Below are positions 1 to 64,000 of a stretch of DNA of 64,000 nt, piece by piece (position 1 is the first letter of the stretch; the number at the start of each line of letters is the position of its first letter). The notes beneath the pieces are model-generated. The model was not told the DNA's origin. It ran no database searches and saw only the letters and a list, made by a program, of their open reading frames with translations. Origin of the DNA: Aquirufa aurantiipilula (lineage in GTDB: Bacteria > Bacteroidota > Bacteroidia > Cytophagales > Spirosomataceae); contig NZ_JAANOG010000004.1 in NCBI RefSeq assembly GCF_019923745.1, positions 186,001 through 250,000 on the forward strand. The letters are read 5' to 3'. Position numbers and translations under genes: made by a program.

Positions 1-44
1 GCAGCAATCTTGATGAATTCATTATATACGCTTTTAAATAGCAT
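1..44 (-). CDS. ABC transporter permease, N-terminal fragment (runs off window)
   Basis: An ATG at 44-42 on the minus strand opens a frame that stays open to the window edge and reads MLFKSVYNEFIKIAA. It overlaps the last 11 bases of the ATPase gene, as is usual for an ABC ATPase followed by its permease. Such permeases often start with a short amphipathic stretch of this kind before the first membrane segment. Only 14 codons are visible, so the call rests on context and the N-terminal style. Confidence 0.5.
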   Translation of the reverse strand, partial: MLFKSVYNEFIKIA

Positions 45-954
45 CTTGTTGGACAATTTTAATGAAATAATCTTCCAAACTGCGTTTGGACTCTAAGGAG
101 TAAATGGCAATTTCATGTGAATTCAAGAGCTGACTGATGCTTGGCACTTGATTTCGATTCAAATGAAATTCTAATTGATTTTCTCCTTTTACTTGTATTG
201 GAATATCAGGAAAAGCATTTTTCAGTACTTCCAATGCTTTTTGTTGCGGTTCAACCTCCAACCGAATGAAGAGGTTTTCTGTAGACATGAGTTCTTTCAC
301 GGAACCTTCTACGATGGATTTTCCTTTGTTGATGATGACCATCCGATTAGCAATCATTTCGATTTCACTTAAATCATGTGAAGAAAGCAAGATGGTTTTT
401 TGATGTTCTTCTTTTAATCTCAAAATCAAGTTTCTGATATCTATGATGCCTTGGGGATCTAATCCGGTGGTTGGTTCATCCAAGACGATCAAATCGGGAT
501 TGTGCAATAGCGTTTGCGCTATTCCTAACCTTTGCTTCATACCATGAGAAAAACCTCCCACTTTGTCGTGTTCTCGACCATTCAATCCCACAAAATCCAA
601 CATGGCATATATTTCTTTTTTGCTGGAATAGGTTCCTGAAATTCGGGCAAAAATATCCAGATTTCGGTAAGCGCTTAGGTATTTATAAAAATCGGGTTTT
701 TCGACTATGCTGCCCGTCCTGCGTAAAATTTCTTCACGATGGTTTTTGATAGGCAAATCAAATAAACGAATATCTCCTGAATCGGCTTTTATTAAGGATA
801 ACATGCAGCGCATGCTCGTGCTTTTTCCAGCCCCATTGGGTCCTAGAAATCCAAAAACATCACCTTTGAAGACCTGAAAGCTAACATCCTTCACCGCTTG
901 GAAAGTGCCAAAGCTTTTGGAAAGATGTTGTATGGATATGATGGACTCAGGCAT
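34..954 (-). CDS. ABC transporter ATP-binding protein
   Basis: This 306-residue protein is a complete ABC ATPase: Walker A GPNGAGKST at residues 38-46, signature FSHGM at 135-139, Walker B with catalytic Glu in LDEPTTGLDP at 158-167, and an H-loop in SSHD near 192. The domain order and the roughly 80-residue C-terminal extension fit the CcmA/bacitracin-type exporter ATPases (antibiotic, lipid or Na+ efflux). The substrate cannot be read from the sequence. The next gene on the strand starts inside its stop region and looks like the membrane permease, so the two probably form one exporter at the inner membrane. Confidence 0.92.
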   Translation of the reverse strand: MPESIISIQHLSKSFGTFQAVKDVSFQVFKGDVFGFLGPNGAGKSTSMRCMLSLIKADSGDIRLFDLPIKNHREEILRRTGSIVEKPDFYKYLSAYRNLDIFARISGTYSSKKEIYAMLDFVGLNGREHDKVGGFSHGMKQRLGIAQTLLHNPDLIVLDEPTTGLDPQGIIDIRNLILRLKEEHQKTILLSSHDLSEIEMIANRMVIINKGKSIVEGSVKELMSTENLFIRLEVEPQQKALEVLKNAFPDIPIQVKGENQLEFHLNRNQVPSISQLLNSHEIAIYSLESKRSLEDYFIKIVQQDAI

Positions 955-1000
955 GTAGGATGGAATATGCTTTTCTAACTAGCATTCCCTTGATATTGTT

Positions 1001-2020
1001 TTAAGAATCAAATTCTACAACCGCCTTGATGACTGCTTGCGCAGGATCTAAAAAGGATTCAAAATGAGTAGATACATCTTGAAATTTAGTGCGATGAGTA
1101 ATGAAGTCTTTGGTATGTATTAAACCTTTTTTCATACAATCCATCACCCATTCAAAATCGCTTCGTGTGGCATTTCTACTACTCATCAAAGTTCCCTCTC
1201 GCTTGTGAAATTCTGGATGGGAGAATTGAACATGGTCTAATTGTAAACCTACCAGAATGTATTTACCTCCGTGAGCCATGTACTGAAAACTAGAATCAAT
1301 AGCTTTTTTATTTCCTGTGGCATCAATGATGACTTGCGGCATATCACCCTGAGTGATTTCTTGCAAACGCGCCATCACATCCTCTTGACCCACTTGAATC
1401 GTATGTGAAATTCCCACTACATTTCTACTGAATTCCAATCTGCCTTCATTCACGTCTAAAGCAATCACTTGTCCGCCCGCAATGCGCGCCATTTCCATCA
1501 CTCCTAATCCAATAGGTCCAGCACCCACCACCAAGACCCAATCATTCTTTTTTATGTCTGCTCGTCGAACCCCATGGGCACCGATAGACAAAGGTTCTAA
1601 TAAGGTATATTCGTCTAGGCTGAGTTGTTCGTCATAGACCAAAGCTTCAATAGGAACTTGCAAATATTCTCGCATAGCGCCATCTTCATGTACGCCTAGT
1701 ACGCTAAGTGTCTGACAGCAATTGGTTTTACCTTGTCGACAAGCCACGCATTTTCCACAAGAATAGTAGGGAATGACACTAACGTTGGCTCCGATGGGAA
1801 TTTTAGATCCAGAACTAATCTCCACGATTTCACCTACAAATTCATGTCCTAAGATACGAGGGTAGGAAAAAAAGGGTTGTGTCCCTTCAAAAGCATGCAA
1901 ATCTGTTCCACAAATACCCACTTGTTTAATCTTAAGAATGGCCATGCCATCTTTCAATTTGGGTCTTTCAGACTCTTGGTATTTCCATTCAAATGGGGTG
2001 GTACAAACAAGTTCTTGCAT
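1001..2020 (-). CDS. Zinc-dependent alcohol dehydrogenase (MDR family)
   Basis: A 339-residue medium-chain dehydrogenase. The catalytic zinc ligands are visible as C37 (GICGTD), H59-E60 (GHE) and E142 (LEP); the structural zinc site is C88, C91, C94 and C101/C102. The NAD(P)-binding Rossmann motif GAGPIG is at 166-171. The set of motifs matches sorbitol/threonine/galactitol-type dehydrogenases that oxidise a secondary alcohol of a sugar or polyol. The gene starts 5 bases after the stop of the large DUF4965 protein, so the two are probably co-transcribed and act on products of the same substrate. The exact substrate is unknown. Confidence 0.88.
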   Translation of the reverse strand: MQELVCTTPFEWKYQESERPKLKDGMAILKIKQVGICGTDLHAFEGTQPFFSYPRILGHEFVGEIVEISSGSKIPIGANVSVIPYYSCGKCVACRQGKTNCCQTLSVLGVHEDGAMREYLQVPIEALVYDEQLSLDEYTLLEPLSIGAHGVRRADIKKNDWVLVVGAGPIGLGVMEMARIAGGQVIALDVNEGRLEFSRNVVGISHTIQVGQEDVMARLQEITQGDMPQVIIDATGNKKAIDSSFQYMAHGGKYILVGLQLDHVQFSHPEFHKREGTLMSSRNATRSDFEWVMDCMKKGLIHTKDFITHRTKFQDVSTHFESFLDPAQAVIKAVVEFDS

Positions 2021-2025
2021 AGCTT

Positions 2026-4479
2026 TTATCTCAATTTACGTTTTGCCCAACGCTGTTCTAACATTTTGATGAAGTAGCCGCCCACCACACTTCTAGCTTG
2101 GAAACCTACTTGTTTGCCATTAGTCGTTTCATGCCAATCGCTCAAAGGCACGCGTGATGAACTTTCTTGCATGAATTGATAGATAGGATGTACCAAAGCC
2201 TTGAATTCTTCGGGTTTGTCAGAAAGAGTGGCAGTCCACATGATCCAATCACTTTTGGTATAGGTTTTTCTACTGTCCAAAGGCAAACCGTAGGTGTTTT
2301 GCTTTTTCAAATAGTAAGCCATTTCTTTTTCGTACACATATCTCGGGAATAGATTGAGTCCTAATAATTTGTCCCAAACAAGGTTATACTTTTGACTCCA
2401 GGTATTGTTTTTGTTGAAAGTCAAGGCATAATGATCTCCTTCATCGGCCATTTCCATCCATTTTAAGGCATATTTTTTAGCAATACTTTGCATGGAGTCA
2501 GCAGTGCTTTTCAAACCCATTTGTCGGGCCATTTGAGCGTAAGATCCAATACCTACAATCGCTTTGATGGATAGATTTGCATTGCGGTCCAAATGTCCTG
2601 CAAAATCATCCGTACATAATTGATTGGCAGGATCTAAACCGTCCTTGACTAAAAAGTCCACCCAGCGGGTTAGGGTAGGCCAATGTGCTTTGGCGATTTG
2701 TGTGCTGTTTTCTTCCTTGCAAATAGCCGCAGTTAACAGAATCATATTTCCTGCTTCTTCCACCGGCATATCTTCCGGATAGGTTTGTCCATTCGCCAAA
2801 GGATAGGTACCAATGTCATGTGCCGGGAAAGGTTTTTTCCATTGGCCACTTTCGCTGTAATAAATCAAAGGCTCAACCATTCCACGCAGTAATTTAGTAT
2901 TGTATATAAGACTCAAAGGGGCAGAAGGATAAGTGACATCCACCGTCCAAATTGAACCATTACTGAAGTTTTCTTTTTGAGGGAAAAGCACCTCATTTTT
3001 TTCTCCTCGAACTAATTTATGTGCCGCTAGTGATTGTCGGTAGGCAGCAACACAAAGTTCCACATATTCTTTTCCTCCGGCTTGAAGCGCTTCTTGATAT
3101 AACTGTTTGTCGAAGTTTTTACATTGACTCAGAATACTCGGATATTCTTGCGCAGCTCTTAGAAGCAAATCATCCATGCTGGCAAAGTTCTTTTTCCACC
3201 AAGCTTGTAAATTTTTCTGGAAATACTGAATGGAATACAAATCATCATAAGCCAGCATGATGCTCGAATTTTGATTGGATTTAGTGGCGTTTACATCCCA
3301 TGAGGCAACCAAATAATCCGTACTTCCTGATTCGCCGGAAGGTTTTTTGCCATCGGCAAGGCTCATCAATTGAGATTGAGAAAGCGTCTTTAATTGCTGC
3401 TTAGCTTGATTAGTCGCTAAATAGGCATATCCCCAGTCGATTCGAACATCGTCGCCCACTTTATTGAGTACTTTTTGTTGACTGAGCCCCGTTTTCAAAT
3501 AGCGAACATTGCCTTTTTTGCCCGTACTTACTTGGACCATTTGTTCTTTTTCATTTTTAGCTATATCCGAAGACAGGCCAAAAGTGATTTTGGTTTTATG
3601 CGTTTTATTATCTGTGGATTGTATGCCAAAATTGATGTAAGAAACAGGTCTTGAAAGTAAATCAAGGTTGGATGCTAAGAGCGGAGAAAGGAAATTCACT
3701 TGTAATTTAACGGGTCCACAAGTGAACTGGTAGCTTGTCTGCGTAGCGGTGATTTGGACGGAGTTTTGTGTCGCTAGGTTCGACTGAGTGGAGCGAGTTT
3801 GTTTAGCAAAACCGGCATCTAGCCAAGAATTTCCTACGGGATTCATGCAATGAATAGCCAAGATGTTTTTGCCTTTTTTTAGCTTGCTTTTAATGATATC
3901 ACTAAGTGGATAGTCTTTCAATTGCTTGGTATGGCAGTTTTCGCACGAATAAACAGGGTATCCGTTTAGGTAAACTTCCACGTCATCATCATGGCGCAGT
4001 TGAAGGATTAGTTGATCAATGTCGATGTCTTGTAAATCAAAGGCACGTCTTACCCAAATGTTTTTGGTGTTCCAAGGCGTATTCCATTTGTTATCCCAAC
4101 CTTTACCAAAAGGTAGTTTGCCTTTATTCCAATAGGTATCATTGAAGTGGGAAGTCATCCAATCCTCGGCAGGTTTGGTTTCCGTGTATTGCACCTCGAT
4201 TGGCTGATTATTTTCGGCATGGGCAACAATGCCTGTGGAGGGATATTGCAAGGCACCCAGGAATTGATAGGTTTTTCCGTCCACTTCCAATAGGCCCACT
4301 AAAGATTGATCCGAACCTGTCCAATGCCGCGTGACAGACTGATTCAATTGATCTGTAAAAGACCAAACACTGAAATAGGGGTCATGGGTGATGAGCGGAT
4401 AGGCAGGAGCTTTATTGACTTGTGCTTGGGCAAAAAAGCCAAACAACGCTAAACTAGCGAACAGGAAAAATGATTTCAT
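2026..4479 (-). CDS. Glutaminase-family protein (DUF4965/DUF5127/DUF1793 type)
   Basis: An 817-residue exported protein. The first 19 residues form a signal peptide ending in AQAQ. Residues about 100-225 resemble a galactose-binding jelly-roll, and the rest matches my recollection of the Bacteroidota glutaminase A-like proteins with DUF5127, DUF4965 and a C-terminal alpha/alpha barrel (DUF1793); the conserved-looking blocks PSAPLSLIYNTKLLRGM, DGLDPANQLCTDDFAGH and WHETTNGKQVGFQARSVVGG lie in that part. Family members are annotated as glutaminases by similarity, but the barrel is glycosidase-like, so a carbohydrate activity is possible. It is followed closely by the zinc dehydrogenase. Confidence 0.8.
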   Translation of the reverse strand: MKSFFLFASLALFGFFAQAQVNKAPAYPLITHDPYFSVWSFTDQLNQSVTRHWTGSDQSLVGLLEVDGKTYQFLGALQYPSTGIVAHAENNQPIEVQYTETKPAEDWMTSHFNDTYWNKGKLPFGKGWDNKWNTPWNTKNIWVRRAFDLQDIDIDQLILQLRHDDDVEVYLNGYPVYSCENCHTKQLKDYPLSDIIKSKLKKGKNILAIHCMNPVGNSWLDAGFAKQTRSTQSNLATQNSVQITATQTSYQFTCGPVKLQVNFLSPLLASNLDLLSRPVSYINFGIQSTDNKTHKTKITFGLSSDIAKNEKEQMVQVSTGKKGNVRYLKTGLSQQKVLNKVGDDVRIDWGYAYLATNQAKQQLKTLSQSQLMSLADGKKPSGESGSTDYLVASWDVNATKSNQNSSIMLAYDDLYSIQYFQKNLQAWWKKNFASMDDLLLRAAQEYPSILSQCKNFDKQLYQEALQAGGKEYVELCVAAYRQSLAAHKLVRGEKNEVLFPQKENFSNGSIWTVDVTYPSAPLSLIYNTKLLRGMVEPLIYYSESGQWKKPFPAHDIGTYPLANGQTYPEDMPVEEAGNMILLTAAICKEENSTQIAKAHWPTLTRWVDFLVKDGLDPANQLCTDDFAGHLDRNANLSIKAIVGIGSYAQMARQMGLKSTADSMQSIAKKYALKWMEMADEGDHYALTFNKNNTWSQKYNLVWDKLLGLNLFPRYVYEKEMAYYLKKQNTYGLPLDSRKTYTKSDWIMWTATLSDKPEEFKALVHPIYQFMQESSSRVPLSDWHETTNGKQVGFQARSVVGGYFIKMLEQRWAKRKLR

Positions 4480-4608
4480 AGGAAAGGTTTACGAAATTAA
4501 AGATAGGAAGATTCCAAGCATCTACAAAAGTCTAAAAAAATATCGATCTACTGATAATCTGTTGGGAGATCCCCGTGATTTTGACTGAAAAATGCTAGGT
4601 TTGCACCT

Positions 4609-4641
4609 AACGCTGTCAAGGTTTTAAACCTTGACAGCGTT
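4609..4641. repeat. 33-bp dispersed palindrome, copy 1
   Basis: A perfect inverted repeat with 16-bp arms (outer part AACGCTGTCAAGG) around one central base. The same element occurs at 24265-24297 and 36552-36584. It lies between the DUF4965 gene (start 4479) and glmS (end 4798). Confidence 0.85.
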
Positions 4642-4704
4642 GGTGGAAATCCTGTGAATTCCGCTTTTGCCATGCCCTTCGGAACATGTCGAACAAGCAT
4701 TTAA

Positions 4705-4743
4705 GCTAAAAAACGTTGGCTGAGGTTCTCGAAGCCAACGTTT
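4705..4743 (-). terminator. Rho-independent terminator of glmS
   Basis: Read on the minus strand, 55 bases after the glmS stop, an 11-bp stem (AAACGTTGGCT with its complement) closes an 11-base loop and is followed by six T. The loop itself contains GAG/CTC that could pair. A partial copy of the loop and right arm (GCTGAGGCTCTCGAAGCC) recurs at 4768-4785, so this 318-base gap holds three structured segments and no gene. Confidence 0.75.
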
Positions 4744-4797
4744 AATTTTCAATGAGGTTCTCAATTTGCTGAGGCTCTCGAAGCCAACCCTTCCAAA

Positions 4798-6633
4798 CTA
4801 TTCCACCGTCACACTCTTAGCCAAATTCCTTGGCTTATCGACATCCAATCCGCGTAATACGCCGATGTAGTACGACATTAACTGGGTAGGAATGACCGTT
4901 AATAAAGGCGCTAATAATTCATCGGTTTCTGGGACTTCCATCACATGATCCGATACGCCTCGGATGGCCGTGTCGTCCGGATTGATGATGGCTATCACTT
5001 TGCCTTTGCGGGCTTTGATTTCCTGTATGTTGCTGACAATCTTATCGTAATATTTGTCTTTGGTAGCAATGAATAAAGTTGGTAAGGTCTCGTCCACTAA
5101 GGCGATAGGGCCATGTTTTACCTCTCCCGATGGATATCCCGAACATGGGATATAACTCACTTCTTTCAATTTCAAGGCGGCCTCCAAGGCTACCGGGAAA
5201 TTATAGCCCCTTCCTAAAAACAAGAAGTTATTCGCTTCAGCATAAACTTGAGCGACTTCTTTTATCAATTCATGAGAGGATAAAATCACCTGAACCTTCT
5301 CTGGGATTTGAGACAATTCCACTAAATAATGCTTGTAATCCGCATCGGATAATGTTTGCTTGGCTTTACCAATTTTCAAAGCCATCATGGCCAACACGGT
5401 TAATTGGGCCGTAAAGGCTTTGGTACTAGCTACGCCAATCTCCGGTCCTGCATGAGTGTAAGCTCCTGCATGGGAAAGTCTTGCGATAGAGGAGCCTACC
5501 GCGTTCACTACGCCAAAAATAAAGGCTCCTTGTTCCTTGGCTCGTTCGATCGCCACCAAAGTATCTGCCGTTTCACCACTTTGGGAGATCGCTATAATCA
5601 CATCCCCAGAATGTATGATGGGATTACGGTATCGGAACTCAGAAGCATATTCTACTTCCACAGGAATCCGACAAATCGTTTCGATCATGTATTCAGCAAT
5701 TAGGCCAGCATGCCAACTAGTTCCGCAGGCCACAATGATGATGCGTTTCGCTTGGGTGAACACCGATAAATGTTGGTCTACACCCGCTAAGGTTAAACTT
5801 AAGCTAGCTACATCCAGTCGACCTCGTAAACAATCCGTTAAACTGGCTGGCTGATCAAAGATTTCTTTCAACATGAAATGATCAAAGCCTCCTTTTTCAA
5901 TTTGAGCCAATTCCATATCCAATTGTTGGATATAAGGTGTTACAGGCTCATTACCTAGATTTTTTAAGATGATGTCATCTTTGGAAATAATAGCCAATTC
6001 ATAATCATTGACATAAATAACACTCTTGGTATATTCAATGATGGGAGAGGCGTCTGAAGCCAAAAAGTGTTCTCCTTCTCCTACACCAATCACTAGAGGA
6101 CTACCTTTTCGGGCAGCAATTAATCGGTCTGGATAACCCTCTTCCAATACAATGATGACATAGGCCCCAACCACCCTTTTCAAGGCAATGCGCATGGCCT
6201 CTTCTAAGGTTGAATTATTATTGATTTGAATGTCTTCAATGAAATTAACCAATACTTCAGTATCAGTCTCACTTTTGAAAGTATAGCCTTTTTGGATTAA
6301 TTCAGCTTTTAATGAGGCATAGTTTTCGATGATGCCATTGTGCACCAAAGTGATTTTGCCACTATTGGATTGGTGTGGATGGGCATTGGCATCAGTAGGT
6401 TCTCCGTGAGTAGCCCAACGCGTATGACCAATTCCAGCATGTGCTTCTTGTAAAATAGGGGCATCCCAAGTCTCTAATTCACTGACTCTACCCTTCTTTT
6501 TGTAAGATTCAATTTGTTTGCCAAATAAGGCAATTCCCGAACTATCGTAGCCTCTATATTCTAATCTTTTTAAACCTTTTAAAATGATAGGATAGGCTGC
6601 TTGATGACCTATATATGCTACGATTCCACACAT
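4798..6633 (-). CDS. glmS: Glutamine--fructose-6-phosphate aminotransferase (isomerizing)
   Basis: Full-length 611-residue GlmS. It makes glucosamine-6-phosphate from fructose-6-phosphate and glutamine, the first step to UDP-GlcNAc for peptidoglycan and lipopolysaccharide. The N-terminal Ntn glutaminase begins MCGIVAYIG with the catalytic Cys2, followed by GHTRWATHG near residue 73. Two SIS sugar-phosphate domains follow (ACGTSWHAG near 302, ISQSGETADT near 350), and the protein ends with the family's LAKSVTVE tail. The gene is single, with its own terminator downstream. No glmS ribozyme-like structure was recognised in the 264 bases upstream. Confidence 0.98.
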   Translation of the reverse strand: MCGIVAYIGHQAAYPIILKGLKRLEYRGYDSSGIALFGKQIESYKKKGRVSELETWDAPILQEAHAGIGHTRWATHGEPTDANAHPHQSNSGKITLVHNGIIENYASLKAELIQKGYTFKSETDTEVLVNFIEDIQINNNSTLEEAMRIALKRVVGAYVIIVLEEGYPDRLIAARKGSPLVIGVGEGEHFLASDASPIIEYTKSVIYVNDYELAIISKDDIILKNLGNEPVTPYIQQLDMELAQIEKGGFDHFMLKEIFDQPASLTDCLRGRLDVASLSLTLAGVDQHLSVFTQAKRIIIVACGTSWHAGLIAEYMIETICRIPVEVEYASEFRYRNPIIHSGDVIIAISQSGETADTLVAIERAKEQGAFIFGVVNAVGSSIARLSHAGAYTHAGPEIGVASTKAFTAQLTVLAMMALKIGKAKQTLSDADYKHYLVELSQIPEKVQVILSSHELIKEVAQVYAEANNFLFLGRGYNFPVALEAALKLKEVSYIPCSGYPSGEVKHGPIALVDETLPTLFIATKDKYYDKIVSNIQEIKARKGKVIAIINPDDTAIRGVSDHVMEVPETDELLAPLLTVIPTQLMSYYIGVLRGLDVDKPRNLAKSVTVE

Positions 6634-6897
6634 GCGATATAAAATTTATAATTGAATTATTTCTCTTTAGGCAATTGGAAGATAATTATCCGAACCGCCA
6701 AATTACCCAAATTTCATTTATTTTACCAAGTTTACTGGTATTAAATTACCGATTGGAGATTTCAATAATAGTACTTTTTTTATATGTTCGCTAAATGGCT
6801 TAGAGCAAATGCTAATGCTTTTTCAATATCTTCATTTTTCCTTAAAATGATACCATAGGATAGCCTATTTTCTTATTTAAAGGTCCAAATAAGGTAT

Positions 6898-7767
6898 TTA
6901 TTTTTTCTTTTTCTTCTTGAATAGACAATCTTCGGGTTTCGATTTAACGAAGTACGTTTTATAATTCAAGGCTTCTGGATTCATACAACCTTCCAAATTC
7001 AGGATTTCAATGTTCTTGAATTCTACCGGATGACTTTCGCTTTGTAATGAAATACTTCCTTCTTTGATAAGCTCACCAGATTTGCCAAAAATCACATCTT
7101 GCCCACTTACATTTCCACCTCCTACTTGTGGTCTCTGATACGCTAAAACCTCTTTACCATTGGAATAATGACGAATCAAAGAATCCCCTAAAACAAGCAC
7201 CTCCGCCTGTACCCACTGATCCCCATGAAAGGTATCTGATTGTGAATTAATGCAATGAGGAGTAAATAACTTGCCATTCATTTCTACGTTAGTACCTGGG
7301 GTACATAAATTACAAGTAGTTCTTTTATCCTTACCGTTGCCTCCCAATAATTGTACTTCAATGGACACCGGAAAGTCTTGTTTCAAACCCATGCTTTCAG
7401 CGGTTTGCCCATGCACCATGATACCACTATTTCTGATAGCCCAACCTGGTCCTTTGATGGCCTGTTCTCCTACAAAGCGGTAATTCAAACGGATACGGTA
7501 ATAGCCGAATTTTTTCTTGTAAAACAAGTGACCAAATCGTTCATCAAAATTGGGATAGGCCGCAGAATCATAGCGTACAACTAATTTTCCATCCTCCACG
7601 CGAAAGGTATTTCCGTAATTGACTCCGGCAGGAGAATTGCGGATTTTAGGTGTCCAATTATTTAGGTCCTTACCATTGAACATGGATTCCCAAGCTTCTT
7701 TGGAAGCATTTTGGGCTTGTGATTGGAAAGCAAAGATGCTTAGGAGTAATAATAATTTAATTTTCAT
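6898..7767 (-). CDS. DUF1080 (3-keto-disaccharide hydrolase-like) secreted protein
   Basis: 289 residues with an 18-residue signal peptide ending QSQAQ. The fold is the concanavalin-like DUF1080 domain, recognised from WESMFNGKDLNNW near the start, GWAIRNSGIMVHGQ, and the closing GSISLQSESHPVEFKNIEIL. Characterised relatives cleave 3-keto-glycosides; this has not been shown for this protein. The C-terminus has an odd seven-Lys tail (KKKKKKK within the last eight residues) preceded by a Cys-containing segment. The start overlaps the end of the haloperoxidase-like gene by 11 bases, so it is the last gene of the SusCD-linked operon. Confidence 0.85.
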   Translation of the reverse strand: MKIKLLLLLSIFAFQSQAQNASKEAWESMFNGKDLNNWTPKIRNSPAGVNYGNTFRVEDGKLVVRYDSAAYPNFDERFGHLFYKKKFGYYRIRLNYRFVGEQAIKGPGWAIRNSGIMVHGQTAESMGLKQDFPVSIEVQLLGGNGKDKRTTCNLCTPGTNVEMNGKLFTPHCINSQSDTFHGDQWVQAEVLVLGDSLIRHYSNGKEVLAYQRPQVGGGNVSGQDVIFGKSGELIKEGSISLQSESHPVEFKNIEILNLEGCMNPEALNYKTYFVKSKPEDCLFKKKKKK

Positions 7768-9058
7768 GTTTCAATAAGGTTAAAAAATGTTTGCCTAAAA
7801 TTCGGCCTTGGGTTTGTCCGGCTTCTATACCATCCATGTAATGAATTCCACCGTAAAAACGGGAAATACTAGCCTCTTGAGCAGCCGCTTCAAAAGAAGT
7901 AAAAGAACGGTCATGGATGTCATAACGTTTTTCTACAGTATCTGTATAGGCAAAATTAGGACCAAAGAAATGGGTTAAGACAATAGCCGCTGTTGTAGAA
8001 ACCGTGGAATGTCCACTCGGATATTCTGGGAAAGGTGGTGTTTGTAAAAAGGGCTTCCAAGTTGGGTCGATTAATTTGCGGATGGCGGTTTCCGGTCTGA
8101 TACGGTGGCTGTGGTATTTTTCTCTCCAACATAACCAAAAGGCATCCATTAAACTGGTTGCTAGGGCTGTTCTGATGGCTAAACTTTCTCCAAATTTTAA
8201 TTGCTTTTTGGCACTAGCTATTCCCGCAATACCCATCCAATGGGCTCCAGGAGATATTTTTTTCATACCAATCAATAAATGGCCTTGGTCATTCAGTGCA
8301 AAGGGATTACAATCCCAAAAGGCTGCAATTTTTAGATTTTCTTCCGACTTGTTTGCCTCATAAACCGCTTTACTTAAAGCATAGAAGTTAGAGGAATTGG
8401 ATTCTGAATAAGGAGCTGGTGCAGGAATTTCCTCTATCTTATTGGTGTCTAAACTAAAACTTCTTATGCGATAAAAGTAGGGTTCAACCGCCGGGAAATA
8501 TCCTGGAGGCGTACTATACCAAGAGCCAGCCGTTTTCTTGGGAGTATACTTTGGGAAATTACTGAGTTTATTATAGCCATCTGCTTTGGCATAGGCTAAA
8601 ATAACCTTTGCCACAGCTTGCGCTTTTTGGGTAGAACTTTCAATTACTTCATTTGATAAACCTAATTGACGACATGAATCAATATAACGCGATTCAAATT
8701 CTTTCATTCGGCCACCGGAAGGTTGCATCTTTTGAGAGACTTCCATCATGGCCAATACGGCTGTGAATTCTGGGGCTTCTAGGGATTTATCTGGTGTGAA
8801 AGAAGGATAGGCGTTGAACTGTTTTTGAAATGCATTCAAGCTTGAATCCGCTTCCGTCATGACCTGATAGCCAGCTAAACAAGCATAAGAGAAAAAGCGC
8901 ATGGCCAATGGTGGATTACTGACATCATGAATCATCATTTCAGTCATTTCTTGGACCACTTTATCTATTTCGGTCCCCGAAAATTGGATTTTCTTAGACT
9001 CTGAAGTACAAGCCCAACAAGCCAAAAAGGATAGAAAGAGGATGATTTTTTTCATCAT
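7757..9058 (-). CDS. PAP2 / vanadium-dependent haloperoxidase-like lipoprotein
   Basis: The start is set at 9058, where ATGATGA overlaps the stop of the upstream gene by four bases; from there the protein begins MMKKIILFLSF and has a lipoprotein cysteine at residue 17. The phosphatase/haloperoxidase pocket is present in order: KYHSHRIRP, then PSGHS, then SRFYGGIHY, which supply the Lys, Arg, Ser, Gly, His, Arg and His ligands of the oxyanion site. Family members act as vanadium haloperoxidases or as acid phosphatases; sequence alone does not separate them. In Bacteroidota these genes are often found beside FG-GAP/UnbV genes, as here. Longer forms starting further upstream lie inside the neighbour and lack a signal peptide. 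Confidence 0.88.
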   Translation of the reverse strand: MMKKIILFLSFLACWACTSESKKIQFSGTEIDKVVQEMTEMMIHDVSNPPLAMRFFSYACLAGYQVMTEADSSLNAFQKQFNAYPSFTPDKSLEAPEFTAVLAMMEVSQKMQPSGGRMKEFESRYIDSCRQLGLSNEVIESSTQKAQAVAKVILAYAKADGYNKLSNFPKYTPKKTAGSWYSTPPGYFPAVEPYFYRIRSFSLDTNKIEEIPAPAPYSESNSSNFYALSKAVYEANKSEENLKIAAFWDCNPFALNDQGHLLIGMKKISPGAHWMGIAGIASAKKQLKFGESLAIRTALATSLMDAFWLCWREKYHSHRIRPETAIRKLIDPTWKPFLQTPPFPEYPSGHSTVSTTAAIVLTHFFGPNFAYTDTVEKRYDIHDRSFTSFEAAAQEASISRFYGGIHYMDGIEAGQTQGRILGKHFLTLLKHEN

Positions 9059-12000
9059 TTTGTCGCTTTGTATTGTAAGATGCCTCCTTGGTTGATTCCT
9101 ATAAACAATTGTTTTCCCATTACTTGCATGGACCGAACATCTCCTTGTAACCAAAGTCCTGTTTTCTTAGGGGAAAGGGCCTCATAGCTTAAATTACCTT
9201 TGGATGTCAAGACTAAACCTGAATTGGCATCCATTTTACCAATCCGTAATTTGGCATGGTTCATATTACCAGCTAGCACGATATCCGCATCTTTTTGCCC
9301 ATCTTTAGGTAGGACTGCGATGGCGTAAATAGGGGAGGATTGTGCTTCCCAAGGTAATTTGACGGATTCAAATTGACCTTTAGAATTCAGTTGAAAGAGA
9401 GAGGTTTTTAATTCAGTAGCTTTCCAAACTTGCTCTCCTTTTTGCTCTTCTTCCGTGATAATATCCGACAATTTAGCTTCAGCAAAACTTTGATAATCCG
9501 TAAATCGAGTACGCATGATACTCATTTGATCCAATAATTCATCCCTTGTCATGAAAGGTACAGACTCACCTTTGACATAAGTACATAAAATAGGATCTAT
9601 GGAGCCATTTTGGTCATAATCCTTGTAATGCAGTTCCATAGCTTGCTCAGTTGACGCTTTCCATTGACTGTTTAGACCTAAATTACCTACCAATATTTCT
9701 TTCTTCCCATCCCGATTCAAATCTTCGATTCGAATGCTATTCCATAAACCTTGAGGAGAGTTTTCAAAGAATGTCGATGTGCTTTCTTCAAAGGCTTTGT
9801 TATTCAGCGTAAAGATTTTGATAGGCATGAATTCTCCCACCAAAACCAACTCTTTCTTTCCATCTTGATTTAAATCGTCCCAAGCGGCGTCGGTCACCAT
9901 TCCAGCGTGTTGTATGGCGGGAAATTGTGCGCTAATATTTTTGAATTTACCAGCACCTTGATTGAGTAGGACAAAGGAGGCAGGACATTCGGGATATTTA
10001 CCTGGAATCACTCGTCCACCTACGAATACATCCAGTAAGCGATCTTGGTTGATATCAATGATTTGAATACAAGATTTACTGACTCCTAGACTAGGTAATG
10101 GAACAGTTGATTTTTTGAAATTCCCTTTACCATCATTGATATACAAGCGATCAGCCAGTTTGGCATCATTTGCTTCCATCAATCCATAGCCACCACTGAC
10201 AACCCATAAATCTAGATCACCATCTCCATCAACATCAAAAAACTGGGCATCACTATCCTCAAAACCATTGTCTTGACTCATGGCTGAAGGCACTCGTTTA
10301 AATTCTCCAGTGCTTTGTTGAAGGTATAATGTAGCACCTTTGCCAGCTTGATTTCCAACAAATATATCTTCCAATTTATCCCCATTGACATCACCTGTAC
10401 TTTGGCATGGACCTACATAAGATAAAGGAAGAGTGATTTGGGTTTGGCGTTTAAAATCATTGAATTCCTCCTGTGCTTTCTCAAAGCTTTGTAAGGTTTT
10501 TACTTGAACAAATAGCGGGCTTTCTGAATTTTGGCTTTTAGAAGGAAGGACTTTCGCTTCGGATTCTTTTAAAGTAATTTGGCTGGCAACCACTTTTTTG
10601 ATCACTTGGGATTTACCTGAATTCCAAACGATTTGAACGGAATCAATAGGTGCATTACTTCCTAAACCTACATGCAATATTGGAGACACACTTGATTGAT
10701 ATCCTCGGTATAAATTTTGTTCAAAATATTGGTTTTTACCACCTTGATAAACCCAGATTTTGGCCCCTAAACCAAGGGTATTTAAGCCGTCTCCTTGAAG
10801 TTTAATTTGAAGGTTTTTATTCTCTTTTTTGAGTTCGTTACTTTTATTCTCAAATATGAATGCAGGTTTATTGATGTTATTCACAATCAGCTCTAAGTCG
10901 CCATCGCCGTCCAAATCAGCATAGGCAGCGCCATTACTATTGGAGGTATTTTCCATTCCCCAGGCTTTGGTTACGGAATTGAACGTACCATTCTGCTGGT
11001 TTTTAAACATGTAATTACTGATGTTGGAAGCAGGCATTTTTTGAACTAATTCCAGCACGTTTTGTCTTTGGATGGATGCTTGATTGTTTTGAACATAATC
11101 TCCCATGTATTTAAGGAAATCCAGGTTGGTATAATCCCTTAAATACCCATTGGTGATGTACAAGTCTTTCCAGCCATCATTATCATAATCTGCGAACAGT
11201 GCACTCCAGCTCCAATCCGTATTGGAGATTCCAGCCAATTGTCCCAATTCATGAAATTTAGGTTCTTGAGTAGTAGGGTCAATGCCTTGGTTGACTTGCA
11301 ACATATTTCTCATGTATTGATGGCCAAAACCCACTGCCACATTGAAATTAAATTTCTCGTAGTTATCTGGAGCCATCAAATTCTTTTGTCGCAAATTATC
11401 TTCAGGCAACATATCCAACGTGAATATGTCAGCCAGGCCATCATTGTTGATATCGGCAATGTCATTTCCCATAGAAAAATGGGAAGTATGTCCCATGCTT
11501 TTCTGAATGACGTTTTTGAATTTTTTCCCTAGTTGGTTGATGTATAAATAATCGGGAATGGTATAGTCGTTGGAAACATAAAAATCCAACCAGCCATCGG
11601 CATTGACATCCGATATACCCACCGCTAAGCCATAAGATAGGGTAGAGCTAGTAATCCCTAAGGATGAGGTAACATCGCTGAATTGACCTTTTTGTTTTTG
11701 TTGATAGAAGCGTAAACCACTGTTAAGATCTTCTTTTTTTAGCAAATCTGCAGTGCTGGCTTCATCCAATATGGGTAGTGATTTAGGATTGTGATTCACC
11801 AAAATCATGTCGAGATCTTGGTCTTTATCGTAGTCAAAGAAAACGGCCTGAGTGCTATTAGCCGGGCTATCTAGGCCATATGCGGCTGCTTCATCTTTAA
11901 ACAAAGGGACGCCAGCTGCATCATTTCCTTGATTGATGAATAACTGGTTTCGTTTTTTATCTGGAGGTAAATTTCCAGAATAACAGAGGTAAATATCTAA

Positions 12001-12393
12001 TTTATTGTCGCCATTGATGTCCACAAAGGAAACCCCTGTTTTCCATGGGCCTGGTCTGCCTGTAACGCCAGCTATTTCGGCTACTTCTTTAAATACCAAG
12101 TTCCCTTGATTCAGGTACAAATGGTTGTTTTCCATATTACTGGAAAAATACATGTCTTGTTTTCCATCTCCATTCAAATCCCCTGTCGCTACTCCGCCAC
12201 CATTGTAGAAGTATTCATACATCAGGACATTGGTATTTAATCCTTCTTCAATTTTGTTTTCAAAATTGACATGACTTTGTTCTGGACTTAATAATTGGAA
12301 AAGTTGAGGTTCAGGATTGCTCTCTAAATCTGTTTTTGCCTTTTGGCAAGAAAAGCTAATGATGACAAGTAGGAGAGCAAAATAATTTTTCAC
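9055..12393 (-). CDS. FG-GAP/VCBS repeat lipoprotein with ASPIC/UnbV domain
   Basis: About 1112 residues of beta-propeller repeats with many Ca2+-binding loops of the form DxNxDGxxD (for example DLNGDGKQD, DINGDNKLD, DVDGDGDLD). An ASPIC/UnbV segment (GLGSNAPIDSVQIVWNSG) lies mid-protein. I chose the GTG at 12393 as start because it gives a clean lipoprotein signal (KNYFALLLVIISFSC, Cys16). The in-frame ATG at 12435 sits in the loop of a terminator hairpin and adds 14 residues in front of the signal. These surface proteins commonly accompany SusC/SusD and probably bind or process the imported glycan; no enzymatic function is established. The PAP2 gene overlaps its stop by four bases. Confidence 0.87.
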   Translation of the reverse strand: MKNYFALLLVIISFSCQKAKTDLESNPEPQLFQLLSPEQSHVNFENKIEEGLNTNVLMYEYFYNGGGVATGDLNGDGKQDMYFSSNMENNHLYLNQGNLVFKEVAEIAGVTGRPGPWKTGVSFVDINGDNKLDIYLCYSGNLPPDKKRNQLFINQGNDAAGVPLFKDEAAAYGLDSPANSTQAVFFDYDKDQDLDMILVNHNPKSLPILDEASTADLLKKEDLNSGLRFYQQKQKGQFSDVTSSLGITSSTLSYGLAVGISDVNADGWLDFYVSNDYTIPDYLYINQLGKKFKNVIQKSMGHTSHFSMGNDIADINNDGLADIFTLDMLPEDNLRQKNLMAPDNYEKFNFNVAVGFGHQYMRNMLQVNQGIDPTTQEPKFHELGQLAGISNTDWSWSALFADYDNDGWKDLYITNGYLRDYTNLDFLKYMGDYVQNNQASIQRQNVLELVQKMPASNISNYMFKNQQNGTFNSVTKAWGMENTSNSNGAAYADLDGDGDLELIVNNINKPAFIFENKSNELKKENKNLQIKLQGDGLNTLGLGAKIWVYQGGKNQYFEQNLYRGYQSSVSPILHVGLGSNAPIDSVQIVWNSGKSQVIKKVVASQITLKESEAKVLPSKSQNSESPLFVQVKTLQSFEKAQEEFNDFKRQTQITLPLSYVGPCQSTGDVNGDKLEDIFVGNQAGKGATLYLQQSTGEFKRVPSAMSQDNGFEDSDAQFFDVDGDGDLDLWVVSGGYGLMEANDAKLADRLYINDGKGNFKKSTVPLPSLGVSKSCIQIIDINQDRLLDVFVGGRVIPGKYPECPASFVLLNQGAGKFKNISAQFPAIQHAGMVTDAAWDDLNQDGKKELVLVGEFMPIKIFTLNNKAFEESTSTFFENSPQGLWNSIRIEDLNRDGKKEILVGNLGLNSQWKASTEQAMELHYKDYDQNGSIDPILCTYVKGESVPFMTRDELLDQMSIMRTRFTDYQSFAEAKLSDIITEEEQKGEQVWKATELKTSLFQLNSKGQFESVKLPWEAQSSPIYAIAVLPKDGQKDADIVLAGNMNHAKLRIGKMDANSGLVLTSKGNLSYEALSPKKTGLWLQGDVRSMQVMGKQLFIGINQGGILQYKATK

Positions 12394-12419
12394 GTGACAA
12401 TGGATAAATAATGAAAAAA

Positions 12420-12453
12420 GGAAATGGTAAAGCATTTCTACTTTACCATTTCC
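12420..12453 (-). terminator. Terminator or attenuator between SusD and the FG-GAP gene
   Basis: A 13-bp perfect stem (GGAAATGGTAAAG and its complement) closes an 8-base loop, 17 bases after the SusD stop on the minus strand. It is followed on that strand by six T (12419-12414). The loop contains the upstream ATG of the next frame. It probably lowers expression of the downstream genes relative to SusC and SusD. Confidence 0.82.
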
Positions 12454-12469
12454 TTACAAATATACTAGA

Positions 12470-14320
12470 TTAATATCCAGGATTTTGAACCAACTTATTA
12501 TTACGGTTCATTTCATCACGATGGATTGGCAAGAAGTACATCTTGTCTAACCAAGTTCTGTTCTCTTTACCTGGGTCCATTTCAACTACTTTATATGAAT
12601 AATCAAAGCTGCTTGGATCATACTTATAAAGTGATACTGTTTTTCCTGGCTTCAAAGAACCAAACACGTTGATGATTTTCACTTTCGCACCTAAGGTGTT
12701 GGTAGCAATCATCCAACGACGGGCATCATGGTAACGATGCTCTTCAAAGGCCAATTCCACACGACGCTCGTTGCGATAACGCTCACGTAAAGCACTGCCA
12801 GATTCTGTTACGGCTGGCATACCTGAACGGAAACGAATTTTGTTCAACCAAGCACGAGCTTCAGCATCTTGACCCAATTCGATACAAGCCTCAACATAGT
12901 TTAAGACTGCTTCTGTATAACGGAAGAAAGGCCAAGGGATTTGTTGCCATGTATTTTGATCAACAATTCCAGGATTAGGGTCAGTGAACTTACGGAAATA
13001 ATATCCAGTGTAGCTACCATTCCAATCCTCTACTGTACTCTTACGAGTATCTAAACCGAAGTAAGATACTTTTCCAGAGCCAGAAGAAAGTTCATATTGA
13101 CCTGTTTGAATTTGGTTCATTGGATCTTTTGAAGCTACGTCAGCAGTTCTAGGCTTCCAGTTTGCACCATCATACAATAAAGTCGCATAGAAACGTGGAT
13201 CACGATTATCATATGGACTAGCTGCATGGCCTGGGTTAGACCAAGAGAACTTAGAACCATCCATCATTTCGTAATCATCTACGAAGTTTTGAATAGGAGC
13301 ATTTCCAGCCCAGTTGTGGTATCCATTTGGACCATTAAATAAACCGATACGACCACCATTTTCTTGTTTAGCATTGATGAAATAGCGAGCAAAGATTAAT
13401 TCTTTTTCACCACCATTTTTTGCTAATGAGTTATTTTGATAGTTCGTAACAGCATCATTTTTCTCTGCTGGTGCAGATAAGTTCAATGCATTACCAAATC
13501 CAGGTAAATCCAATACAGCCTTAGCAGCATCTTTGGCTTTTGTCCAACGAGCCGCGCGGTCGCCAGAAGTATAGGCTAAGATTGCTGGAGTAGCAAATGC
13601 AGCCATAGCAGTTGACTTAGATTTCGCTGTTGTAGCATCGTATAAATCACTAGCTCCATATAAAAGGATACGTGATTTTAACGCTAAACAAGCAGCTCTA
13701 CTTCCTCTTCCTGCTGCCAATGATTTACCATTCAATAAAGCTGCTGCTTCATCGCAATCTTTCACGATAAAGTTGATACATTCTTCCATGGTATTTCTTT
13801 GAGTAAGGAAGTCTGAATCCGTTAAAGCATAGGCTTTATCAACGATAGGTACACCACCATAATAGCGAACTAATTGGTGATAAAAATAAGCACGCATGAA
13901 TTTAGCTTCACCTGTTAAACGCTCCACTAAGGCCGTTGGGAAGGTAGTCGCTTTTTTCAAATTAGCTAAGGCCAAGTTACATGCACGAATACGTGTGTAC
14001 ATGTTTTGCCAGCTAAGTGTACCATTCACCCAACCAATATCTGCTGGGTTAGAGCGTGATTCCGTGATGGTAGTAATACCACGTCCCGGGTGAGTAAAGG
14101 ATGCTTCGTCCGTTAGGGAAGCAAGCATTTGCTCGTCAAATCCACCGTTTCCTAAACCTCCGTACAATTCTGTTACGAATGCCTCGGCCAAGTTAGGGTC
14201 AGTCCAAACAACCGATTCCGATAGTTGGTCCAGCGGCTTTGTATTAACAAAATCGTCATTGCAGCTGGTTAATACGGTACTAAAAAATGCTAGTGCAATG
14301 ATTATGTTTCTTTTTTTCAT
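12470..14320 (-). CDS. SusD/RagB family nutrient-binding outer membrane lipoprotein
   Basis: 616 residues. The signal peptide ends in TVLTSC, so Cys20 is the lipidated residue. The typical SusD features are visible: N-terminal DDFVNTKPLDQLSE, TPR-like helices containing ARAYFYHQLVRYYGGVPIV, and the C-terminal RRVELAFEEHRYHDARRW block. SusD proteins sit on top of the SusC transporter and capture oligosaccharides at the cell surface. The gene starts 22 bases after the SusC stop and is co-transcribed with it. The cognate glycan is not evident. Confidence 0.95.
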   Translation of the reverse strand: MKKRNIIIALAFFSTVLTSCNDDFVNTKPLDQLSESVVWTDPNLAEAFVTELYGGLGNGGFDEQMLASLTDEASFTHPGRGITTITESRSNPADIGWVNGTLSWQNMYTRIRACNLALANLKKATTFPTALVERLTGEAKFMRAYFYHQLVRYYGGVPIVDKAYALTDSDFLTQRNTMEECINFIVKDCDEAAALLNGKSLAAGRGSRAACLALKSRILLYGASDLYDATTAKSKSTAMAAFATPAILAYTSGDRAARWTKAKDAAKAVLDLPGFGNALNLSAPAEKNDAVTNYQNNSLAKNGGEKELIFARYFINAKQENGGRIGLFNGPNGYHNWAGNAPIQNFVDDYEMMDGSKFSWSNPGHAASPYDNRDPRFYATLLYDGANWKPRTADVASKDPMNQIQTGQYELSSGSGKVSYFGLDTRKSTVEDWNGSYTGYYFRKFTDPNPGIVDQNTWQQIPWPFFRYTEAVLNYVEACIELGQDAEARAWLNKIRFRSGMPAVTESGSALRERYRNERRVELAFEEHRYHDARRWMIATNTLGAKVKIINVFGSLKPGKTVSLYKYDPSSFDYSYKVVEMDPGKENRTWLDKMYFLPIHRDEMNRNNKLVQNPGY

Positions 14321-14342
14321 AATGAATACGATAGTTTATGAG

Positions 14343-17300
14343 TTAAAAAGTAGCTGTTAAACCTACGTTTATGATTCTTGACTGTGGGTAATACTGTCCA
14401 GTAGCATTAGATGATTCTGGATCGTATACTTTCAATTTGTCAAACGTCAATAAGTTCAAACCATTCGTGTAAACACGGCAGTTTTTCAAACCTATTTTAG
14501 CTAAAGCAGAAGCTGGAATGTTGTATCCAATTTCTAAGTTTTTCAAACGAATGTAGTCAGTACTACGTAACCAATAGGTATTGTTATTTGAATAGTATTG
14601 GTCACTACGGTTAGCGATACGTGGATGCTCGCTGCTTGGATTTTCAACTGTCCAACGATTTTTGTAAATATCCAAAAGGAAGTTACCAATGTTTCCAGAT
14701 TCACCAGCACTTACATATTGTTGTGCACCGGCTGCTCCTTGGAACAAAATCGTCAAATCAAATCCTTTGTACTGAGCACCTAAGTTAAATCCACCTTGGA
14801 ATAAAGGCAATTGAGTGAAGTCATTACGTACTTGATCATCTGGAGTGATTTTTCCATCACCGTTGTAATCCTTGTATTTCATGTCACCCGGACGTAAGGT
14901 GTTCACGATAGCTTTGTAGTTGATGGTGTTCGCATCAATTTCCGCTTGATCTTTGAATACTCCATCATACAAGTATGCCTGATAAGTATACATTGGCTTA
15001 CCTGTAGTTCTTTGCCACTCTGGTGCACCTGGAGCTTCATCCCAGAACAAGATTTTGTTCTTAGCATAACCACCATTTAAACCTACATTGAATGTCAAAT
15101 CACCAATTTGGTCACGGTATCCTAAAGTAAAGTCAAATCCTTGGTTAGAAACCTCTCCAATGTTTTGTGCTGGAAGAGTTAAACCCGTAGACTGTGGTAC
15201 AGAAGCATTTTTTACCCAAAGGATATCAGTTCTTTTGTTGTAGAAATAATCTAATTCAAAAGTCAATTTATTGTTGAATAAAGCTCCTTCTAAACCGATA
15301 TCCGAGTTAGTTGCCACTTCCCACTTAATGTTATTATTCGGGATTTTAGTTTCAAACAAGGTCTTCGTTTCTACGTTTCCAATGATGTAAGATCTAAATC
15401 CATAAGTAGACAAATACTGGTAGGTAGCGATTTGGTCATTACCCATTTGTCCCCATGATCCTCTTAACTTCAAGTAGTTGATTACTGGCAATTCGTTTTT
15501 GATGAAATTCTCTTCAGACATCACCCATCCTGCCATAACACCAGGGAAGAAACCATAACGAGTTTCTGGAGGGAAAATATCAGAACCATCATAACGCCAT
15601 AAGAATTCAGCTAAGTATTTCTCTTTATAGTTATAAGCCACACGACCGAAATAGTTCAAACGAGCTCTTTCATAAGCACCACCACCATTGTTTTTCTCTA
15701 AGTCACCACCGGCGAACATTTGATCCAAAGCAGTCGAGATGAAGAAACGGCGATACGCATTGAAGTTATCACCATTGATAGTTTCACGGTTAGTTCCTGC
15801 CAAAACAGTTAATCCATGATCATCGAATTTTCTTTCATATGTTAAAATACCACCCAATAATACGTTTAATTGAGATTCATTACCTAAAGTTAAACGAGGT
15901 TCAGCTGGTCCACGCTTACTAGCTACTAAGACTGGAGTAACTCCATCAGCTTCGAAGCCAGTTCCTTTTTCATATAATGTCCAAGGTGTCTCCCAACGTT
16001 TGGTATCTCTGAAACGCTTATCGATTGCTGCAGTTCCAGTAAATTTCAAACCTTTGATGTATGGGATTTTGATATCCAATTGACCATTGGTTTGGAAATA
16101 ACTTTGCTTGTCGCGGTCATAACCCGTTTGGTTTGTTGTAATAACCACTGGGTTTTCTCCATTCTCAATATCTGGACCCGGACGACCATCTGGCCAGAAT
16201 GCTGGCTGGTTTGGTTTTCCACGCATTTGCATACGGAAAATAGCACTCGCTGGTTTTGTAGGAAAGCGACGGTTTTCCTCACGTCCTAAAATACCCACTG
16301 ATAAGTTGACATTTTCATTGATTTTCGCATCTAAATTCAAACGAATATCATATTGTTGATATCCAGTAGCTGAATTTTTATAGAATGCGTCTTGGTTTTG
16401 GTATCCCAAAGAAGCCAAGTATTTGATGTTCTCACTACCACCACTCATTTGTACATTGTGACGAGATTGTGGCGACCAGTTCTTTAAAGTAGCACCATAC
16501 CAATCTGTGTTCGGGTGTAACCATGGATCTGATCCATCGTTGTACAACTTGATATCGTTAGGTGAATATGGAGCCTTACGTCCATTGTAAACGCCAGTTT
16601 CTTTGTATGCTTTAGTTGCATCTGCCCACTGGCTTACAGGCAATTGGTAAATATCCAAGTCATTTAACATGCCGGCATATTGCGCTGCATTCGCTAAAGC
16701 TGGAACAACAGTTGGCTGTGAAAAGCCTTGGTTAAACGAGTAAGATAATTCTGGTTTTCCAGATTTACCTTTTTTCGTTGTGATCAAAATAACACCGTTC
16801 GCTGCACGAGCACCATAGATGGCGGCAGAGGCGTCTTTCAATACGGAAACTGACTCAATGTCAGCTGGGTTAATACGGTCTAAACCACCCGCTCTGTTTG
16901 GGATACCATCAATTACGATTAAGGCATCACTGTTATTCAAGGTGTTAGCACCACGAATACGGATAGATGAACCATCATAACCAGGCTCACCACTACGGTT
17001 AACTGCAACCACACCGGCCATTCTACCAGCCAATGAGTTACTTAAGTTAACACTCGGTGACTTCTGTAGTTCATTTCCTTTAACAGAAACCACAGAGCCC
17101 GAAACGGTTGCTTTTTTCTGAACACCGTAACCTACTACCACTACTTCGGATAGACTTTTGGCATCAGGTTTTAAGCTAACATTAATGACACTCTGGTTTC
17201 CTACAGTTACTTCCTTAGGTTCGTAACTCACAAAAGAAAAGAGTAATTTACTTTGAGCGTTGGTAACGTTAATGGAATACTTACCATCAACATTGGTCGT

Positions 17301-17477
17301 AGTTCCTTTACTTGTTTCTTTGAGGATGATGTTGACACCGATGAGCGGTTCGCCTTTTTCATCAGTAACCGTACCAGTTACTGTAGACACTTTGCCTTGA
17401 CCCATGGAAATCCATGACATCGACAACAAAAATGCCAAAAGCAAAACCGCATTACTGCTAATAAATTTTGTTTTCAT
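14343..17477 (-). CDS. SusC/RagA family TonB-linked outer membrane protein
   Basis: About 1044 residues counted from the ATG at 17477, which starts a signal peptide (MKTKFISSNAVLLLAFLL); an upstream ATG at 17507 only adds ten residues before it. A carboxypeptidase-regulatory-like domain follows (GTVTDEKGEPLIGVNIILKE), then a TonB-box-like SEVVVVGYG, the plug domain and a long beta-barrel ending in GLTATF. SusC imports glycans or other polymers' oligomers across the outer membrane using TonB. It is first in an operon with SusD, the FG-GAP protein, the PAP2 protein and the DUF1080 protein. No SusR, hybrid two-component or anti-sigma regulator is adjacent. Confidence 0.96.
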   Translation of the reverse strand: MKTKFISSNAVLLLAFLLSMSWISMGQGKVSTVTGTVTDEKGEPLIGVNIILKETSKGTTTNVDGKYSINVTNAQSKLLFSFVSYEPKEVTVGNQSVINVSLKPDAKSLSEVVVVGYGVQKKATVSGSVVSVKGNELQKSPSVNLSNSLAGRMAGVVAVNRSGEPGYDGSSIRIRGANTLNNSDALIVIDGIPNRAGGLDRINPADIESVSVLKDASAAIYGARAANGVILITTKKGKSGKPELSYSFNQGFSQPTVVPALANAAQYAGMLNDLDIYQLPVSQWADATKAYKETGVYNGRKAPYSPNDIKLYNDGSDPWLHPNTDWYGATLKNWSPQSRHNVQMSGGSENIKYLASLGYQNQDAFYKNSATGYQQYDIRLNLDAKINENVNLSVGILGREENRRFPTKPASAIFRMQMRGKPNQPAFWPDGRPGPDIENGENPVVITTNQTGYDRDKQSYFQTNGQLDIKIPYIKGLKFTGTAAIDKRFRDTKRWETPWTLYEKGTGFEADGVTPVLVASKRGPAEPRLTLGNESQLNVLLGGILTYERKFDDHGLTVLAGTNRETINGDNFNAYRRFFISTALDQMFAGGDLEKNNGGGAYERARLNYFGRVAYNYKEKYLAEFLWRYDGSDIFPPETRYGFFPGVMAGWVMSEENFIKNELPVINYLKLRGSWGQMGNDQIATYQYLSTYGFRSYIIGNVETKTLFETKIPNNNIKWEVATNSDIGLEGALFNNKLTFELDYFYNKRTDILWVKNASVPQSTGLTLPAQNIGEVSNQGFDFTLGYRDQIGDLTFNVGLNGGYAKNKILFWDEAPGAPEWQRTTGKPMYTYQAYLYDGVFKDQAEIDANTINYKAIVNTLRPGDMKYKDYNGDGKITPDDQVRNDFTQLPLFQGGFNLGAQYKGFDLTILFQGAAGAQQYVSAGESGNIGNFLLDIYKNRWTVENPSSEHPRIANRSDQYYSNNNTYWLRSTDYIRLKNLEIGYNIPASALAKIGLKNCRVYTNGLNLLTFDKLKVYDPESSNATGQYYPQSRIINVGLTATF

Positions 17478-18062
17478 ACAAACGATGGTTAAATGGTTAA
17501 TCGACACAATAGGTTTATTGGTCGACGTAATAATTCATGAAATATAAGCCAACTTTTTTGAAAATTTACTCCTTTGAAAAAATCGAAAAACACATATTTA
17601 TCTAAAGGAAAGCTTTATTTGGCGGTAATTTATTAGAAAAATGCAATAAATAGTATCATTAGTGATGTAATCTACATTCCGATGTGTACTCCTAACTTAG
17701 CTTTTTTCAGCTACTTACGTGACTTTTGAACGCAGGTGTATATATGTTTAGATTTTTTCCTACTTCAAATTTTTCAAGAAATAGGTCAATTCTATTTTTT
17801 AATTTTTTTTAAGAATTTGGTGTAAAGTTTTTTTACATCTTGTTACGAAAAGTCTAAATTCCCCTAAATACCTCCTAATTTAACTCAAAACCACAATTGC
17901 AATCCTTCCTTCATTTTGATTTTTCTTCATGGATTAACCAAGATTTTGGGATCGTCTTCTTGTTACATTCAAGCTATTCTCAGCCCGGGATATTCACCCA
18001 TGAACATCCAATTTACATTTAGCCATCGATTATCTTATTGATTTTGAATTAGATGCATTTTA
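17478..18062. other. Long divergent intergenic region upstream of SusC
   Basis: 585 bases without a credible gene. It must hold the SusC promoter on the minus strand, but no good TAnnTTTG element was found there. The sequence is AT-rich with T runs around 17735-17835. Apart from the operators described next to it, I see nothing specific. Confidence 0.5.
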
Positions 18063-18156
18063 TTATTTAAAATAATTCTAAATAATACCATTTCTTATTT
18101 GGAATTACTCTAAATAAGAAATAGCTTTGTTTATTATTTATAATTAGTCTACATAA
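18063..18156. promoter_or_regulatory. Three copies of a 23-bp palindromic operator
   Basis: Copies lie at 18063-18085, 18095-18117 and 18134-18156. Each fits TTATTT-N11-AAATAA (third copy ACATAA) and shares inner bases AATnAnTCT. Starts are 32 and 39 bases apart. Copy 2 covers the promoter from within the -33 box to five bases short of the -7 box, and copy 3 covers the likely transcription start, which suits a repressor. The form resembles metal-sensor (Fur- or DtxR-type) boxes, and the genes behind it look metal-related; the identity of the regulator is inference. Confidence 0.72.
18098..18129 (+). promoter_or_regulatory. Bacteroidota-type promoter (TTTG-N20-TAGCTTTG)
   Basis: A -33 box TTTG at 18098-18101 and a -7 box TAGCTTTG at 18122-18129 are separated by 20 bases, matching the known TTTG/TAnnTTTG promoter of this phylum. 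The predicted start is near 18136, about 37 bases before the DUF4856 gene. Confidence 0.75.
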
Positions 18157-18172
18157 AATTAATACATAAAAC

Positions 18173-19345
18173 ATGCCTAAAAATAACTTAAAACTGCATT
18201 TTATCTGGCTTTTTGCCTCCTTACTTGGATTTTCTTCCTGTGAAAATAGTTCAGATGTTGTCCCAAATCTTCGATCTAAAGTAGATTATAGTCTTTTAAC
18301 TCCTTCCACTCCCTACAAGCAATATTTCATCGATGCAAAAGGTGATACAACTGTTGATTTAAAATCAGGAAATACGCGATATAAGATGTTTGCTGCACTC
18401 AACTATTATTTGGGTGCCGCAGTCCGGGATAACAAGGCTTTGGATGCCAATTTAATGAAAGCAATGTATGCCAATAGTGCCAATTCATTTACCGATATAG
18501 CTAGCTTAAAGATTGTTGGAACAGATTTAAACACATCTGGTTTGGCGTTAAGAAATAGCACAGCTTCTTCTAAATCCACTTCAGAAGCAGAATTAGCCCG
18601 TACTCGTTTGGATGCTTTGTTTGTTGAAATGGCCACAGTGAGTAATTCTTTCGCTACTACTGCCTCCAAAGGAGTAGCTGGTAAACTAGGAACCTATTTA
18701 GTAGATTCTAAAGGGATTGAGACCGCTCAAATTATCCAAAAATCATTGATTGGAGCTTTGCAACTAGATTATATTGGTAACGTGTTGCTTACTACAGGTT
18801 TAACCGCAGACAATTATACCCTTGTTTCGGGTAAAAAATACACAGCTTTAGAGCATAATTGGGATGAGGCTTATGGTTTATTGACCTTAAATCCCATCTA
18901 TTTAGCAGGTTCTACAGATGCCGTTCGTGGTACATCAGAATCATTTTTAGGTTCATACATCTGGGAATACAATAAGGCTAGTTATGCTAATTTTCATTCA
19001 GCTTTTTTGAAAGGTCGGGCTGCCATTGTTAATAATGATTTGACTGAATTGAAAAAGCAAGCTGCTTTCATTCGAACTGAATCTGAAAAAGCCATTGCTT
19101 CTGCCGCTGTGGGATATTTAGCCAAATGGAAGACAGGTACCACCGATGCAGCTCGTGCACATGCTATTGGTGAAGGTTTGGGTTTTATTTATTCTTTACG
19201 CTATTGTACTTCATATAATGTAGATGCCAAATTTTCAGATGATATTCTAACAGCCTTAATCAGTTCGCCTAATGGATTTTGGGATCTAACCAATGATAAA
19301 ATTAACGCAGCTTCTGCTGCAATCAGTACCAAGTTTAAATTATAA
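18173..19345 (+). CDS. DUF4856 domain lipoprotein
   Basis: 390 residues with a lipoprotein signal whose cysteine is residue 23 (GFSSC). The body matches DUF4856 proteins as I know them: YSLLTPSTPYKQYF near the start, LEHNWDEAYGLL in the middle, and an SLRYCTS segment near the C-terminus. It is all-alpha in character with repeated Ala-rich helices. The biochemical role is not known; the family travels with imelysin-type metal-binding proteins, as here. First gene of the operon behind the triple operator. Confidence 0.85.
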   Translation: MPKNNLKLHFIWLFASLLGFSSCENSSDVVPNLRSKVDYSLLTPSTPYKQYFIDAKGDTTVDLKSGNTRYKMFAALNYYLGAAVRDNKALDANLMKAMYANSANSFTDIASLKIVGTDLNTSGLALRNSTASSKSTSEAELARTRLDALFVEMATVSNSFATTASKGVAGKLGTYLVDSKGIETAQIIQKSLIGALQLDYIGNVLLTTGLTADNYTLVSGKKYTALEHNWDEAYGLLTLNPIYLAGSTDAVRGTSESFLGSYIWEYNKASYANFHSAFLKGRAAIVNNDLTELKKQAAFIRTESEKAIASAAVGYLAKWKTGTTDAARAHAIGEGLGFIYSLRYCTSYNVDAKFSDDILTALISSPNGFWDLTNDKINAASAAISTKFKL

Positions 19346-19354
19346 CTCAACACC

Positions 19355-19385
19355 AAGGCCGTGGATGGATTATATCCGTGGCCTT
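19355..19385 (+). other. Intra-operon hairpin between DUF4856 and imelysin genes
   Basis: A 12-bp stem (AAGGCCGTGGAT with ATCCGTGGCCTT, two G-T wobbles) around a 7-base loop, starting 9 bases after the DUF4856 stop. There is no T run after it, so it is more likely an RNA-processing or stability element than a full terminator. Confidence 0.6.
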
Positions 19386-19404
19386 AATTCACATGCTTTG
19401 CCAC

Positions 19405-20532
19405 ATGAAAAAGTATTTATTAATAGTATTGACAGGTTTTATTTGGGCTTGTGGAAGTAATGGGACAGGTACGGAAGCCCCTACTCCGCAAGAAGATGGA
19501 AAAGACAGGAAGGCCATTTTAAGCCATCTGGCAGATCATATCATCATTCCTGCTTATGCTAATTTCAAAGTGAAATTGGATGCCATGCAGGCCAAATCTG
19601 ATCAATTTGTCAATCAGCCTACGATGAATAACTTAACAGCCTTTCGTTCAGCTTGGACCGAAGCCTATATCGAATGGCAAAAAGTGGAATTATTTGATTT
19701 TGGGCCAGCAGAAAAGCAAACCATTCGCAATTTTTATAATATTTATCCAGCTAGTGAAAACGGGATTTTGGCTAATATAGCTGATCCTTCTGCTAATTTA
19801 GAAGTTCCTGCCTCCTATGCACAACAGGGCTTTCCAGCTTTGGATTTTTTAATCAATGGCGTAGCAAAAACCGATGAGGAAATTGTCGCATACTACTCCA
19901 GCTCAGCGGAAGGAGCCAAAAGACTAGCCTACATCAAACGATTAACAGGACGAATGGCATCCTTATTGGATAAAGTAATTACGGAATGGAATACTAGCTA
20001 TCGTGAAACTTACATAAGTAAAACAGGTTTGGATATTTCCTCTTCTACTTCATTAATGATCAATGGATTTGTACTGCATTATGAGCGTTTTATCCGCTCG
20101 GGTAAATTTGGTATTCCTTCAGGCGCTATGTTAAATGGAGTCATTGCACCTGAGAAAGTAGAAGCTTTCTACAAAAAAGATATTTCCTTGATTCTTGTCA
20201 AAACTGCCCACCAAGCTTATGTTGATTTTTTTAACGGTAAAGCTGTAAAATCGACTTTGGAAGGTCCATCCATTAAATCCTATTTAGATGCTTTGAAAGC
20301 GAAAGACAGTGCTACTGGTAAAAGTTTAAGTGAAATTATCAATGCTCAGTTAGAAGCCACTAAAGTAAAATTGGACGTATTAAGACCCAATTTATACGAA
20401 GAAGTTAAAAGCAATAATCAAGCCATGGTGACAGTGTACAATGAAATGCAAAAAACAGTACGCTTGTTGAAAGTAGACATGACTTCGGCTATGAGCATTA
20501 CCATTACATACACGGATAATGATGGGGATTAA
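19405..20532 (+). CDS. Imelysin family lipoprotein (EfeO/IrpA-like)
   Basis: 375 residues from the ATG at 19405, which begins MKKYLLIVLTGFIWACG with a lipoprotein Cys16; an ATG 27 bases upstream gives a poorer signal. Imelysin hallmarks are the helical bundle with WTEAYIEWQKVELFDFGP, the FYNIYPASENGI segment and GFPALDFLING. Imelysins are periplasmic or surface proteins linked to iron uptake. A GxHxxE metal site is not obvious here, so direct metal binding is uncertain. The next gene overlaps its end by 14 bases. Confidence 0.88.
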   Translation: MKKYLLIVLTGFIWACGSNGTGTEAPTPQEDGKDRKAILSHLADHIIIPAYANFKVKLDAMQAKSDQFVNQPTMNNLTAFRSAWTEAYIEWQKVELFDFGPAEKQTIRNFYNIYPASENGILANIADPSANLEVPASYAQQGFPALDFLINGVAKTDEEIVAYYSSSAEGAKRLAYIKRLTGRMASLLDKVITEWNTSYRETYISKTGLDISSSTSLMINGFVLHYERFIRSGKFGIPSGAMLNGVIAPEKVEAFYKKDISLILVKTAHQAYVDFFNGKAVKSTLEGPSIKSYLDALKAKDSATGKSLSEIINAQLEATKVKLDVLRPNLYEEVKSNNQAMVTVYNEMQKTVRLLKVDMTSAMSITITYTDNDGD

Positions 20533-21865
20533 TCAATACCTAAAAAAGACTACTTCGGTTGCTCCATTGGCAGTATTCCGAATTTGTTTTGGGTTAATGT
20601 TATTGGGGAGTATGATCCGCTTTTGGAGCAAAGGCTGGATAGAAACGTTGTACATCAAACCAACTTATTTTTTTACTTTTTATGGTTTTGAATGGGTTAA
20701 ACCTTGGGGTGAATACACCTATATTCTATTTTTTATTTGTGCTTTGAGTGCGTTCATGGTGGCTATTGGGCTGTTTTATCGAATAGCTACCATTAGTTTA
20801 TTTTTTAGTTTCTCATATATTGAACTTATCGATAAGAGTACCTATCTCAACCATTATTATTTCATAAGTTTACTTTGTTTGATCTTGGTTTTTCTGCCCG
20901 CTCAGGTCTATTTTTCTGTAGATACATATCGCAAAAAACATATCCGGGCTCAATTCATTCCTCAGTGGAATATAGATGCCATTAAATTGATGATGGCCAT
21001 TTTATATTTTTATGCTGGATTGGCCAAAGTAAATAGTGATTGGCTTTGGCATGCACAGCCATTGAGTATTTGGCTTCCAGCTAGAAATGACATGCCGATT
21101 ATTGGTTTTTTATTCAATTTTACCTGGATTCCCTATCTTTTTTCTTGGTTTGGCTGCTTGTATGACTTGAGTATCCCTTTTCTACTTTGGAATAAAAAAA
21201 CAAGAGTTTGGGCTTATGCTGCGGTGATAGTATTTCATGTGCTGACTGCTCTATTGTTTCCTATTGGAATGTTTCCTCACATTATGATGGTGGCAGCATT
21301 GATCTTTTTTTCTGCAGAATTTCATCAAAAAATTATTGATCGATTGAAGGCATTTCTCCAATTACCTAAGGAGAACCAAGCGATTCAATCTACTTATACA
21401 TCATCTCCATTTCTACCTTGGGGCTTTGCCTTATTTTTTGGGTTCCAAATTTTATTTCCTTTTCGCTATTTGGCTTATCCTGGTGAATTGTTCTGGACGG
21501 AGGAAGGATACCGTTTTTCTTGGCGAGTGATGCTGATGGAAAAGGCAGGCTATGCACAGTTTACAGTAAAAGGTGCACCAGGCCAGCATGCTGTGGTAAA
21601 TAATAATCTGCATCTAAGCACTTTGCAAGAAAAAATGATGAGTACTCAACCTGACATGATCTTACAATATGCTCATTATTTAGCCGGATTCTATGCCAAA
21701 CAGGGTTTCCGTTCTCCTCAAGTGTATGTGGATTCTTATGTGGCACTGAATGGCCGATTAGGTAAACCCTTGATAAATCCCAAAACTGACTTAGCCCAAG
21801 AGCATGATTCTTTTTCTCATAAAACATGGATATTACCCTTCAATGATACGATCAAAGGTTTTTAA
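20519..21865 (+). CDS. HTTM domain membrane protein
   Basis: 448 residues. It starts with the HTTM pattern (LAVFRICFGLMLLGSM, then WIETLYIKPTYFFTFYGFEWVKPWG) and has about eight membrane segments followed by a roughly 150-residue soluble tail. HTTM proteins are related to the membrane part of vitamin K-dependent gamma-glutamyl carboxylase, but bacterial members near imelysins have no proven reaction. Overlaps on both sides (14 bases with imelysin, 23 with the receptor) show translation as one operon. Confidence 0.85.
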   Translation: MMGINQYLKKTTSVAPLAVFRICFGLMLLGSMIRFWSKGWIETLYIKPTYFFTFYGFEWVKPWGEYTYILFFICALSAFMVAIGLFYRIATISLFFSFSYIELIDKSTYLNHYYFISLLCLILVFLPAQVYFSVDTYRKKHIRAQFIPQWNIDAIKLMMAILYFYAGLAKVNSDWLWHAQPLSIWLPARNDMPIIGFLFNFTWIPYLFSWFGCLYDLSIPFLLWNKKTRVWAYAAVIVFHVLTALLFPIGMFPHIMMVAALIFFSAEFHQKIIDRLKAFLQLPKENQAIQSTYTSSPFLPWGFALFFGFQILFPFRYLAYPGELFWTEEGYRFSWRVMLMEKAGYAQFTVKGAPGQHAVVNNNLHLSTLQEKMMSTQPDMILQYAHYLAGFYAKQGFRSPQVYVDSYVALNGRLGKPLINPKTDLAQEHDSFSHKTWILPFNDTIKGF

Positions 21866-24266
21866 TACAATAGTATTTTGTTTAGTTGGATTTGGGCTGA
21901 TGGCTCAATACCGAATTTCAGGTAGAATATTAGCACGTAAAACAGGTCTTCCCATAGCTGGATCTCAGGTGTTTCTCAATCAAGGAAGTCCCATGACTCA
22001 GACGAATGAAAAAGGAGAATTTCAATTAAAAAATATCGGTAAAGGGTCCTACATACTTCGTACTTTGGTTCCAAATTTTCAGTCCATTCAACAAGCAGTC
22101 CTCATTCAGAATAAGGACATTTCTATGGATATATTATTGGATTCTTTGAATGTGACCTTGAATGAGGTGGTTGTCACTCAAAAACAAACGGATTTTGGAT
22201 TTACTCGGATGCGTGCGGTTGAAAGTATGGGTATTTATGAGGGTAAAAAGACAGAGGTAATTTTGCCTGATCAACTGGTCGCCAATTTAGCTACAAATAA
22301 TGCTCGACAAGTTTTTTCTCGTGTGGCCGGATTAAATATATGGGAAAATGATGGAGCAGGTTTGCAATTAAGCATTGGAGGAAGGGGATTAGATCCCAAT
22401 CGGACCTCTAATTTTAATGTGCGACAAAATGGCTATGACATAAGTGCCGATGCCTTGGGATACCCAGAAAGCTATTATACCCCACCGATTGAAGCAGTGG
22501 GGAGGATTCAAATTGTTCGTGGGGCAGCCTCATTGCAATATGGGACCCAGTTTGGCGGCTTGATTAATTTTGTGATGAAGAAACCGGTTTTGGATAAAAA
22601 AATAGAGTTAGTAGCCAGGCAAAGTGTAGGTTCTTTCGGTTTTTACAATGCATTTACGAGTGTTAGTGGCACACAAAATAAGTTGTCGTACTATACTTTT
22701 TTTCAATACAAAAGAGCGGATGGCTGGCGAGCCAATTCCGATTTTGAAAGCTACAATTTTTATGCGGATGTCGACTATCGATTTTCTGATAAAACCAGTG
22801 TAGGGATTGATATTACGCACATGAATTATTTAGCGCATCAGCCGGGAGGATTAACAGATGCGATGTTTGCCGAGAATCCTCGTCAAACGAATCGAGAAAG
22901 AAATTGGTTTAAAGTAAATTGGAATTTATGGGCTTTACATGTTGATCATAAATTCAACGCCCAAAATGAAGTGAATCTCCGCTTGTTTGGACTTTCGGCC
23001 TACCGTAAATCGATTGGTTTTAGACCCAATCGAGTGGCAAGTGTAGATGATAATTCAGAAAGAGATTTAATCACCGGTGATTTTTCTAATTGGGGGGCGG
23101 AGGCTAGGTATTTAAAACGCTATTTTGTGGGTGAAAAATTGTTTGTCTTTTTAGCTGGATCCCGCTATTACCATGGCTTTAATCACAGTATTCAAGGATT
23201 GGGTAGTCGGGGCAAATCCGCTGATTTTGATTTCATCAACACGAAAGAAGGCATAGCCAATGATTATCGTTTTCCTAACAATAATACGTCCTTATTTTTC
23301 GAAAATATTTTTTATTTAAGTGATAAATTCTCCATTACTCCGGGTTTGCGATGGGAGTATATCCATACTCGTGCAGATGGATTTTATGGGAATATTCAAT
23401 TTGATTTAGCAGGAAATATCATTTCAGCCACTAGAACAAATGAATCTCGCACGAATGAGCGATCCTTTGTTTTGGGAGGAATAGGTTTTAGTTATAAGCC
23501 TAGTTCTCATTTAGAATGGTATAGTAATGTTTCTCAAAACTATCGATCAATCACCTTTAGTGATATGCGGATTGCGAACCCTTCATCGGTTATTGATCCA
23601 GATATGAAAGATGAAAAAGGTTATTCGGTGGATTTGGGTCTAAGAACTTATGAAACAACCATCTACAATTTTGATATCAGTGCTTTTTATTTGAACTATA
23701 ATAATAGGATTGGTGAAGTGCAATTTTATGATGCAAATAACCGCGTTTTAAGGAGGAGAAGTAATATTGGGCAGGCAGTAATTATGGGAATAGAATCCTA
23801 TGGAGAAGTTGATCTGCTGCGCTGGGCATTGCCTGAAGAGCAGGAATCAAGTGCTGTTATTTTTGCCAATTTAGCCTTTATAAAATCGGAATATAAGGCC
23901 AGTCAAATTGCTGGAATTGTTGGGAAGCAGGTGGAGTTTGTACCTAATCTCAATTTGAAGACAGGCTTGAGGATTGGAAATAAAAAATGGAAGGCATCTT
24001 TTCAATACACGTATTTATCCGATCAGTATACAGAGGCCACAAATGCTAGAGATGGAGGAGTTTCAGCTGTAGTGGGTTTAATACCAGCCTACCACATCAT
24101 GGATGCGGGTGTATCTTATCAATTTAGGCGGTTTAAGTTAGAAGCCAATATCAACAATTTGGCTAATTCTATGTATTTCACTCGTCGGGCTACTGGTTAC
24201 CCAGGTCCTGGTATTTTGCCATCTGATGGTAGAAGTTTTTACCTAACCATTCAAGCGAAATTCTAA
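21843..24266 (+). CDS. TonB-dependent receptor, FecA-like
   Basis: About 807 residues from the ATG at 21843, which starts a signal peptide ending GLMAQ; earlier in-frame starts lie deeper in the HTTM gene. After a carboxypeptidase-regulatory domain (SGRILARKTGLPIAGSQVF) comes a plug with GGRGLDPNRTSNFNVRQNG and ASLQYGTQFGGLINF, which is the pattern of Fe3+-dicitrate receptors. The barrel ends in FYLTIQAKF with a terminal Phe. It probably imports an iron chelate or related metal complex, together with the imelysin neighbours. The stop codon overlaps the first two bases of a dispersed palindrome. Confidence 0.93.
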   Translation: MIRSKVFNTIVFCLVGFGLMAQYRISGRILARKTGLPIAGSQVFLNQGSPMTQTNEKGEFQLKNIGKGSYILRTLVPNFQSIQQAVLIQNKDISMDILLDSLNVTLNEVVVTQKQTDFGFTRMRAVESMGIYEGKKTEVILPDQLVANLATNNARQVFSRVAGLNIWENDGAGLQLSIGGRGLDPNRTSNFNVRQNGYDISADALGYPESYYTPPIEAVGRIQIVRGAASLQYGTQFGGLINFVMKKPVLDKKIELVARQSVGSFGFYNAFTSVSGTQNKLSYYTFFQYKRADGWRANSDFESYNFYADVDYRFSDKTSVGIDITHMNYLAHQPGGLTDAMFAENPRQTNRERNWFKVNWNLWALHVDHKFNAQNEVNLRLFGLSAYRKSIGFRPNRVASVDDNSERDLITGDFSNWGAEARYLKRYFVGEKLFVFLAGSRYYHGFNHSIQGLGSRGKSADFDFINTKEGIANDYRFPNNNTSLFFENIFYLSDKFSITPGLRWEYIHTRADGFYGNIQFDLAGNIISATRTNESRTNERSFVLGGIGFSYKPSSHLEWYSNVSQNYRSITFSDMRIANPSSVIDPDMKDEKGYSVDLGLRTYETTIYNFDISAFYLNYNNRIGEVQFYDANNRVLRRRSNIGQAVIMGIESYGEVDLLRWALPEEQESSAVIFANLAFIKSEYKASQIAGIVGKQVEFVPNLNLKTGLRIGNKKWKASFQYTYLSDQYTEATNARDGGVSAVVGLIPAYHIMDAGVSYQFRRFKLEANINNLANSMYFTRRATGYPGPGILPSDGRSFYLTIQAKF

Positions 24267-24297
24267 CGTTGTCAAGGTTTCAAACCTTGACAACGTT
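24265..24297. repeat. 33-bp dispersed palindrome, copy 2
   Basis: 16-bp perfect arms around one central base. Relative to copy 1 the fifth base pair is T-A instead of C-G on both arms, so pairing is kept. It begins inside the stop codon of the TonB receptor and ends before the YHYH gene. Confidence 0.85.
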
Positions 24298-24496
24298 GGG
24301 AAAACGTTTTTTGTTTCCACGTTATTTCATCTTTCAATTCGATTATCTATTACTTGATTTATCATTAGAAAACTTCTGTTTTAAGGATAATTTTTACCAA
24401 CAAACTGATAAAATCGACCATCAAGAAAGAAGGGGAGATAATGGCATGGTTTAAATCAAATTGAACTTGATACTTTTACAAAAAATAAAACCTGCT

Positions 24497-25243
24497 ATGA
24501 GATTTTTCCTAATTTTTGTAACAGCATGCTGCATGGGAATTTCATGTAAAAATGCCTCCGAAAATATCACGCCAACTTCGACGGCAGCTGTACCTGAAGT
24601 ATATTCCAAAATTTATGGGGCCACATCCATTACCAATGATGGAACTTATATTACCATTAAAACTACGGGTGTCCCCGATCATAAAAGTGCTTATTTCGCC
24701 AGCACAAACGCATTGTATGAAGCTTTCACAGGGAAAACATTTGGCGGCAATAATTTTGCTAAAAATCCCAATTCAATCTCTGCACAATCATTTACTTTTA
24801 AAATACCTGTAAATCCACAAGTGGATGCCGCCCACAAGGCAACACCCCTCGGCCCGATTGGCGTAGCGTTGAATGGAGTTCCTTTATTTAATCAATATGC
24901 AGGGCCGAGCCAGCCTTTGACAAACGAAGTGAATGGTTTTGATCAATATTGGGGTCACCCACAGCAAACAGGATCTTACCATTACCATGTTGAGCCCTTG
25001 TATTTAACCATGGTCAAAGCAAATAAATCTGCATTGCTAGGGTTTTTATTAGATGGATTTCCAGTATATGGACCTGAAGAAGGTGGCCAAGTGGTACAAA
25101 ATTCGTCTTTAGATGCCTATCATGGTCATTCACACAGTACCACGGAATACCCTAATGGGATTTATCACTATCATATCACCAGTACTGATCCTTATATCAA
25201 TGGAAGTGGATTTTACGGAAGTGCGGGGACTGTTTCTCAGTAG
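24497..25243 (+). CDS. YHYH domain lipoprotein
   Basis: 248 residues from the ATG at 24497, beginning MRFFLIFVTACCMGISC with a lipobox; an upstream TTG at 24461 is less likely. The two signature motifs SYHYHVEPLY and IYHYHITSTDPY are present, with GPIGVALNGVPLFNQYA and LDGFPVYGP between. The YHYH domain is of unknown function; its His pairs suggest metal or substrate binding. It lies between an iron-type receptor and a SCO1 protein, which favours a copper or iron role (inference). Confidence 0.88.
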   Translation: MRFFLIFVTACCMGISCKNASENITPTSTAAVPEVYSKIYGATSITNDGTYITIKTTGVPDHKSAYFASTNALYEAFTGKTFGGNNFAKNPNSISAQSFTFKIPVNPQVDAAHKATPLGPIGVALNGVPLFNQYAGPSQPLTNEVNGFDQYWGHPQQTGSYHYHVEPLYLTMVKANKSALLGFLLDGFPVYGPEEGGQVVQNSSLDAYHGHSHSTTEYPNGIYHYHITSTDPYINGSGFYGSAGTVSQ

Positions 25244-25781
25244 TATCTTAGCAACATTTCTTTTAAACTGTCAACCTAAAGAAGAAATTCGTGTCAATGC
25301 CTCCCAAGTGAAAGCCGCATGGGTAGCAGGAAGGATGACTGTGTCTACTAAGGTGTTTTCAGGGGAATTATTCCAAATTTTTCCTCAATCAATTGATACA
25401 GCCAGCATAGAACATTATGTAAATGGTCTTGAAGATGGGATTTGGAGAAAGTATTATCCCTCTGGTCAGTTATATGAAATTAGAGCCTATGATCATGGTA
25501 AGAAAACAGGTACCTATGAGGCTTATTGGGAGAATGGCAAAAGAATGCGGGTTTTTGAATTCGAAAATGATGAATACCAAGGACTATGCAGAGAATGGAA
25601 TGAGGGAGGTCAATTAATCAAAGAAATGCATTATGAAAAAGGACATGAGCAAGGAGCTCAAAAAATGTTTTACGATAATGGGAAAATTAGATCCAATTAC
25701 TTGGTTTTGGAAGGCCGACGTTATGGGCTTTTGGGCACAAAAAACTGTCGAAATATTTCTGAGAAAGTCTTTAGTAATTAG
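25221..25781 (+). CDS. MORN-type repeat lipoprotein (YwqK-like)
   Basis: About 186 residues. I place the start at the GTG at 25221, inside the end of the YHYH gene, because it yields a good lipoprotein signal (RGLFLSSILATFLLNC). The ATG at 25200 is an alternative with an acidic N-terminus. The body contains repeats of the antitoxin YwqK/MORN kind: NGLEDGIWRKYYPSGQLYE, KTGTYEAYWENGK and EQGAQKMFYDNGKI. Such repeats form beta-sheets on the cell surface or periplasm; no activity is known. The SCO1 gene begins 59 bases before its stop. Confidence 0.72.
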   Translation: MRGLFLSSILATFLLNCQPKEEIRVNASQVKAAWVAGRMTVSTKVFSGELFQIFPQSIDTASIEHYVNGLEDGIWRKYYPSGQLYEIRAYDHGKKTGTYEAYWENGKRMRVFEFENDEYQGLCREWNEGGQLIKEMHYEKGHEQGAQKMFYDNGKIRSNYLVLEGRRYGLLGTKNCRNISEKVFSN

Positions 25782-26397
25782 TCTTTTTGCTTCTCTTACA
25801 GCTTGTCAAAGTGAGGATAAGGTTTCCAGCATTCCTTATTATAATAGTCCAGATTTCAGTCCTCAATTTTTAGACAAAGTAGAAGCAAAAGGCAGAATCA
25901 AACATCATATTGATCATTTTTATCTAAAAGATCATCATGGGAAGACATTCTCACAAGATCATGTCAAAGGTAAAATTCATTTGGCTCAATTTATTTTTAC
26001 TCGCTGTGGAAATATATGTCCCGAGATGATTTCCCAAATGAAGATTGTTGCCAAAAAATTCAGCTCGAATCCTCAAGTAGAAATGTTATCTTATTCAGTT
26101 ACACCTTGGATAGATGATGTGCCTACTTTAAAGAAATTTGCTGAGGAAAAGAAAATAGACGCACCTAATTGGCATTTATTAACTGGCTCAAAGTCAGTAA
26201 TTTACAATTTGGCTCGAAAGTCTTATTTTGCAGAGGAAGAGCTAGGATATACCAAAGATAGTACCGAATTCCTTCACACAGAACATATGATTTTGGTGGA
26301 TCGAGAGGGAAGAATTCGGGGAATTTATAATGGGACACTGCCATTAGAAGCAGAACAGTGTGTTAAGGATATGGAAAAGTTATTGTCCGAAAATTAA
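25723..26397 (+). CDS. SCO1/SenC family copper chaperone lipoprotein
   Basis: 224 residues from the ATG at 25723 with lipoprotein Cys28 (LTAC). The thioredoxin-like SCO domain shows the copper ligands C95 and C99 in FTRCGNICP and a His in EFLHTEHMILVD (H185 or H188). SCO proteins deliver Cu to the CuA site of cytochrome oxidase or act as copper-dependent thiol oxidoreductases in the periplasm. It overlaps the MORN-type gene and is the last gene of the 18.2-26.4 kb run. A longer in-frame start at 25633 lacks a signal peptide at its N-terminus. Confidence 0.88.
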   Translation: MGFWAQKTVEIFLRKSLVISLFASLTACQSEDKVSSIPYYNSPDFSPQFLDKVEAKGRIKHHIDHFYLKDHHGKTFSQDHVKGKIHLAQFIFTRCGNICPEMISQMKIVAKKFSSNPQVEMLSYSVTPWIDDVPTLKKFAEEKKIDAPNWHLLTGSKSVIYNLARKSYFAEEELGYTKDSTEFLHTEHMILVDREGRIRGIYNGTLPLEAEQCVKDMEKLLSEN

Positions 26398-26429
26398 AAA
26401 TCGTTTGATTTAGAGGAGTAAAGCAATCG

Positions 26430-26466
26430 TTTATTTGTCAATTTTTATTTCCTTTGGACAAATAAA
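26430..26466. promoter_or_regulatory. Inverted repeat upstream of the aldolase gene
   Basis: Ten-base perfect arms (TTTATTTGTC and GACAAATAAA) are 17 bases apart and end 9 bases before the aldolase start. It could be an operator or an mRNA hairpin at the start codon. Confidence 0.45.
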
Positions 26467-26475
26467 CCTATTTAC

Positions 26476-27309
26476 ATGATCGGCCAAGAATTTAGGAATG
26501 CCCTGCGCATGGGTAATCCTCTCTATGGAACACTGCTTACCTCCACTTCTCCTAAAAGTTTCGATGTCGTATTGAGCTTGCACCTAGACTTTGTCTTTTT
26601 ATGTGCAGAGCATGTGTCTTATAATCCCGAAACCTTGAGTTGGATGTGTCGTGCTTTTAAAGCAGCAGATATTAATCCCGTAGTTCGAATTTTAGAGCCT
26701 AGTCCTTATTTGGCAACTCAAGCTTTAGATGCTGGAGCTGGAGCCATCCTCGTACCTTATGTAGAGGATGTAGAGGAAGTTTTGGCCTTAGTTGGAGCTG
26801 TTAAATACCGTCCTTTAAAGGGTAAAAAATTAGCAAGGATACTGCATGGAGAAGAAAAACCCACAGAGGAGTTATCTCAATATCTACAAAAACACAACCG
26901 CAACAATTCCTTATTGCTCAATATTGAAAGTGAATCTGCTGTAAAAAATTTAGCCAATTTAGCTCAAATTTTGAGTTTAGATGGCCCTGGTGTGGATGGT
27001 TTTGTCATTGGTCCTCATGATTTATCAACGTCATATAATATGCCTGAAGATTATCGTTCAGCTGATTTCATGAATTTGACAATTGCCCTAATTCAACAAG
27101 CGAAAAGTTTGGGTGTTGCGGTAGGTGGGCATACAGGATATCGCGGTAGCTTAGATTTGCAAAAAGATTGGGTCAAAGCCGGGGCAAATATTATTTTACA
27201 CTGCTCGGATATGCTTTTGTTTGCCGATAAATTACAGTCAGATTTGAATGAACTTCGAAAAATTCAGGGAGCAGAGCAGATTACTCAAATGAATTCAGAA
27301 AGTATTTAA
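26476..27309 (+). CDS. HpcH/HpaI aldolase family protein
   Basis: 277 residues of the class II pyruvate aldolase TIM barrel. Visible motifs are GTLLTSTSPKSFDVVLSL, the RILEPSPYLATQALDAGAGA segment, LVPYVEDVEE and GVDGFVIGPHDLSTSY. Relatives reversibly cleave 2-keto-3-deoxy sugar acids or 4-hydroxy-2-oxo acids to pyruvate and an aldehyde, with a Mg/Mn ion held by a Glu and an Asp. Its glycosidase neighbour suggests a sugar-acid substrate. The N-terminal region is somewhat divergent from HpaI, so the exact substrate is open. Confidence 0.85.
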   Translation: MIGQEFRNALRMGNPLYGTLLTSTSPKSFDVVLSLHLDFVFLCAEHVSYNPETLSWMCRAFKAADINPVVRILEPSPYLATQALDAGAGAILVPYVEDVEEVLALVGAVKYRPLKGKKLARILHGEEKPTEELSQYLQKHNRNNSLLLNIESESAVKNLANLAQILSLDGPGVDGFVIGPHDLSTSYNMPEDYRSADFMNLTIALIQQAKSLGVAVGGHTGYRGSLDLQKDWVKAGANIILHCSDMLLFADKLQSDLNELRKIQGAEQITQMNSESI

Positions 27310-27354
27310 TAATTCCCAATTTCAATTAAAATCTAAACCTCATACCTTAAAAAC

Positions 27355-29688
27355 ATGAAAATCATCCATTTTCGAATTCTTTTCTTTGCCCTAATTTTGA
27401 CCTTACATCATGGCTTATTGGCTCAAATGATTGATTTTTCAAAAGCGAGTATCATTGCATCTTCTCAAATTGCATCTCCATTTAGAGAAAAAATGATGAC
27501 TGTCTTGCAAGAAGAAATTGCCCTGAAGACTAGTCTGAAACTAAGTAATAATCCAAACGAAAAATCGGCATTATTCATCTTGGCTATCCATGGTAGCGGA
27601 AATGTTAGTTCATATTCATTACCCACTTTGAGCCAAGACGCACAAGCTTCTATTCAAAAGGAAGGGTTCCGTATCATACACCAAAACATAGCTGGTAAAG
27701 ACGTGCTTTGGTTGATTGGGGCTGATCAACGTGGATTATTGTTTGCTATTGGAGAGTTTTTGCGCACAGCAGATTTAAGTAAGCAAAAAATTCTATTTGA
27801 TAAAAAGTATGAAAAATCAAGTGCTCCAATGTATGCCATTCGTGGCCATCAAATTGGTTACCGAAATACGGCCAATTCATGGGATGCCTGGGACTTTAAT
27901 CAGTTTGAACGATATTTTAGAGAGTTAGCCTTTTTTGGGACCAATGCCATTGAAAATATACCTTTTCAAGATGGGGCAGCTAGTCCCCATATGAAAATCA
28001 ATCGGGAAGAGATGCATATCAAAATGAGTCAGATGTGTCAAGCCTATGATTTGGATTACTGGGTTTGGACCCCAGCGGATGTTGACTTAGCCGATCCCAA
28101 AAAATTCCAGGAAGAACTTAAAGCCCATGTGGATTTTTACAAAAATTGCCCTCGATTGGATGGAGTCTTTTTCCCTGGAGGTGATCCGGGCGAGAACCAC
28201 CCTAAATACGTTTTACCCTTCCTTAAAGCAGTGGCTGCCGAATTGAAAAAATATCATCCGAAGGCAGGCGTATGGCTTTCTTTACAAGGTTTTAATGATG
28301 AAGAAGTAAATTATTTCTATGATTATTTAGCTCAAAATAAACCGGATTGGTTTACGGGGATTGTAACAGGGCCTAGCAGTCCTGATCTGGCAGCCACCCG
28401 TTTTCGATTGGATAAAAAATACTTGCATCGCCATTATCCCGATTTAACCCATACTGTGCGTTGTCAATATCCTACGGAGAATTGGGATCAGGCCTTTGCC
28501 TTGACAGAAGGTAGAGAAGTGACTAATCCACAACCTGCCTATTATGCTAAAATACATAATCGATATGCCCCTTTTACTGATGGGTTTTTATCATATTCAG
28601 ATGGGGTTCATGATGATGTCAACAAAGTGATATGGAGTCAGATGGCTTGGAATACGGAAAAAGAAGTGCGTCAGGTGATGGTGGAATATGCTCGATACTT
28701 CTTTGGGAATTCGGTAGCTGAAGCAGCTGCGGATGGTATTTTGGCATTAGAAAGAAACTGGGTAGGTGCTATTGAAGAAAATGGAGGGATAGAAACCACC
28801 TTTGCTTTTTGGCAAAATTTAGAAAAGTCGCACCCTGAATTAAAGGCTAATTGGCGATGGCAACAATTAGTAATGCGTGCCTATTATGATACCTTCATTA
28901 AAAGAAGAAAATTATATGAACAAGGTTTGGAGAAAGAAGCGAATGCGGTATTAAATCAAGCAGCCAAATTAGGTGCTGAAAATGCAATGACCTTAGCCTT
29001 GGAAAAGGTTAATCAAGCAGATCAAAAGCCTGCTGCTCCCGAGTTAAGGCAAAAGGTTGTGGATTATTGTGAAGCATTATTTCAAACTATAGGTTTACAA
29101 ACAAGTGTTTCCAAATACAAGGCTAGTGGAGCTGAACGAGGAGCTATTTTGGATTTTATTGATTATCCATTGAATAACCGTTGGTGGCTACAGGATGAAT
29201 TTGAAAAAATTCGTAAAATGCCCAATGAAAATGCAAAATTGGAACGTTTACAGATCATCGCCACATGGGAGAATCCGGGTAAAGGCAGTTATTATGATAA
29301 TATTTCAGATCAGTTAAAAGGCCCTCGAGTGAAAACGAGAACTGAGGATGCAACGGATGTGGCTTGGTGGGATAATGGTCTAAGCAGAAGGCGCTTGTCG
29401 ACCCAATTATTTCAAAATTTTCCTCAATTGGAATATGCTGATTTAGATCCTCAAGCTTCCTATACCATTCGTATTTCTGGGCAAGGTGATGCGCTACTGC
29501 GTGTTGATGGGGAAAGAGTTCGCCCTGTCATGTACAACAAAGGGGTAGAGGAGTTCAAAGAATTTCAGTTGAATCCAAAATTTATCAGTGATGGTAAAAT
29601 ATCCATTTCCTTTGATGAACCAGAGGAATCACATTTAAATTGGCGTCAACATTCCAAGGTATTTGATATCTGGTTATTGAAGAAGTAA
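27355..29688 (+). CDS. Putative glycoside hydrolase (alpha-glucuronidase/GH20-domain-2-like)
   Basis: 777 residues, signal peptide ending GLLAQ. Residues about 25-130 resemble the small alpha/beta domain that precedes the barrel in GH20, GH67 and GH115 enzymes. A TIM-barrel-like region begins at YAIRGHQIGYRNTANSWDAW and contains GVFFPGGDPGENHPKY and WFTGIVTGPSS. A helical part and a C-terminal jelly-roll follow. I cannot assign a CAZy family with confidence. Located just after an HpaI-type aldolase, it may release a uronic acid that is then catabolised (inference). It ends at a strong terminator. Confidence 0.68.
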   Translation: MKIIHFRILFFALILTLHHGLLAQMIDFSKASIIASSQIASPFREKMMTVLQEEIALKTSLKLSNNPNEKSALFILAIHGSGNVSSYSLPTLSQDAQASIQKEGFRIIHQNIAGKDVLWLIGADQRGLLFAIGEFLRTADLSKQKILFDKKYEKSSAPMYAIRGHQIGYRNTANSWDAWDFNQFERYFRELAFFGTNAIENIPFQDGAASPHMKINREEMHIKMSQMCQAYDLDYWVWTPADVDLADPKKFQEELKAHVDFYKNCPRLDGVFFPGGDPGENHPKYVLPFLKAVAAELKKYHPKAGVWLSLQGFNDEEVNYFYDYLAQNKPDWFTGIVTGPSSPDLAATRFRLDKKYLHRHYPDLTHTVRCQYPTENWDQAFALTEGREVTNPQPAYYAKIHNRYAPFTDGFLSYSDGVHDDVNKVIWSQMAWNTEKEVRQVMVEYARYFFGNSVAEAAADGILALERNWVGAIEENGGIETTFAFWQNLEKSHPELKANWRWQQLVMRAYYDTFIKRRKLYEQGLEKEANAVLNQAAKLGAENAMTLALEKVNQADQKPAAPELRQKVVDYCEALFQTIGLQTSVSKYKASGAERGAILDFIDYPLNNRWWLQDEFEKIRKMPNENAKLERLQIIATWENPGKGSYYDNISDQLKGPRVKTRTEDATDVAWWDNGLSRRRLSTQLFQNFPQLEYADLDPQASYTIRISGQGDALLRVDGERVRPVMYNKGVEEFKEFQLNPKFISDGKISISFDEPEESHLNWRQHSKVFDIWLLKK

Positions 29689-29694
29689 TCAGAT

Positions 29695-29723
29695 AAAAAG
29701 ACCCTCCAAAAGAGGGTCTTTTT
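29695..29723. terminator. Bidirectional terminator
   Basis: A 12-bp perfect stem (AAAAAGACCCTC/GAGGGTCTTTTT) with a 5-base loop, between two convergent genes. T runs are present on both strands. Confidence 0.9.
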
Positions 29724-29745
29724 CTTGTAATATGGAGTACACAAT

Positions 29746-31092
29746 TTAAATAAATACTTGAAATTGTAAGGTGAGGCTGTTTAGTCGATCCCCTGCACGT
29801 ATATCCCCTTGGTTGACTTGATAGTTCGGTCGGTTTTGGAAATCTAGGCTCAACTTTGACTTATGTCCTTGGATGAAATAATTCAAACCTGCATTGAATG
29901 TAGTGGTCGAATTATTTCCTAAACGGTCATATTGGGCAAATGTGGCTGAAACATAAGGCATAAATCGATTGGATAATTCTGCATGGCTGGAAGGAAGTAA
30001 GTATCCAATTTGGGTATATACTACGGATCCAGTACCGAACATAGGATAACTATTTCCATAGACTGGGCCTTGTCCAGCTATGGAATTGGAAGCGTTTAAG
30101 CTAGTTCCAGTGGCGGGGTTCATAGAACCGTTATAGCGTAAATAATTCGTTCCGTAATTGGTATTGAAGTAGCCCAAATAAGCGGATAAGGCTGCATGAT
30201 TTTGTAATGGAATGTCTACAAAACTTTCTACTGCAAAATGCTTCATATCTTGATAAAGAGTGTCTCCTTGAGCTGATTTTTGCCACATGGCATTGGGTTG
30301 ATAAGCACCTCCAATGGCTAAATTCACTATTTTTTTGGCACCTAAATGGGTGCCTGTCATATAAGGTGTCGTATGGTTTTCGTGCTCAAAGAATTGATAT
30401 ATCAAATAACCCTGTTGCTGTAAAGAATGCCCTTTTTGAGAAAAATTGGCATAGTTAGAACTAATAGCTGGAGGTGTTTGTCCATTGGAAGTAATGGGAA
30501 ATGGATCACTTAGAATATATCGATAATCCCAATGGCCGATTTGTCCACGAGCGTAAATGCTTAGTTTTCTGGAAAACTGATCTATTTGATCTACTGTAGT
30601 TTGGGCAAACACAGGTACGTCCATGGTCATAATAGTACCAATACTGGGTTGAGAAAAGCGAGATATGCCAGAAATGATACTTAAGCCCCCTCCAATTTTC
30701 AATTGGTTGCCTGAGGATACTAGGTATTCGCCTATGGCATCATGGAAAAAAGGAGCAATTTTTCGATTGCCTGTTGCATTGTATTGTGCATTGAAATTAT
30801 TCTGTCCAAATTGAAAATACATGAAGGTACGGTCGGTTATTTGTCCGTACAATTGCATTCTAGTTCTCCTCAATCCAATGTCAAAGGATTGTGTTCGAGG
30901 ACTTCCATTTATACTTGTACCTGGGTTGTTTTCATTGAACCTAAACCAAGCTTGATTTAAAAAAGTAACTTGAAAAAACCTTGAACCTGATTCATTGAGC
31001 TTAAGTTTAAGTGCTTCTGTATCAGGTGTTTTTTGTGCTAATGTGCTAAAGCAGGCAAGCAAGCTTACCCATAAAATGATGTTTTTTTTCAT
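29746..31092 (-). CDS. Outer membrane porin (OprO/OprP-like)
   Basis: 448 residues from the ATG at 31092 (MKKNIILWVSLLACFSTLAQ, a clear signal peptide). An ATG 201 bases upstream would add an unsupported leader. The sequence is a beta-barrel with alternating aromatic strands, for example RRTRMQLYGQITDRTFMYFQ, and ends in LTLQFQVFI. It resembles the phosphate-selective porin O/P family, but selectivity cannot be inferred. It follows a small secreted protein of the same orientation, 88 bases upstream. Confidence 0.75.
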   Translation of the reverse strand: MKKNIILWVSLLACFSTLAQKTPDTEALKLKLNESGSRFFQVTFLNQAWFRFNENNPGTSINGSPRTQSFDIGLRRTRMQLYGQITDRTFMYFQFGQNNFNAQYNATGNRKIAPFFHDAIGEYLVSSGNQLKIGGGLSIISGISRFSQPSIGTIMTMDVPVFAQTTVDQIDQFSRKLSIYARGQIGHWDYRYILSDPFPITSNGQTPPAISSNYANFSQKGHSLQQQGYLIYQFFEHENHTTPYMTGTHLGAKKIVNLAIGGAYQPNAMWQKSAQGDTLYQDMKHFAVESFVDIPLQNHAALSAYLGYFNTNYGTNYLRYNGSMNPATGTSLNASNSIAGQGPVYGNSYPMFGTGSVVYTQIGYLLPSSHAELSNRFMPYVSATFAQYDRLGNNSTTTFNAGLNYFIQGHKSKLSLDFQNRPNYQVNQGDIRAGDRLNSLTLQFQVFI

Positions 31093-31180
31093 GGCGGAAA
31101 GTTTGGTTAGAACGGATTTATTCCATTCAAATAGATAAGAAAATAAAAACGCGAGTGTTTTTTGAATGATAGATGTTAGT

Positions 31181-31528
31181 CTATATTCGATAATTACCAT
31201 GCTGCTTGAATATAGCAATGAAATGAGATTTGATAATCGCAAAATTGTTGGAAAGCGGGATTCGAACCGGCGTTTCCGAAGCATAATAGGCAAAAACTAC
31301 AGGTTGATTCGGGAGGGTAGAGGAAACAGAGTCTTGTTCATCATGGATGTCTTCTGAAATTTCTTCTTCCTCAATGGCATTGAGCTGCTGAGATTTACTG
31401 GGTAAACTTTGACTAAATTTGGATTTTACAAAGTTATGGTCCGAGTGAGCCAAAGCACTTTTACCTACGAAAGTTAAAACTAACGAAGAAAAAATAATCA
31501 GGAAAATTTTCATTTTCTTGTTTGACAT
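31181..31528 (-). CDS. Small secreted hypothetical protein
   Basis: About 115 residues. Starts at 31543, 31528 and 31513 are all possible; the ATG at 31528 gives a normal basic N-terminus (MSNKKMKIFLIIF) and a signal peptide ending KSALA. The mature part is acidic in the middle (EEEEISEDIHDEQD) and then has a short conserved-looking block PVVFAYYASETPVRIP. I recognise no family. It lies just upstream of the porin and could be an accessory of it. Confidence 0.5.
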   Translation of the reverse strand: MSNKKMKIFLIIFSSLVLTFVGKSALAHSDHNFVKSKFSQSLPSKSQQLNAIEEEEISEDIHDEQDSVSSTLPNQPVVFAYYASETPVRIPLSNNFAIIKSHFIAIFKQHGNYRI

Positions 31529-31621
31529 GGCCCAAAATTGCATTTGGAATTTGAATAAATCAACTAATATGGCTTTTTTTTAAAATTTCACTTTGTTTTA
31601 GCAAATATGATTTTTTACAGA

Positions 31622-32062
31622 TTATTCGTCATTTCGAATGAAAAAACTACCTGAATTCATTTCATGCGCCATTTCTTCAATGGTTTGATGGTCAAATAAA
31701 TATATGAAATTCTCTCGAATAGGTTTGTATTGATCGTGCATTGGACAAGGATTTTTTTCTGAACAACGATTTAACCCTAAGACGCATTTGTCAAATAGCT
31801 CTCCTTCTCCCATAACTTCAACAATTGATTTGACAGATTTTTGTTTGGCAGACTCCGTGATAAAAAAGCCTCCATTGGGTCCTCTTACTGAGCTGATGAC
31901 TTGATTATTTAGGGTTAATTTTTGTAAGATTTTAGCTGTAAAAAATTGAGGCGATTGGATCGCATCCGCAATTTCAGCTAAGCCAAGCTTTTGTTGTTCC
32001 GAACTTTTTTGAGCAATAAAAATCACAGCTCTTAAAGCATATTCCGTTGCTTTTGAAAACAT
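31622..32062 (-). CDS. Rrf2 family transcriptional regulator (NsrR/IscR-like)
   Basis: 146 residues from the ATG at 32062, which gives the usual Rrf2 N-terminus MFSKATEYALRAVIF. The winged-helix domain includes QSPQFFTAKILQKL and the wing VRGPNGGFFI. Three cysteines in the order C93-X6-C100-X5-C106 match the Fe-S ligand cluster of NsrR and IscR, with one extra residue in the first spacing. It is divergent from ric, with a long palindrome between. The context makes it a nitric oxide or Fe-S status sensor controlling ric and nrdJ (inference). Confidence 0.86.
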   Translation of the reverse strand: MFSKATEYALRAVIFIAQKSSEQQKLGLAEIADAIQSPQFFTAKILQKLTLNNQVISSVRGPNGGFFITESAKQKSVKSIVEVMGEGELFDKCVLGLNRCSEKNPCPMHDQYKPIRENFIYLFDHQTIEEMAHEMNSGSFFIRNDE

Positions 32063-32146
32063 AAATTCTCTTTGAAGGCTCAATTTAGTAAATAATATCC
32101 ATCAATATAGGTCTTTGAAGAAGCATTTGAAAGTGTGAAAATAAAT

Positions 32147-32188
32147 AAATATATAATAAAGGATAATATTGTCCTTTATTATATATTT
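32147..32188. promoter_or_regulatory. 42-bp palindrome between rrf2 and ric, with ric -7 box
   Basis: Two 21-base arms are inverted copies of each other with a single mismatch, centred between 32167 and 32168 (inner core AAAGGA-N8-TCCTTT). The right arm overlaps a TATATTTG (-7 type) at 32182-32189; no clear TTTG box sits 20 bases before it. The position suits an operator for the divergent Rrf2 regulator, controlling both genes. Confidence 0.8.
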
Positions 32189-32221
32189 GCTTTCAGATTT
32201 CACCATTAAACAAATTAACAG

Positions 32222-33181
32222 ATGCCTACGATAAAAGAATTTACCTTGGTAGTGCCTGACCTAGAACCTAGATTAAAGCACTCCACTATTTTTGAACATT
32301 TTGATCAATTGGACGAAGGAGAATCATTTTTAATCCAAAATGATCATGATCCTAAACCTTTGTATTATCAGCTTTTAGCTGAAAGAGGGAATCAATTTAC
32401 GTTTGATTATATCGAAAATGGACCTATCGAATGGTTGATTCGCATTCAAAAAACGCCTAAGCCAGCAGACTTGCTGACATTGGGAGAATTCGTGAATCAA
32501 GATTTTCGACTAGCTTCATTTTTCTCTCAAAAAGGTTTAGATTTTTGTTGTGGTGGTAAAAAGACTTTGAAACAAGCCTGTACTGAGAAGTCTTTGGACT
32601 ATTTGGATATGCTATTTCAAATAGAAGAATTTAAAGCGGCCTCGCGCCAAACAAGTGTGCCCTATCAAGATTGGTCCTTGGACTTTCTAGCGGATTATAT
32701 TGTTAATACGCATCACACTTATGTTAGAAAACACTTGCCCGATATTCAGTTTTTTGCTGAAAAAGTCCAGCGCGTTCACGGTGATAGGCATCCTGAATTG
32801 ATTCGAGTATATCAGTTAGTGATGGAGATAGCAGAAGAATTGACGATGCATATGATGAAAGAAGAGCAAGTTTTATTTCCTTTTATTAAAGCCTTAACTC
32901 TGGCTAAGAAGACAAATGAAAAGCTCGCGCCTGTTCATTTTGGAACCGTACGTAATCCCATTCATATGATGGAAATGGAACATGAGCAAGTAGGTCACAA
33001 TTTGGAGAATATTCGTACCCTGACTCAAAATTACCTTCTACCAGAAGATGCTTGTGGAACTTACACAGTTCTTTTTCAAATGTTACAAGCTTTTGAGGAG
33101 GATTTACATATTCATATTCATTTGGAAAATAATGTCCTTTTTCCGCAATCATTGGAATTGGAAAAAGAATTAACGAATTGA
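32222..33181 (+). CDS. ric: Iron-sulfur cluster repair protein Ric (ScdA/YtfE) with DUF2249 domain
   Basis: 319 residues in three parts: a DUF2249 domain (about 1-78), the ScdA N-terminal domain with FCCGG at 108-112, and a hemerythrin-like di-iron domain (about 150-315) with repeated His and Glu ligands (THHTYVRKHLPDI, TMHMMKEEQVLFPF, EMEHEQVGHNL, HIHIHLENNVLFP). Ric proteins rebuild Fe-S clusters damaged by nitric oxide or peroxide. The extra DUF2249 domain is found in some denitrifier-type homologues. One base separates its stop from the nrdJ start, so the two are translated together. Confidence 0.93.
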   Translation: MPTIKEFTLVVPDLEPRLKHSTIFEHFDQLDEGESFLIQNDHDPKPLYYQLLAERGNQFTFDYIENGPIEWLIRIQKTPKPADLLTLGEFVNQDFRLASFFSQKGLDFCCGGKKTLKQACTEKSLDYLDMLFQIEEFKAASRQTSVPYQDWSLDFLADYIVNTHHTYVRKHLPDIQFFAEKVQRVHGDRHPELIRVYQLVMEIAEELTMHMMKEEQVLFPFIKALTLAKKTNEKLAPVHFGTVRNPIHMMEMEHEQVGHNLENIRTLTQNYLLPEDACGTYTVLFQMLQAFEEDLHIHIHLENNVLFPQSLELEKELTN

Positions 33182-33182
33182 T

Positions 33183-35444
33183 ATGCAGCAAGGTAAGAAG
33201 TTTCTGAGTGATTTGAAATTGTATTCAGATTACTACAAATGGTTAGAACCCCAAGGTCGCTATGAGCGCTGGGAAGAGGCATGTGAAAGTATCATGGATG
33301 GTCACCGCATAACATACGGGAGCTGTTTAGATGAGTTGGAACCGTATTTGGAATCGGCATTAGAAAGTATGCAGAATCAAACAGTGTTAGCTTCTCAACG
33401 AAATCTACAATTTCGTCATGATCAAATTCAGCAACATAATACTCGAATGTATAACTGTACGTCAGGTTATATTGCTAGAAATCGAATTTTTCAGGAGATT
33501 TTCTATTTAGGATTGTCAGGATGTGGTTTTGGAGGAGGATTGCTAATTCCCTTTGTCGATAACTTAAGTCGGATACAAAAGCGGATCAAAGGAACCAAGA
33601 CTTTTGTTATTGAAGATAATATTGAAGGTTGGGCAGATGCCTTAGGGGCTTTGATGTCATCTTATTTTGTTGATAAACAGCCTTTCCCTGAATTTGCGGG
33701 ATATGAATTGAAATTTGATTATTCTCAAATTCGACCTAAGGGGGCCTATATCAAAGGTGGTTTTAAGGCTCCAGGTTCGGATGGCTTGAAACAGTCTTTG
33801 GAAAAAATAGAGGACTTGATAGAGAAATGGATCAGTATAGAAGGGGAGAAAATTCGTCCTATTTTGGCCTTCGATATCATTTGTCATGCTTCCGATGCCG
33901 TACTATCAGGTGGGGTTCGTCGGTCCGCCTTGAACATGATTGTTGATCCTAATGATATGGAGATGATTCATGCTAAAACAGGGAATTGGCGACAAGAAAA
34001 TCCACAAAGAGGTAGGAGCAATAATTCGGTAATTTTGCTGAGAAATCAAGTGCAACAAGAGCAATTTGACTACATCGTGTCGCTTAATGATGGCGCAAAT
34101 GATATTGGTTTTGTATTTGCCAATAGTTGGTTTGATATGTTTAATCCTTGTTTTGAGATAGTTAAAATCCCCATTCTTTTGCGGACTGATTTTTCTCAAA
34201 TAGCCTATGAAGAGCTTAGCGATTTTATTGCGCAGCATCAAGATAAATTGGGAATTCAAGGATGTAATTTATGTGAAATCAATGCCGAAAAATGTGAAAC
34301 GGAGGAGGCATTTTATCGAGCTTGTATGGATGCGTCAATCTTAGGCACCTTGCAAGCGGGCTATACTTCTTTTCCTTATTTGGGTTCCGTTACGGAACAA
34401 ATTTTTCAGCGAGAGGCTTTGTTGGGAGTGAGTATAACTGGTTGGATGAATAATACATTTTTGTTCAATGCACCTATGTTGCAACGTGGAGCTCAGGTGG
34501 TGAAAGATACCAATAAGGTAGTAGCGGATATTATTGGAATAAATCCTGCGGCTAGAACTACTTGTGTCAAACCTTCTGGAAATGCATCGGTGGTTTTAGG
34601 TACTGCAAGTGGGATTCATCCTGAGCATGCTGAAAAATACTTTAGAATCATGCAGTTGAATAAGGAAAGTACCACGGCCAATTGGTTAGTAGAAAATATG
34701 CCTTTTCTTTTAGAAGAAAGTGTTTGGTCCAATACAAAAAGTGATTTTGTTGTCTTTGTTCCTATTTTGAATTCCAAAGAAGGTCTTTTTAAGAAGGATA
34801 TGAAAGGAGTGAAGCATCTGGAAATGATTCAATTGGTTCAAGAAAATTGGGTGAATGCAGGAACCAATAGAGAATTATGTGCCTATCCACACATGAATCA
34901 TAACACGAGTTGCACTGTCATTATGGATAATAAAGAGGAAATTATTGACTATATCTGGCAACATCGTGAAGCCTTTACAGCTGTTAGTTTTATCTCAGAT
35001 TATGGCGATAAAGATTTTAATCAAGCGCCATTCACTTCTGTGTTGGAATTGGACGAATTGGTGAGTCTATATGGAAAAGGCGCCATATTTGCTTCAGGAT
35101 TAATTGTTGATGGATTACATTATTTTGACAATAACCTTTGGCAAGCATGTGATCTTTTATTGGACCCTACGATGGTCTTGACAGGTACACGAGAACAAGT
35201 GTTGTTAAGAAAGTATTGGTTAAATCGAGCCAATAAATTTGCAAAGAACTATTTTAATGGTGATCTAAAACAAATGATTTATTGCGTCAAAGATGTTCAT
35301 CTATTTCACAAATGGGAAACCGTAACGAGAGAATTTAGAGAGGTGAATTTTGGAGATATTTTAAATCAACCTCAATATAAAGATATTGGAGAAATGGCTT
35401 CAATGGCCTGTAGTGGAGGTTCTTGTGAGATAACTCATATTTAA
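33183..35444 (+). CDS. nrdJ: Adenosylcobalamin-dependent ribonucleoside-triphosphate reductase (class II)
   Basis: 753 residues of the monomeric RTPR type. The catalytic Cys and Glu appear in NPCFEI (C323, E325). The redox cysteine pair is C92 (MYNCTSGY) and C361 (GCNLCE), and the C-terminal shuttle pair is C743 and C748 (ACSGGSC). The GCGFGGG loop follows the N-terminal region. The enzyme reduces ribonucleotides to deoxyribonucleotides using B12 instead of a di-iron tyrosyl radical, so it works without oxygen and is less exposed to nitric oxide. It shares an operon with ric. Whether the genome also has a class I enzyme cannot be seen here. Confidence 0.92.
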   Translation: MQQGKKFLSDLKLYSDYYKWLEPQGRYERWEEACESIMDGHRITYGSCLDELEPYLESALESMQNQTVLASQRNLQFRHDQIQQHNTRMYNCTSGYIARNRIFQEIFYLGLSGCGFGGGLLIPFVDNLSRIQKRIKGTKTFVIEDNIEGWADALGALMSSYFVDKQPFPEFAGYELKFDYSQIRPKGAYIKGGFKAPGSDGLKQSLEKIEDLIEKWISIEGEKIRPILAFDIICHASDAVLSGGVRRSALNMIVDPNDMEMIHAKTGNWRQENPQRGRSNNSVILLRNQVQQEQFDYIVSLNDGANDIGFVFANSWFDMFNPCFEIVKIPILLRTDFSQIAYEELSDFIAQHQDKLGIQGCNLCEINAEKCETEEAFYRACMDASILGTLQAGYTSFPYLGSVTEQIFQREALLGVSITGWMNNTFLFNAPMLQRGAQVVKDTNKVVADIIGINPAARTTCVKPSGNASVVLGTASGIHPEHAEKYFRIMQLNKESTTANWLVENMPFLLEESVWSNTKSDFVVFVPILNSKEGLFKKDMKGVKHLEMIQLVQENWVNAGTNRELCAYPHMNHNTSCTVIMDNKEEIIDYIWQHREAFTAVSFISDYGDKDFNQAPFTSVLELDELVSLYGKGAIFASGLIVDGLHYFDNNLWQACDLLLDPTMVLTGTREQVLLRKYWLNRANKFAKNYFNGDLKQMIYCVKDVHLFHKWETVTREFREVNFGDILNQPQYKDIGEMASMACSGGSCEITHI

Positions 35445-35453
35445 ATAAAAATC

Positions 35454-35489
35454 AAAAAAGAGGATGTTGATGTCAATATCCTCTTTTTT
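35454..35489. terminator. Bidirectional terminator after nrdJ
   Basis: A 12-bp perfect stem (AAAAAAGAGGAT/ATCCTCTTTTTT), with further TTGA/TCAA pairing in the loop, between the convergent nrdJ and SDR genes. Confidence 0.9.
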
Positions 35490-35505
35490 TATTTTTATTG
35501 ATGAA

Positions 35506-36273
35506 TTAATAAGCGCTCCATCCACCATCAACAGTTAGTATTTCCGCATTCACGAAACTAGAATCATCGCTAGCTAAGAACAGAGCAGCTTGTGCTATTT
35601 CCGAAGCTTCCCCGGCTCTCGGGTTGAGTGCTAGACCAGTCATAATGCGGTCATTTACTAAAGGTGTAATTTTAGACATGTCAATGGTCTCACTGATACT
35701 GGTATTGACGGCACCGGGTGCAATTCCATTGCACCTAATTCCTGATTTACTGTACAAATACCCCGTACTTTTAGTCAGTCCTACTAAAGCATGTTTACTA
35801 GAAGTATACACTGCCCCCGCGGCTCCTCCTTTTAGTCCACCAATGGAACAAACATTTATGATATTTCCTTTTCCTTTGGCCAAGAAAATTTGAACGGCAC
35901 TTCTCATGGCCTTGAATGGTCCTTCAAAATTGATTTTCATGACTTTCTCTAACATGCTATTTTCCACCTCACCCACAGGTTGGAAATGGTCCATGATACC
36001 TGCATTATTCACCAAAATATCCAAGGTACCATAGGTGGAAACGGCTGAGTTAATGAGGTTGTCTATATCAGATTCAATACCCATATTCGCTACTACCGTT
36101 GTAATTTCTCCACCTGCCGCTTTAACATCTTTAGATAATTCATCTAAGCGAATGGGGTTTATATCTCCAGCAATGACCTTCGCTCCTTGTTGTGCAAAAA
36201 GTATGGCAATGGCCTTTCCCATACCAGCTCCAGCACCTGTAATAATGGCAACTTTATTTTCTAGCTTTTTCAT
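35506..36273 (-). CDS. SDR family oxidoreductase
   Basis: 255 residues, classical short-chain dehydrogenase. The cofactor loop TGAGAGMGKAIA is at 13-24, NNAG near 90, and the catalytic Ser and Tyr-x3-Lys occur in VCSIGG and YTSSK. An Asp after beta-2 (GDINP) suggests NAD preference. The closest well-known types are FabG-like and glucose-1-dehydrogenase-like enzymes; the substrate is not determinable. It stands alone, convergent with nrdJ. Confidence 0.9.
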   Translation of the reverse strand: MKKLENKVAIITGAGAGMGKAIAILFAQQGAKVIAGDINPIRLDELSKDVKAAGGEITTVVANMGIESDIDNLINSAVSTYGTLDILVNNAGIMDHFQPVGEVENSMLEKVMKINFEGPFKAMRSAVQIFLAKGKGNIINVCSIGGLKGGAAGAVYTSSKHALVGLTKSTGYLYSKSGIRCNGIAPGAVNTSISETIDMSKITPLVNDRIMTGLALNPRAGEASEIAQAALFLASDDSSFVNAEILTVDGGWSAY

Positions 36274-36551
36274 GTGAATTGATTTTCTGAAAATTACCCA
36301 TTTAAAGATGAAAAATTAGCCAATTTTGACAGCTATTTGATTTTTAAAGGATGATTTTGATTAGCTTTTGACTAGTGATCAACAAAACAATAGTGCGAAT
36401 TGCTATTGCCATGTGATTGGAAGAAAGGGAAATTAGATTGTTTGAAGCCTTAATTAACCCCGAATGAAATTTAGAACACGGAGTAAGAATAAGAACAATC
36501 TATAAGCAATTATTATGAACTCAAAGCTAAGGAAAATAAGGAAATTTTCCC

Positions 36552-36584
36552 AACGCTGGCAAGGTTTGGAACCTTGACAGCGTT
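36552..36584. repeat. 33-bp dispersed palindrome, copy 3
   Basis: Same element as at 4609 and 24265 but with one G-A mismatch (AACGCTGGC against GACAGCGTT) and one wobble next to the loop. It sits in the 406-base gap between the SDR gene and the small membrane protein; I see nothing else in that gap. Confidence 0.8.
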
Positions 36585-36679
36585 ACAACGAATGCCATTT
36601 TATATATATTGTCCAATAACTTGATAATGAATTATTTGATACATTCGTATGTTTAATTCTACCTCAAAACCCCATTATT

Positions 36680-37189
36680 ATGTCGACAGAAAAAAAATTA
36701 TTTTCAGAGACTCAAAAGTTTAATCAATGGTGGCTTTGGGTCATTTTAGTTGGTTTTTGCGCCTACTTTTTGGTAGGGGCCTATAAGCAATTATTTCAAG
36801 GAATTGCTTTCGGAGATAATCCTATGAGTAATGAAGGGTTATGGGTTACAACTGGCATTTTTGCAGCAATTGTCATGCTATTCTTGAATTTGAAATTGGA
36901 AACATATATTGACTCAAAAGGGGTTTATGTGCGCTTTTTCCCTTTTCATTTTACTTTCAAATTTTTTGCCTTTGAAGAATTGGAAAAATCGTATGTTAGA
37001 AAATATTCTCCAATTTGGGAATATGGTGGTTGGGGGCTTCGATATGGAATGTTTGGGAAAGGTAAAGCATTCAATGTTTCAGGCAATCAAGGTTTACAAT
37101 TGGAATTCAAAGATGGAAGTAAGCTATTGATTGGTACACAAAAGCCAACTGAAATAGCAGAGGTTTTGACTCATTTAGGAAAGAGTTAA
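36680..37189 (+). CDS. Two-helix membrane protein, PH-like hypothetical
   Basis: 169 residues with two membrane segments (about 17-37 and 52-70), then a beta-rich part: YIDSKGVYVRFFPFHFTFKFF, YSPIWEYGGWGLRYGMFGKG, LQLEFKDGSKLLIGTQKP. This layout resembles small bacterial PH-domain membrane proteins. No function is known. The gene stands alone, codes like its neighbours and precedes the M28 peptidase by 105 bases. Confidence 0.7.
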   Translation: MSTEKKLFSETQKFNQWWLWVILVGFCAYFLVGAYKQLFQGIAFGDNPMSNEGLWVTTGIFAAIVMLFLNLKLETYIDSKGVYVRFFPFHFTFKFFAFEELEKSYVRKYSPIWEYGGWGLRYGMFGKGKAFNVSGNQGLQLEFKDGSKLLIGTQKPTEIAEVLTHLGKS

Positions 37190-37294
37190 TGGATTATTTC
37201 ACCATCGTCATTTACTAACATCATCTACCATGTTCTGTAAGTCAATCCAATCACAACTTTTGGCTTCAGGCAATTTCTTTTGTATTATTAAGCT

Positions 37295-38851
37295 ATGAAA
37301 ACTTCTATCAACAATCTAACTTCTCGATTAAGCCAACTAGTGATTGGTTTAAGCCTGATGGCCACACCTTTGTTGGCCCAACAAAATCAATCTTCTACAG
37401 TCAATGCCATAGTGAAAGAGGCAACAGAAAATTCTCAGCTTAAACGCATGGCTCATGAACTCATTGATGGGATTGGTCCTCGTTTAGTAGGCTCCACTAA
37501 AATGCTTCAAGCAAGTGATTGGGCGATTAATCAATATAAAGAATGGGGAATCGATGCTCGAAGAGAAAATTACGGAACTTGGCGCGGATGGGATCGAGGA
37601 ATCTCTTCGATCGATATGGTTTCTCCTTGGATCAAATCATTAGAAGGAACTCAATTAGCTTTTAGTCCAGCTACCAAAAAACCGAAAACGGGTGAAACCA
37701 TCATTTTAGCGGATGTTGCTGATTCTATTGCGTTTAAAGCTTGGCTTCCCCAAGTGAAGGGAAAATTTGTTTTGATTTCCATGCCCCAATTGACGGGAAG
37801 ACCTGATTATAACTGGCAAGAATTTGCGCAGAAAGAATCCTTTGATGCAATGAAAAAGGAGCGAGAAGCTCAAACCGAGGCCTGGAGAAAACGAATCTCA
37901 AAAACGGGCTTAACTAATGCCAAATTGGCTTTAGCTTTGGAAGAAGCAGGAGCTGTAGGTATTGTTTCAAGCACCTGGTCCAATGGTTTTGGTGTAAATA
38001 AAATTTTCGCTGCTTTTACTAAAAAAATCCCAACAGTTAGCGTTGCATTAGAAGATTATGGCCTATTATACCGCCTTACTGAATCGGGGAATCAACCCAA
38101 AATAAAAGTCAATACGCAATCCAAAGAATTAGGGACCGTACCTACTTTTAATACTCATGCTGAAATTAAAGGAACGGAAAAGCCCAACGAATATGTCATG
38201 CTTTCTGCCCATTTAGACTCATGGGATGGCGCTACTGGGGCCACTGATAATGGAACTGGAACATTGGTGATGTTAGAAGCTATGCGCATTTTGAAAAAGG
38301 TTTACCCCAATCCTAAACGGACGATTTTGGTGGGACATTGGGGAAGTGAAGAGCAAGGTTTAAATGGGTCTAGAGCCTTTGTAGAAGATCACCCAGAAAT
38401 TGTGGCTAATTTACAAGCATTATTTAATCAAGATAATGGAACTGGTCGAGTGGTAAATTTAGGTGGTTCTGGTTTTGCAAAAGCAAAAGATTACCTAAGT
38501 AAATGGTTGGCAGCTGCGCCAGATACTATCAAAAATCGGGTTAAAACGAATTTCCCGGGAACTCCTGGCGGAGGCGGATCCGACTTTGCCTCATTTGTTG
38601 CGGCTGGTGCTGCCGGATTTAATTTAAGCTCCTTGAGCTGGTCATACGGTATGTATACCTGGCATACCAATCGAGACACCTATGATAAAATTGTCTTTGA
38701 CGATGTGAAAAGTAATGCCATCTTAACTGCCATTATGGTGTATATGGCTTGTGAAGAACCAGAGAAAATTTCAACCGAAAAAGCAGACTTGCCTGCTGGA
38801 CAAAAATGGCCAAGCCAAGTGAAATCAAAGCGAACTGAAGGGACAAATTGA
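37295..38851 (+). CDS. M28 family zinc peptidase
   Basis: 518 residues with a signal peptide ending PLLAQQ. The two-zinc aminopeptidase site can be followed: SAHLDSWDGATGATDNGTG (His and bridging Asp), GSEEQGLNGS (catalytic Glu-Glu), FNQDNGTGR (Asp) and TWHTNRDTYD (His). A PA-like inserted domain lies at about 130-270. Such enzymes cleave N-terminal residues or act as glutamate carboxypeptidase-like peptidases in the periplasm or outside the cell. The gene is followed by the esterase gene after 62 bases in the same direction. Confidence 0.92.
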   Translation: MKTSINNLTSRLSQLVIGLSLMATPLLAQQNQSSTVNAIVKEATENSQLKRMAHELIDGIGPRLVGSTKMLQASDWAINQYKEWGIDARRENYGTWRGWDRGISSIDMVSPWIKSLEGTQLAFSPATKKPKTGETIILADVADSIAFKAWLPQVKGKFVLISMPQLTGRPDYNWQEFAQKESFDAMKKEREAQTEAWRKRISKTGLTNAKLALALEEAGAVGIVSSTWSNGFGVNKIFAAFTKKIPTVSVALEDYGLLYRLTESGNQPKIKVNTQSKELGTVPTFNTHAEIKGTEKPNEYVMLSAHLDSWDGATGATDNGTGTLVMLEAMRILKKVYPNPKRTILVGHWGSEEQGLNGSRAFVEDHPEIVANLQALFNQDNGTGRVVNLGGSGFAKAKDYLSKWLAAAPDTIKNRVKTNFPGTPGGGGSDFASFVAAGAAGFNLSSLSWSYGMYTWHTNRDTYDKIVFDDVKSNAILTAIMVYMACEEPEKISTEKADLPAGQKWPSQVKSKRTEGTN

Positions 38852-38913
38852 CGAATTTTATGGGCTGGAAATCCTTGAAACAACTATAGATAAACCATAC
38901 AAAACCTAATGCC

Positions 38914-40203
38914 ATGAAAAAAATCCCGATTCTCCTATATTTACTTTTGTCTGTTTTCTTGACGCTAGCTCAGCCTACAGAAAAACATATAAAAGTTCAA
39001 GTATCAGCTGATCACCCCGATTGGTTATACAAGCCTGGAGAAAAAGTGAATTTCTCAGTATTGGTTTCTAAAAATGGCAGTCCCATTCCTCAAGTCAAAA
39101 TTCGTTATGAGATCGGACCTGAGAAACAAGATCCATGGAAAAAAGAAACCCAAGTTTTGGCTAATGGATCTTTGCAGGTCGATGGAGGTACCTTATCAGC
39201 TGCAGGTTTTCTTCGTTGTGTTGTCATAGCTGAAGTAGAAGGAAAAGAGTATAGAAATCTAGCTACGGTTGGTTTTTCTCCCAATTTATTGCAAGCAACT
39301 GTGGCTAATCCGACAGATTTTGATGCATTTTGGGATAAAGCCAAACAAGATTTAGCCAAAATTCCGTTGGATGCTAAAATGACCTTGATGCCCGAAAGAT
39401 GTACGGAGAAAACCAACGTATATCATGTGAATATTCAGAATTACAGGCTAGGTGCTCGCTTGTATGGCATCCTTTGTGTTCCTAAAAAATCAGGAAAATA
39501 CCCTGCATTATTGCATGTTCCAGGAGCAGGAGTGAGACCTTATTCAGGAGATATTGCCAATGCTGAAAAAGGAATAATCACCCTTCAAATTGGAATACAT
39601 GGAATACCTGTTAACCTGGATCCGTCTGTCTACACCGATTTGGGAGCAGGGATTTTGAATGGTTATCCAACCTATAATATGGATGATAAAGATCGTTTTT
39701 TCTACAAGCGCGTCTATATGGGATGTGTTCGAGCCAATGACTTTTTAACTTCCTTGCCTCAATTTGATGGACAGAATTTGGCAGTAACTGGCGGTAGCCA
39801 GGGTGGAGCATTGTCAATTATTACAGCCGCATTAGACAATCGGGTAAAATTTTTAGGAGCCTATTATCCAGCATTATCTGATGTGACAGGTTACCTGTAT
39901 AATCGAGCAGGAGGATGGCCACATTATTTTGATAAGAACAGTCGGGCGGTCAATGAAACCAAAGCCAAACTAGAAACCATAGCCTATTATGACGTAGTTA
40001 ATTTTGCTCGCCGCTTGAAGGTTCCAGGGTTTTACTCATGGGGTTTTAATGATGAAACATGCCCTCCAACTTCTATGTACGCGGCATACAATGTTATTTC
40101 AGCCCCTAAAGAGTTGTATTTGGCTTTAGACACCGGCCATTGGAATTATCCTGAGCAAGTAGAGAAAATGACGAATTGGTTAACGAGTAATTTGATTAAG
40201 TAG
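38914..40203 (+). CDS. Acetylxylan esterase (AXE1/CE7-like)
   Basis: 429 residues, signal peptide ending LTLAQ. An N-terminal Ig-like domain (about 25-130) precedes the alpha/beta-hydrolase esterase domain. The catalytic triad candidates are Ser in GGSQGG, Asp in GFNDETCPP and His in DTGHW. CE7 esterases remove acetyl groups from xylan or xylo-oligosaccharides; the family also acts on other acetyl esters. Its glycan context is loose here, with a peptidase upstream. Confidence 0.87.
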   Translation: MKKIPILLYLLLSVFLTLAQPTEKHIKVQVSADHPDWLYKPGEKVNFSVLVSKNGSPIPQVKIRYEIGPEKQDPWKKETQVLANGSLQVDGGTLSAAGFLRCVVIAEVEGKEYRNLATVGFSPNLLQATVANPTDFDAFWDKAKQDLAKIPLDAKMTLMPERCTEKTNVYHVNIQNYRLGARLYGILCVPKKSGKYPALLHVPGAGVRPYSGDIANAEKGIITLQIGIHGIPVNLDPSVYTDLGAGILNGYPTYNMDDKDRFFYKRVYMGCVRANDFLTSLPQFDGQNLAVTGGSQGGALSIITAALDNRVKFLGAYYPALSDVTGYLYNRAGGWPHYFDKNSRAVNETKAKLETIAYYDVVNFARRLKVPGFYSWGFNDETCPPTSMYAAYNVISAPKELYLALDTGHWNYPEQVEKMTNWLTSNLIK

Positions 40204-40206
40204 TTC

Positions 40207-40698
40207 TTATGATTTTCTTTTAACTTTGAAAGACCATGTCAATAAAAATTCTGCCACCACGACTCCTTCTTGGTTAGTACCGGTAGACTTACAAACCATT
40301 TTAGTTCCATCGTTGCTCTGAATGGCTTCTTCAATGGTTTTTAATATTGCTTCACCATCTTCGCAGGTAAACAAAATAGTTCCCGAGGCTTTCTTGATAA
40401 AGGAAGCCTCCATTTTTTCTACCAACATACTGATGGCAGGTTTTCTTTCATAAACCTGGGAGAAAGCCAACATTCCGCAACTCATTTCAGCGGCCATAGC
40501 CTCTACCGCAAAATACATGGAATTGAAAGGGTTTTGGTTGAACCAGGACTTTTTCACCCGAACCACACAAGTTTTTTCATCAAAATGTTGGATATTCAAG
40601 CCTGCCCAAAAAGCAGCGGATAAGCGCTGCAGGATAAAGAATTTGAATAAAATGGGATTTCGGATGATTCTTTGAAACTTGTGGAAAGATGGATTCAT
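40207..40698 (-). CDS. DUF4442 hotdog-fold protein (PaaI-like thioesterase candidate)
   Basis: 163 residues. The hotdog core is suggested by NPFNSMYFAVEAMAAEMSCGML and KASGTILFTCEDGE, as in DUF4442 proteins. Relatives are thought to be acyl-CoA thioesterases or similar, but the catalytic residue is not clear. The gene is convergent with the esterase gene (3 bases between stops) and divergent from the ThuA gene. Confidence 0.75.
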   Translation of the reverse strand: MNPSFHKFQRIIRNPILFKFFILQRLSAAFWAGLNIQHFDEKTCVVRVKKSWFNQNPFNSMYFAVEAMAAEMSCGMLAFSQVYERKPAISMLVEKMEASFIKKASGTILFTCEDGEAILKTIEEAIQSNDGTKMVCKSTGTNQEGVVVAEFLLTWSFKVKRKS

Positions 40699-40857
40699 AA
40701 ATTGGAATTATGCTGCTAGGGAAATAAATTTGATAAATAGCAAGGCGAGAAATCAAAGTTGATCAATCGTCAAATATAAAAATATAACTAGTACAATAAA
40801 TGTAGAACGGAAGAATGCGTTTCATTTTTGTATTAATAATTCTTTTATTCTAATCAC

Positions 40858-41709
40858 ATGAAACGAGTTTTAAAAATCATCGGTTGGACTATTTTTGGTT
40901 TAGTAATTAGTCTTTTTGCACTGGGTGCATTGTTTATGTATAAAGTACAAAATGGCTTCCCCGTGTCATATGAGACGGAAAAGCCTGTATTGAAGTTAAC
41001 AGCAAATCAGCCAGCGATACTTTTATTTTCAAAAACTACGGGCTTTCGACATGGTGAATCCATCGATGCTTCTAAGCCCATCATTCAATCAATGGCTAAC
41101 AAAAATGGATGGGCTGTTTATGAAACAGAGGAAGGTGGTGTATTTAATGAGGAGCAATTAGCTCAATTTAAATTGGTGATATTTAATAATTCAACAGGAA
41201 GAGTCTTGAATGATGAACAACAAACTGCGCTAGAAAAATATGTAGAAAACGGAGGTTCATTGATGGGAATCCATGGGGCAGGAGATAATTCTCATCATTG
41301 GGATTGGTATGTAGCCAATTTATTAGGAACCACTTTCTCCCATCATCCCTTGAATCCTCAATTTCAAAAAGCGCAAGTTCATTTGGAGGCAAGTGTGGAT
41401 TCCAGTTTACAAACGAAGCTTCCAGTGACTTGGGAAGGGAATGACGAATGGTATGTCTTTTTTGATCAACCCAAGGACGCTCAAGTAGTGTATTATATTG
41501 ATGGAGAAAAGATTTTACCTAGTGGAAATATGCTATGGATGAAAGACAAAAACTTCGGCATGGGAAAACATCACCCAGTAGCTTGGCATAAAACCGCAGG
41601 AAAAGGAAAAACATTTTATACGTCTATGGGGCATTCCAAAGAAGTATGGGCGAATCCTGCTTACTCTAACTTAATTGAACAAGGTATACTTTGGTCTATT
41701 GCTCAATAG
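40858..41709 (+). CDS. ThuA domain protein, membrane anchored
   Basis: 283 residues. A single membrane segment at about 7-29 is followed by a ThuA (trehalose utilisation) domain: LLFSKTTGFRHGESIDASK, GGSLMGIHGAGDNSHHWDWY, HHPVAWHKTAGKGKTFYTSMGH. The fold is a glutamine-amidotransferase-like Rossmann fold. ThuA-type proteins are linked to sugar (glucoside) oxidation pathways; the reaction here is not known. It is a single gene closed by a strong terminator. Confidence 0.88.
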   Translation: MKRVLKIIGWTIFGLVISLFALGALFMYKVQNGFPVSYETEKPVLKLTANQPAILLFSKTTGFRHGESIDASKPIIQSMANKNGWAVYETEEGGVFNEEQLAQFKLVIFNNSTGRVLNDEQQTALEKYVENGGSLMGIHGAGDNSHHWDWYVANLLGTTFSHHPLNPQFQKAQVHLEASVDSSLQTKLPVTWEGNDEWYVFFDQPKDAQVVYYIDGEKILPSGNMLWMKDKNFGMGKHHPVAWHKTAGKGKTFYTSMGHSKEVWANPAYSNLIEQGILWSIAQ

Positions 41710-41725
41710 TGGGTGTTAAAAATCA

Positions 41726-41754
41726 AAACGGGTCAATCAAAGATTGACCCGTTT
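41726..41754. terminator. Bidirectional terminator
   Basis: A 13-bp perfect stem (AAACGGGTCAATC/GATTGACCCGTTT) with a 3-base loop, between the convergent ThuA gene and TonB receptor gene. Confidence 0.9.
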
Positions 41755-41783
41755 GTATATAATATCATTAACCTACAAAAATC

Positions 41784-44411
41784 TTATTGACCCATTTGCA
41801 TACCATCTTGGTTCTGATTGTTGTTTCTCTTCATGCTGTTCATGTTAAATTGGCCAAAACGAATAGACAAAGTAAGACGAATCATTTGAGGGTTTGACAA
41901 TCGATAGTATTTCTGAGAAAATCCTTCTCCGTATGAATAACGAGTATTTCCTCTTGTTCTGAAAAGGTCATTAGCTGCTAGAGTCAAGGAAGCTAAATCG
42001 TTTTTCAAGAATGTTTTCTTGATGGCTAAATCAACACCATAGAAAGGCTCAATGTATCCTTGTGAGGAGCTTTGTGCTTGTCCCATTGGACCTCCACCGC
42101 CACCACCACCTTGTCCTTGGTTTTGTGTAATCGGCATATTGGTTTTTCCTTGGTAATCCATAGAAAGTTGGATAGACCATTTTTTAGGTAATTGGAAGGT
42201 ATTGTTGATTTTACCAAATACGGTCCATAAGCCATCTGTTATCTGTGCTTTTTCGATGTTAGCCGTATTAATCTTCGAATTATACATGTTGATATTCGCA
42301 GTTAAATCCCACCAGTTTTGAAGTTTGTTGGTATAGGTTCCTTCAATACCAAAATTGATGCTGGAATTGGCATTTACAAACGTGTTGATTAAATCTAATT
42401 TACCACTGATTGGGTTGATTTCTTGACTTAAAAAACGCGTAATTAAATTGTCAGTATACTTATAATAACCTGATAATAAGAAGGTAGCAGATCCTTTAGT
42501 TTTGCTGTAAGAAAGTTCACCTGAAGTAGTAAATTCTGGAACCAAGTCAGCATTTCCTCTCGTAATATTCAAACTATCACTATAGTCTACGAAAGGAATA
42601 ATTTGAAAGAAGTTAGGGCGGCTAACACGTCTTGTAATGCTTAATTGCAACTGGTCTGTTGGTGTTAAATCTTTCTTTAAGAAGATAGAAGGAAACAAGC
42701 TCAATGGGAAACTGTTGCTGAATTTTTGGTTTGTATTTAATAACTTTCCATCGTAACTAGAACTTTCTGCACGTAAACCGATTTTGTAAGAAATTTTATT
42801 TGCTGATTTTCCTGAAACGGATACGTAGGCAGCATACACATTGTTTTTGTTCTCGTAATTAGTCGAAGCAGAAGGAATGGTTTTATAAACGTCTGAACCT
42901 ACCGCTTTCAAGGTATTATTGTTTTCGTTTACCAATTCAAAAAGCTGAGCTCTTACTCCCATTTCAATCGTACCTTCATTTTTCAAAGGTCTTACATAAT
43001 CCGTTTGGAATGTCATGAAATTATTGCTTCCTGAACCGATGTTCTTTTGAATTTGAGTACCAGTGATATTTCCATTATTCAAATAATTGGTCGTATAAGT
43101 CGCATCATTTTTATTCGTTCCCCCAAAATAGTTGAAGTCCATGCTTAGCTCTTCTCCTGCTTTTGGATAGGTATGCTTAAATCCTACTTGCAATCCACTT
43201 GGGTTAAACTCCCTTGAAGATTCAGATAAGCGGTTACTGAATGTGGTAAAATTATTTACCATACTCGTGATTTTAATATCTTCTGTTGGAGAGAATTTAC
43301 CCCCACCACCAAAGAATCCAGCTAAGGTTAAGGTTGTTCTGTTTGTAGCGGCATAATCAACACTAAAACGTGGGAAAAACATGGATCCTTTGTTTTTACT
43401 GTTGATATCTTGGTAAACACTTGACTCCACTCCACCAATGTTACTATTTCTTTGACTGTTTCCTTCGGTGTTGTTTCTCATGTTCATTTTCATGCCCATC
43501 AAAGTCAAACTCCATTTGTTTTGTTGATAACTGAAATTCCCCATGAAACTGGAACCGCCAAAACGGTCAGCACTTAAGTTCAACATTCCATTATAACCAT
43601 TCTTTTTATTTTTCTTTAAAATGATGTTAATGATACCAGCCATACTACCTGAAGCATCGTATTTAGCAGAAGGGTTAGTGATTACTTCCACTTTTTCAAT
43701 GATATCTGCAGGGATTTGATCCATGCTTAAACTTGTAGGTCTACCATCGATAAATAAGGTAGGATTCGCATTTCTTACTTTCACATTTCCATCGATATCC
43801 ACTTGTACGGATGGAATATTTCTCATGACGTCTACTGCAGTTCCTCCAGATGTCACCAAGTTTTGCCCTACGTTGAAAGATTTTTTATCAATGTCCATTT
43901 CCAACAAAGCTTTTGTTGAAGTAACCACAACGGCCTCTAATTCCTTAGAATCAGACAATAATTTGATGTTTCCTAGGTCTTTTTCAAATGCAGCCATCAT
44001 TTTAGCCATGACAGCTGGATCAGGTGCTTGTCCAGGCTTTCGCGCTGAACTTGGATCCATTTTAGGCATTTCAAATTGTACAGGAGCTTCGTAGTTTTTA
44101 TATCCCACAAAGCTGATTTTTAGTTTTAAACGAACATTTACGGGAATTTCTTTGAAGTTGAAATCTCCGTTTAGTTCAGCTTGTTGTGCTTTTACCAAAA
44201 TATCTTTGTTTTGCTTAGTAGCTGGGTCAACTACCGTTTTTAGTAAAACAACGGATGCAAATTCTACGGGTTTTCCTTGCTCATCAACTACTTTACCGAA
44301 TACGTGACCACGATTAAAGTTAGGAGCATTTCCTCCTGCACCAGCAGGTCCTTGTGCAAAACTGAAAAATGATATCAGTGCAATGATGGATGTTAAAATG
44401 GAATTTTTCAT
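41784..44411 (-). CDS. TonB-dependent receptor, outer membrane beta-barrel family
   Basis: 875 residues with a signal peptide ending FSFAQ. A carboxypeptidase-regulatory domain (GKVVDEQGKPVEFASVVLLK) is followed by a plug (NLVTSGGTAVDVMRNIPSVQ) and a barrel of the outer membrane beta-barrel protein type. Glycine-rich stretches occur near residue 25 and near 770 (GQGGGGGGGPMGQ), the latter probably a surface loop. The C-terminus is unusually polar (MKRNNNQNQDGMQMGQ) and lacks a terminal aromatic residue. The substrate is unknown; it could serve peptides or siderophores. It stands alone with an 836-base upstream gap. Confidence 0.9.
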   Translation of the reverse strand: MKNSILTSIIALISFFSFAQGPAGAGGNAPNFNRGHVFGKVVDEQGKPVEFASVVLLKTVVDPATKQNKDILVKAQQAELNGDFNFKEIPVNVRLKLKISFVGYKNYEAPVQFEMPKMDPSSARKPGQAPDPAVMAKMMAAFEKDLGNIKLLSDSKELEAVVVTSTKALLEMDIDKKSFNVGQNLVTSGGTAVDVMRNIPSVQVDIDGNVKVRNANPTLFIDGRPTSLSMDQIPADIIEKVEVITNPSAKYDASGSMAGIINIILKKNKKNGYNGMLNLSADRFGGSSFMGNFSYQQNKWSLTLMGMKMNMRNNTEGNSQRNSNIGGVESSVYQDINSKNKGSMFFPRFSVDYAATNRTTLTLAGFFGGGGKFSPTEDIKITSMVNNFTTFSNRLSESSREFNPSGLQVGFKHTYPKAGEELSMDFNYFGGTNKNDATYTTNYLNNGNITGTQIQKNIGSGSNNFMTFQTDYVRPLKNEGTIEMGVRAQLFELVNENNNTLKAVGSDVYKTIPSASTNYENKNNVYAAYVSVSGKSANKISYKIGLRAESSSYDGKLLNTNQKFSNSFPLSLFPSIFLKKDLTPTDQLQLSITRRVSRPNFFQIIPFVDYSDSLNITRGNADLVPEFTTSGELSYSKTKGSATFLLSGYYKYTDNLITRFLSQEINPISGKLDLINTFVNANSSINFGIEGTYTNKLQNWWDLTANINMYNSKINTANIEKAQITDGLWTVFGKINNTFQLPKKWSIQLSMDYQGKTNMPITQNQGQGGGGGGGPMGQAQSSSQGYIEPFYGVDLAIKKTFLKNDLASLTLAANDLFRTRGNTRYSYGEGFSQKYYRLSNPQMIRLTLSIRFGQFNMNSMKRNNNQNQDGMQMGQ

Positions 44412-45195
44412 GGGTTGATTGTTAAATTTTTTATCTACTTAGAGGTATTCTTTATTTTCAATTTCTGGGTAGATCGTTATGCTTTGTTTTAAATTTTTAT
44501 TTAGGGTCTAATCGGTGGTTTTCTTCTTTTTAATTGTATCGCAAAGGTACATTGGCCAATTTGGTTTTAATTTTTATTCTTCGCAGCAGGGAAATGTATA
44601 GATGAAATATGTGATTGTTGAGAAAAGAAAGTTTCATTAGAGAACGAAAATTGGATTTGTACTAATTTGTGCTTTAGATTTCAAGGTAGGAATAAAGTCG
44701 TTTTAGAGACATTTAGATTTTGCTTTCGCAGAAATAGGAGTGTGCTACTGACTGATTTTCTGTCCTTGGTTTAACAAAGGTAGGGATGAAAAATTGAACA
44801 ATTTACTTATGGTCTAAAATTGTGTCCAATGGTTTAAATGAAATTTAAGGATTTGAATTTTTTATTTGAAATTTTTAAAATCCCTCTAATTTAGAATTAT
44901 TGGTCGTTTTTGCGCCTAACCTTGTTTTGATTCGAATCATTGAGGTTTACATTTATCAATCATGCGTTTCATTCATTTGCTTACAAATAATAGGATATTA
45001 TTTAGTGGGATTCGTTTGGTAATTCGTAGCTTAAAAGGCAGATTTCGTCGCATTTTACCAAAGCTTTAACAAGTCTTAACAATAAATTGTTGTTGGGTAA
45101 GAAAATACATTGCCTTTGAAAAGTGATAATTTTCTTTTCGCTATTTCAAATTTAATGTCCGTATTTATTGGTGCAAGTATCATGGATATAAATAC
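44412..45195. other. Long gene-free region
   Basis: About 780 bases without a credible gene between the TonB receptor start and the katG terminator. A TACCTTTG (-7 type) for the receptor lies on the minus strand at 44549-44542, without a matching -33 box. No tRNA, repeat family or strong hairpin was recognised. The length is unusual for this window, so an unseen small RNA is possible. Confidence 0.4.
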
Positions 45196-45224
45196 AAAAA
45201 CCGACCCCAAAGGAGTCGGCTTTT
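45196..45224 (-). terminator. katG terminator
   Basis: On the minus strand, 23 bases after the katG stop, AAAAGCCGACTCC pairs with its partner (one mismatch, one wobble) around a 4-base loop and is followed by five T. Confidence 0.8.
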
Positions 45225-45247
45225 CCATTCAACCATTTCAATAAAAC

Positions 45248-47609
<2,362 letters not shown>

Positions 47610-47613
47610 ATTT

Positions 47614-48522
47614 ATGAATATCCATCAATTAGAATACATATTGGCAGTTGACCAATTTAAAAGTTTTAGCAAAGCTGCAGATTATTGTCATGTTACTCAG
47701 GCGACCTTGAGTGCCATGGTAAAAAAACTGGAGGAGCAATTGGACATTGTTATATTTGATAGAAAGGCTAATCCCATTGTAGTTACAGAAAATGGGAAGG
47801 AGATTTTAGTTCAAGCCCTGCAGGTTGTTGCACATGCTCAAGCCTTATTGGCATCTTCTAAATCCATTAATAGCAAAATAGAAGGACGGCTAAAATTGGG
47901 TATTATCCCCACTATCGCTAATTCATTGATGCCCATTATCCTAAAGCCGATTTTAGAGAAATACCCTCAATTGGTATTGGAAATTTATGAAGTAACCACC
48001 CATCAGATGATGAAAAATTTGCGAGAAGGCAAGTTGGATATGGGAATTTTAAGTACACCCATAGCATCGAATGACTTGGAAACGACTTTATTATATGAAG
48101 AGCCGGTGCATGTATATGGCTATCTGGACCATGGAAAAAAGACTATTAAAAAGGAAGAATTATCCAAGCAACGTATATTTTTATTACAAGAAGGACATTG
48201 TTTGCGGGATCAAATTATTCAGTGGTGCGACCTGAAAAAAAATAAGCATTTGCCTCCTAACTTATTATTTGAGTCAAATACATTTGATACCTTATTGAAT
48301 TTGGTGGATGAATTTCAGGGAATGACATTACTTCCTGAATTATATTTACGAAATTTGAGTGATCAACGGAAGTTACAGGTATTAGACATGGTAGGAGGAG
48401 AAATTACTCGTGAAGTAAGTTTGTGTTTTTACCGACCATATGCTAAGTGGAATATAATAAAACAGCTTTCCGTGGACATTGCCCAATTAGTTAATCAATT
48501 TATAAAGAAGGATACTGTTTAA
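47614..48522 (+). CDS. oxyR: LysR-type hydrogen peroxide sensor OxyR
   Basis: 302 residues. An N-terminal LysR helix-turn-helix (FSKAADYCHVTQATLSAMVKK) is followed by the sensor domain. The peroxide-sensing motif EGHCLRDQ is intact, with C196 and C205 nine residues apart as in E. coli C199 and C208. Oxidation to a disulfide turns it into an activator of peroxide defence genes. The divergent katG and the operator between them support this role. The alpha/beta hydrolase gene follows after 20 bases in the same direction. Confidence 0.95.
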   Translation: MNIHQLEYILAVDQFKSFSKAADYCHVTQATLSAMVKKLEEQLDIVIFDRKANPIVVTENGKEILVQALQVVAHAQALLASSKSINSKIEGRLKLGIIPTIANSLMPIILKPILEKYPQLVLEIYEVTTHQMMKNLREGKLDMGILSTPIASNDLETTLLYEEPVHVYGYLDHGKKTIKKEELSKQRIFLLQEGHCLRDQIIQWCDLKKNKHLPPNLLFESNTFDTLLNLVDEFQGMTLLPELYLRNLSDQRKLQVLDMVGGEITREVSLCFYRPYAKWNIIKQLSVDIAQLVNQFIKKDTV

Positions 48523-48542
48523 TCTACAGGATTCAATTGGAA

Positions 48543-49229
48543 ATGAGTTCAAGAAGTAAAAAGAAATACCTATTAGTTTTAGGTAGAGAGGCGCTAGATC
48601 GGGATAGCTCTTTATACCAAGAGGTCTTAGGTAATTTGGAATTAAATGGATTTGAAATAGTGTTTGATCCCATGGATCGAATTCGTTTTGCCTTCATGCG
48701 AAAAATAGGACCGGGTAAATTTTTAGGAAAGCATTTATTACTACCTATTTGGCGATCTTTATATGTAGTATTTGTTCAAAGGCAGCTGATTGACTTCCTA
48801 TTGTTTGTTTTTAATCGAATTTCGAGTTTGGAATTTCGTACTCGGGTAGCATCAGCATACATTAGAATCCTATCAAATCATACCTCGCATTTGGTGGTTT
48901 TGGCAAGGTCTGCCGGATCCATCGTCATCAGTAGTATCGCCAATCAGATTGAAGTAGAACATATTTTTTGTTTGGGATATCCATTCAAGCATCCAGAGGA
49001 AGGAGATGCCGAATTTCGAACAGCACATTTGGCGGAGATACAAAAACCCATGGTGATTTTTCAAGGAGAAAGAGATCCATATGGTGGAAGGGAAATACTC
49101 AGCCACTATCGCTTATCCTCGCAAATACACTTGTCATTTATAGATGTAGATCACGATTTTAATTTGAATGAAAAGGATTTGTTTTTGGTGACTTCGGAAA
49201 TAGAAAAAGTATTATCAAAATGTACTTGA
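48543..49229 (+). CDS. Alpha/beta-hydrolase-like protein
   Basis: 228 residues from the ATG at 48543; an in-frame TTG lies six bases earlier. The sequence LVVLARSAGSIVISSIA has the form of a nucleophile elbow (A-R-S-A-G). FQGERDPYGG and DVDHDFNLNEKD fit the acid and His positions of a small alpha/beta hydrolase (dienelactone hydrolase or KANL3/Tex30-like). No substrate is apparent. It probably shares the oxyR transcript, so it may have a role under oxidative stress (inference). Confidence 0.7.
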   Translation: MSSRSKKKYLLVLGREALDRDSSLYQEVLGNLELNGFEIVFDPMDRIRFAFMRKIGPGKFLGKHLLLPIWRSLYVVFVQRQLIDFLLFVFNRISSLEFRTRVASAYIRILSNHTSHLVVLARSAGSIVISSIANQIEVEHIFCLGYPFKHPEEGDAEFRTAHLAEIQKPMVIFQGERDPYGGREILSHYRLSSQIHLSFIDVDHDFNLNEKDLFLVTSEIEKVLSKCT

Positions 49230-49241
49230 TGAAATGTATTA

Positions 49242-49270
49242 AACGGTAGTTTCATATAGATTATACCGTT
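49242..49270. terminator. Weak hairpin between convergent genes
   Basis: A 7-bp stem (AACGGTA/TACCGTT) with a 15-base loop between the hydrolase gene and the first AraC regulator. There is no clear T run, so terminator function is doubtful. Confidence 0.35.
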
Positions 49271-49276
49271 CATAAT

Positions 49277-50476
49277 TCAATCCGTTAAAATTTGTGCCAA
49301 ATACTCTTTTGGTAGTAAACCTGTTCTTTTTTTGACGGCTGCAACGAATGAGGTTCGGGAGGAGAAACCTAAAGAATTTCCGATATATTCAATGGAATAT
49401 TTATCAAAATTCGGGTCTTTGTTTTTTAAAATATCGAGGTAATTGATACGCGCATCATTTACAAATTCATTGAAATTTTTGCCAAATTCTTGATTTAATA
49501 CTGGTGAAATCAAATAGCTAGGTATTTTAGTTTCTTTAGACAAATCAGCTATGGTATATCCAACTTGTAAATAAGCATGTGTGTTTTCAAAATGCTCCAG
49601 AATGGTTAGAAGGATATTTCTCCCTTGGTGAATTCCAATGAAATTTTGCTCTACTTCATTTTCTTCAACCGACTTGGCCTCTTGGATTGAACGTAGCGGT
49701 TCCTGCACTTGAATCCAACCGATCATCCCATACAATATTTTGGGTTGGGTGAATAAATAAAAACTGATTAGTAGGATTTCAGATAGAATACATAGTAAAA
49801 TCAGATTTCCTACAAATGCACCAGATTGTAATAAAAGTAGGGTATTGATGAAGGCTACTATACTTCCAAAGAACAAAAACGAGATGAGAATCCACAAAAA
49901 CCGATAGATATGAATATTCCGCAAGATTTGAACTTGAGGATTTAAAATCTTTTTTCTCCAGGAAAGGAGTAATTGGATGGAAGCTATTATGTATCCAAGT
50001 AAAGTGCCTAATCGAAATACAGCAGCCAAACCAGGAGGGAATAAACCTTCTGGCTCTTTCAGGTATATTTTTACATTGGATAAATTGTATTTAACGATTT
50101 GATATTGTTCTTCAGGAGAGAGAAGAAAAAATGGAATACGATTAATCATGTAAATCAACATAGGTAGAAACAAAAGATAGTCTTTCCAAGCCAGTTTATA
50201 AGATTGTTTCAGTACTGATTTTACATATAAAAAGGCAAATGGTCCTATACAAAATGGCGCCCAAGAATATATCTTAAAAAATGAAGGGTATTTTAAATAT
50301 AAATTAGTGGCAGGAAGACTATTGCCAAAGGTAGTGATCACAAAACTTAAGATTAATCCTGCTAAAATTTTGGAACTCATGGAGGGGACAGTCTGCCCAA
50401 AAAGCAATATCATACTGACAATCAAACCGATTGTTGAGATGGTTAAACTAATTACTAAAAGAGTAATATCTGTCAC
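49277..50476 (-). CDS. Membrane-anchored AraC family regulator, paralog 1
   Basis: 399 residues starting at a GTG. The first about 235 residues form seven or so membrane segments (ISLTISTIGLIVSMILLFG, then WAPFCIGPFAFLYVKSVL), followed by a linker. A C-terminal AraC helix-turn-helix includes YTIADLSKETKIPSYLISP and GNSLGFSSRTSFVAAVKKRT. Such proteins bind DNA from the membrane and probably sense a signal through the membrane part. It is clearly paralogous to the next gene in sequence and layout. The ligand and target genes are unknown; the nearest candidates are the matching non-coding units upstream of each paralog. Confidence 0.88.
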   Translation of the reverse strand: MTDITLLVISLTISTIGLIVSMILLFGQTVPSMSSKILAGLILSFVITTFGNSLPATNLYLKYPSFFKIYSWAPFCIGPFAFLYVKSVLKQSYKLAWKDYLLFLPMLIYMINRIPFFLLSPEEQYQIVKYNLSNVKIYLKEPEGLFPPGLAAVFRLGTLLGYIIASIQLLLSWRKKILNPQVQILRNIHIYRFLWILISFLFFGSIVAFINTLLLLQSGAFVGNLILLCILSEILLISFYLFTQPKILYGMIGWIQVQEPLRSIQEAKSVEENEVEQNFIGIHQGRNILLTILEHFENTHAYLQVGYTIADLSKETKIPSYLISPVLNQEFGKNFNEFVNDARINYLDILKNKDPNFDKYSIEYIGNSLGFSSRTSFVAAVKKRTGLLPKEYLAQILTD

Positions 50477-50726
50477 AGTGTTTCCTAGTTCAAATGAATT
50501 CTTTCAACCTCGCTAAACTTAGCGAAAATACATGTAGAATTAGAGAACTTACCCATTTGAAACAACTTGAATTGGGTAATTGTTTTGTTTTAACTGCAAT
50601 GATTGGACAAATTACTAGTCCATATATTTATGTTGAAGATTAGAGAGAGAGCGGTGTAAAATTAGCGTAATTTCAATAAATAACAGGGTTTTTAGGGGGT
50701 ATTTTGTGGTTTTAATGCTACAGAAT

Positions 50727-50751
50727 TGTTCATATTAGACGATTATGAACA
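50727..50751. promoter_or_regulatory. Putative operator of non-coding unit 1
   Basis: A perfect inverted repeat TGTTCATA-N9-TATGAACA. The shorter form TGTTCA-N13-TGAAC is shared, with the same spacing, by unit 2 at 52445. It lies 251 bases from the start of AraC paralog 1. Confidence 0.6.
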
Positions 50752-50773
50752 TTGTAAATTCATTAGATACTTA

Positions 50774-50902
50774 GCTAATTGGTACATTTACTATGTTTTT
50801 TATGGGTTCAAAATCCTAAGAGAGTTTTGAATCGTATGATGAAAAATTTTAGTACACAGAGATTTAAAAAATCCTTTGACCCATAGTCAGAGGATTTTTT
50901 GT
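50774..50902 (+). ncRNA. Putative small RNA unit 1 (ends in terminator hairpin)
   Basis: A gene-free stretch on the plus strand. It contains a weak -7-like GCTAATT at 50774, an internal hairpin (TTCAAAA/TTTTGAA near 50810-50835) and a terminator at 50866-50900 with a 15-bp stem, 5-base loop and T run. The last about 50 bases (from AGTACACAG at 50851) closely match the end of unit 2. The hairpin could also terminate AraC paralog 2 on the minus strand. A 16-codon frame starting MMKNFSTQ overlaps the hairpin but is not kept in unit 2, so an RNA is more likely than a peptide. Confidence 0.5.
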
Positions 50903-50992
50903 TTTTGCACTCATCATAACAAGCTAAACTTGAACATATTTCCGAAGTCACTACTTCTTATCAATCGATAACGCATAGCACTATATGTATAT

Positions 50993-52222
50993 CTATAATT
51001 GAGTCAAATATTCTTTAGGTAACAAGCCTGTTCGTTTTTTTACTGCCGCGATGAACGATGTTCTGGAGGCAAAGCCTATGGCATTTCCAATGTGTTCCAA
51101 GGAGTAATTGTCGAAATAAGGGTCATTGTTTTTCAGTACTTTCAGGTATTTGAAACGGGCATCATTAACAAACTCATTGAAATTATGCCCAAACTCCTGG
51201 TTAATGACAGTAGATATTAAATAGGAGGGGATATTGATTTCTTTGGATAGGTCAGCGATGGTGTAACCCATTTGAGTAAATGGGGAATTGGTATTAAAAT
51301 GATCCAAAATAGTTAGCAGAATGTTTCTACCATGATGAACACTAATGTGGGATATGTCATCATCATTTTCTTGTACTTCTTCAGATTCTGACAATGATCT
51401 GATGGGTTCATTCATCTGAATCCAACCCGTCATGCCGTATAGGATTTTTGGTTGGGTCAATAAATAAAAACAGATTAAAAGTATTTCAATCCAAATGAAA
51501 AAAAGGATAATCCTGCTGACCGGTATATCAAATTTTAGTTGAATGAATACCCCCAATACAGACGCGATTGCGCCTAATAAAAGAAAGGAGGTGTTAATCC
51601 AATGAAAGCGATAAATGTCCTTATTGGCCTCTATTTGCACTTTTAGGTCAAAAATCTTTCTTTTCCAAATGATTAATTCAAAAATAGTTCCAAAGATAAA
51701 ACCGAGTAAAAGGATAAAACGAAAGATGGGAGCCCAACCAACAGGAAGTAATCCTTCGGGTTCTAAAATATATAAGGATACATCTCGGTTTGTGCTTTGA
51801 ATGAATCGGATTTTTTCTTGGTTGGAAAGCAAATAGAATGGTATTCTATTCAACATGTATAGTACCATGGGTAGGAATAAAAGCCAGTCTAATCGTGTTA
51901 ATCGAATGGATTGTCGGAGTACTGTTTTTACATATAAATAGGCAAATGGCCCAATGCAGAAAGGAGCCCAAGAATAAATCTTATAGGAATTTGGGAAATT
52001 CAAATACAGATTAGTTAATGGTAAAGCATTGCCAGTAGAAGTCAATGCAAGCGATAATAACAAACCGGCTAATAGCTTAGAGTTCAAAGAAGGGACCGTT
52101 TGTCCAAAGTATAAAATCAAACTAACAATAAGCCCTATTGTAGAAATGATTAATGTGGTTAGTAAAAATGTAAAATCACTCAATTTTATTCTATTTATAT
52201 GTACGTTACAATTCACCCTCAT
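50993..52222 (-). CDS. Membrane-anchored AraC family regulator, paralog 2
   Basis: 409 residues with the same layout as paralog 1: about seven membrane segments (LIISTIGLIVSLILYFG, WAPFCIGPFAYLYVKTVL) and a C-terminal AraC helix-turn-helix (GNAIGFASRTSFIAAVKKRT). The two are nearly identical through the DNA-recognition region, so they may bind similar sites. An ATG at 52222 is used; alignment with paralog 1 would instead favour a TTG at 52183 (SDFTFLL). It is followed after about 90 bases by the hairpin of unit 1. The tandem arrangement points to a local duplication. Confidence 0.87.
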   Translation of the reverse strand: MRVNCNVHINRIKLSDFTFLLTTLIISTIGLIVSLILYFGQTVPSLNSKLLAGLLLSLALTSTGNALPLTNLYLNFPNSYKIYSWAPFCIGPFAYLYVKTVLRQSIRLTRLDWLLFLPMVLYMLNRIPFYLLSNQEKIRFIQSTNRDVSLYILEPEGLLPVGWAPIFRFILLLGFIFGTIFELIIWKRKIFDLKVQIEANKDIYRFHWINTSFLLLGAIASVLGVFIQLKFDIPVSRIILFFIWIEILLICFYLLTQPKILYGMTGWIQMNEPIRSLSESEEVQENDDDISHISVHHGRNILLTILDHFNTNSPFTQMGYTIADLSKEINIPSYLISTVINQEFGHNFNEFVNDARFKYLKVLKNNDPYFDNYSLEHIGNAIGFASRTSFIAAVKKRTGLLPKEYLTQL

Positions 52223-52444
52223 CTAATGAAGAGGAGAAGCATAAAAAGTATCTATATAAGTAGAACCAGGTTATTAAAAGAATATGTTTATACGCTTTTT
52301 ATGATACCTGATATGGTATAAGCTGAATCAATTTATTAGGAATATATTCTTCACAAATGATTGAGATTGATGCAAAAATACAACTTGTTTGACTATTTCA
52401 ACACTGAAGTGCAAGTAAATTGAGAAAATCTATTGTCATGTGAT

Positions 52445-52469
52445 TGTTCAAAATCGGCCAAAATGAACG
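52445..52469. promoter_or_regulatory. Putative operator of non-coding unit 2
   Basis: TGTTCA-N13-TGAACG, the same half-sites and spacing as at 50727. It lies 223 bases from the start of AraC paralog 2 and 119 bases before the unit 2 hairpin (115 in unit 1). Confidence 0.58.
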
Positions 52470-52500
52470 ACAAGCATTTTTTGACATCAATATTGAAGGC

Positions 52501-52622
52501 TAATTTTGAACTCACTTTTTTAGGTCTCTAAATAGAGAGATAGTTTTTGAGATTTATTAAAGGAACAGAATAGAACACAGTGATTTGAAAATCCTTTGAC
52601 CACTCGTCAGAGGATTTTTTGT
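52501..52622 (+). ncRNA. Putative small RNA unit 2 (ends in terminator hairpin)
   Basis: On the plus strand a TAATTTTG (-7 type) at 52501-52508 has a TTTG 17 bases before it. Downstream come a small hairpin (TCTCTA/TAGAGA, about 52526-52540) and a terminator at 52588-52620 (stem GAAAATCCTTTGAC and partner, loop of 5, T run). The predicted transcript is about 105 bases. No minus-strand gene ends here, and the plus-strand gene starts only at 52821, so this hairpin has no protein-coding gene to terminate. That favours a small RNA or a leftover of a lost third paralog. The rest of the 598-base gap shows nothing clear. Confidence 0.52.
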
Positions 52623-52820
52623 TAAACAAGGAGCTATGAAGTTTTATACTTGCTGATCTAAATCGATTGATTTTTTTCAATGCATGACAATAGTAGAATT
52701 GAGATAATGCTCAAAAAATGTCTATTCGAACTCCTTTTTTTAATTAATTTGGTATAAATTCACCAATGTTCAATTTTGACATCCCCCAAAAACATATCAA
52801 TCAAATTTGTTTCTGTGTAA

Positions 52821-54272
52821 ATGCTTTTCAACTCTTTTGAATTTTTACTATTTCTTCCCCTTGTATTTACGCTCTATTGGTTTGTATTTAATAAAGCCTT
52901 ACGCAATCAAAATGTATTAATATTAGTAGCTAGTTATTTCTTTTATGGCTGGTGGAGTTGGGAATTCATGCTTCTTTTAGCATTAAGTACCCTTTTAGAT
53001 TACCTGTATGGATTTTATGTAGCCTCGCCGAACAAAATCAAATCTAAAATTTTTCTTTGGCTAAGTATCATCAACAACTTAGGGATTTTAGGCGTTTTTA
53101 AATATTATAATTTTTTTGCCACTCAATTTCAACAAGGTTTTGAGCGTTTGGGCCTTCATACTAACCCCGTTTTACTTCAAATAGCCCTACCCGTAGGTAT
53201 CTCATTTTATACCTTTCATGGTATGTCGTATGTATTTGACATTTATCGTGGACATCAAAAGCCGGTATCTAATCTAGTGGATTATGCAGTTTTTGTATCA
53301 TTTTTTCCTTTGCTGGTGGCAGGGCCTATAGAAAGAGCGAATCATTTATTGCCTCAGGTACAAAGGAAAAGAAGCTTTAATGCGACCCAAGCCATAGAAG
53401 GGTGTCGATTGATTCTTTGGGGTATGTTCAAAAAAGTGGTGATTGCAGATAGCTTGTCTTTAATCGTCAATGAGATTATTCAAAATTACCAGTCATATCA
53501 TGCTTTGACCTTACTTTGTGGTGTACTGGGTTTTAGTTTTCAAATTTATGGCGACTTCAGCGGTTATTCTGATATTGCCCTTGGTACAGCCAAACTTTTC
53601 GGTTTTGAGCTGTTGAATAATTTCAAGTTTCCTTATTTTTCTCGGGATATTGCAGAGTTTTGGAGAAGATGGCATATTTCTTTGTCTTCATGGTTCAGGG
53701 ATTATTTATACATTCCACTGGGCGGTTCCAAATTGGGGAAAATAAAAGCTGTAAGAAATACCTTCATCATATTCCTAGTCAGTGGATTTTGGCATGGTGC
53801 TAGTTGGAATTTTATCATTTGGGGAGGAATTCACGCCATGGGATTTTTGCCATTATTATTATTAAATCGAAACCGTCAATATGTTTCGGATGGGGTTGCC
53901 CGGGACCGTTCTTGGCCCAGTGTAAAGGAATTAATTCAAATGTTAAGCACGTTTACTTTCGTTTCTTTTGCCTGGATATTTTTTAGAATACAGCAAGTAG
54001 ATGTGGCCCTAGATTATATCAAGAATATGGCAATGGATGCATTGAATCATCCTGAGCAATTCACCCAAATCCCTCATGGAATACGCATTGTGATTTATAT
54101 CCTTCCACTGATAGTATTGGATTGGTGGTTTAGGAAGGATGAACGAAAGTTGAAAATTACCCATTCTAGACTGATTAATTATGGTATGTATGTGATATTA
54201 GCCACTATCACTATCATTACTTATTTGAATTTAATTCATCAACCTTCGACATTCATCTATTTCCAATTCTAA
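52821..54272 (+). CDS. MBOAT family O-acyltransferase (AlgI/PatA-like)
   Basis: 483 residues with about eleven membrane segments. The MBOAT signature is complete: FWRRWHISLSSWFRDYLYIPLGG, then the conserved His at 325 in SGFWHGASW and a second His at 338 in GGIHA. Relatives (AlgI, PatA, DltB) move acetyl or other acyl groups across the membrane to polysaccharides or cell-wall polymers. The next gene starts at the last base of this stop codon, and it looks like the periplasmic partner. Acceptor polymer unknown. Confidence 0.93.
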   Translation: MLFNSFEFLLFLPLVFTLYWFVFNKALRNQNVLILVASYFFYGWWSWEFMLLLALSTLLDYLYGFYVASPNKIKSKIFLWLSIINNLGILGVFKYYNFFATQFQQGFERLGLHTNPVLLQIALPVGISFYTFHGMSYVFDIYRGHQKPVSNLVDYAVFVSFFPLLVAGPIERANHLLPQVQRKRSFNATQAIEGCRLILWGMFKKVVIADSLSLIVNEIIQNYQSYHALTLLCGVLGFSFQIYGDFSGYSDIALGTAKLFGFELLNNFKFPYFSRDIAEFWRRWHISLSSWFRDYLYIPLGGSKLGKIKAVRNTFIIFLVSGFWHGASWNFIIWGGIHAMGFLPLLLLNRNRQYVSDGVARDRSWPSVKELIQMLSTFTFVSFAWIFFRIQQVDVALDYIKNMAMDALNHPEQFTQIPHGIRIVIYILPLIVLDWWFRKDERKLKITHSRLINYGMYVILATITIITYLNLIHQPSTFIYFQF

Positions 54273-55159
54273 TGAAGTCATTTATCTACAAAGTGTTTTT
54301 TTTAGCATTGCTGTCCATGGTTTTGGTCACGGCTTTGAAGTTGGCTAAGCCTAAAAATTACAATTCCGCCATGGTAGATAAATTGCTGTTGTTGAAGAAA
54401 TATCAGCACCAAAGAAAGATTGTTTTAATTGGAGGTTCATCGGTGGGGTGGGGAATTTCTGCCAAGCAAATCGAAGATACAACTCACTTACCGACTATCA
54501 ATTTAGGACTTCATGCGGGATTTGGATTGATGGATTTTCAATCATTTGTTCAATCCATGATTCAACCAGATGATATCATCATTTTTTCTCCAGAATGGAT
54601 TTTTTATGAAAATCCCAATTACCATGATCCTGCTACACTTCAGGATTTATACAGTAATTCGGCGTATTTAGACCTAACGGAGAAATCGACCTATACCAAG
54701 TTTAGTAGTCTATTTTTAAGGCGAGTGATGGTATTGAATTATGTTGAATTACATCCAGAAAAAAGTCCATATCGTTATGATTGCATGAATAAAAACGGGG
54801 ACATCGTGAGTCACTGTGGTCTGAAACCTACGGGCCCTGAAGATTATGTAATTTCTTTTGAACGTTTCAATTTTGAGCAATTCAAGCAAGCTTTTCCTTT
54901 TGTTACTCGACCGAATACATTCATAGTATTTCCACCTACTCAGAAAAGGATTTATGTGAAATATGTGGCCAAATTAAATCAATTACAAGCCATTTTGTCA
55001 AAGCATAACTTGCATGTGGTAAATTCTGTAGAGGAGAATGTTCATGAAAGTTCCGATTTTTTTGACCTTCAATATCACTTAACTTGTGAGGTTCGAGAAA
55101 AGAGAACGGAAACGATTATTCAATACTTGAGGGCATTTTTGAAAACAACACCAAAGTAA
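54272..55159 (+). CDS. SGNH-like periplasmic partner of the MBOAT acyltransferase
   Basis: 295 residues with an N-terminal membrane anchor (about 5-22). VLIGGSSVGWGISAKQIE resembles block I of SGNH/GDSL hydrolases with a GxS nucleophile region, and FDLQYHLTCEVREKRTE near the end has a D-x3-H pattern typical of block V. This is the layout of AlgJ/AlgX- or PatB-type proteins that transfer the acyl group in the periplasm. It overlaps the MBOAT stop by one base (TAATG), so the two products are probably made in fixed ratio. Confidence 0.75.
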   Translation: MKSFIYKVFFLALLSMVLVTALKLAKPKNYNSAMVDKLLLLKKYQHQRKIVLIGGSSVGWGISAKQIEDTTHLPTINLGLHAGFGLMDFQSFVQSMIQPDDIIIFSPEWIFYENPNYHDPATLQDLYSNSAYLDLTEKSTYTKFSSLFLRRVMVLNYVELHPEKSPYRYDCMNKNGDIVSHCGLKPTGPEDYVISFERFNFEQFKQAFPFVTRPNTFIVFPPTQKRIYVKYVAKLNQLQAILSKHNLHVVNSVEENVHESSDFFDLQYHLTCEVREKRTETIIQYLRAFLKTTPK

Positions 55160-55173
55160 TATTCTCAGCTTAT

Positions 55174-55205
55174 TTTGTGAAACCAAATGATTGCACATAT
55201 ATTTG
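55174..55205 (+). promoter_or_regulatory. Bacteroidota-type promoter for the ArsR-SRPBCC pair
   Basis: TTTG at 55174-55177 and TATATTTG at 55198-55205 are 20 bases apart, a full match to the phylum consensus. The predicted start is near 55212, about 27 bases before the ArsR-type gene. Confidence 0.75.
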
Positions 55206-55238
55206 CAACTGAATAGTTTCATAAGCTATGTATTTAAT

Positions 55239-55562
55239 ATGAGAAGAGATATTTTTCAAGCCATTGCAGATCCCACGAGAAGGGCAATTCTCACCCTTAT
55301 TGCATGGCAAGCGATGACACCTAATGCCATTGCTGAGAATTTTAATTCCTCCAGACAAGCAGTTTCCAAGCATTTGCGCATATTATCCGAATGCGAATTA
55401 ATTAAGCAAGAACATCAAGGAAGGGAAATATATTATTCACTTGAAGTTGATAAAATGAAGGAAGTTGATGTTTGGCTGGCACAATTTAGAGCCATTTGGG
55501 AAAGTAAGTTTAATCAATTGGATGAATTATTGGAAAAAATGAAAACACAAGCTGAAAAATAG
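55239..55562 (+). CDS. ArsR-type winged-helix regulator
   Basis: 107 residues from the ATG at 55239, which gives the usual start [18 protein letters not shown]; longer frames would run into the promoter. The recognition helix is [15 protein letters not shown]. There are no metal-binding cysteines, which fits the subgroup that is paired with AHSA1/SRPBCC proteins and regulates its own operon. The SRPBCC gene starts 6 bases after the stop. The signal is unknown. Confidence 0.9.
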
Positions 55563-55568
55563 AACAAG

Positions 55569-56069
55569 ATGGAGACGAACTTATTATTTGAATTTACAGT
55601 CAATAAATCAGAAAAAACAGTATTCATCACTCGGGAATTTTCAGCTGAGCTCTCTTTGGTGTGGGATGCATTTACCCGAAAGGAACTTTTAGATCAATGG
55701 GTGGCCCCCAAACCTTGGTCGGCCAAGACTAAATATATGAATTTCGAAGTAGGGGGATGCAGGTTTTACGCAATGGTCAGTCCGGAGGGATTGGAACGTT
55801 GGTCTATGCAAGAATATACTTCAATTACTCCCAAAACGAATTTTAAAATGTACAATACTTTTGCCGATGCAGAGGGAAACAAAGAATTACCTGGGTCAGC
55901 TTGGGAGTATTATTTCAGTGAGCAAGATGGCAAGACTAGAGTCCATATCATTATAGTAAACGAATCACTTGCTCGTTTTGAAAAGATGATCGAGATGGGA
56001 TTTGAACTAGGCTTTAAAATGAGTATTGATAATTTGGAGCAATTGTTAGTGACTTTAACGCATAAATGA
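55569..56069 (+). CDS. SRPBCC (AHSA1-like) domain protein
   Basis: 166 residues of the START/Bet v1 fold: [26 protein letters not shown] at the N-terminus is the standard opening of this family, and KEWYTF-like ends are replaced by [11 protein letters not shown]. These proteins bind hydrophobic ligands in a deep pocket; in the ArsR-SRPBCC pairing they are thought to act in stress or detoxification. The function here is not established. It is the second gene of the two-gene operon. Confidence 0.88.
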
Positions 56070-56339
56070 TCTTATTTTATAACCTTTATTACATTAGGTT
56101 GTAGTGTTTATTTAATTCTACATTTTTGCTTACTGTAGAGTTATTAGAAATGCTTTTTTCTAAGTTTGGAATTCTAAACTCATTATTTGTCTTTCATATA
56201 AAGTTGCGATAACTCAATTTTTAATTAAAAGGAGGTATATACCTTTGTATCAAGTTTTTTGAGGTGATAAGTCTCGATTAACAATTAATAAATAGGATGG
56301 AAATCATCCCCTCCTATTGCCACTAAAATTTGATAATAC

Positions 56340-57956
56340 ATGTGTTCTATTAAAAAAATAGGAATATATAGCTTATTCCTATCACCACTAATTGTGCTAA
56401 TTATTTTTTGGTACATTTTCAGTATCGATATTCCTTGGTATGATGATGTCATGGTCTTGGCATTTACTAGGAATTGGGCAATTAGAGGCTTTGATTTTTG
56501 GATAATCAAGCAGTTGTTTGCTCATTATAATGAGCATATTATAGTTATTACCAAATTGTTCTTTTGGCTAAATTTCAAATTGTCAGGTTACGTCAACCTG
56601 TCCTATTTGGTATTGCAAGGGATGATGCTTTATATAGCATTTATTTTACTTTTTATTAAATATACATCTAGTAGAGGTGTATATTTAAAACTTATGACTG
56701 TTTTTATGTTGGCAAATCTTACATATGATGAAGGATATTTGTGGGCAATGAGCAGTATTCAAAATTTTGCTTCCTTATTATTTACCTTTGTTGCCATTAT
56801 CTATATGGCTAAAAGTAAAATTAGTTATAGCTTTCTTTTTCTTTGTTTGGGATTATTATCCTCCGCGCAGACGCTAGTGTTTATTCCAGTATGGGTTTTA
56901 GGAGTTCAATATAGAGGAAAGATTACTTGGAAAATTGTAGGTCTAATACTTGCTGTGTTAACTTTTTATTTTTCAGGATATCAGAAAACAGGTATTCAGC
57001 CTGATATGAATTCTATTTTAGTTTCATTTGATAAAGAAAGAATTATTTCAATTCTTACTTTTTTTACACCACCTTTTGGGAGTATCGGAAAGACTTTTAC
57101 CCTCATATACTTTTGTTTTGAATGCCTGTTATTATTAATAGTGTATTACCGAATAATTATTGATTTCAAGAGCCAACAATTCACTGAACGAAAAATCATT
57201 ATTGCTTCGGTATTAATTTGGTCATCGTTGATTATGTTAGTGACTGTCATTGTCCGCGTTGAAATTGAATCAAGGTATCTGATTTACCCTATTTTAAAAA
57301 CAACTTGTATTTACTTGTATCTTAATGAAATGAGTCCCTCTGTTAAATTGAATAAAGTAATGTTCACTATGTCCATCTTTTTTTACCTAAGCTCTTTCTT
57401 TCCATCCATTGTAAAGGCAAAGAACACCCATTTAGCAATGGCAACCTTGAAATTTAACTTACTTAAAAACCAAGCGACATTTTATTATGGTACAGATGAT
57501 GTTGACTCAAGAAAAGTTAATCCATATGTTAGTGAATTGAAAGCAACAAAGCTAGTAGAAATACCGAATCGACTAAATGGTAGAATTTTTAGCCACTTAT
57601 TACTTTTCAATCAAATTTCAAATGAACAAATTAAGTCAGTTAAATTCACTAGAGAACTGAGTTCGTCTATAAGTCAAAGTTTAAGCAAGTCCAATTTAAT
57701 TGTGAAAAATTTTCAGGTAGATTCAATGAGTCCTTTTATTGTATATCAAAAAGAACTAAGGACAAAAAATTGGTTTGAAACCAATTTCATTCTATTGAAA
57801 TCTAGAAATAAGTCTTTGCTTTTTAATTTTAAACGCAATGTTCCATCTATTATTCAGTTTGCTCAGGACCCCCAATATATAAATCAACTTATAATTTATA
57901 AAAACATGGTACCATATGGCCAATATGATATGTATTTGCTCGGCAATTCAAATTAG
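56340..57956 (+). CDS. Multi-pass membrane protein, GT-C-like hypothetical
   Basis: 538 residues. About ten membrane segments fill the first 370 residues and a soluble part of about 170 residues follows. An Asp pair (D35, D36 in PWYDD) sits in the first outer loop, as in GT-C glycosyltransferases that use lipid-linked sugars. I do not recognise a family with certainty. It is AT-rich compared with genes to its left and lies just before the tRNA remnants, so it may be accessory DNA. A GT-C enzyme of surface glycan synthesis is the best guess. Confidence 0.55.
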   Translation: MCSIKKIGIYSLFLSPLIVLIIFWYIFSIDIPWYDDVMVLAFTRNWAIRGFDFWIIKQLFAHYNEHIIVITKLFFWLNFKLSGYVNLSYLVLQGMMLYIAFILLFIKYTSSRGVYLKLMTVFMLANLTYDEGYLWAMSSIQNFASLLFTFVAIIYMAKSKISYSFLFLCLGLLSSAQTLVFIPVWVLGVQYRGKITWKIVGLILAVLTFYFSGYQKTGIQPDMNSILVSFDKERIISILTFFTPPFGSIGKTFTLIYFCFECLLLLIVYYRIIIDFKSQQFTERKIIIASVLIWSSLIMLVTVIVRVEIESRYLIYPILKTTCIYLYLNEMSPSVKLNKVMFTMSIFFYLSSFFPSIVKAKNTHLAMATLKFNLLKNQATFYYGTDDVDSRKVNPYVSELKATKLVEIPNRLNGRIFSHLLLFNQISNEQIKSVKFTRELSSSISQSLSKSNLIVKNFQVDSMSPFIVYQKELRTKNWFETNFILLKSRNKSLLFNFKRNVPSIIQFAQDPQYINQLIIYKNMVPYGQYDMYLLGNSN

Positions 57957-58254
57957 TTTCATGATTTGAATAACTTCAAGTGAAACTTCTAGTTTTTTGA
58001 GTTAGTATATTTTTCAGAACTTTATTGGTCATCCATTATATGCTATTTAATAAGGAACCCATCAGGTTCCTTTCATTTAGTTCACCCTTAAGGATTCGAT
58101 TCGAACGCGACCCCGGCCTTATATTAGGTACCGGAAACCAAGAATAGATTAATTACTCAATAACCTGTGACTCTTGGATTGAACTAATTATTTGATGTGT
58201 ATCAAATATCTATTTGTTTGATTTTGCTACACAAATCTTCTTCACAGGTATAAA

Positions 58255-58291
58255 AAATAGAGAGAGTTTCATTGAAAAGCCCTCTCTATTT
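58255..58291 (-). terminator. tRNA-type terminator hairpin in repeat unit 1
   Basis: A 10-bp stem AAATAGAGAG/CTCTCTATTT with a 17-base loop and T run on the minus strand, placed just after the second tRNA remnant in that direction. Same structure as at 58472. Confidence 0.65.
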
Positions 58292-58471
58292 ATTTTGTGA
58301 CCCCGGAAGGAATCGAGTCGAACGCGACCCCGGCCTCATATTAGGTACCGGAAACCAAGAATAGATTAATTACTCAATAACCTGTGCCTCTTGGATTGAA
58401 CTAATTATTTGATGTGAATCAAATCTCTATTTATTTGATTTTGCTACACAAATCTTCTTCACAGGTATGAA

Positions 58472-58508
58472 AAATAGAGAGAGTTTCATTGAAAAGCCCT
58501 CTCTATTT
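58472..58508 (-). terminator. tRNA-type terminator hairpin in repeat unit 2
   Basis: Same 10-bp stem and loop as at 58255. It begins 6 bases after the 3' end of the tRNA-Arg fragment at 58515-58560 (minus strand), as a terminator of the original tRNA gene would. Confidence 0.7.
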
Positions 58509-58514
58509 ATTTTG

Positions 58515-58560
58515 TGACCCCGGAAGGAATCGAACCTTCATATTAGGTACCGGAAACCTA
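58515..58560 (-). pseudogene. 3' half of tRNA-Arg(CCG), probable attachment site of an island
   Basis: Read on the minus strand: anticodon stem TAGGT/ACCTA with 7-base loop TTCCGGT (anticodon CCG at 58553-58551), a 4-base variable loop, T-arm GAAGG-TTCGATT-CCTTC, acceptor strand CGGGGTC and discriminator A. The 5' half (acceptor GACCCCG and D-arm) is absent: the match ends exactly at the anticodon stem. CCA is not encoded. A 3' fragment with this cut point is the usual footprint of a tyrosine-integrase island in a tRNA gene. Confidence 0.78.
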
Positions 58561-58575
58561 CATTATCACAAAACA

Positions 58576-58613
58576 GGTCTTTATTTGGTTTAAAGACCAT
58601 ATTTAGGTCTTTT
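58576..58613 (+). other. Three-segment RNA with mutually exclusive hairpins
   Basis: GGTCTTTA (58576-58583), TAAAGACC (58591-58598) and GGTCTTTT (58606-58613) can pair 1-2 or 2-3. The 2-3 hairpin is terminator-like (T run to 58614). The layout is that of an attenuator, but no gene follows closely on the plus strand. Confidence 0.4.
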
Positions 58614-58728
58614 TGTGCAGCAAAATGTTAGTTTTTATGTGTTTTGCTACACAAGTGCTGCACAAATATTAAAGTTTAAAACTTCGTTTAAATTGAAGGA
58701 AGTAAACTATTACCTCTTTTTGATTTGT

Positions 58729-58812
58729 GCTCCCCTTACAGACGAAAGATGCAGCTTCGGGGAACTTTATAAGTTCATAACCATTAGAAAACTAATGAGT
58801 TACGTTTAAGTC
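58729..58812 (+). repeat. Left diverged repeat flanking the mer-type genes
   Basis: The block GCTCCCCTTA-N3-ACGAAAGATGCA at 58729-58753 recurs at 60258-60282 with 22 of 25 bases equal, and similarity fades over about 50 more bases. In one frame both copies encode APLxxERC followed by TIRKL and a stop, which suggests ends of two related decayed genes. Confidence 0.55.
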
Positions 58813-58876
58813 TCAATACAAAGATAACACTTTTTGAAAAATTAACCATTTTCTAATTTTTCTTAATTGGATTCGA

Positions 58877-59083
58877 TTAGCAACATTTTTTGTCCTGTTG
58901 TATTGGTGGACATGGTACGCTTCCATAACTACAATAAACACAACAATCACCTTGTAAAGGTTTTAATTTTGTTTTACAGCTTTCACATTCATAAAAATAC
59001 TGACATGCATCTGTTGGCATTGTTTCCTCTTTTTGGTGTCCACAGTTTGGGCAAGTTATTACTGATTGTAATTTAATATCCAT
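58877..59083 (-). CDS. GDCCVxC domain protein (mer-operon associated)
   Basis: A 68-residue Cys-rich protein with CPNCGHQ, ECESC and the family signature GDCCVYCSYGSVPCPP, ending in KKCC. Members of this family occur in mercury resistance operons, and some homologues carry selenocysteine in the signature; here all positions are Cys. The many thiols suggest binding of Hg or another soft metal in the cytoplasm. It starts 2 bases after the MerTP stop and is the third gene of the operon. Confidence 0.85.
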   Translation of the reverse strand: MDIKLQSVITCPNCGHQKEETMPTDACQYFYECESCKTKLKPLQGDCCVYCSYGSVPCPPIQQDKKCC

Positions 59084-59085
59084 TA

Positions 59086-59685
59086 TTATTTAATTTTACT
59101 TTTTAGTGATTTATACCCTGTGGAATTGATAGCTTTTTCGATTTCTGTTATACTCGTTTGTTTATTGTCAAACTTAACAATTGCGTTGCCGTTCTCATAG
59201 GAAACCAAAACTTCAGCAATTCCTTTTAGTTTACTAATCTCTGTTTTGACATGATGTTCGCAACTTGAACAAGTCATCCCTTTAATTGTAAACTCAACTT
59301 TTTGAGTTTTATACTCCTGTGTAATAATTGAACTATTATTAACTTTTGGGAAAAAAACACTAGCATAAATTGGAAATGATAAGAGCAGAATTGCAATAAC
59401 TGAAACAATTCCTAAAAATGATTTTGTTTGCATAAAATTTTGTTTTTCGTCTATTTCACATTTACAATCAATTTGCTTTTTCGGTTTTAGTTTTTGATAC
59501 CAAGCAAATCCTAACACAAAAATTGTTAAACCAATTAAATATGGTCTAAATGGTTCAACCCAAGAAAAGGTTGAAGCTAGTCCGCTAGTTCCTGCGATGA
59601 GAGCCAATACAGGGGTGATACAACATAATGAAGCCGCAAACGCTGTCAAAAGACCTGTACCAATTAGTTTTTTGTCGGTTTTCAT
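59086..59685 (-). CDS. merTP: MerT-MerP fusion mercuric transport protein
   Basis: 199 residues. The N-terminal part has three membrane segments with the MerT-type vicinal pair C21-C22 (SLCCITP) and a further Cys pair in the loop (DCKCE). The C-terminal part is a periplasmic heavy-metal-associated domain with GMTCSSC (C139, C142), equivalent to MerP. Such fusions are common in Bacteroidota. The protein brings Hg(II) into the cell for reduction; no merA reductase is seen in the window, so another metal is possible. It overlaps the ArsR stop by four bases. Confidence 0.9.
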   Translation of the reverse strand: MKTDKKLIGTGLLTAFAASLCCITPVLALIAGTSGLASTFSWVEPFRPYLIGLTIFVLGFAWYQKLKPKKQIDCKCEIDEKQNFMQTKSFLGIVSVIAILLLSFPIYASVFFPKVNNSSIITQEYKTQKVEFTIKGMTCSSCEHHVKTEISKLKGIAEVLVSYENGNAIVKFDNKQTSITEIEKAINSTGYKSLKSKIK

Positions 59686-60056
59686 ATTGTTTCTAAAATT
59701 TTGTTATCGTAGATTATTTTAAAAAATGGTTTAAAGAAAAGGTCATATTCTTTAGTCATTGAGTAATAAATCGTTTGTGCTTCTCTTTCGGTTTTAATAA
59801 GATTCTTGTCTTTGAGTTTTCGCAAGTGTTGAGAAACTGCCGAAATAGTCATCCCTAAAATATCACTTAAATCACATACACAAAGTCGATTTTCTTCATA
59901 AAGTAGAAACAAGATTTTAAATCTTACACTATTCCCAGCCAATTCAAGTCCGTTGGACAAATAATCAAACGACCCTTGGAGTTCTGAAACACGTTCTTTA
60001 CAGCGAAGAATTTGTCTAATGTCTGCTTGTTGTCTTATACAAGAAGGTTTATCCAT
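59682..60056 (-). CDS. ArsR/SmtB family metalloregulator
   Basis: 124 residues. The ArsR-type metal motif ELCVCDL is present as RLCVCDLSDIL in the sensor helix, followed by the recognition helix TISAVSQHLRKLKDK. Additional Cys residues near the N-terminus (CIRQ, LRCKE) resemble CadC-type sites. It should repress its own operon with merTP and the GDCCVxC gene and release on Hg, Cd, Pb or As. The operator is probably the inverted repeat just upstream. Confidence 0.92.
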   Translation of the reverse strand: MDKPSCIRQQADIRQILRCKERVSELQGSFDYLSNGLELAGNSVRFKILFLLYEENRLCVCDLSDILGMTISAVSQHLRKLKDKNLIKTEREAQTIYYSMTKEYDLFFKPFFKIIYDNKILETI

Positions 60057-60078
60057 AATGCGAATATAGTGAACATTT

Positions 60079-60112
60079 CTTATTTAAGTAATTGCTAAAA
60101 TAAGCAAAAATA
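60079..60112 (-). promoter_or_regulatory. Putative promoter and operator of the arsR-merTP operon
   Basis: On the minus strand a TATTTTTG (-7 type) lies at 60112-60105, and an inverted repeat CTTATTT-N12-AAATAAG spans 60079-60104 where transcription would start. No clear -33 box is seen. The location suits ArsR repression. Confidence 0.5.
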
Positions 60113-60257
60113 GGTCTGAAATAAAAATTCTTATTGAAAGTGGTTAAACAAATCACTAAACCTGCTACTTGACTTGAAACAAAAAAATCGATGAATAGAT
60201 GAAATAGAGGTGGATTTTAAAAAAAATAAGTCACCATTTCTGATGACTTTTCTGTTT

Positions 60258-60330
60258 GCTCCCCTTAGATACGAAAGATGCAACTGTAATGCGATGATTG
60301 AGTATGTGACAATCAGGAAATTGAAGGGTT
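60258..60330 (+). repeat. Right diverged repeat flanking the mer-type genes
   Basis: Partner of the block at 58729; both are in direct orientation and bracket the arsR-merTP-GDCCVxC operon. It encodes in one frame FAPLRYERC and VTIRKLKG before a stop. Confidence 0.55.
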
Positions 60331-60381
60331 GAAATTTGTGTAATTCCGTAAATTGGAGGAAGTTTATGACCCCTTCCAACG

Positions 60382-60441
60382 ATGAAAATTAACAATTTAT
60401 CCCGCAAAGAACTCTATGACATTGTGTGGTCAAAACCGTAA
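60382..60441 (+). pseudogene. Truncated N-terminus of an HTH-type gene
   Basis: A 19-codon frame MKINNLSRKELYDIVWSKP followed by a stop. The stretch ELYDIVWSKP is the typical beginning of a widespread bacterial helix-turn-helix protein that normally continues for well over 100 residues. Only this start remains, so it is read as a decayed gene in the island. The rest of the 554-base gap (60057-60610) holds the repeat and the ArsR operator only. Confidence 0.45.
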
Positions 60442-60610
60442 TTAAATTATCATTAAGTTTGAGTAAATCAGAGTCGGATACCACAATCCTTCTCTTCTTT
60501 CATAAATATTACTAATTAATAGGAAATCCAAATCTGTAATAATTTGACGATTGAATCAAAATAATATTGAATAATTAAACAAATTCGTACTTTTAAGTGT
60601 TTTTAATTTT

Positions 60611-60994
60611 ATGACAAGTAAAGTGTACATATTGCTAATGATTTCATTTTTCGTGTGTCTTATGGCACCTAAAAATGGGTATGCATGTGGAACTAATTCA
60701 AAAAAAACGGATAAATCTTGCTGTATTCAGGATAAATCAAACAATAGTAAGAAAAATAATTGTTGTGAAAGTCATAAAATGACAAGAGAAAGTAAAGATA
60801 AAAGTTGTGGCGGAAACTGTAATAATCCAAAATGTAGTTGTCCAACTTCAATTGGCCTCTTTGCCTTACAGAATAGGGTTGAATTAAATAGAGAAAACAG
60901 ATTCTCTGAGATTAATAGATTAAAATCTTATTACAATGAAACCTATAGTTCTTCGGGTTTCGGCTACATTTGGATTCCTCCCAATATAGTATAA
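60611..60994 (+). CDS. Cys-rich secreted protein, probable metal binder
   Basis: 127 residues. A signal peptide (about 1-25, ending NGYAC or just before) precedes a region with eleven Cys, mostly in CC, CxxxC and CxC arrangements (SCCIQ, NNCCESH, SCGGNCNNPKCSCP), rich in Lys. The C-terminal 50 residues lack Cys. It looks like a periplasmic copper or mercury sponge at the head of the copper gene set. No named family is recognised. Confidence 0.65.
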   Translation: MTSKVYILLMISFFVCLMAPKNGYACGTNSKKTDKSCCIQDKSNNSKKNNCCESHKMTRESKDKSCGGNCNNPKCSCPTSIGLFALQNRVELNRENRFSEINRLKSYYNETYSSSGFGYIWIPPNIV

Positions 60995-61081
60995 TTCAAT
61001 ACTTTGTAGGGATAGGTATGTCCCATCGAAAGCAATCCTTGCTTAATTGTAAAGTATTTTTAAAATCTAAATTTTTGAAAA

Positions 61082-61681
61082 ATGAAATCAATAAAATTAT
61101 TGATGGCAATGTCATTATTGCTGTCTATCACATCGTGTTATGCGAAAATAGGAAATGTTAGACTACCTGAATTTAATTCGTTTATCAATGTTGGGTCTCC
61201 GCAATTGGTTTATCAGGAGATGTCATCGCTAATTGATAAATCAAGTGAAGTGTCACAACTCAAAGCCCTTCTTGACAATTATTTTGAATTAAAAGATGCA
61301 TTGGTTAAAACCGATGGAAACACGGCATCCCTAAAAGCTGAAGCATTGCTAAAAGCTATTAACTCCATTAACAAGGAATCATTAGCAAAAAACGAATATG
61401 ATGAATGGATAAAGGTTATGAAAGAATTAGCATTTGATGCTGAGCATATTTCAGAAACTAAGGATGCAGGACATCAAAGGGACCATTTTATTAGTCTCTC
61501 TAAAAACATGTACTCTATAGCAAAGGTTACTAAACAGGAAGAACCGGTATATTATCAATTTTGCCCAATGGCGAATAAAGGAAAGGGTGCAAATTGGTTA
61601 AGTAAGGAAAGCTCAGTTAAGAATCCATATTATGGAGCTAAAATGTTAGGATGCGGTAAAACGGTTGAAACAATTAAATGA
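61082..61681 (+). CDS. DUF3347 periplasmic copper-handling protein
   Basis: 199 residues with a signal peptide ending ITSCYA (possible lipoprotein). The DUF3347 helical domain (YFELKDALVKTDGNTAS) is followed by the conserved YYQFCPMANKGKGANWLSKE and NPYYGAKMLGCG, where Cys and Met could bind Cu(I). The same domain occurs at the end of CusB-like efflux adaptors. It probably passes or buffers copper in the periplasm (inference). The regulator gene overlaps its stop (ATGATGA). Confidence 0.87.
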   Translation: MKSIKLLMAMSLLLSITSCYAKIGNVRLPEFNSFINVGSPQLVYQEMSSLIDKSSEVSQLKALLDNYFELKDALVKTDGNTASLKAEALLKAINSINKESLAKNEYDEWIKVMKELAFDAEHISETKDAGHQRDHFISLSKNMYSIAKVTKQEEPVYYQFCPMANKGKGANWLSKESSVKNPYYGAKMLGCGKTVETIK

Positions 61682-62241
61682 TGAAGCTATATATTAAAAA
61701 TATGGTTTGTCGACGCTGTGAAATAGTGGTGAAGTCTGAGCTGGAGAAGCTTGGGCTACACCCTCTTTCGGTAAATTTGGGAGAAGTGGAGTTGGAAGAA
61801 GACAATATAAAATATCTAAAAAATGAATTAAATGCAGTTTTAAATTCATTTGGCTTTGAGTTAATTGATGACAAAAATAGTCGATTAATTGAACGGGTTA
61901 AGACCCTAATAATTGATTTGATTCATCAGAAAAACAATGACCTACATATCAATCTTTCAAGTTACCTATCTCAAAATCTAAAGCATGATTACAATTCATT
62001 AAGTAGTCTTTTTTCTTCTTTTGAGCAAATAACAATTGAGCATTTTTTTATAAAACAGAAAATAGAAAAAGTGAAAGAATTGTTGATGTACGAAGAAATG
62101 ACATTAAGTCAAATTGCCGACCAACTTAATTACAGTAGTGTCGCATATTTAAGCAATCAATTTAAAAAGGAAACGGGTTTTACACCCTCAAACTTTAAAA
62201 GATTAAAAACAATTAAACGGAATGGGATAGATAGGATTTGA
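61678..62241 (+). CDS. AraC family regulator with N-terminal HMA-like metal domain
   Basis: 187 residues. The N-terminus MKLYIKNMVCRRCEIVV carries a CxxC at C11 and C14 in the position of a heavy-metal-associated domain, followed by a ferredoxin-like fold of about 65 residues. The C-terminal AraC helix-turn-helix includes MTLSQIADQLNYSSVAYLSNQF and the GFTPSNFKRLK end. It should sense Cu(I) or another soft metal directly and activate the surrounding resistance genes. The ATG overlaps the DUF3347 stop, implying coupled translation. Confidence 0.86.
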   Translation: MMKLYIKNMVCRRCEIVVKSELEKLGLHPLSVNLGEVELEEDNIKYLKNELNAVLNSFGFELIDDKNSRLIERVKTLIIDLIHQKNNDLHINLSSYLSQNLKHDYNSLSSLFSSFEQITIEHFFIKQKIEKVKELLMYEEMTLSQIADQLNYSSVAYLSNQFKKETGFTPSNFKRLKTIKRNGIDRI

Positions 62242-62350
62242 AATCCAAAATTTTACAATTTTTCCTTAAAATAAAGTAATACGATAATGGTTTTTAAAGT
62301 AGAACTTTCCATTACAAATAATTCAGTTAAACTATTTAAACAATATAAAG

Positions 62351-62788
62351 TTGAAAAATTTATTAATTGCCTTGATGCTATTTACTTCGTTTTGTTCCTT
62401 AGCACAAACTAAAGTGCCTTATGTTGATTACAAGGGGCATATTTATTATCAAAATAAACAAATTGGTAATTTAACAAAAGAGGGCAGCCTTGATAATAAT
62501 GGAAAGGTTGTTACGAAAGTTAATGGTAATGGAGAGATTATCGATTCAAATGGAAAACAGCTTGGCAAACTGGCTAAAGGTAGTTCATTTGTGTATTATT
62601 TTAATGATAAAACCGAAAAGTATACAATCGGCAAGCCTTCTCATAATGGCATGTGTGAAGTAAAAAATAGTGATGGGCAAACAGTTATGCTTCTACACAA
62701 TAATTATAAACAACAAGTCGCGTGTGCGATACATTGTTTACATGAAAATCATTGTATGCCTTCGGATGCCGAGCATAAGCATAAATAA
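62351..62788 (+). CDS. Secreted beta-repeat protein with Cys/His metal tail
   Basis: 145 residues starting at a TTG; this start is preferred because it begins a signal peptide of normal form (KNLLIALMLFTSFCSLAQ) and no ATG does. The mature part has short G-N-G repeats (LDNNGKVVTKVNGNGEII, DSNGKQLGKL) like the five-bladed beta-flower proteins. The C-terminus CAIHCLHENHCMPSDAEHKHK has three Cys and five His and is a good soft-metal site. It probably works in the periplasm in copper defence. Confidence 0.7.
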   Translation: MKNLLIALMLFTSFCSLAQTKVPYVDYKGHIYYQNKQIGNLTKEGSLDNNGKVVTKVNGNGEIIDSNGKQLGKLAKGSSFVYYFNDKTEKYTIGKPSHNGMCEVKNSDGQTVMLLHNNYKQQVACAIHCLHENHCMPSDAEHKHK

Positions 62789-62809
62789 TTTTTTTGATGC
62801 ATGTCTATT

Positions 62810-62843
62810 AAATGAGCGTAACCATTTTCGGTTACGCTTATTT
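62810..62843 (+). terminator. Terminator after the beta-repeat gene
   Basis: A 14-bp stem (AAATGAGCGTAACC and partner, one wobble) closing a 6-base loop, 21 bases after the stop. It lies 14 bases before the next gene, so it may only attenuate transcription. Confidence 0.75.
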
Positions 62844-62857
62844 CAATTTTTTAAATA

Positions 62858-63571
62858 ATGAAACACACATATCAAATAACAGGTATGACCTGTAGTAGTT
62901 GTGAAACTAAAGTGAAATCAGCGCTGCAAATGATTGAAAATGTGACTGAGGTAGTAGTTACTAAGGCTGATAATTCAGCCACAATTACGATGAATAAACA
63001 CATTCCATTATCAGATTTACAGCAAGCATTAGACCCCAAGTATACGATTTCTGCCATTCAATTTAATGAAACAGAGGAACTAGCAAAATCATGGTTTGAG
63101 ACCTATAAACCTATTTTGTTGATTTTCTTTTATATAAGTTTGGTTGTTGTATTGGTACAAATTAATAGTGAACGATTTAATATTATGATGGCTATGCAAT
63201 ATTTCATGGCAGGCTTCTTTTTGGTTTTCTCGTTCTTTAAATTTTTGAATCTTAAAGGATTCGCAGAAAGTTATGTGATGTACGATGTATTAGCAAAGCG
63301 AATACCAATTTGGGCTTATTTGTATGCTTTTATAGAAGTTAGTTTAGGGATGGCTTATCTAATTAATTTTAATCCGCTAGTGACTAACATATTCACCTTT
63401 ACTGTGATGAGTTTAAGTATCATTGGAGTTTTGCAGTCAGTTTTTAATAAAAGGAAAATACAATGTGCTTGTTTGGGAGCAGTTTTTAATCTGCCAATGA
63501 GTACAATTACAATAATCGAGGATGCATTGATGATAGTCATGAGTGGCTACATAATTATTAATATATTTTAA
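62858..63571 (+). CDS. HMA domain fused to MauE/DoxX-like membrane protein
   Basis: 237 residues. An N-terminal heavy-metal-associated domain with GMTCSSC (C12, C15) covers about 1-70. Four or five membrane segments follow, of the MauE type (MQYFMAGFFLVFSFFKFLNL, YLYAFIEVSLGMAYLI), with a Cys pair in KIQCACLGAVFNLP. It likely handles copper at the inner membrane, perhaps with a redox role through the CxC. The multicopper oxidase gene starts 2 bases after its stop. Confidence 0.85.
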   Translation: MKHTYQITGMTCSSCETKVKSALQMIENVTEVVVTKADNSATITMNKHIPLSDLQQALDPKYTISAIQFNETEELAKSWFETYKPILLIFFYISLVVVLVQINSERFNIMMAMQYFMAGFFLVFSFFKFLNLKGFAESYVMYDVLAKRIPIWAYLYAFIEVSLGMAYLINFNPLVTNIFTFTVMSLSIIGVLQSVFNKRKIQCACLGAVFNLPMSTITIIEDALMIVMSGYIIINIF

Positions 63572-63573
63572 AC

Positions 63574-64000
63574 ATGAAATGGAACCCATTATTCGTTTTT
63601 TATAAATCGAATTCAATAGTTATCATATTACTTTTATTTTCATTAAATCTTTATTCTCAAAAAACGGTTCGCTACGACCTATACGTAAAAGACACGTTAG
63701 TCAATTTTGCAGGTAAAGAAAAAAGAGCGATTGCAGTTAATGGTCAAATACCAATGCCTACTTTAACATTTACCGAAGGTGATACGGCTGAAATACACGT
63801 TCATAACCTACTTAAGGAGGAAACCTCATTGCACTGGCACGGGCTTTTTTTACCAAATAAGGAAGATGGAGTTCCCAATCTTACACAAATGCCCATTCGG
63901 CCTAATACAACTCATATCTATCGTTTTCCAATTATCCAAAATGGCACACATTGGTACCATTCGCATTCAGGATTACAGGAACAAATAGGAATGTATGGCA
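63574..64000 (+). CDS. Multicopper oxidase, N-terminal part (runs off window)
   Basis: 142 codons are visible from the ATG at 63574. After a signal-like segment (SIVIILLLFSLNLYSQ) the first cupredoxin domain begins YDLYVKDTLVNFAGKEKRA. Copper ligands are seen in LHWHGLFLPNKEDGVP and THWYHSHSG. The pattern matches CopA-type oxidases that turn Cu(I) into less toxic Cu(II) in the periplasm. It extends the copper gene set beyond the window. Confidence 0.9.
   Translation, partial: MKWNPLFVFYKSNSIVIILLLFSLNLYSQKTVRYDLYVKDTLVNFAGKEKRAIAVNGQIPMPTLTFTEGDTAEIHVHNLLKEETSLHWHGLFLPNKEDGVPNLTQMPIRPNTTHIYRFPIIQNGTHWYHSHSGLQEQIGMYG

Follow-up and report, generated by a model that had tools for sequence, protein, structure and literature searches.

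The two non-coding units that accompany a tandem pair of AraC-type regulator genes in the window, a 64,000-nucleotide stretch of the Aquirufa aurantiipilula genome, are best explained as members of a family of sibling base-pairing small RNAs (sRNAs), many of which have a regulator of their own, and which converge on the translation of surface proteins. We place the probability of this reading, taken as a whole, at a little under three in four (about 0.73). A predicted shared mRNA target set of the RNA core is a point that was absent from an earlier, sequence-only reading of this DNA, which had proposed two paralogous sRNAs linked to the adjacent regulators.

The two units have a common layout, with an operator palindrome, a -7 box located 32 nt further on, a diverged middle, a core of the form UAG(A/U)ACACAG, and a terminator. 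In unit 1 the palindrome TGTTCA-N13-TGAACA (50727–50751, unstranded) is followed on the plus strand by the predicted -7 box TACATTTA (50783–50790) and by a predicted sRNA of about 105 nt (50797–50905, with its start inferred from the -7 box), within which are a variant core, UAGUACACAG (50850–50859), also present in a unit of genome G015 (contig C32, L012), and a terminator hairpin identified by folding (50866–50900). In unit 2 the palindrome is TGTTCA-N13-TGAACG (52445–52469, unstranded), the -7 box is TAATTTTG (52501–52508, plus strand), and the predicted sRNA of about 108 nt (52515–52622, plus strand, with a putative start) includes the standard core UAGAACACAG (52571–52580), which is the putative seed, and a folded terminator hairpin (52588–52620). 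The palindromes, the hairpins and the -7 box of unit 2 are thus all present where the sequence-only reading had placed them. The 3' ends of the units align closely and the middles do not. Both terminators are far more stable than shuffled sequences (z -6.2 and -4.6 for units 1 and 2, respectively), the corresponding values for the predicted sRNAs are -3.7 and -2.6, and the accessibility of the cores is only moderate (0.29–0.91).

Neither unit corresponds to an RNA family in Rfam at the gathering score, and a tRNA search found nothing at either of them; within the window Rfam matches a tRNA (58515–58579) and nothing else. A search of 12 loci at E ≤ 1 gave tRNAs elsewhere and matches of the snoRNA or snRNA type at 23–30 bits, all far below the cut-offs, some of which overlap units at 23–25 bits.

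The adjacent genes are both transcribed leftwards and code for membrane-embedded AraC-type regulators, AraC1 (49277–50476, 399 aa) and AraC2 (50993–52222, 409 aa), which share 60% identity and have a hydrophobic helical N-terminus and a C-terminal AraC-type helix-turn-helix (HTH_18). The domain spans residues 315–394 in AraC1 (E 2.7e-7; 31.2 bits, just under the gathering score of 33.6) and residues 325–407 in AraC2 (E 2.4e-8, above the gathering score). Seven transmembrane helices, as previously assigned to these proteins, are plausible, although hydropathy gives 8 and 10 partly overlapping peaks and the AlphaFold model is poor (mean pLDDT 54). Within the genus, six of 38 genomes have homologues of AraC2 (E ≤ 1e-30), at 14 places in all, one of which is the third copy of this genome; a protein scan of the named genomes found no relative.

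Two of these 14 places are set apart, one being cut by a contig end (L008) and the other (L013) having its intergenic region in common with a divergent neighbour, L009. Each of the other 12 has, divergent from the AraC gene, an operator-like site and a terminator with a variable middle and a core TAG(A/T)ACACA between them; the operator is exact in nine units and degenerate in three (L005, L007 and L011). The palindrome lies at a near-fixed distance from the -7 box in nine of the 12 (32 nt in eight, 31 nt in one), and a regular-expression scan of the same 12 units found no -7 box in L005, L011 and L012. In the whole 3.08 Mb genome the exact pattern TGTTCA-N13-TGAAC is found at three places, each upstream of one of the three AraC paralogs, and the exact places coincide with AraC-group units in G012 (one of one), G015 (two of three) and G022 (three of four); there is one such place in G024 and none in G031, and, among genomes without this AraC group, none in G003 and two at unrelated positions in G004. 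This operator geometry suggests that the AraC proteins regulate the sRNA genes by acting through the operator, one of the two directions of control that had been proposed. Relatives with the regulator and without the unit would have counted against the association, but the core and terminator are kept in 12 of the 13 readable upstream regions.

The units belong to a larger RNA family. A first covariance model, R1, was constructed from the 12 AraC-group units and finds further copies, including in genomes that lack this AraC group, and a second model, R2, was then available with sequences contributed by 11 of the 29 strongly matching genomes; the loci around the further copies have the same core ahead of a terminator of different sequence. 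At E ≤ 0.05, R2 matches all 38 genomes of the genus, 29 of them reaching E ≤ 1e-5 with their best match and the other nine matching only weakly. The two window units, which are themselves in the model, score 62.0 bits (unit 1, 50838–50900, E 1.8e-13) and 67.7 bits (unit 2, 52559–52620, E 6.6e-15). There are 14 matches in this genome, with at least 11 strong distinct copies among the matches listed, 9–17 matches in each of five close relatives, and 1–11 in the others. In the order as a whole, matches at E ≤ 0.001 are found in 68 of the 390 genomes, six of them Aquirufa. Six of the R2 loci outside the genus were read (L210–L215), and the core is present in one, in the 2.7 Mb genome G174 of the same family, where a second R2 match also carries it; the other five are plain terminators. 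At six R1 loci outside the genus from the family search (L038 and L042–L046) the core is absent at the match.

Across 29 aligned copies the core varies only at the fourth base (T in two of the 29), the ninth and the tenth. The terminator stem covaries, with double-sided changes in 10 of 11 pairs and a covariation score of 0.736, compared to 0.268 when shuffled and at most 0.239 when slid. A near-identical 3' block, noted previously for units 1 and 2, does describe those two, but it is not the part conserved across distant copies, which is the core TAG(A/T)ACAC(A/G), usually followed by G, together with a terminator stem that varies with compensation. Several loci per genome sharing a nearly invariant short sequence while the rest of the RNA has diverged, and an intrinsic terminator with conserved pairing, are as expected for sibling sRNAs, and the interpretation of units 1 and 2 as two paralogous sRNAs beside membrane AraC genes is well supported by sequence.

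The genomic neighbours of the family are varied, and regulators predominate. Among the strong copies in this genome, the two in the window (contig C41) and one on C50 are divergent from the AraC paralogs, C44:172766 is divergent from another membrane AraC gene, and C44:189280 is divergent from a gene for a 560-aa protein that by eye looks like a sensor, with a transmembrane helix and a C-terminal AraC-like helix-turn-helix, and for which Pfam gives a weak Rrf2 match alone. The copy on C51 is upstream of two tandem membrane AraC-type genes, that on C2 is behind a membrane AraC gene, two on C11 flank a TetR-like gene (TetR_N just below the cut-off), and those on C24 and C3 are beside a gene for a kelch-TM protein and between giant adhesin genes, respectively; a weaker match on C60 has two tandem cores and is divergent from yet another membrane AraC gene. 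Using local profiles, the nearest neighbour of the 84 copies read is AraC-, TetR- or CRP-like in 53 instances, which are not independent events because orthologous copies are counted repeatedly, PorP/SprF in four, and neither in 27, such that 31 copies are without a regulator neighbour by the profiles used. As a control, eight of 170 genes are regulator-like, these genes having been drawn from the loci around complement sites and not from random places. The neighbour count leaves out six of 90 core matches (four reverse complements of target sites and two judged weak), and core matches had to have a hairpin and lie outside long frames to be kept, so that some R2 matches contribute no entry. 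On the question, raised for a covariance search, of whether the units always neighbour this type of AraC gene, 12 of 13 readable AraC-group regions keep the unit and copies are also found beside other regulators. Nor is the suggested duplication of one signalling unit the whole account, the two units being part of a multi-copy family beside several kinds of regulator.

The complement of the core, UGUGUUCUA, is present on or near the start codons of genes for giant type IX secretion system (T9SS) and other exported proteins in five species. Only the placement of the sites is unusual, since the core complement TGTGTTCTA is no commoner in this genome than its reversed control (24 occurrences versus 22) and ATGTGTTCTA is, in the majority of the genomes of the genus, outnumbered by its reversed control. 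Seven of the 24 sites here are sRNA genes. Three of the other 17 match the start codon exactly as ATGTGTTCTA (p 6e-8), these being the starts of two giant secreted proteins (C3) and a 538-aa membrane protein, and six of the 17 are in an initiation region, defined as -60 to +30 (p 3e-5; 2700 genes are assumed for both values). The 538-aa protein (MCSIKK..., 56340–57956) is encoded within the window, with a predicted target site over its start codon (56340–56349, plus strand) and a best duplex of -21.6 kcal/mol, formed with copy C11b and equalled by none of 40 shuffles.

Over five genomes there are 118 sites, with 23 in sRNA genes, nine on start codons, 18 elsewhere in initiation regions, nine in coding sequence in the sense orientation, 46 antisense to coding sequence, and 13 intergenic. 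When the 23 sRNA genes are set aside, 27 of the remaining 95 sites are in initiation regions compared to about four expected (from about 3.9% of both strands lying in initiation windows, again assuming 2700 genes), and initiation-region sites number 27 in the sense and three in the antisense orientation (p 8e-6), although pooled p-values overstate the effect because targets were classified in five related species only. Giant proteins have the predicted target site at the start codon in all five species, with one more in G003 shifted by one codon, and the CHU_C type IX sorting domain is present in the two giant proteins of this genome that have it. A second large-protein family has its site at -20/-21 in all five species, a subtilase (Peptidase_S8 in this genome) has one at -47/-48 in four of the five, and a 421-aa protein has one at +27 in all five, which is less telling because it is coding. 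In nine adhesin leaders the sole long stretch common to all is TGTGTTCTAA. Conserved sense complements at unlinked translation starts are as expected for sibling sRNAs in these five species; start-codon ATGTGTTCTA sites number none of three in G011, where one of the three is 5' of an AraC gene, and none of the four read, of six, in G022. Placement, conservation and strand bias of the target sites are established at the level of sequence, and repression of translation would be the likely consequence.

The strand bias also bears on an improbable alternative, in which TAGAACACA/TGTGTTCTA is a DNA element, a half-site of AraC-type regulators akin to TGTTCA, with hairpins that merely insulate neighbouring genes. 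The core and the operator arms do have GAACA/TGTTC in common and many copies adjoin AraC-type genes, but a DNA site accounts poorly for a complement that is so predominantly on the sense strand of target genes, with nine sites phased exactly on the AUG, or for the same core in the TetR- and CRP-linked copies. The core is also in one orientation shortly before the stem throughout the 29-copy alignment, although this is partly by construction because the copies were found by model. Similarly small is the chance that the units are terminators or attenuators of untranslated regions without any function in trans, and that the core is a terminator or processing signal such as a site for an RNA-binding protein or RNase. 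Some copies do lie at operon 3' ends, behind PorP/SprF or adhesin genes (L241, L242, L170, L134 and L167), which would be consistent with this, but unit 2, like other AraC-group units, is divergent from its neighbour and has its own operator and -7 box, with nothing upstream to terminate, and complements at start codons would be left unexplained.

It is very improbable that the units code for short peptides, leaders or signals, which the membrane AraC proteins would sense: the units are divergent from a membrane regulator and a 16-codon frame can be seen by eye in unit 1, but it is the core and stem pairs that are conserved and not codons, and a peptide gene was rejected on finding by eye no reading frame common to the two units. 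We give just as little credence to the core being a protein-binding decoy (CsrB-like), the mRNA sites then being either incidental or further places for that protein to bind; a short and nearly invariant sequence repeated over many copies would suit a decoy, but the sense strand of the mRNAs bears the complement of the core and not the core, which fits pairing and not a shared protein site.

For base-pairing sRNAs, duplex predictions can be compared among family members. The best duplex among 11 sRNAs surpasses all 40 shuffles in seven of nine regions tested, and that at the adhesin C3:34630 is marginal, with three of 40 shuffles as good. The strongest duplexes are formed by other members of the family and not by units 1 and 2, whose own predicted duplexes (-9 to -18 kcal/mol for unit 1 and -8 to -17 kcal/mol for unit 2) are close to the shuffled best-of-eleven means. 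The unit 1 variant core (UAGUACACA) has no perfect site in a convincing sense initiation region among seven non-self sites in this genome or three in G015, and the unit 1 core may thus tolerate a mismatch, leave pairing to other parts of the RNA, or have other partners. Two of the sites complementary to the variant core are near the ATG of a short frame that is overlapped by a long frame on the opposite strand.

Pairing is also predicted with the mRNA of a regulator. A site in the AraC2 leader (52256–52275, minus strand) forms a near-uninterrupted duplex with the family sRNA at G000:C44:189280–189341 (-27.1 kcal/mol; none of 40 shuffles as good), and GUUCUA is present on the mRNA strand in six of 12 AraC leaders; at the AraC1 leader no pairing was found, with 25 of 40 shuffles as good. 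This suggests that family sRNAs may regulate AraC2 through its leader, and the second proposed direction of control, from sRNA to AraC, is thus retained for AraC2, by way of another family copy, but not for AraC1.

An intergenic site, CTGTGTTCTAAA, is conserved in all five species and provides a perfect 12-nt anti-core within a structured RNA. The region appears to be non-coding, and the G012 copy has no ATG there. From the alignment of the five sequences, a closing stem of 13 bp with compensatory changes is predicted, together with an internal and a 3' hairpin; double changes occur in six of 31 pairs compared to 2.7 in shuffles, further pair types are no more numerous than in shuffles (of which 401 of 500 score as high), and two of the five sequences folded singly have z values of -3.9 and -7.5. 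No Rfam family fits the anti-core RNA, and of two chance-level matches neither is on it. With five sequences behind this reading, we consider the anti-core RNA to be a candidate sponge.

We propose that each unit is an sRNA gene divergent from a membrane-embedded AraC regulator, which probably binds TGTTCA-N13-TGAAC between about -70 and -46 relative to the inferred start of the sRNA. The operator, spacing and box are evident, and through them the AraC protein would switch the sRNA on. The transcript would consist of a variable 5' part, the conserved core UAGAACACAG and the conserved intrinsic terminator, with the core as a putative seed for pairing with UGUGUUCUA on the start codon or shortly before it. 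Seed pairing would block translation of mRNAs for giant type IX-secreted proteins, the subtilase, and a small number of further membrane or exported proteins. Because many siblings adjoin their own regulator (AraC, TetR-like or CRP-like), many inputs would reach one set of surface-protein targets, and the AraC-leader sites and the structured anti-core RNA would probably close feedback or buffering loops. A more ambitious version, about which we are doubtful, is a multi-input RNA switch operating across the genus, with a private sRNA copy for each sensor, whether membrane-bound or soluble, a shared seed acting on the start codons of giant gliding and adhesion genes, pairing with sensor leaders, and a sponge that sets the threshold; some copies follow adhesin and PorP/SprF operons at the 3' end, and would in this version create feedback between adhesin operons.

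Parts of this arrangement are familiar from other bacteria. In OxyR-OxyS, GcvA-GcvB and SgrR-SgrS the sRNA gene adjoins, often divergently, the transcription factor controlling it, but these are single enterobacterial pairs with soluble regulators and not a one-seed family with many regulators. The Qrr1-5 RNAs of Vibrio are siblings with a common seed that form an integration node, but all copies are driven by one response regulator, LuxO. Of the described systems, FopS of Bacteroides thetaiotaomicron comes closest, a set of paralogous sRNAs with a seed and terminator that bind near the start codons of surface-protein mRNAs (susC) and repress translation (PMC11697453). Both are sibling sRNAs of Bacteroidota with start-codon pairing at surface-protein mRNAs, predicted in the case of Aquirufa. 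As FopS is described there, its promoters are canonical sigma-ABfr promoters, possibly with an unknown regulator, and its seed is in the 5' stretch, whereas 53 of the 84 Aquirufa copies are beside a regulator gene and the core is just before the terminator. The LhrC sRNAs of Listeria are likewise multicopy and repress translation of lapB, which codes for a cell-wall-associated adhesin (PMC4132741), an adhesin mRNA being a predicted target in Aquirufa also; according to that account all five copies are under one two-component system, LisRK, and have CU-rich pairing sites, in a member of the Firmicutes. Rfp18 of Flavobacterium psychrophilum is another Bacteroidota sRNA with predicted protease and adhesin targets, namely metalloprotease mRNAs and one secreted-adhesin mRNA (PMC9723704), but it is reported to be a conserved structured RNA that pairs via its third stem-loop, and its description there includes no sibling family. 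A literature search, with most subscription journals outside its reach, found no paper on an Aquirufa sRNA, the core sequence, or sRNAs of the Cytophagales or Spirosomaceae.

Members of Aquirufa are red, gliding bacteria of fresh water (PMC10821818). The distinctive feature of their predicted sRNA family is one seed spread over many regulator-linked loci, and a regulator for each sibling sRNA, as opposed to one for all, would be an unusual network design. To our knowledge, little is known about what decides between a free and an attached life in freshwater Bacteroidota. The family offers a concrete and testable wiring, with sRNA genes, operators, a seed, start-codon targets and a candidate sponge, in which the membrane-embedded AraC proteins would gain both a defined DNA site and an output.

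The core, the short, nearly invariant sequence that precedes the terminator in this sRNA family, has a third likeness in the window, TAGAACACGGAGTAA at 36472 on the forward strand, located between divergent genes. A strong hairpin lies approximately 70 nt past this element and has no U-tract after it, and the element scores just 16.5 bits with R2, the second covariance model of the family; it may be a copy that has degenerated or that is terminated in another way. The predicted target at window positions 56340–57956 is a distant relative (23% identity, E 2e-14) of the membrane protein encoded at L054 1242–2948, whose gene is convergent with the sRNA copy of contig C2. An Rfam tRNA match on the reverse strand of the window (58515–58579; 30.4 bits against a cut-off of 29, E 0.025) was not accompanied by an ARAGORN prediction, as that program reported zero tRNAs over the window.

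At locus L055, a TetR-like gene has an sRNA copy on either side (3204–3265 and 4129–4190), with relatives at L058, L062, L066 and L069. In both L055 copies the sequence TGTATAATTTTGAT(A/T)CA overlaps a -7-like box, as judged by eye, and looks like a TetR operator.

A perfect complement of the core, CUGUGUUCUAAA, is found within a structured, apparently non-coding RNA present in five Aquirufa species (L082, about 1474–1690, corresponding to contig C34 of the source genome near 311468; also L298, L309, L318 and L322). This RNA is flanked by a CRP-like gene (in the source genome) and the ribosomal protein L19 gene, and is a candidate sponge. It also contains a stretch similar to a AACCACTAA-like element that recurs upstream of several target genes, in the adhesin leaders.

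At L241, L242, L170, L171 and L234 the sRNA copies are preceded by PorP/SprF-type genes of adhesin operons, with four copies placed directly behind such a gene by profile and the others by eye. In the source genome (L167 1–16348, contig C3), giant repeat-rich open frames of 2133 and 3314 codons lie in adjacent frames and are directly followed by one of the sRNA copies and by the MCSKK gene. Outside Aquirufa, a genome of the same bacterial family (G174) also shows the arrangement of sRNA copies behind PorP/SprF-type genes, and the position behind such genes is possibly the ancestral place of the sRNA family.
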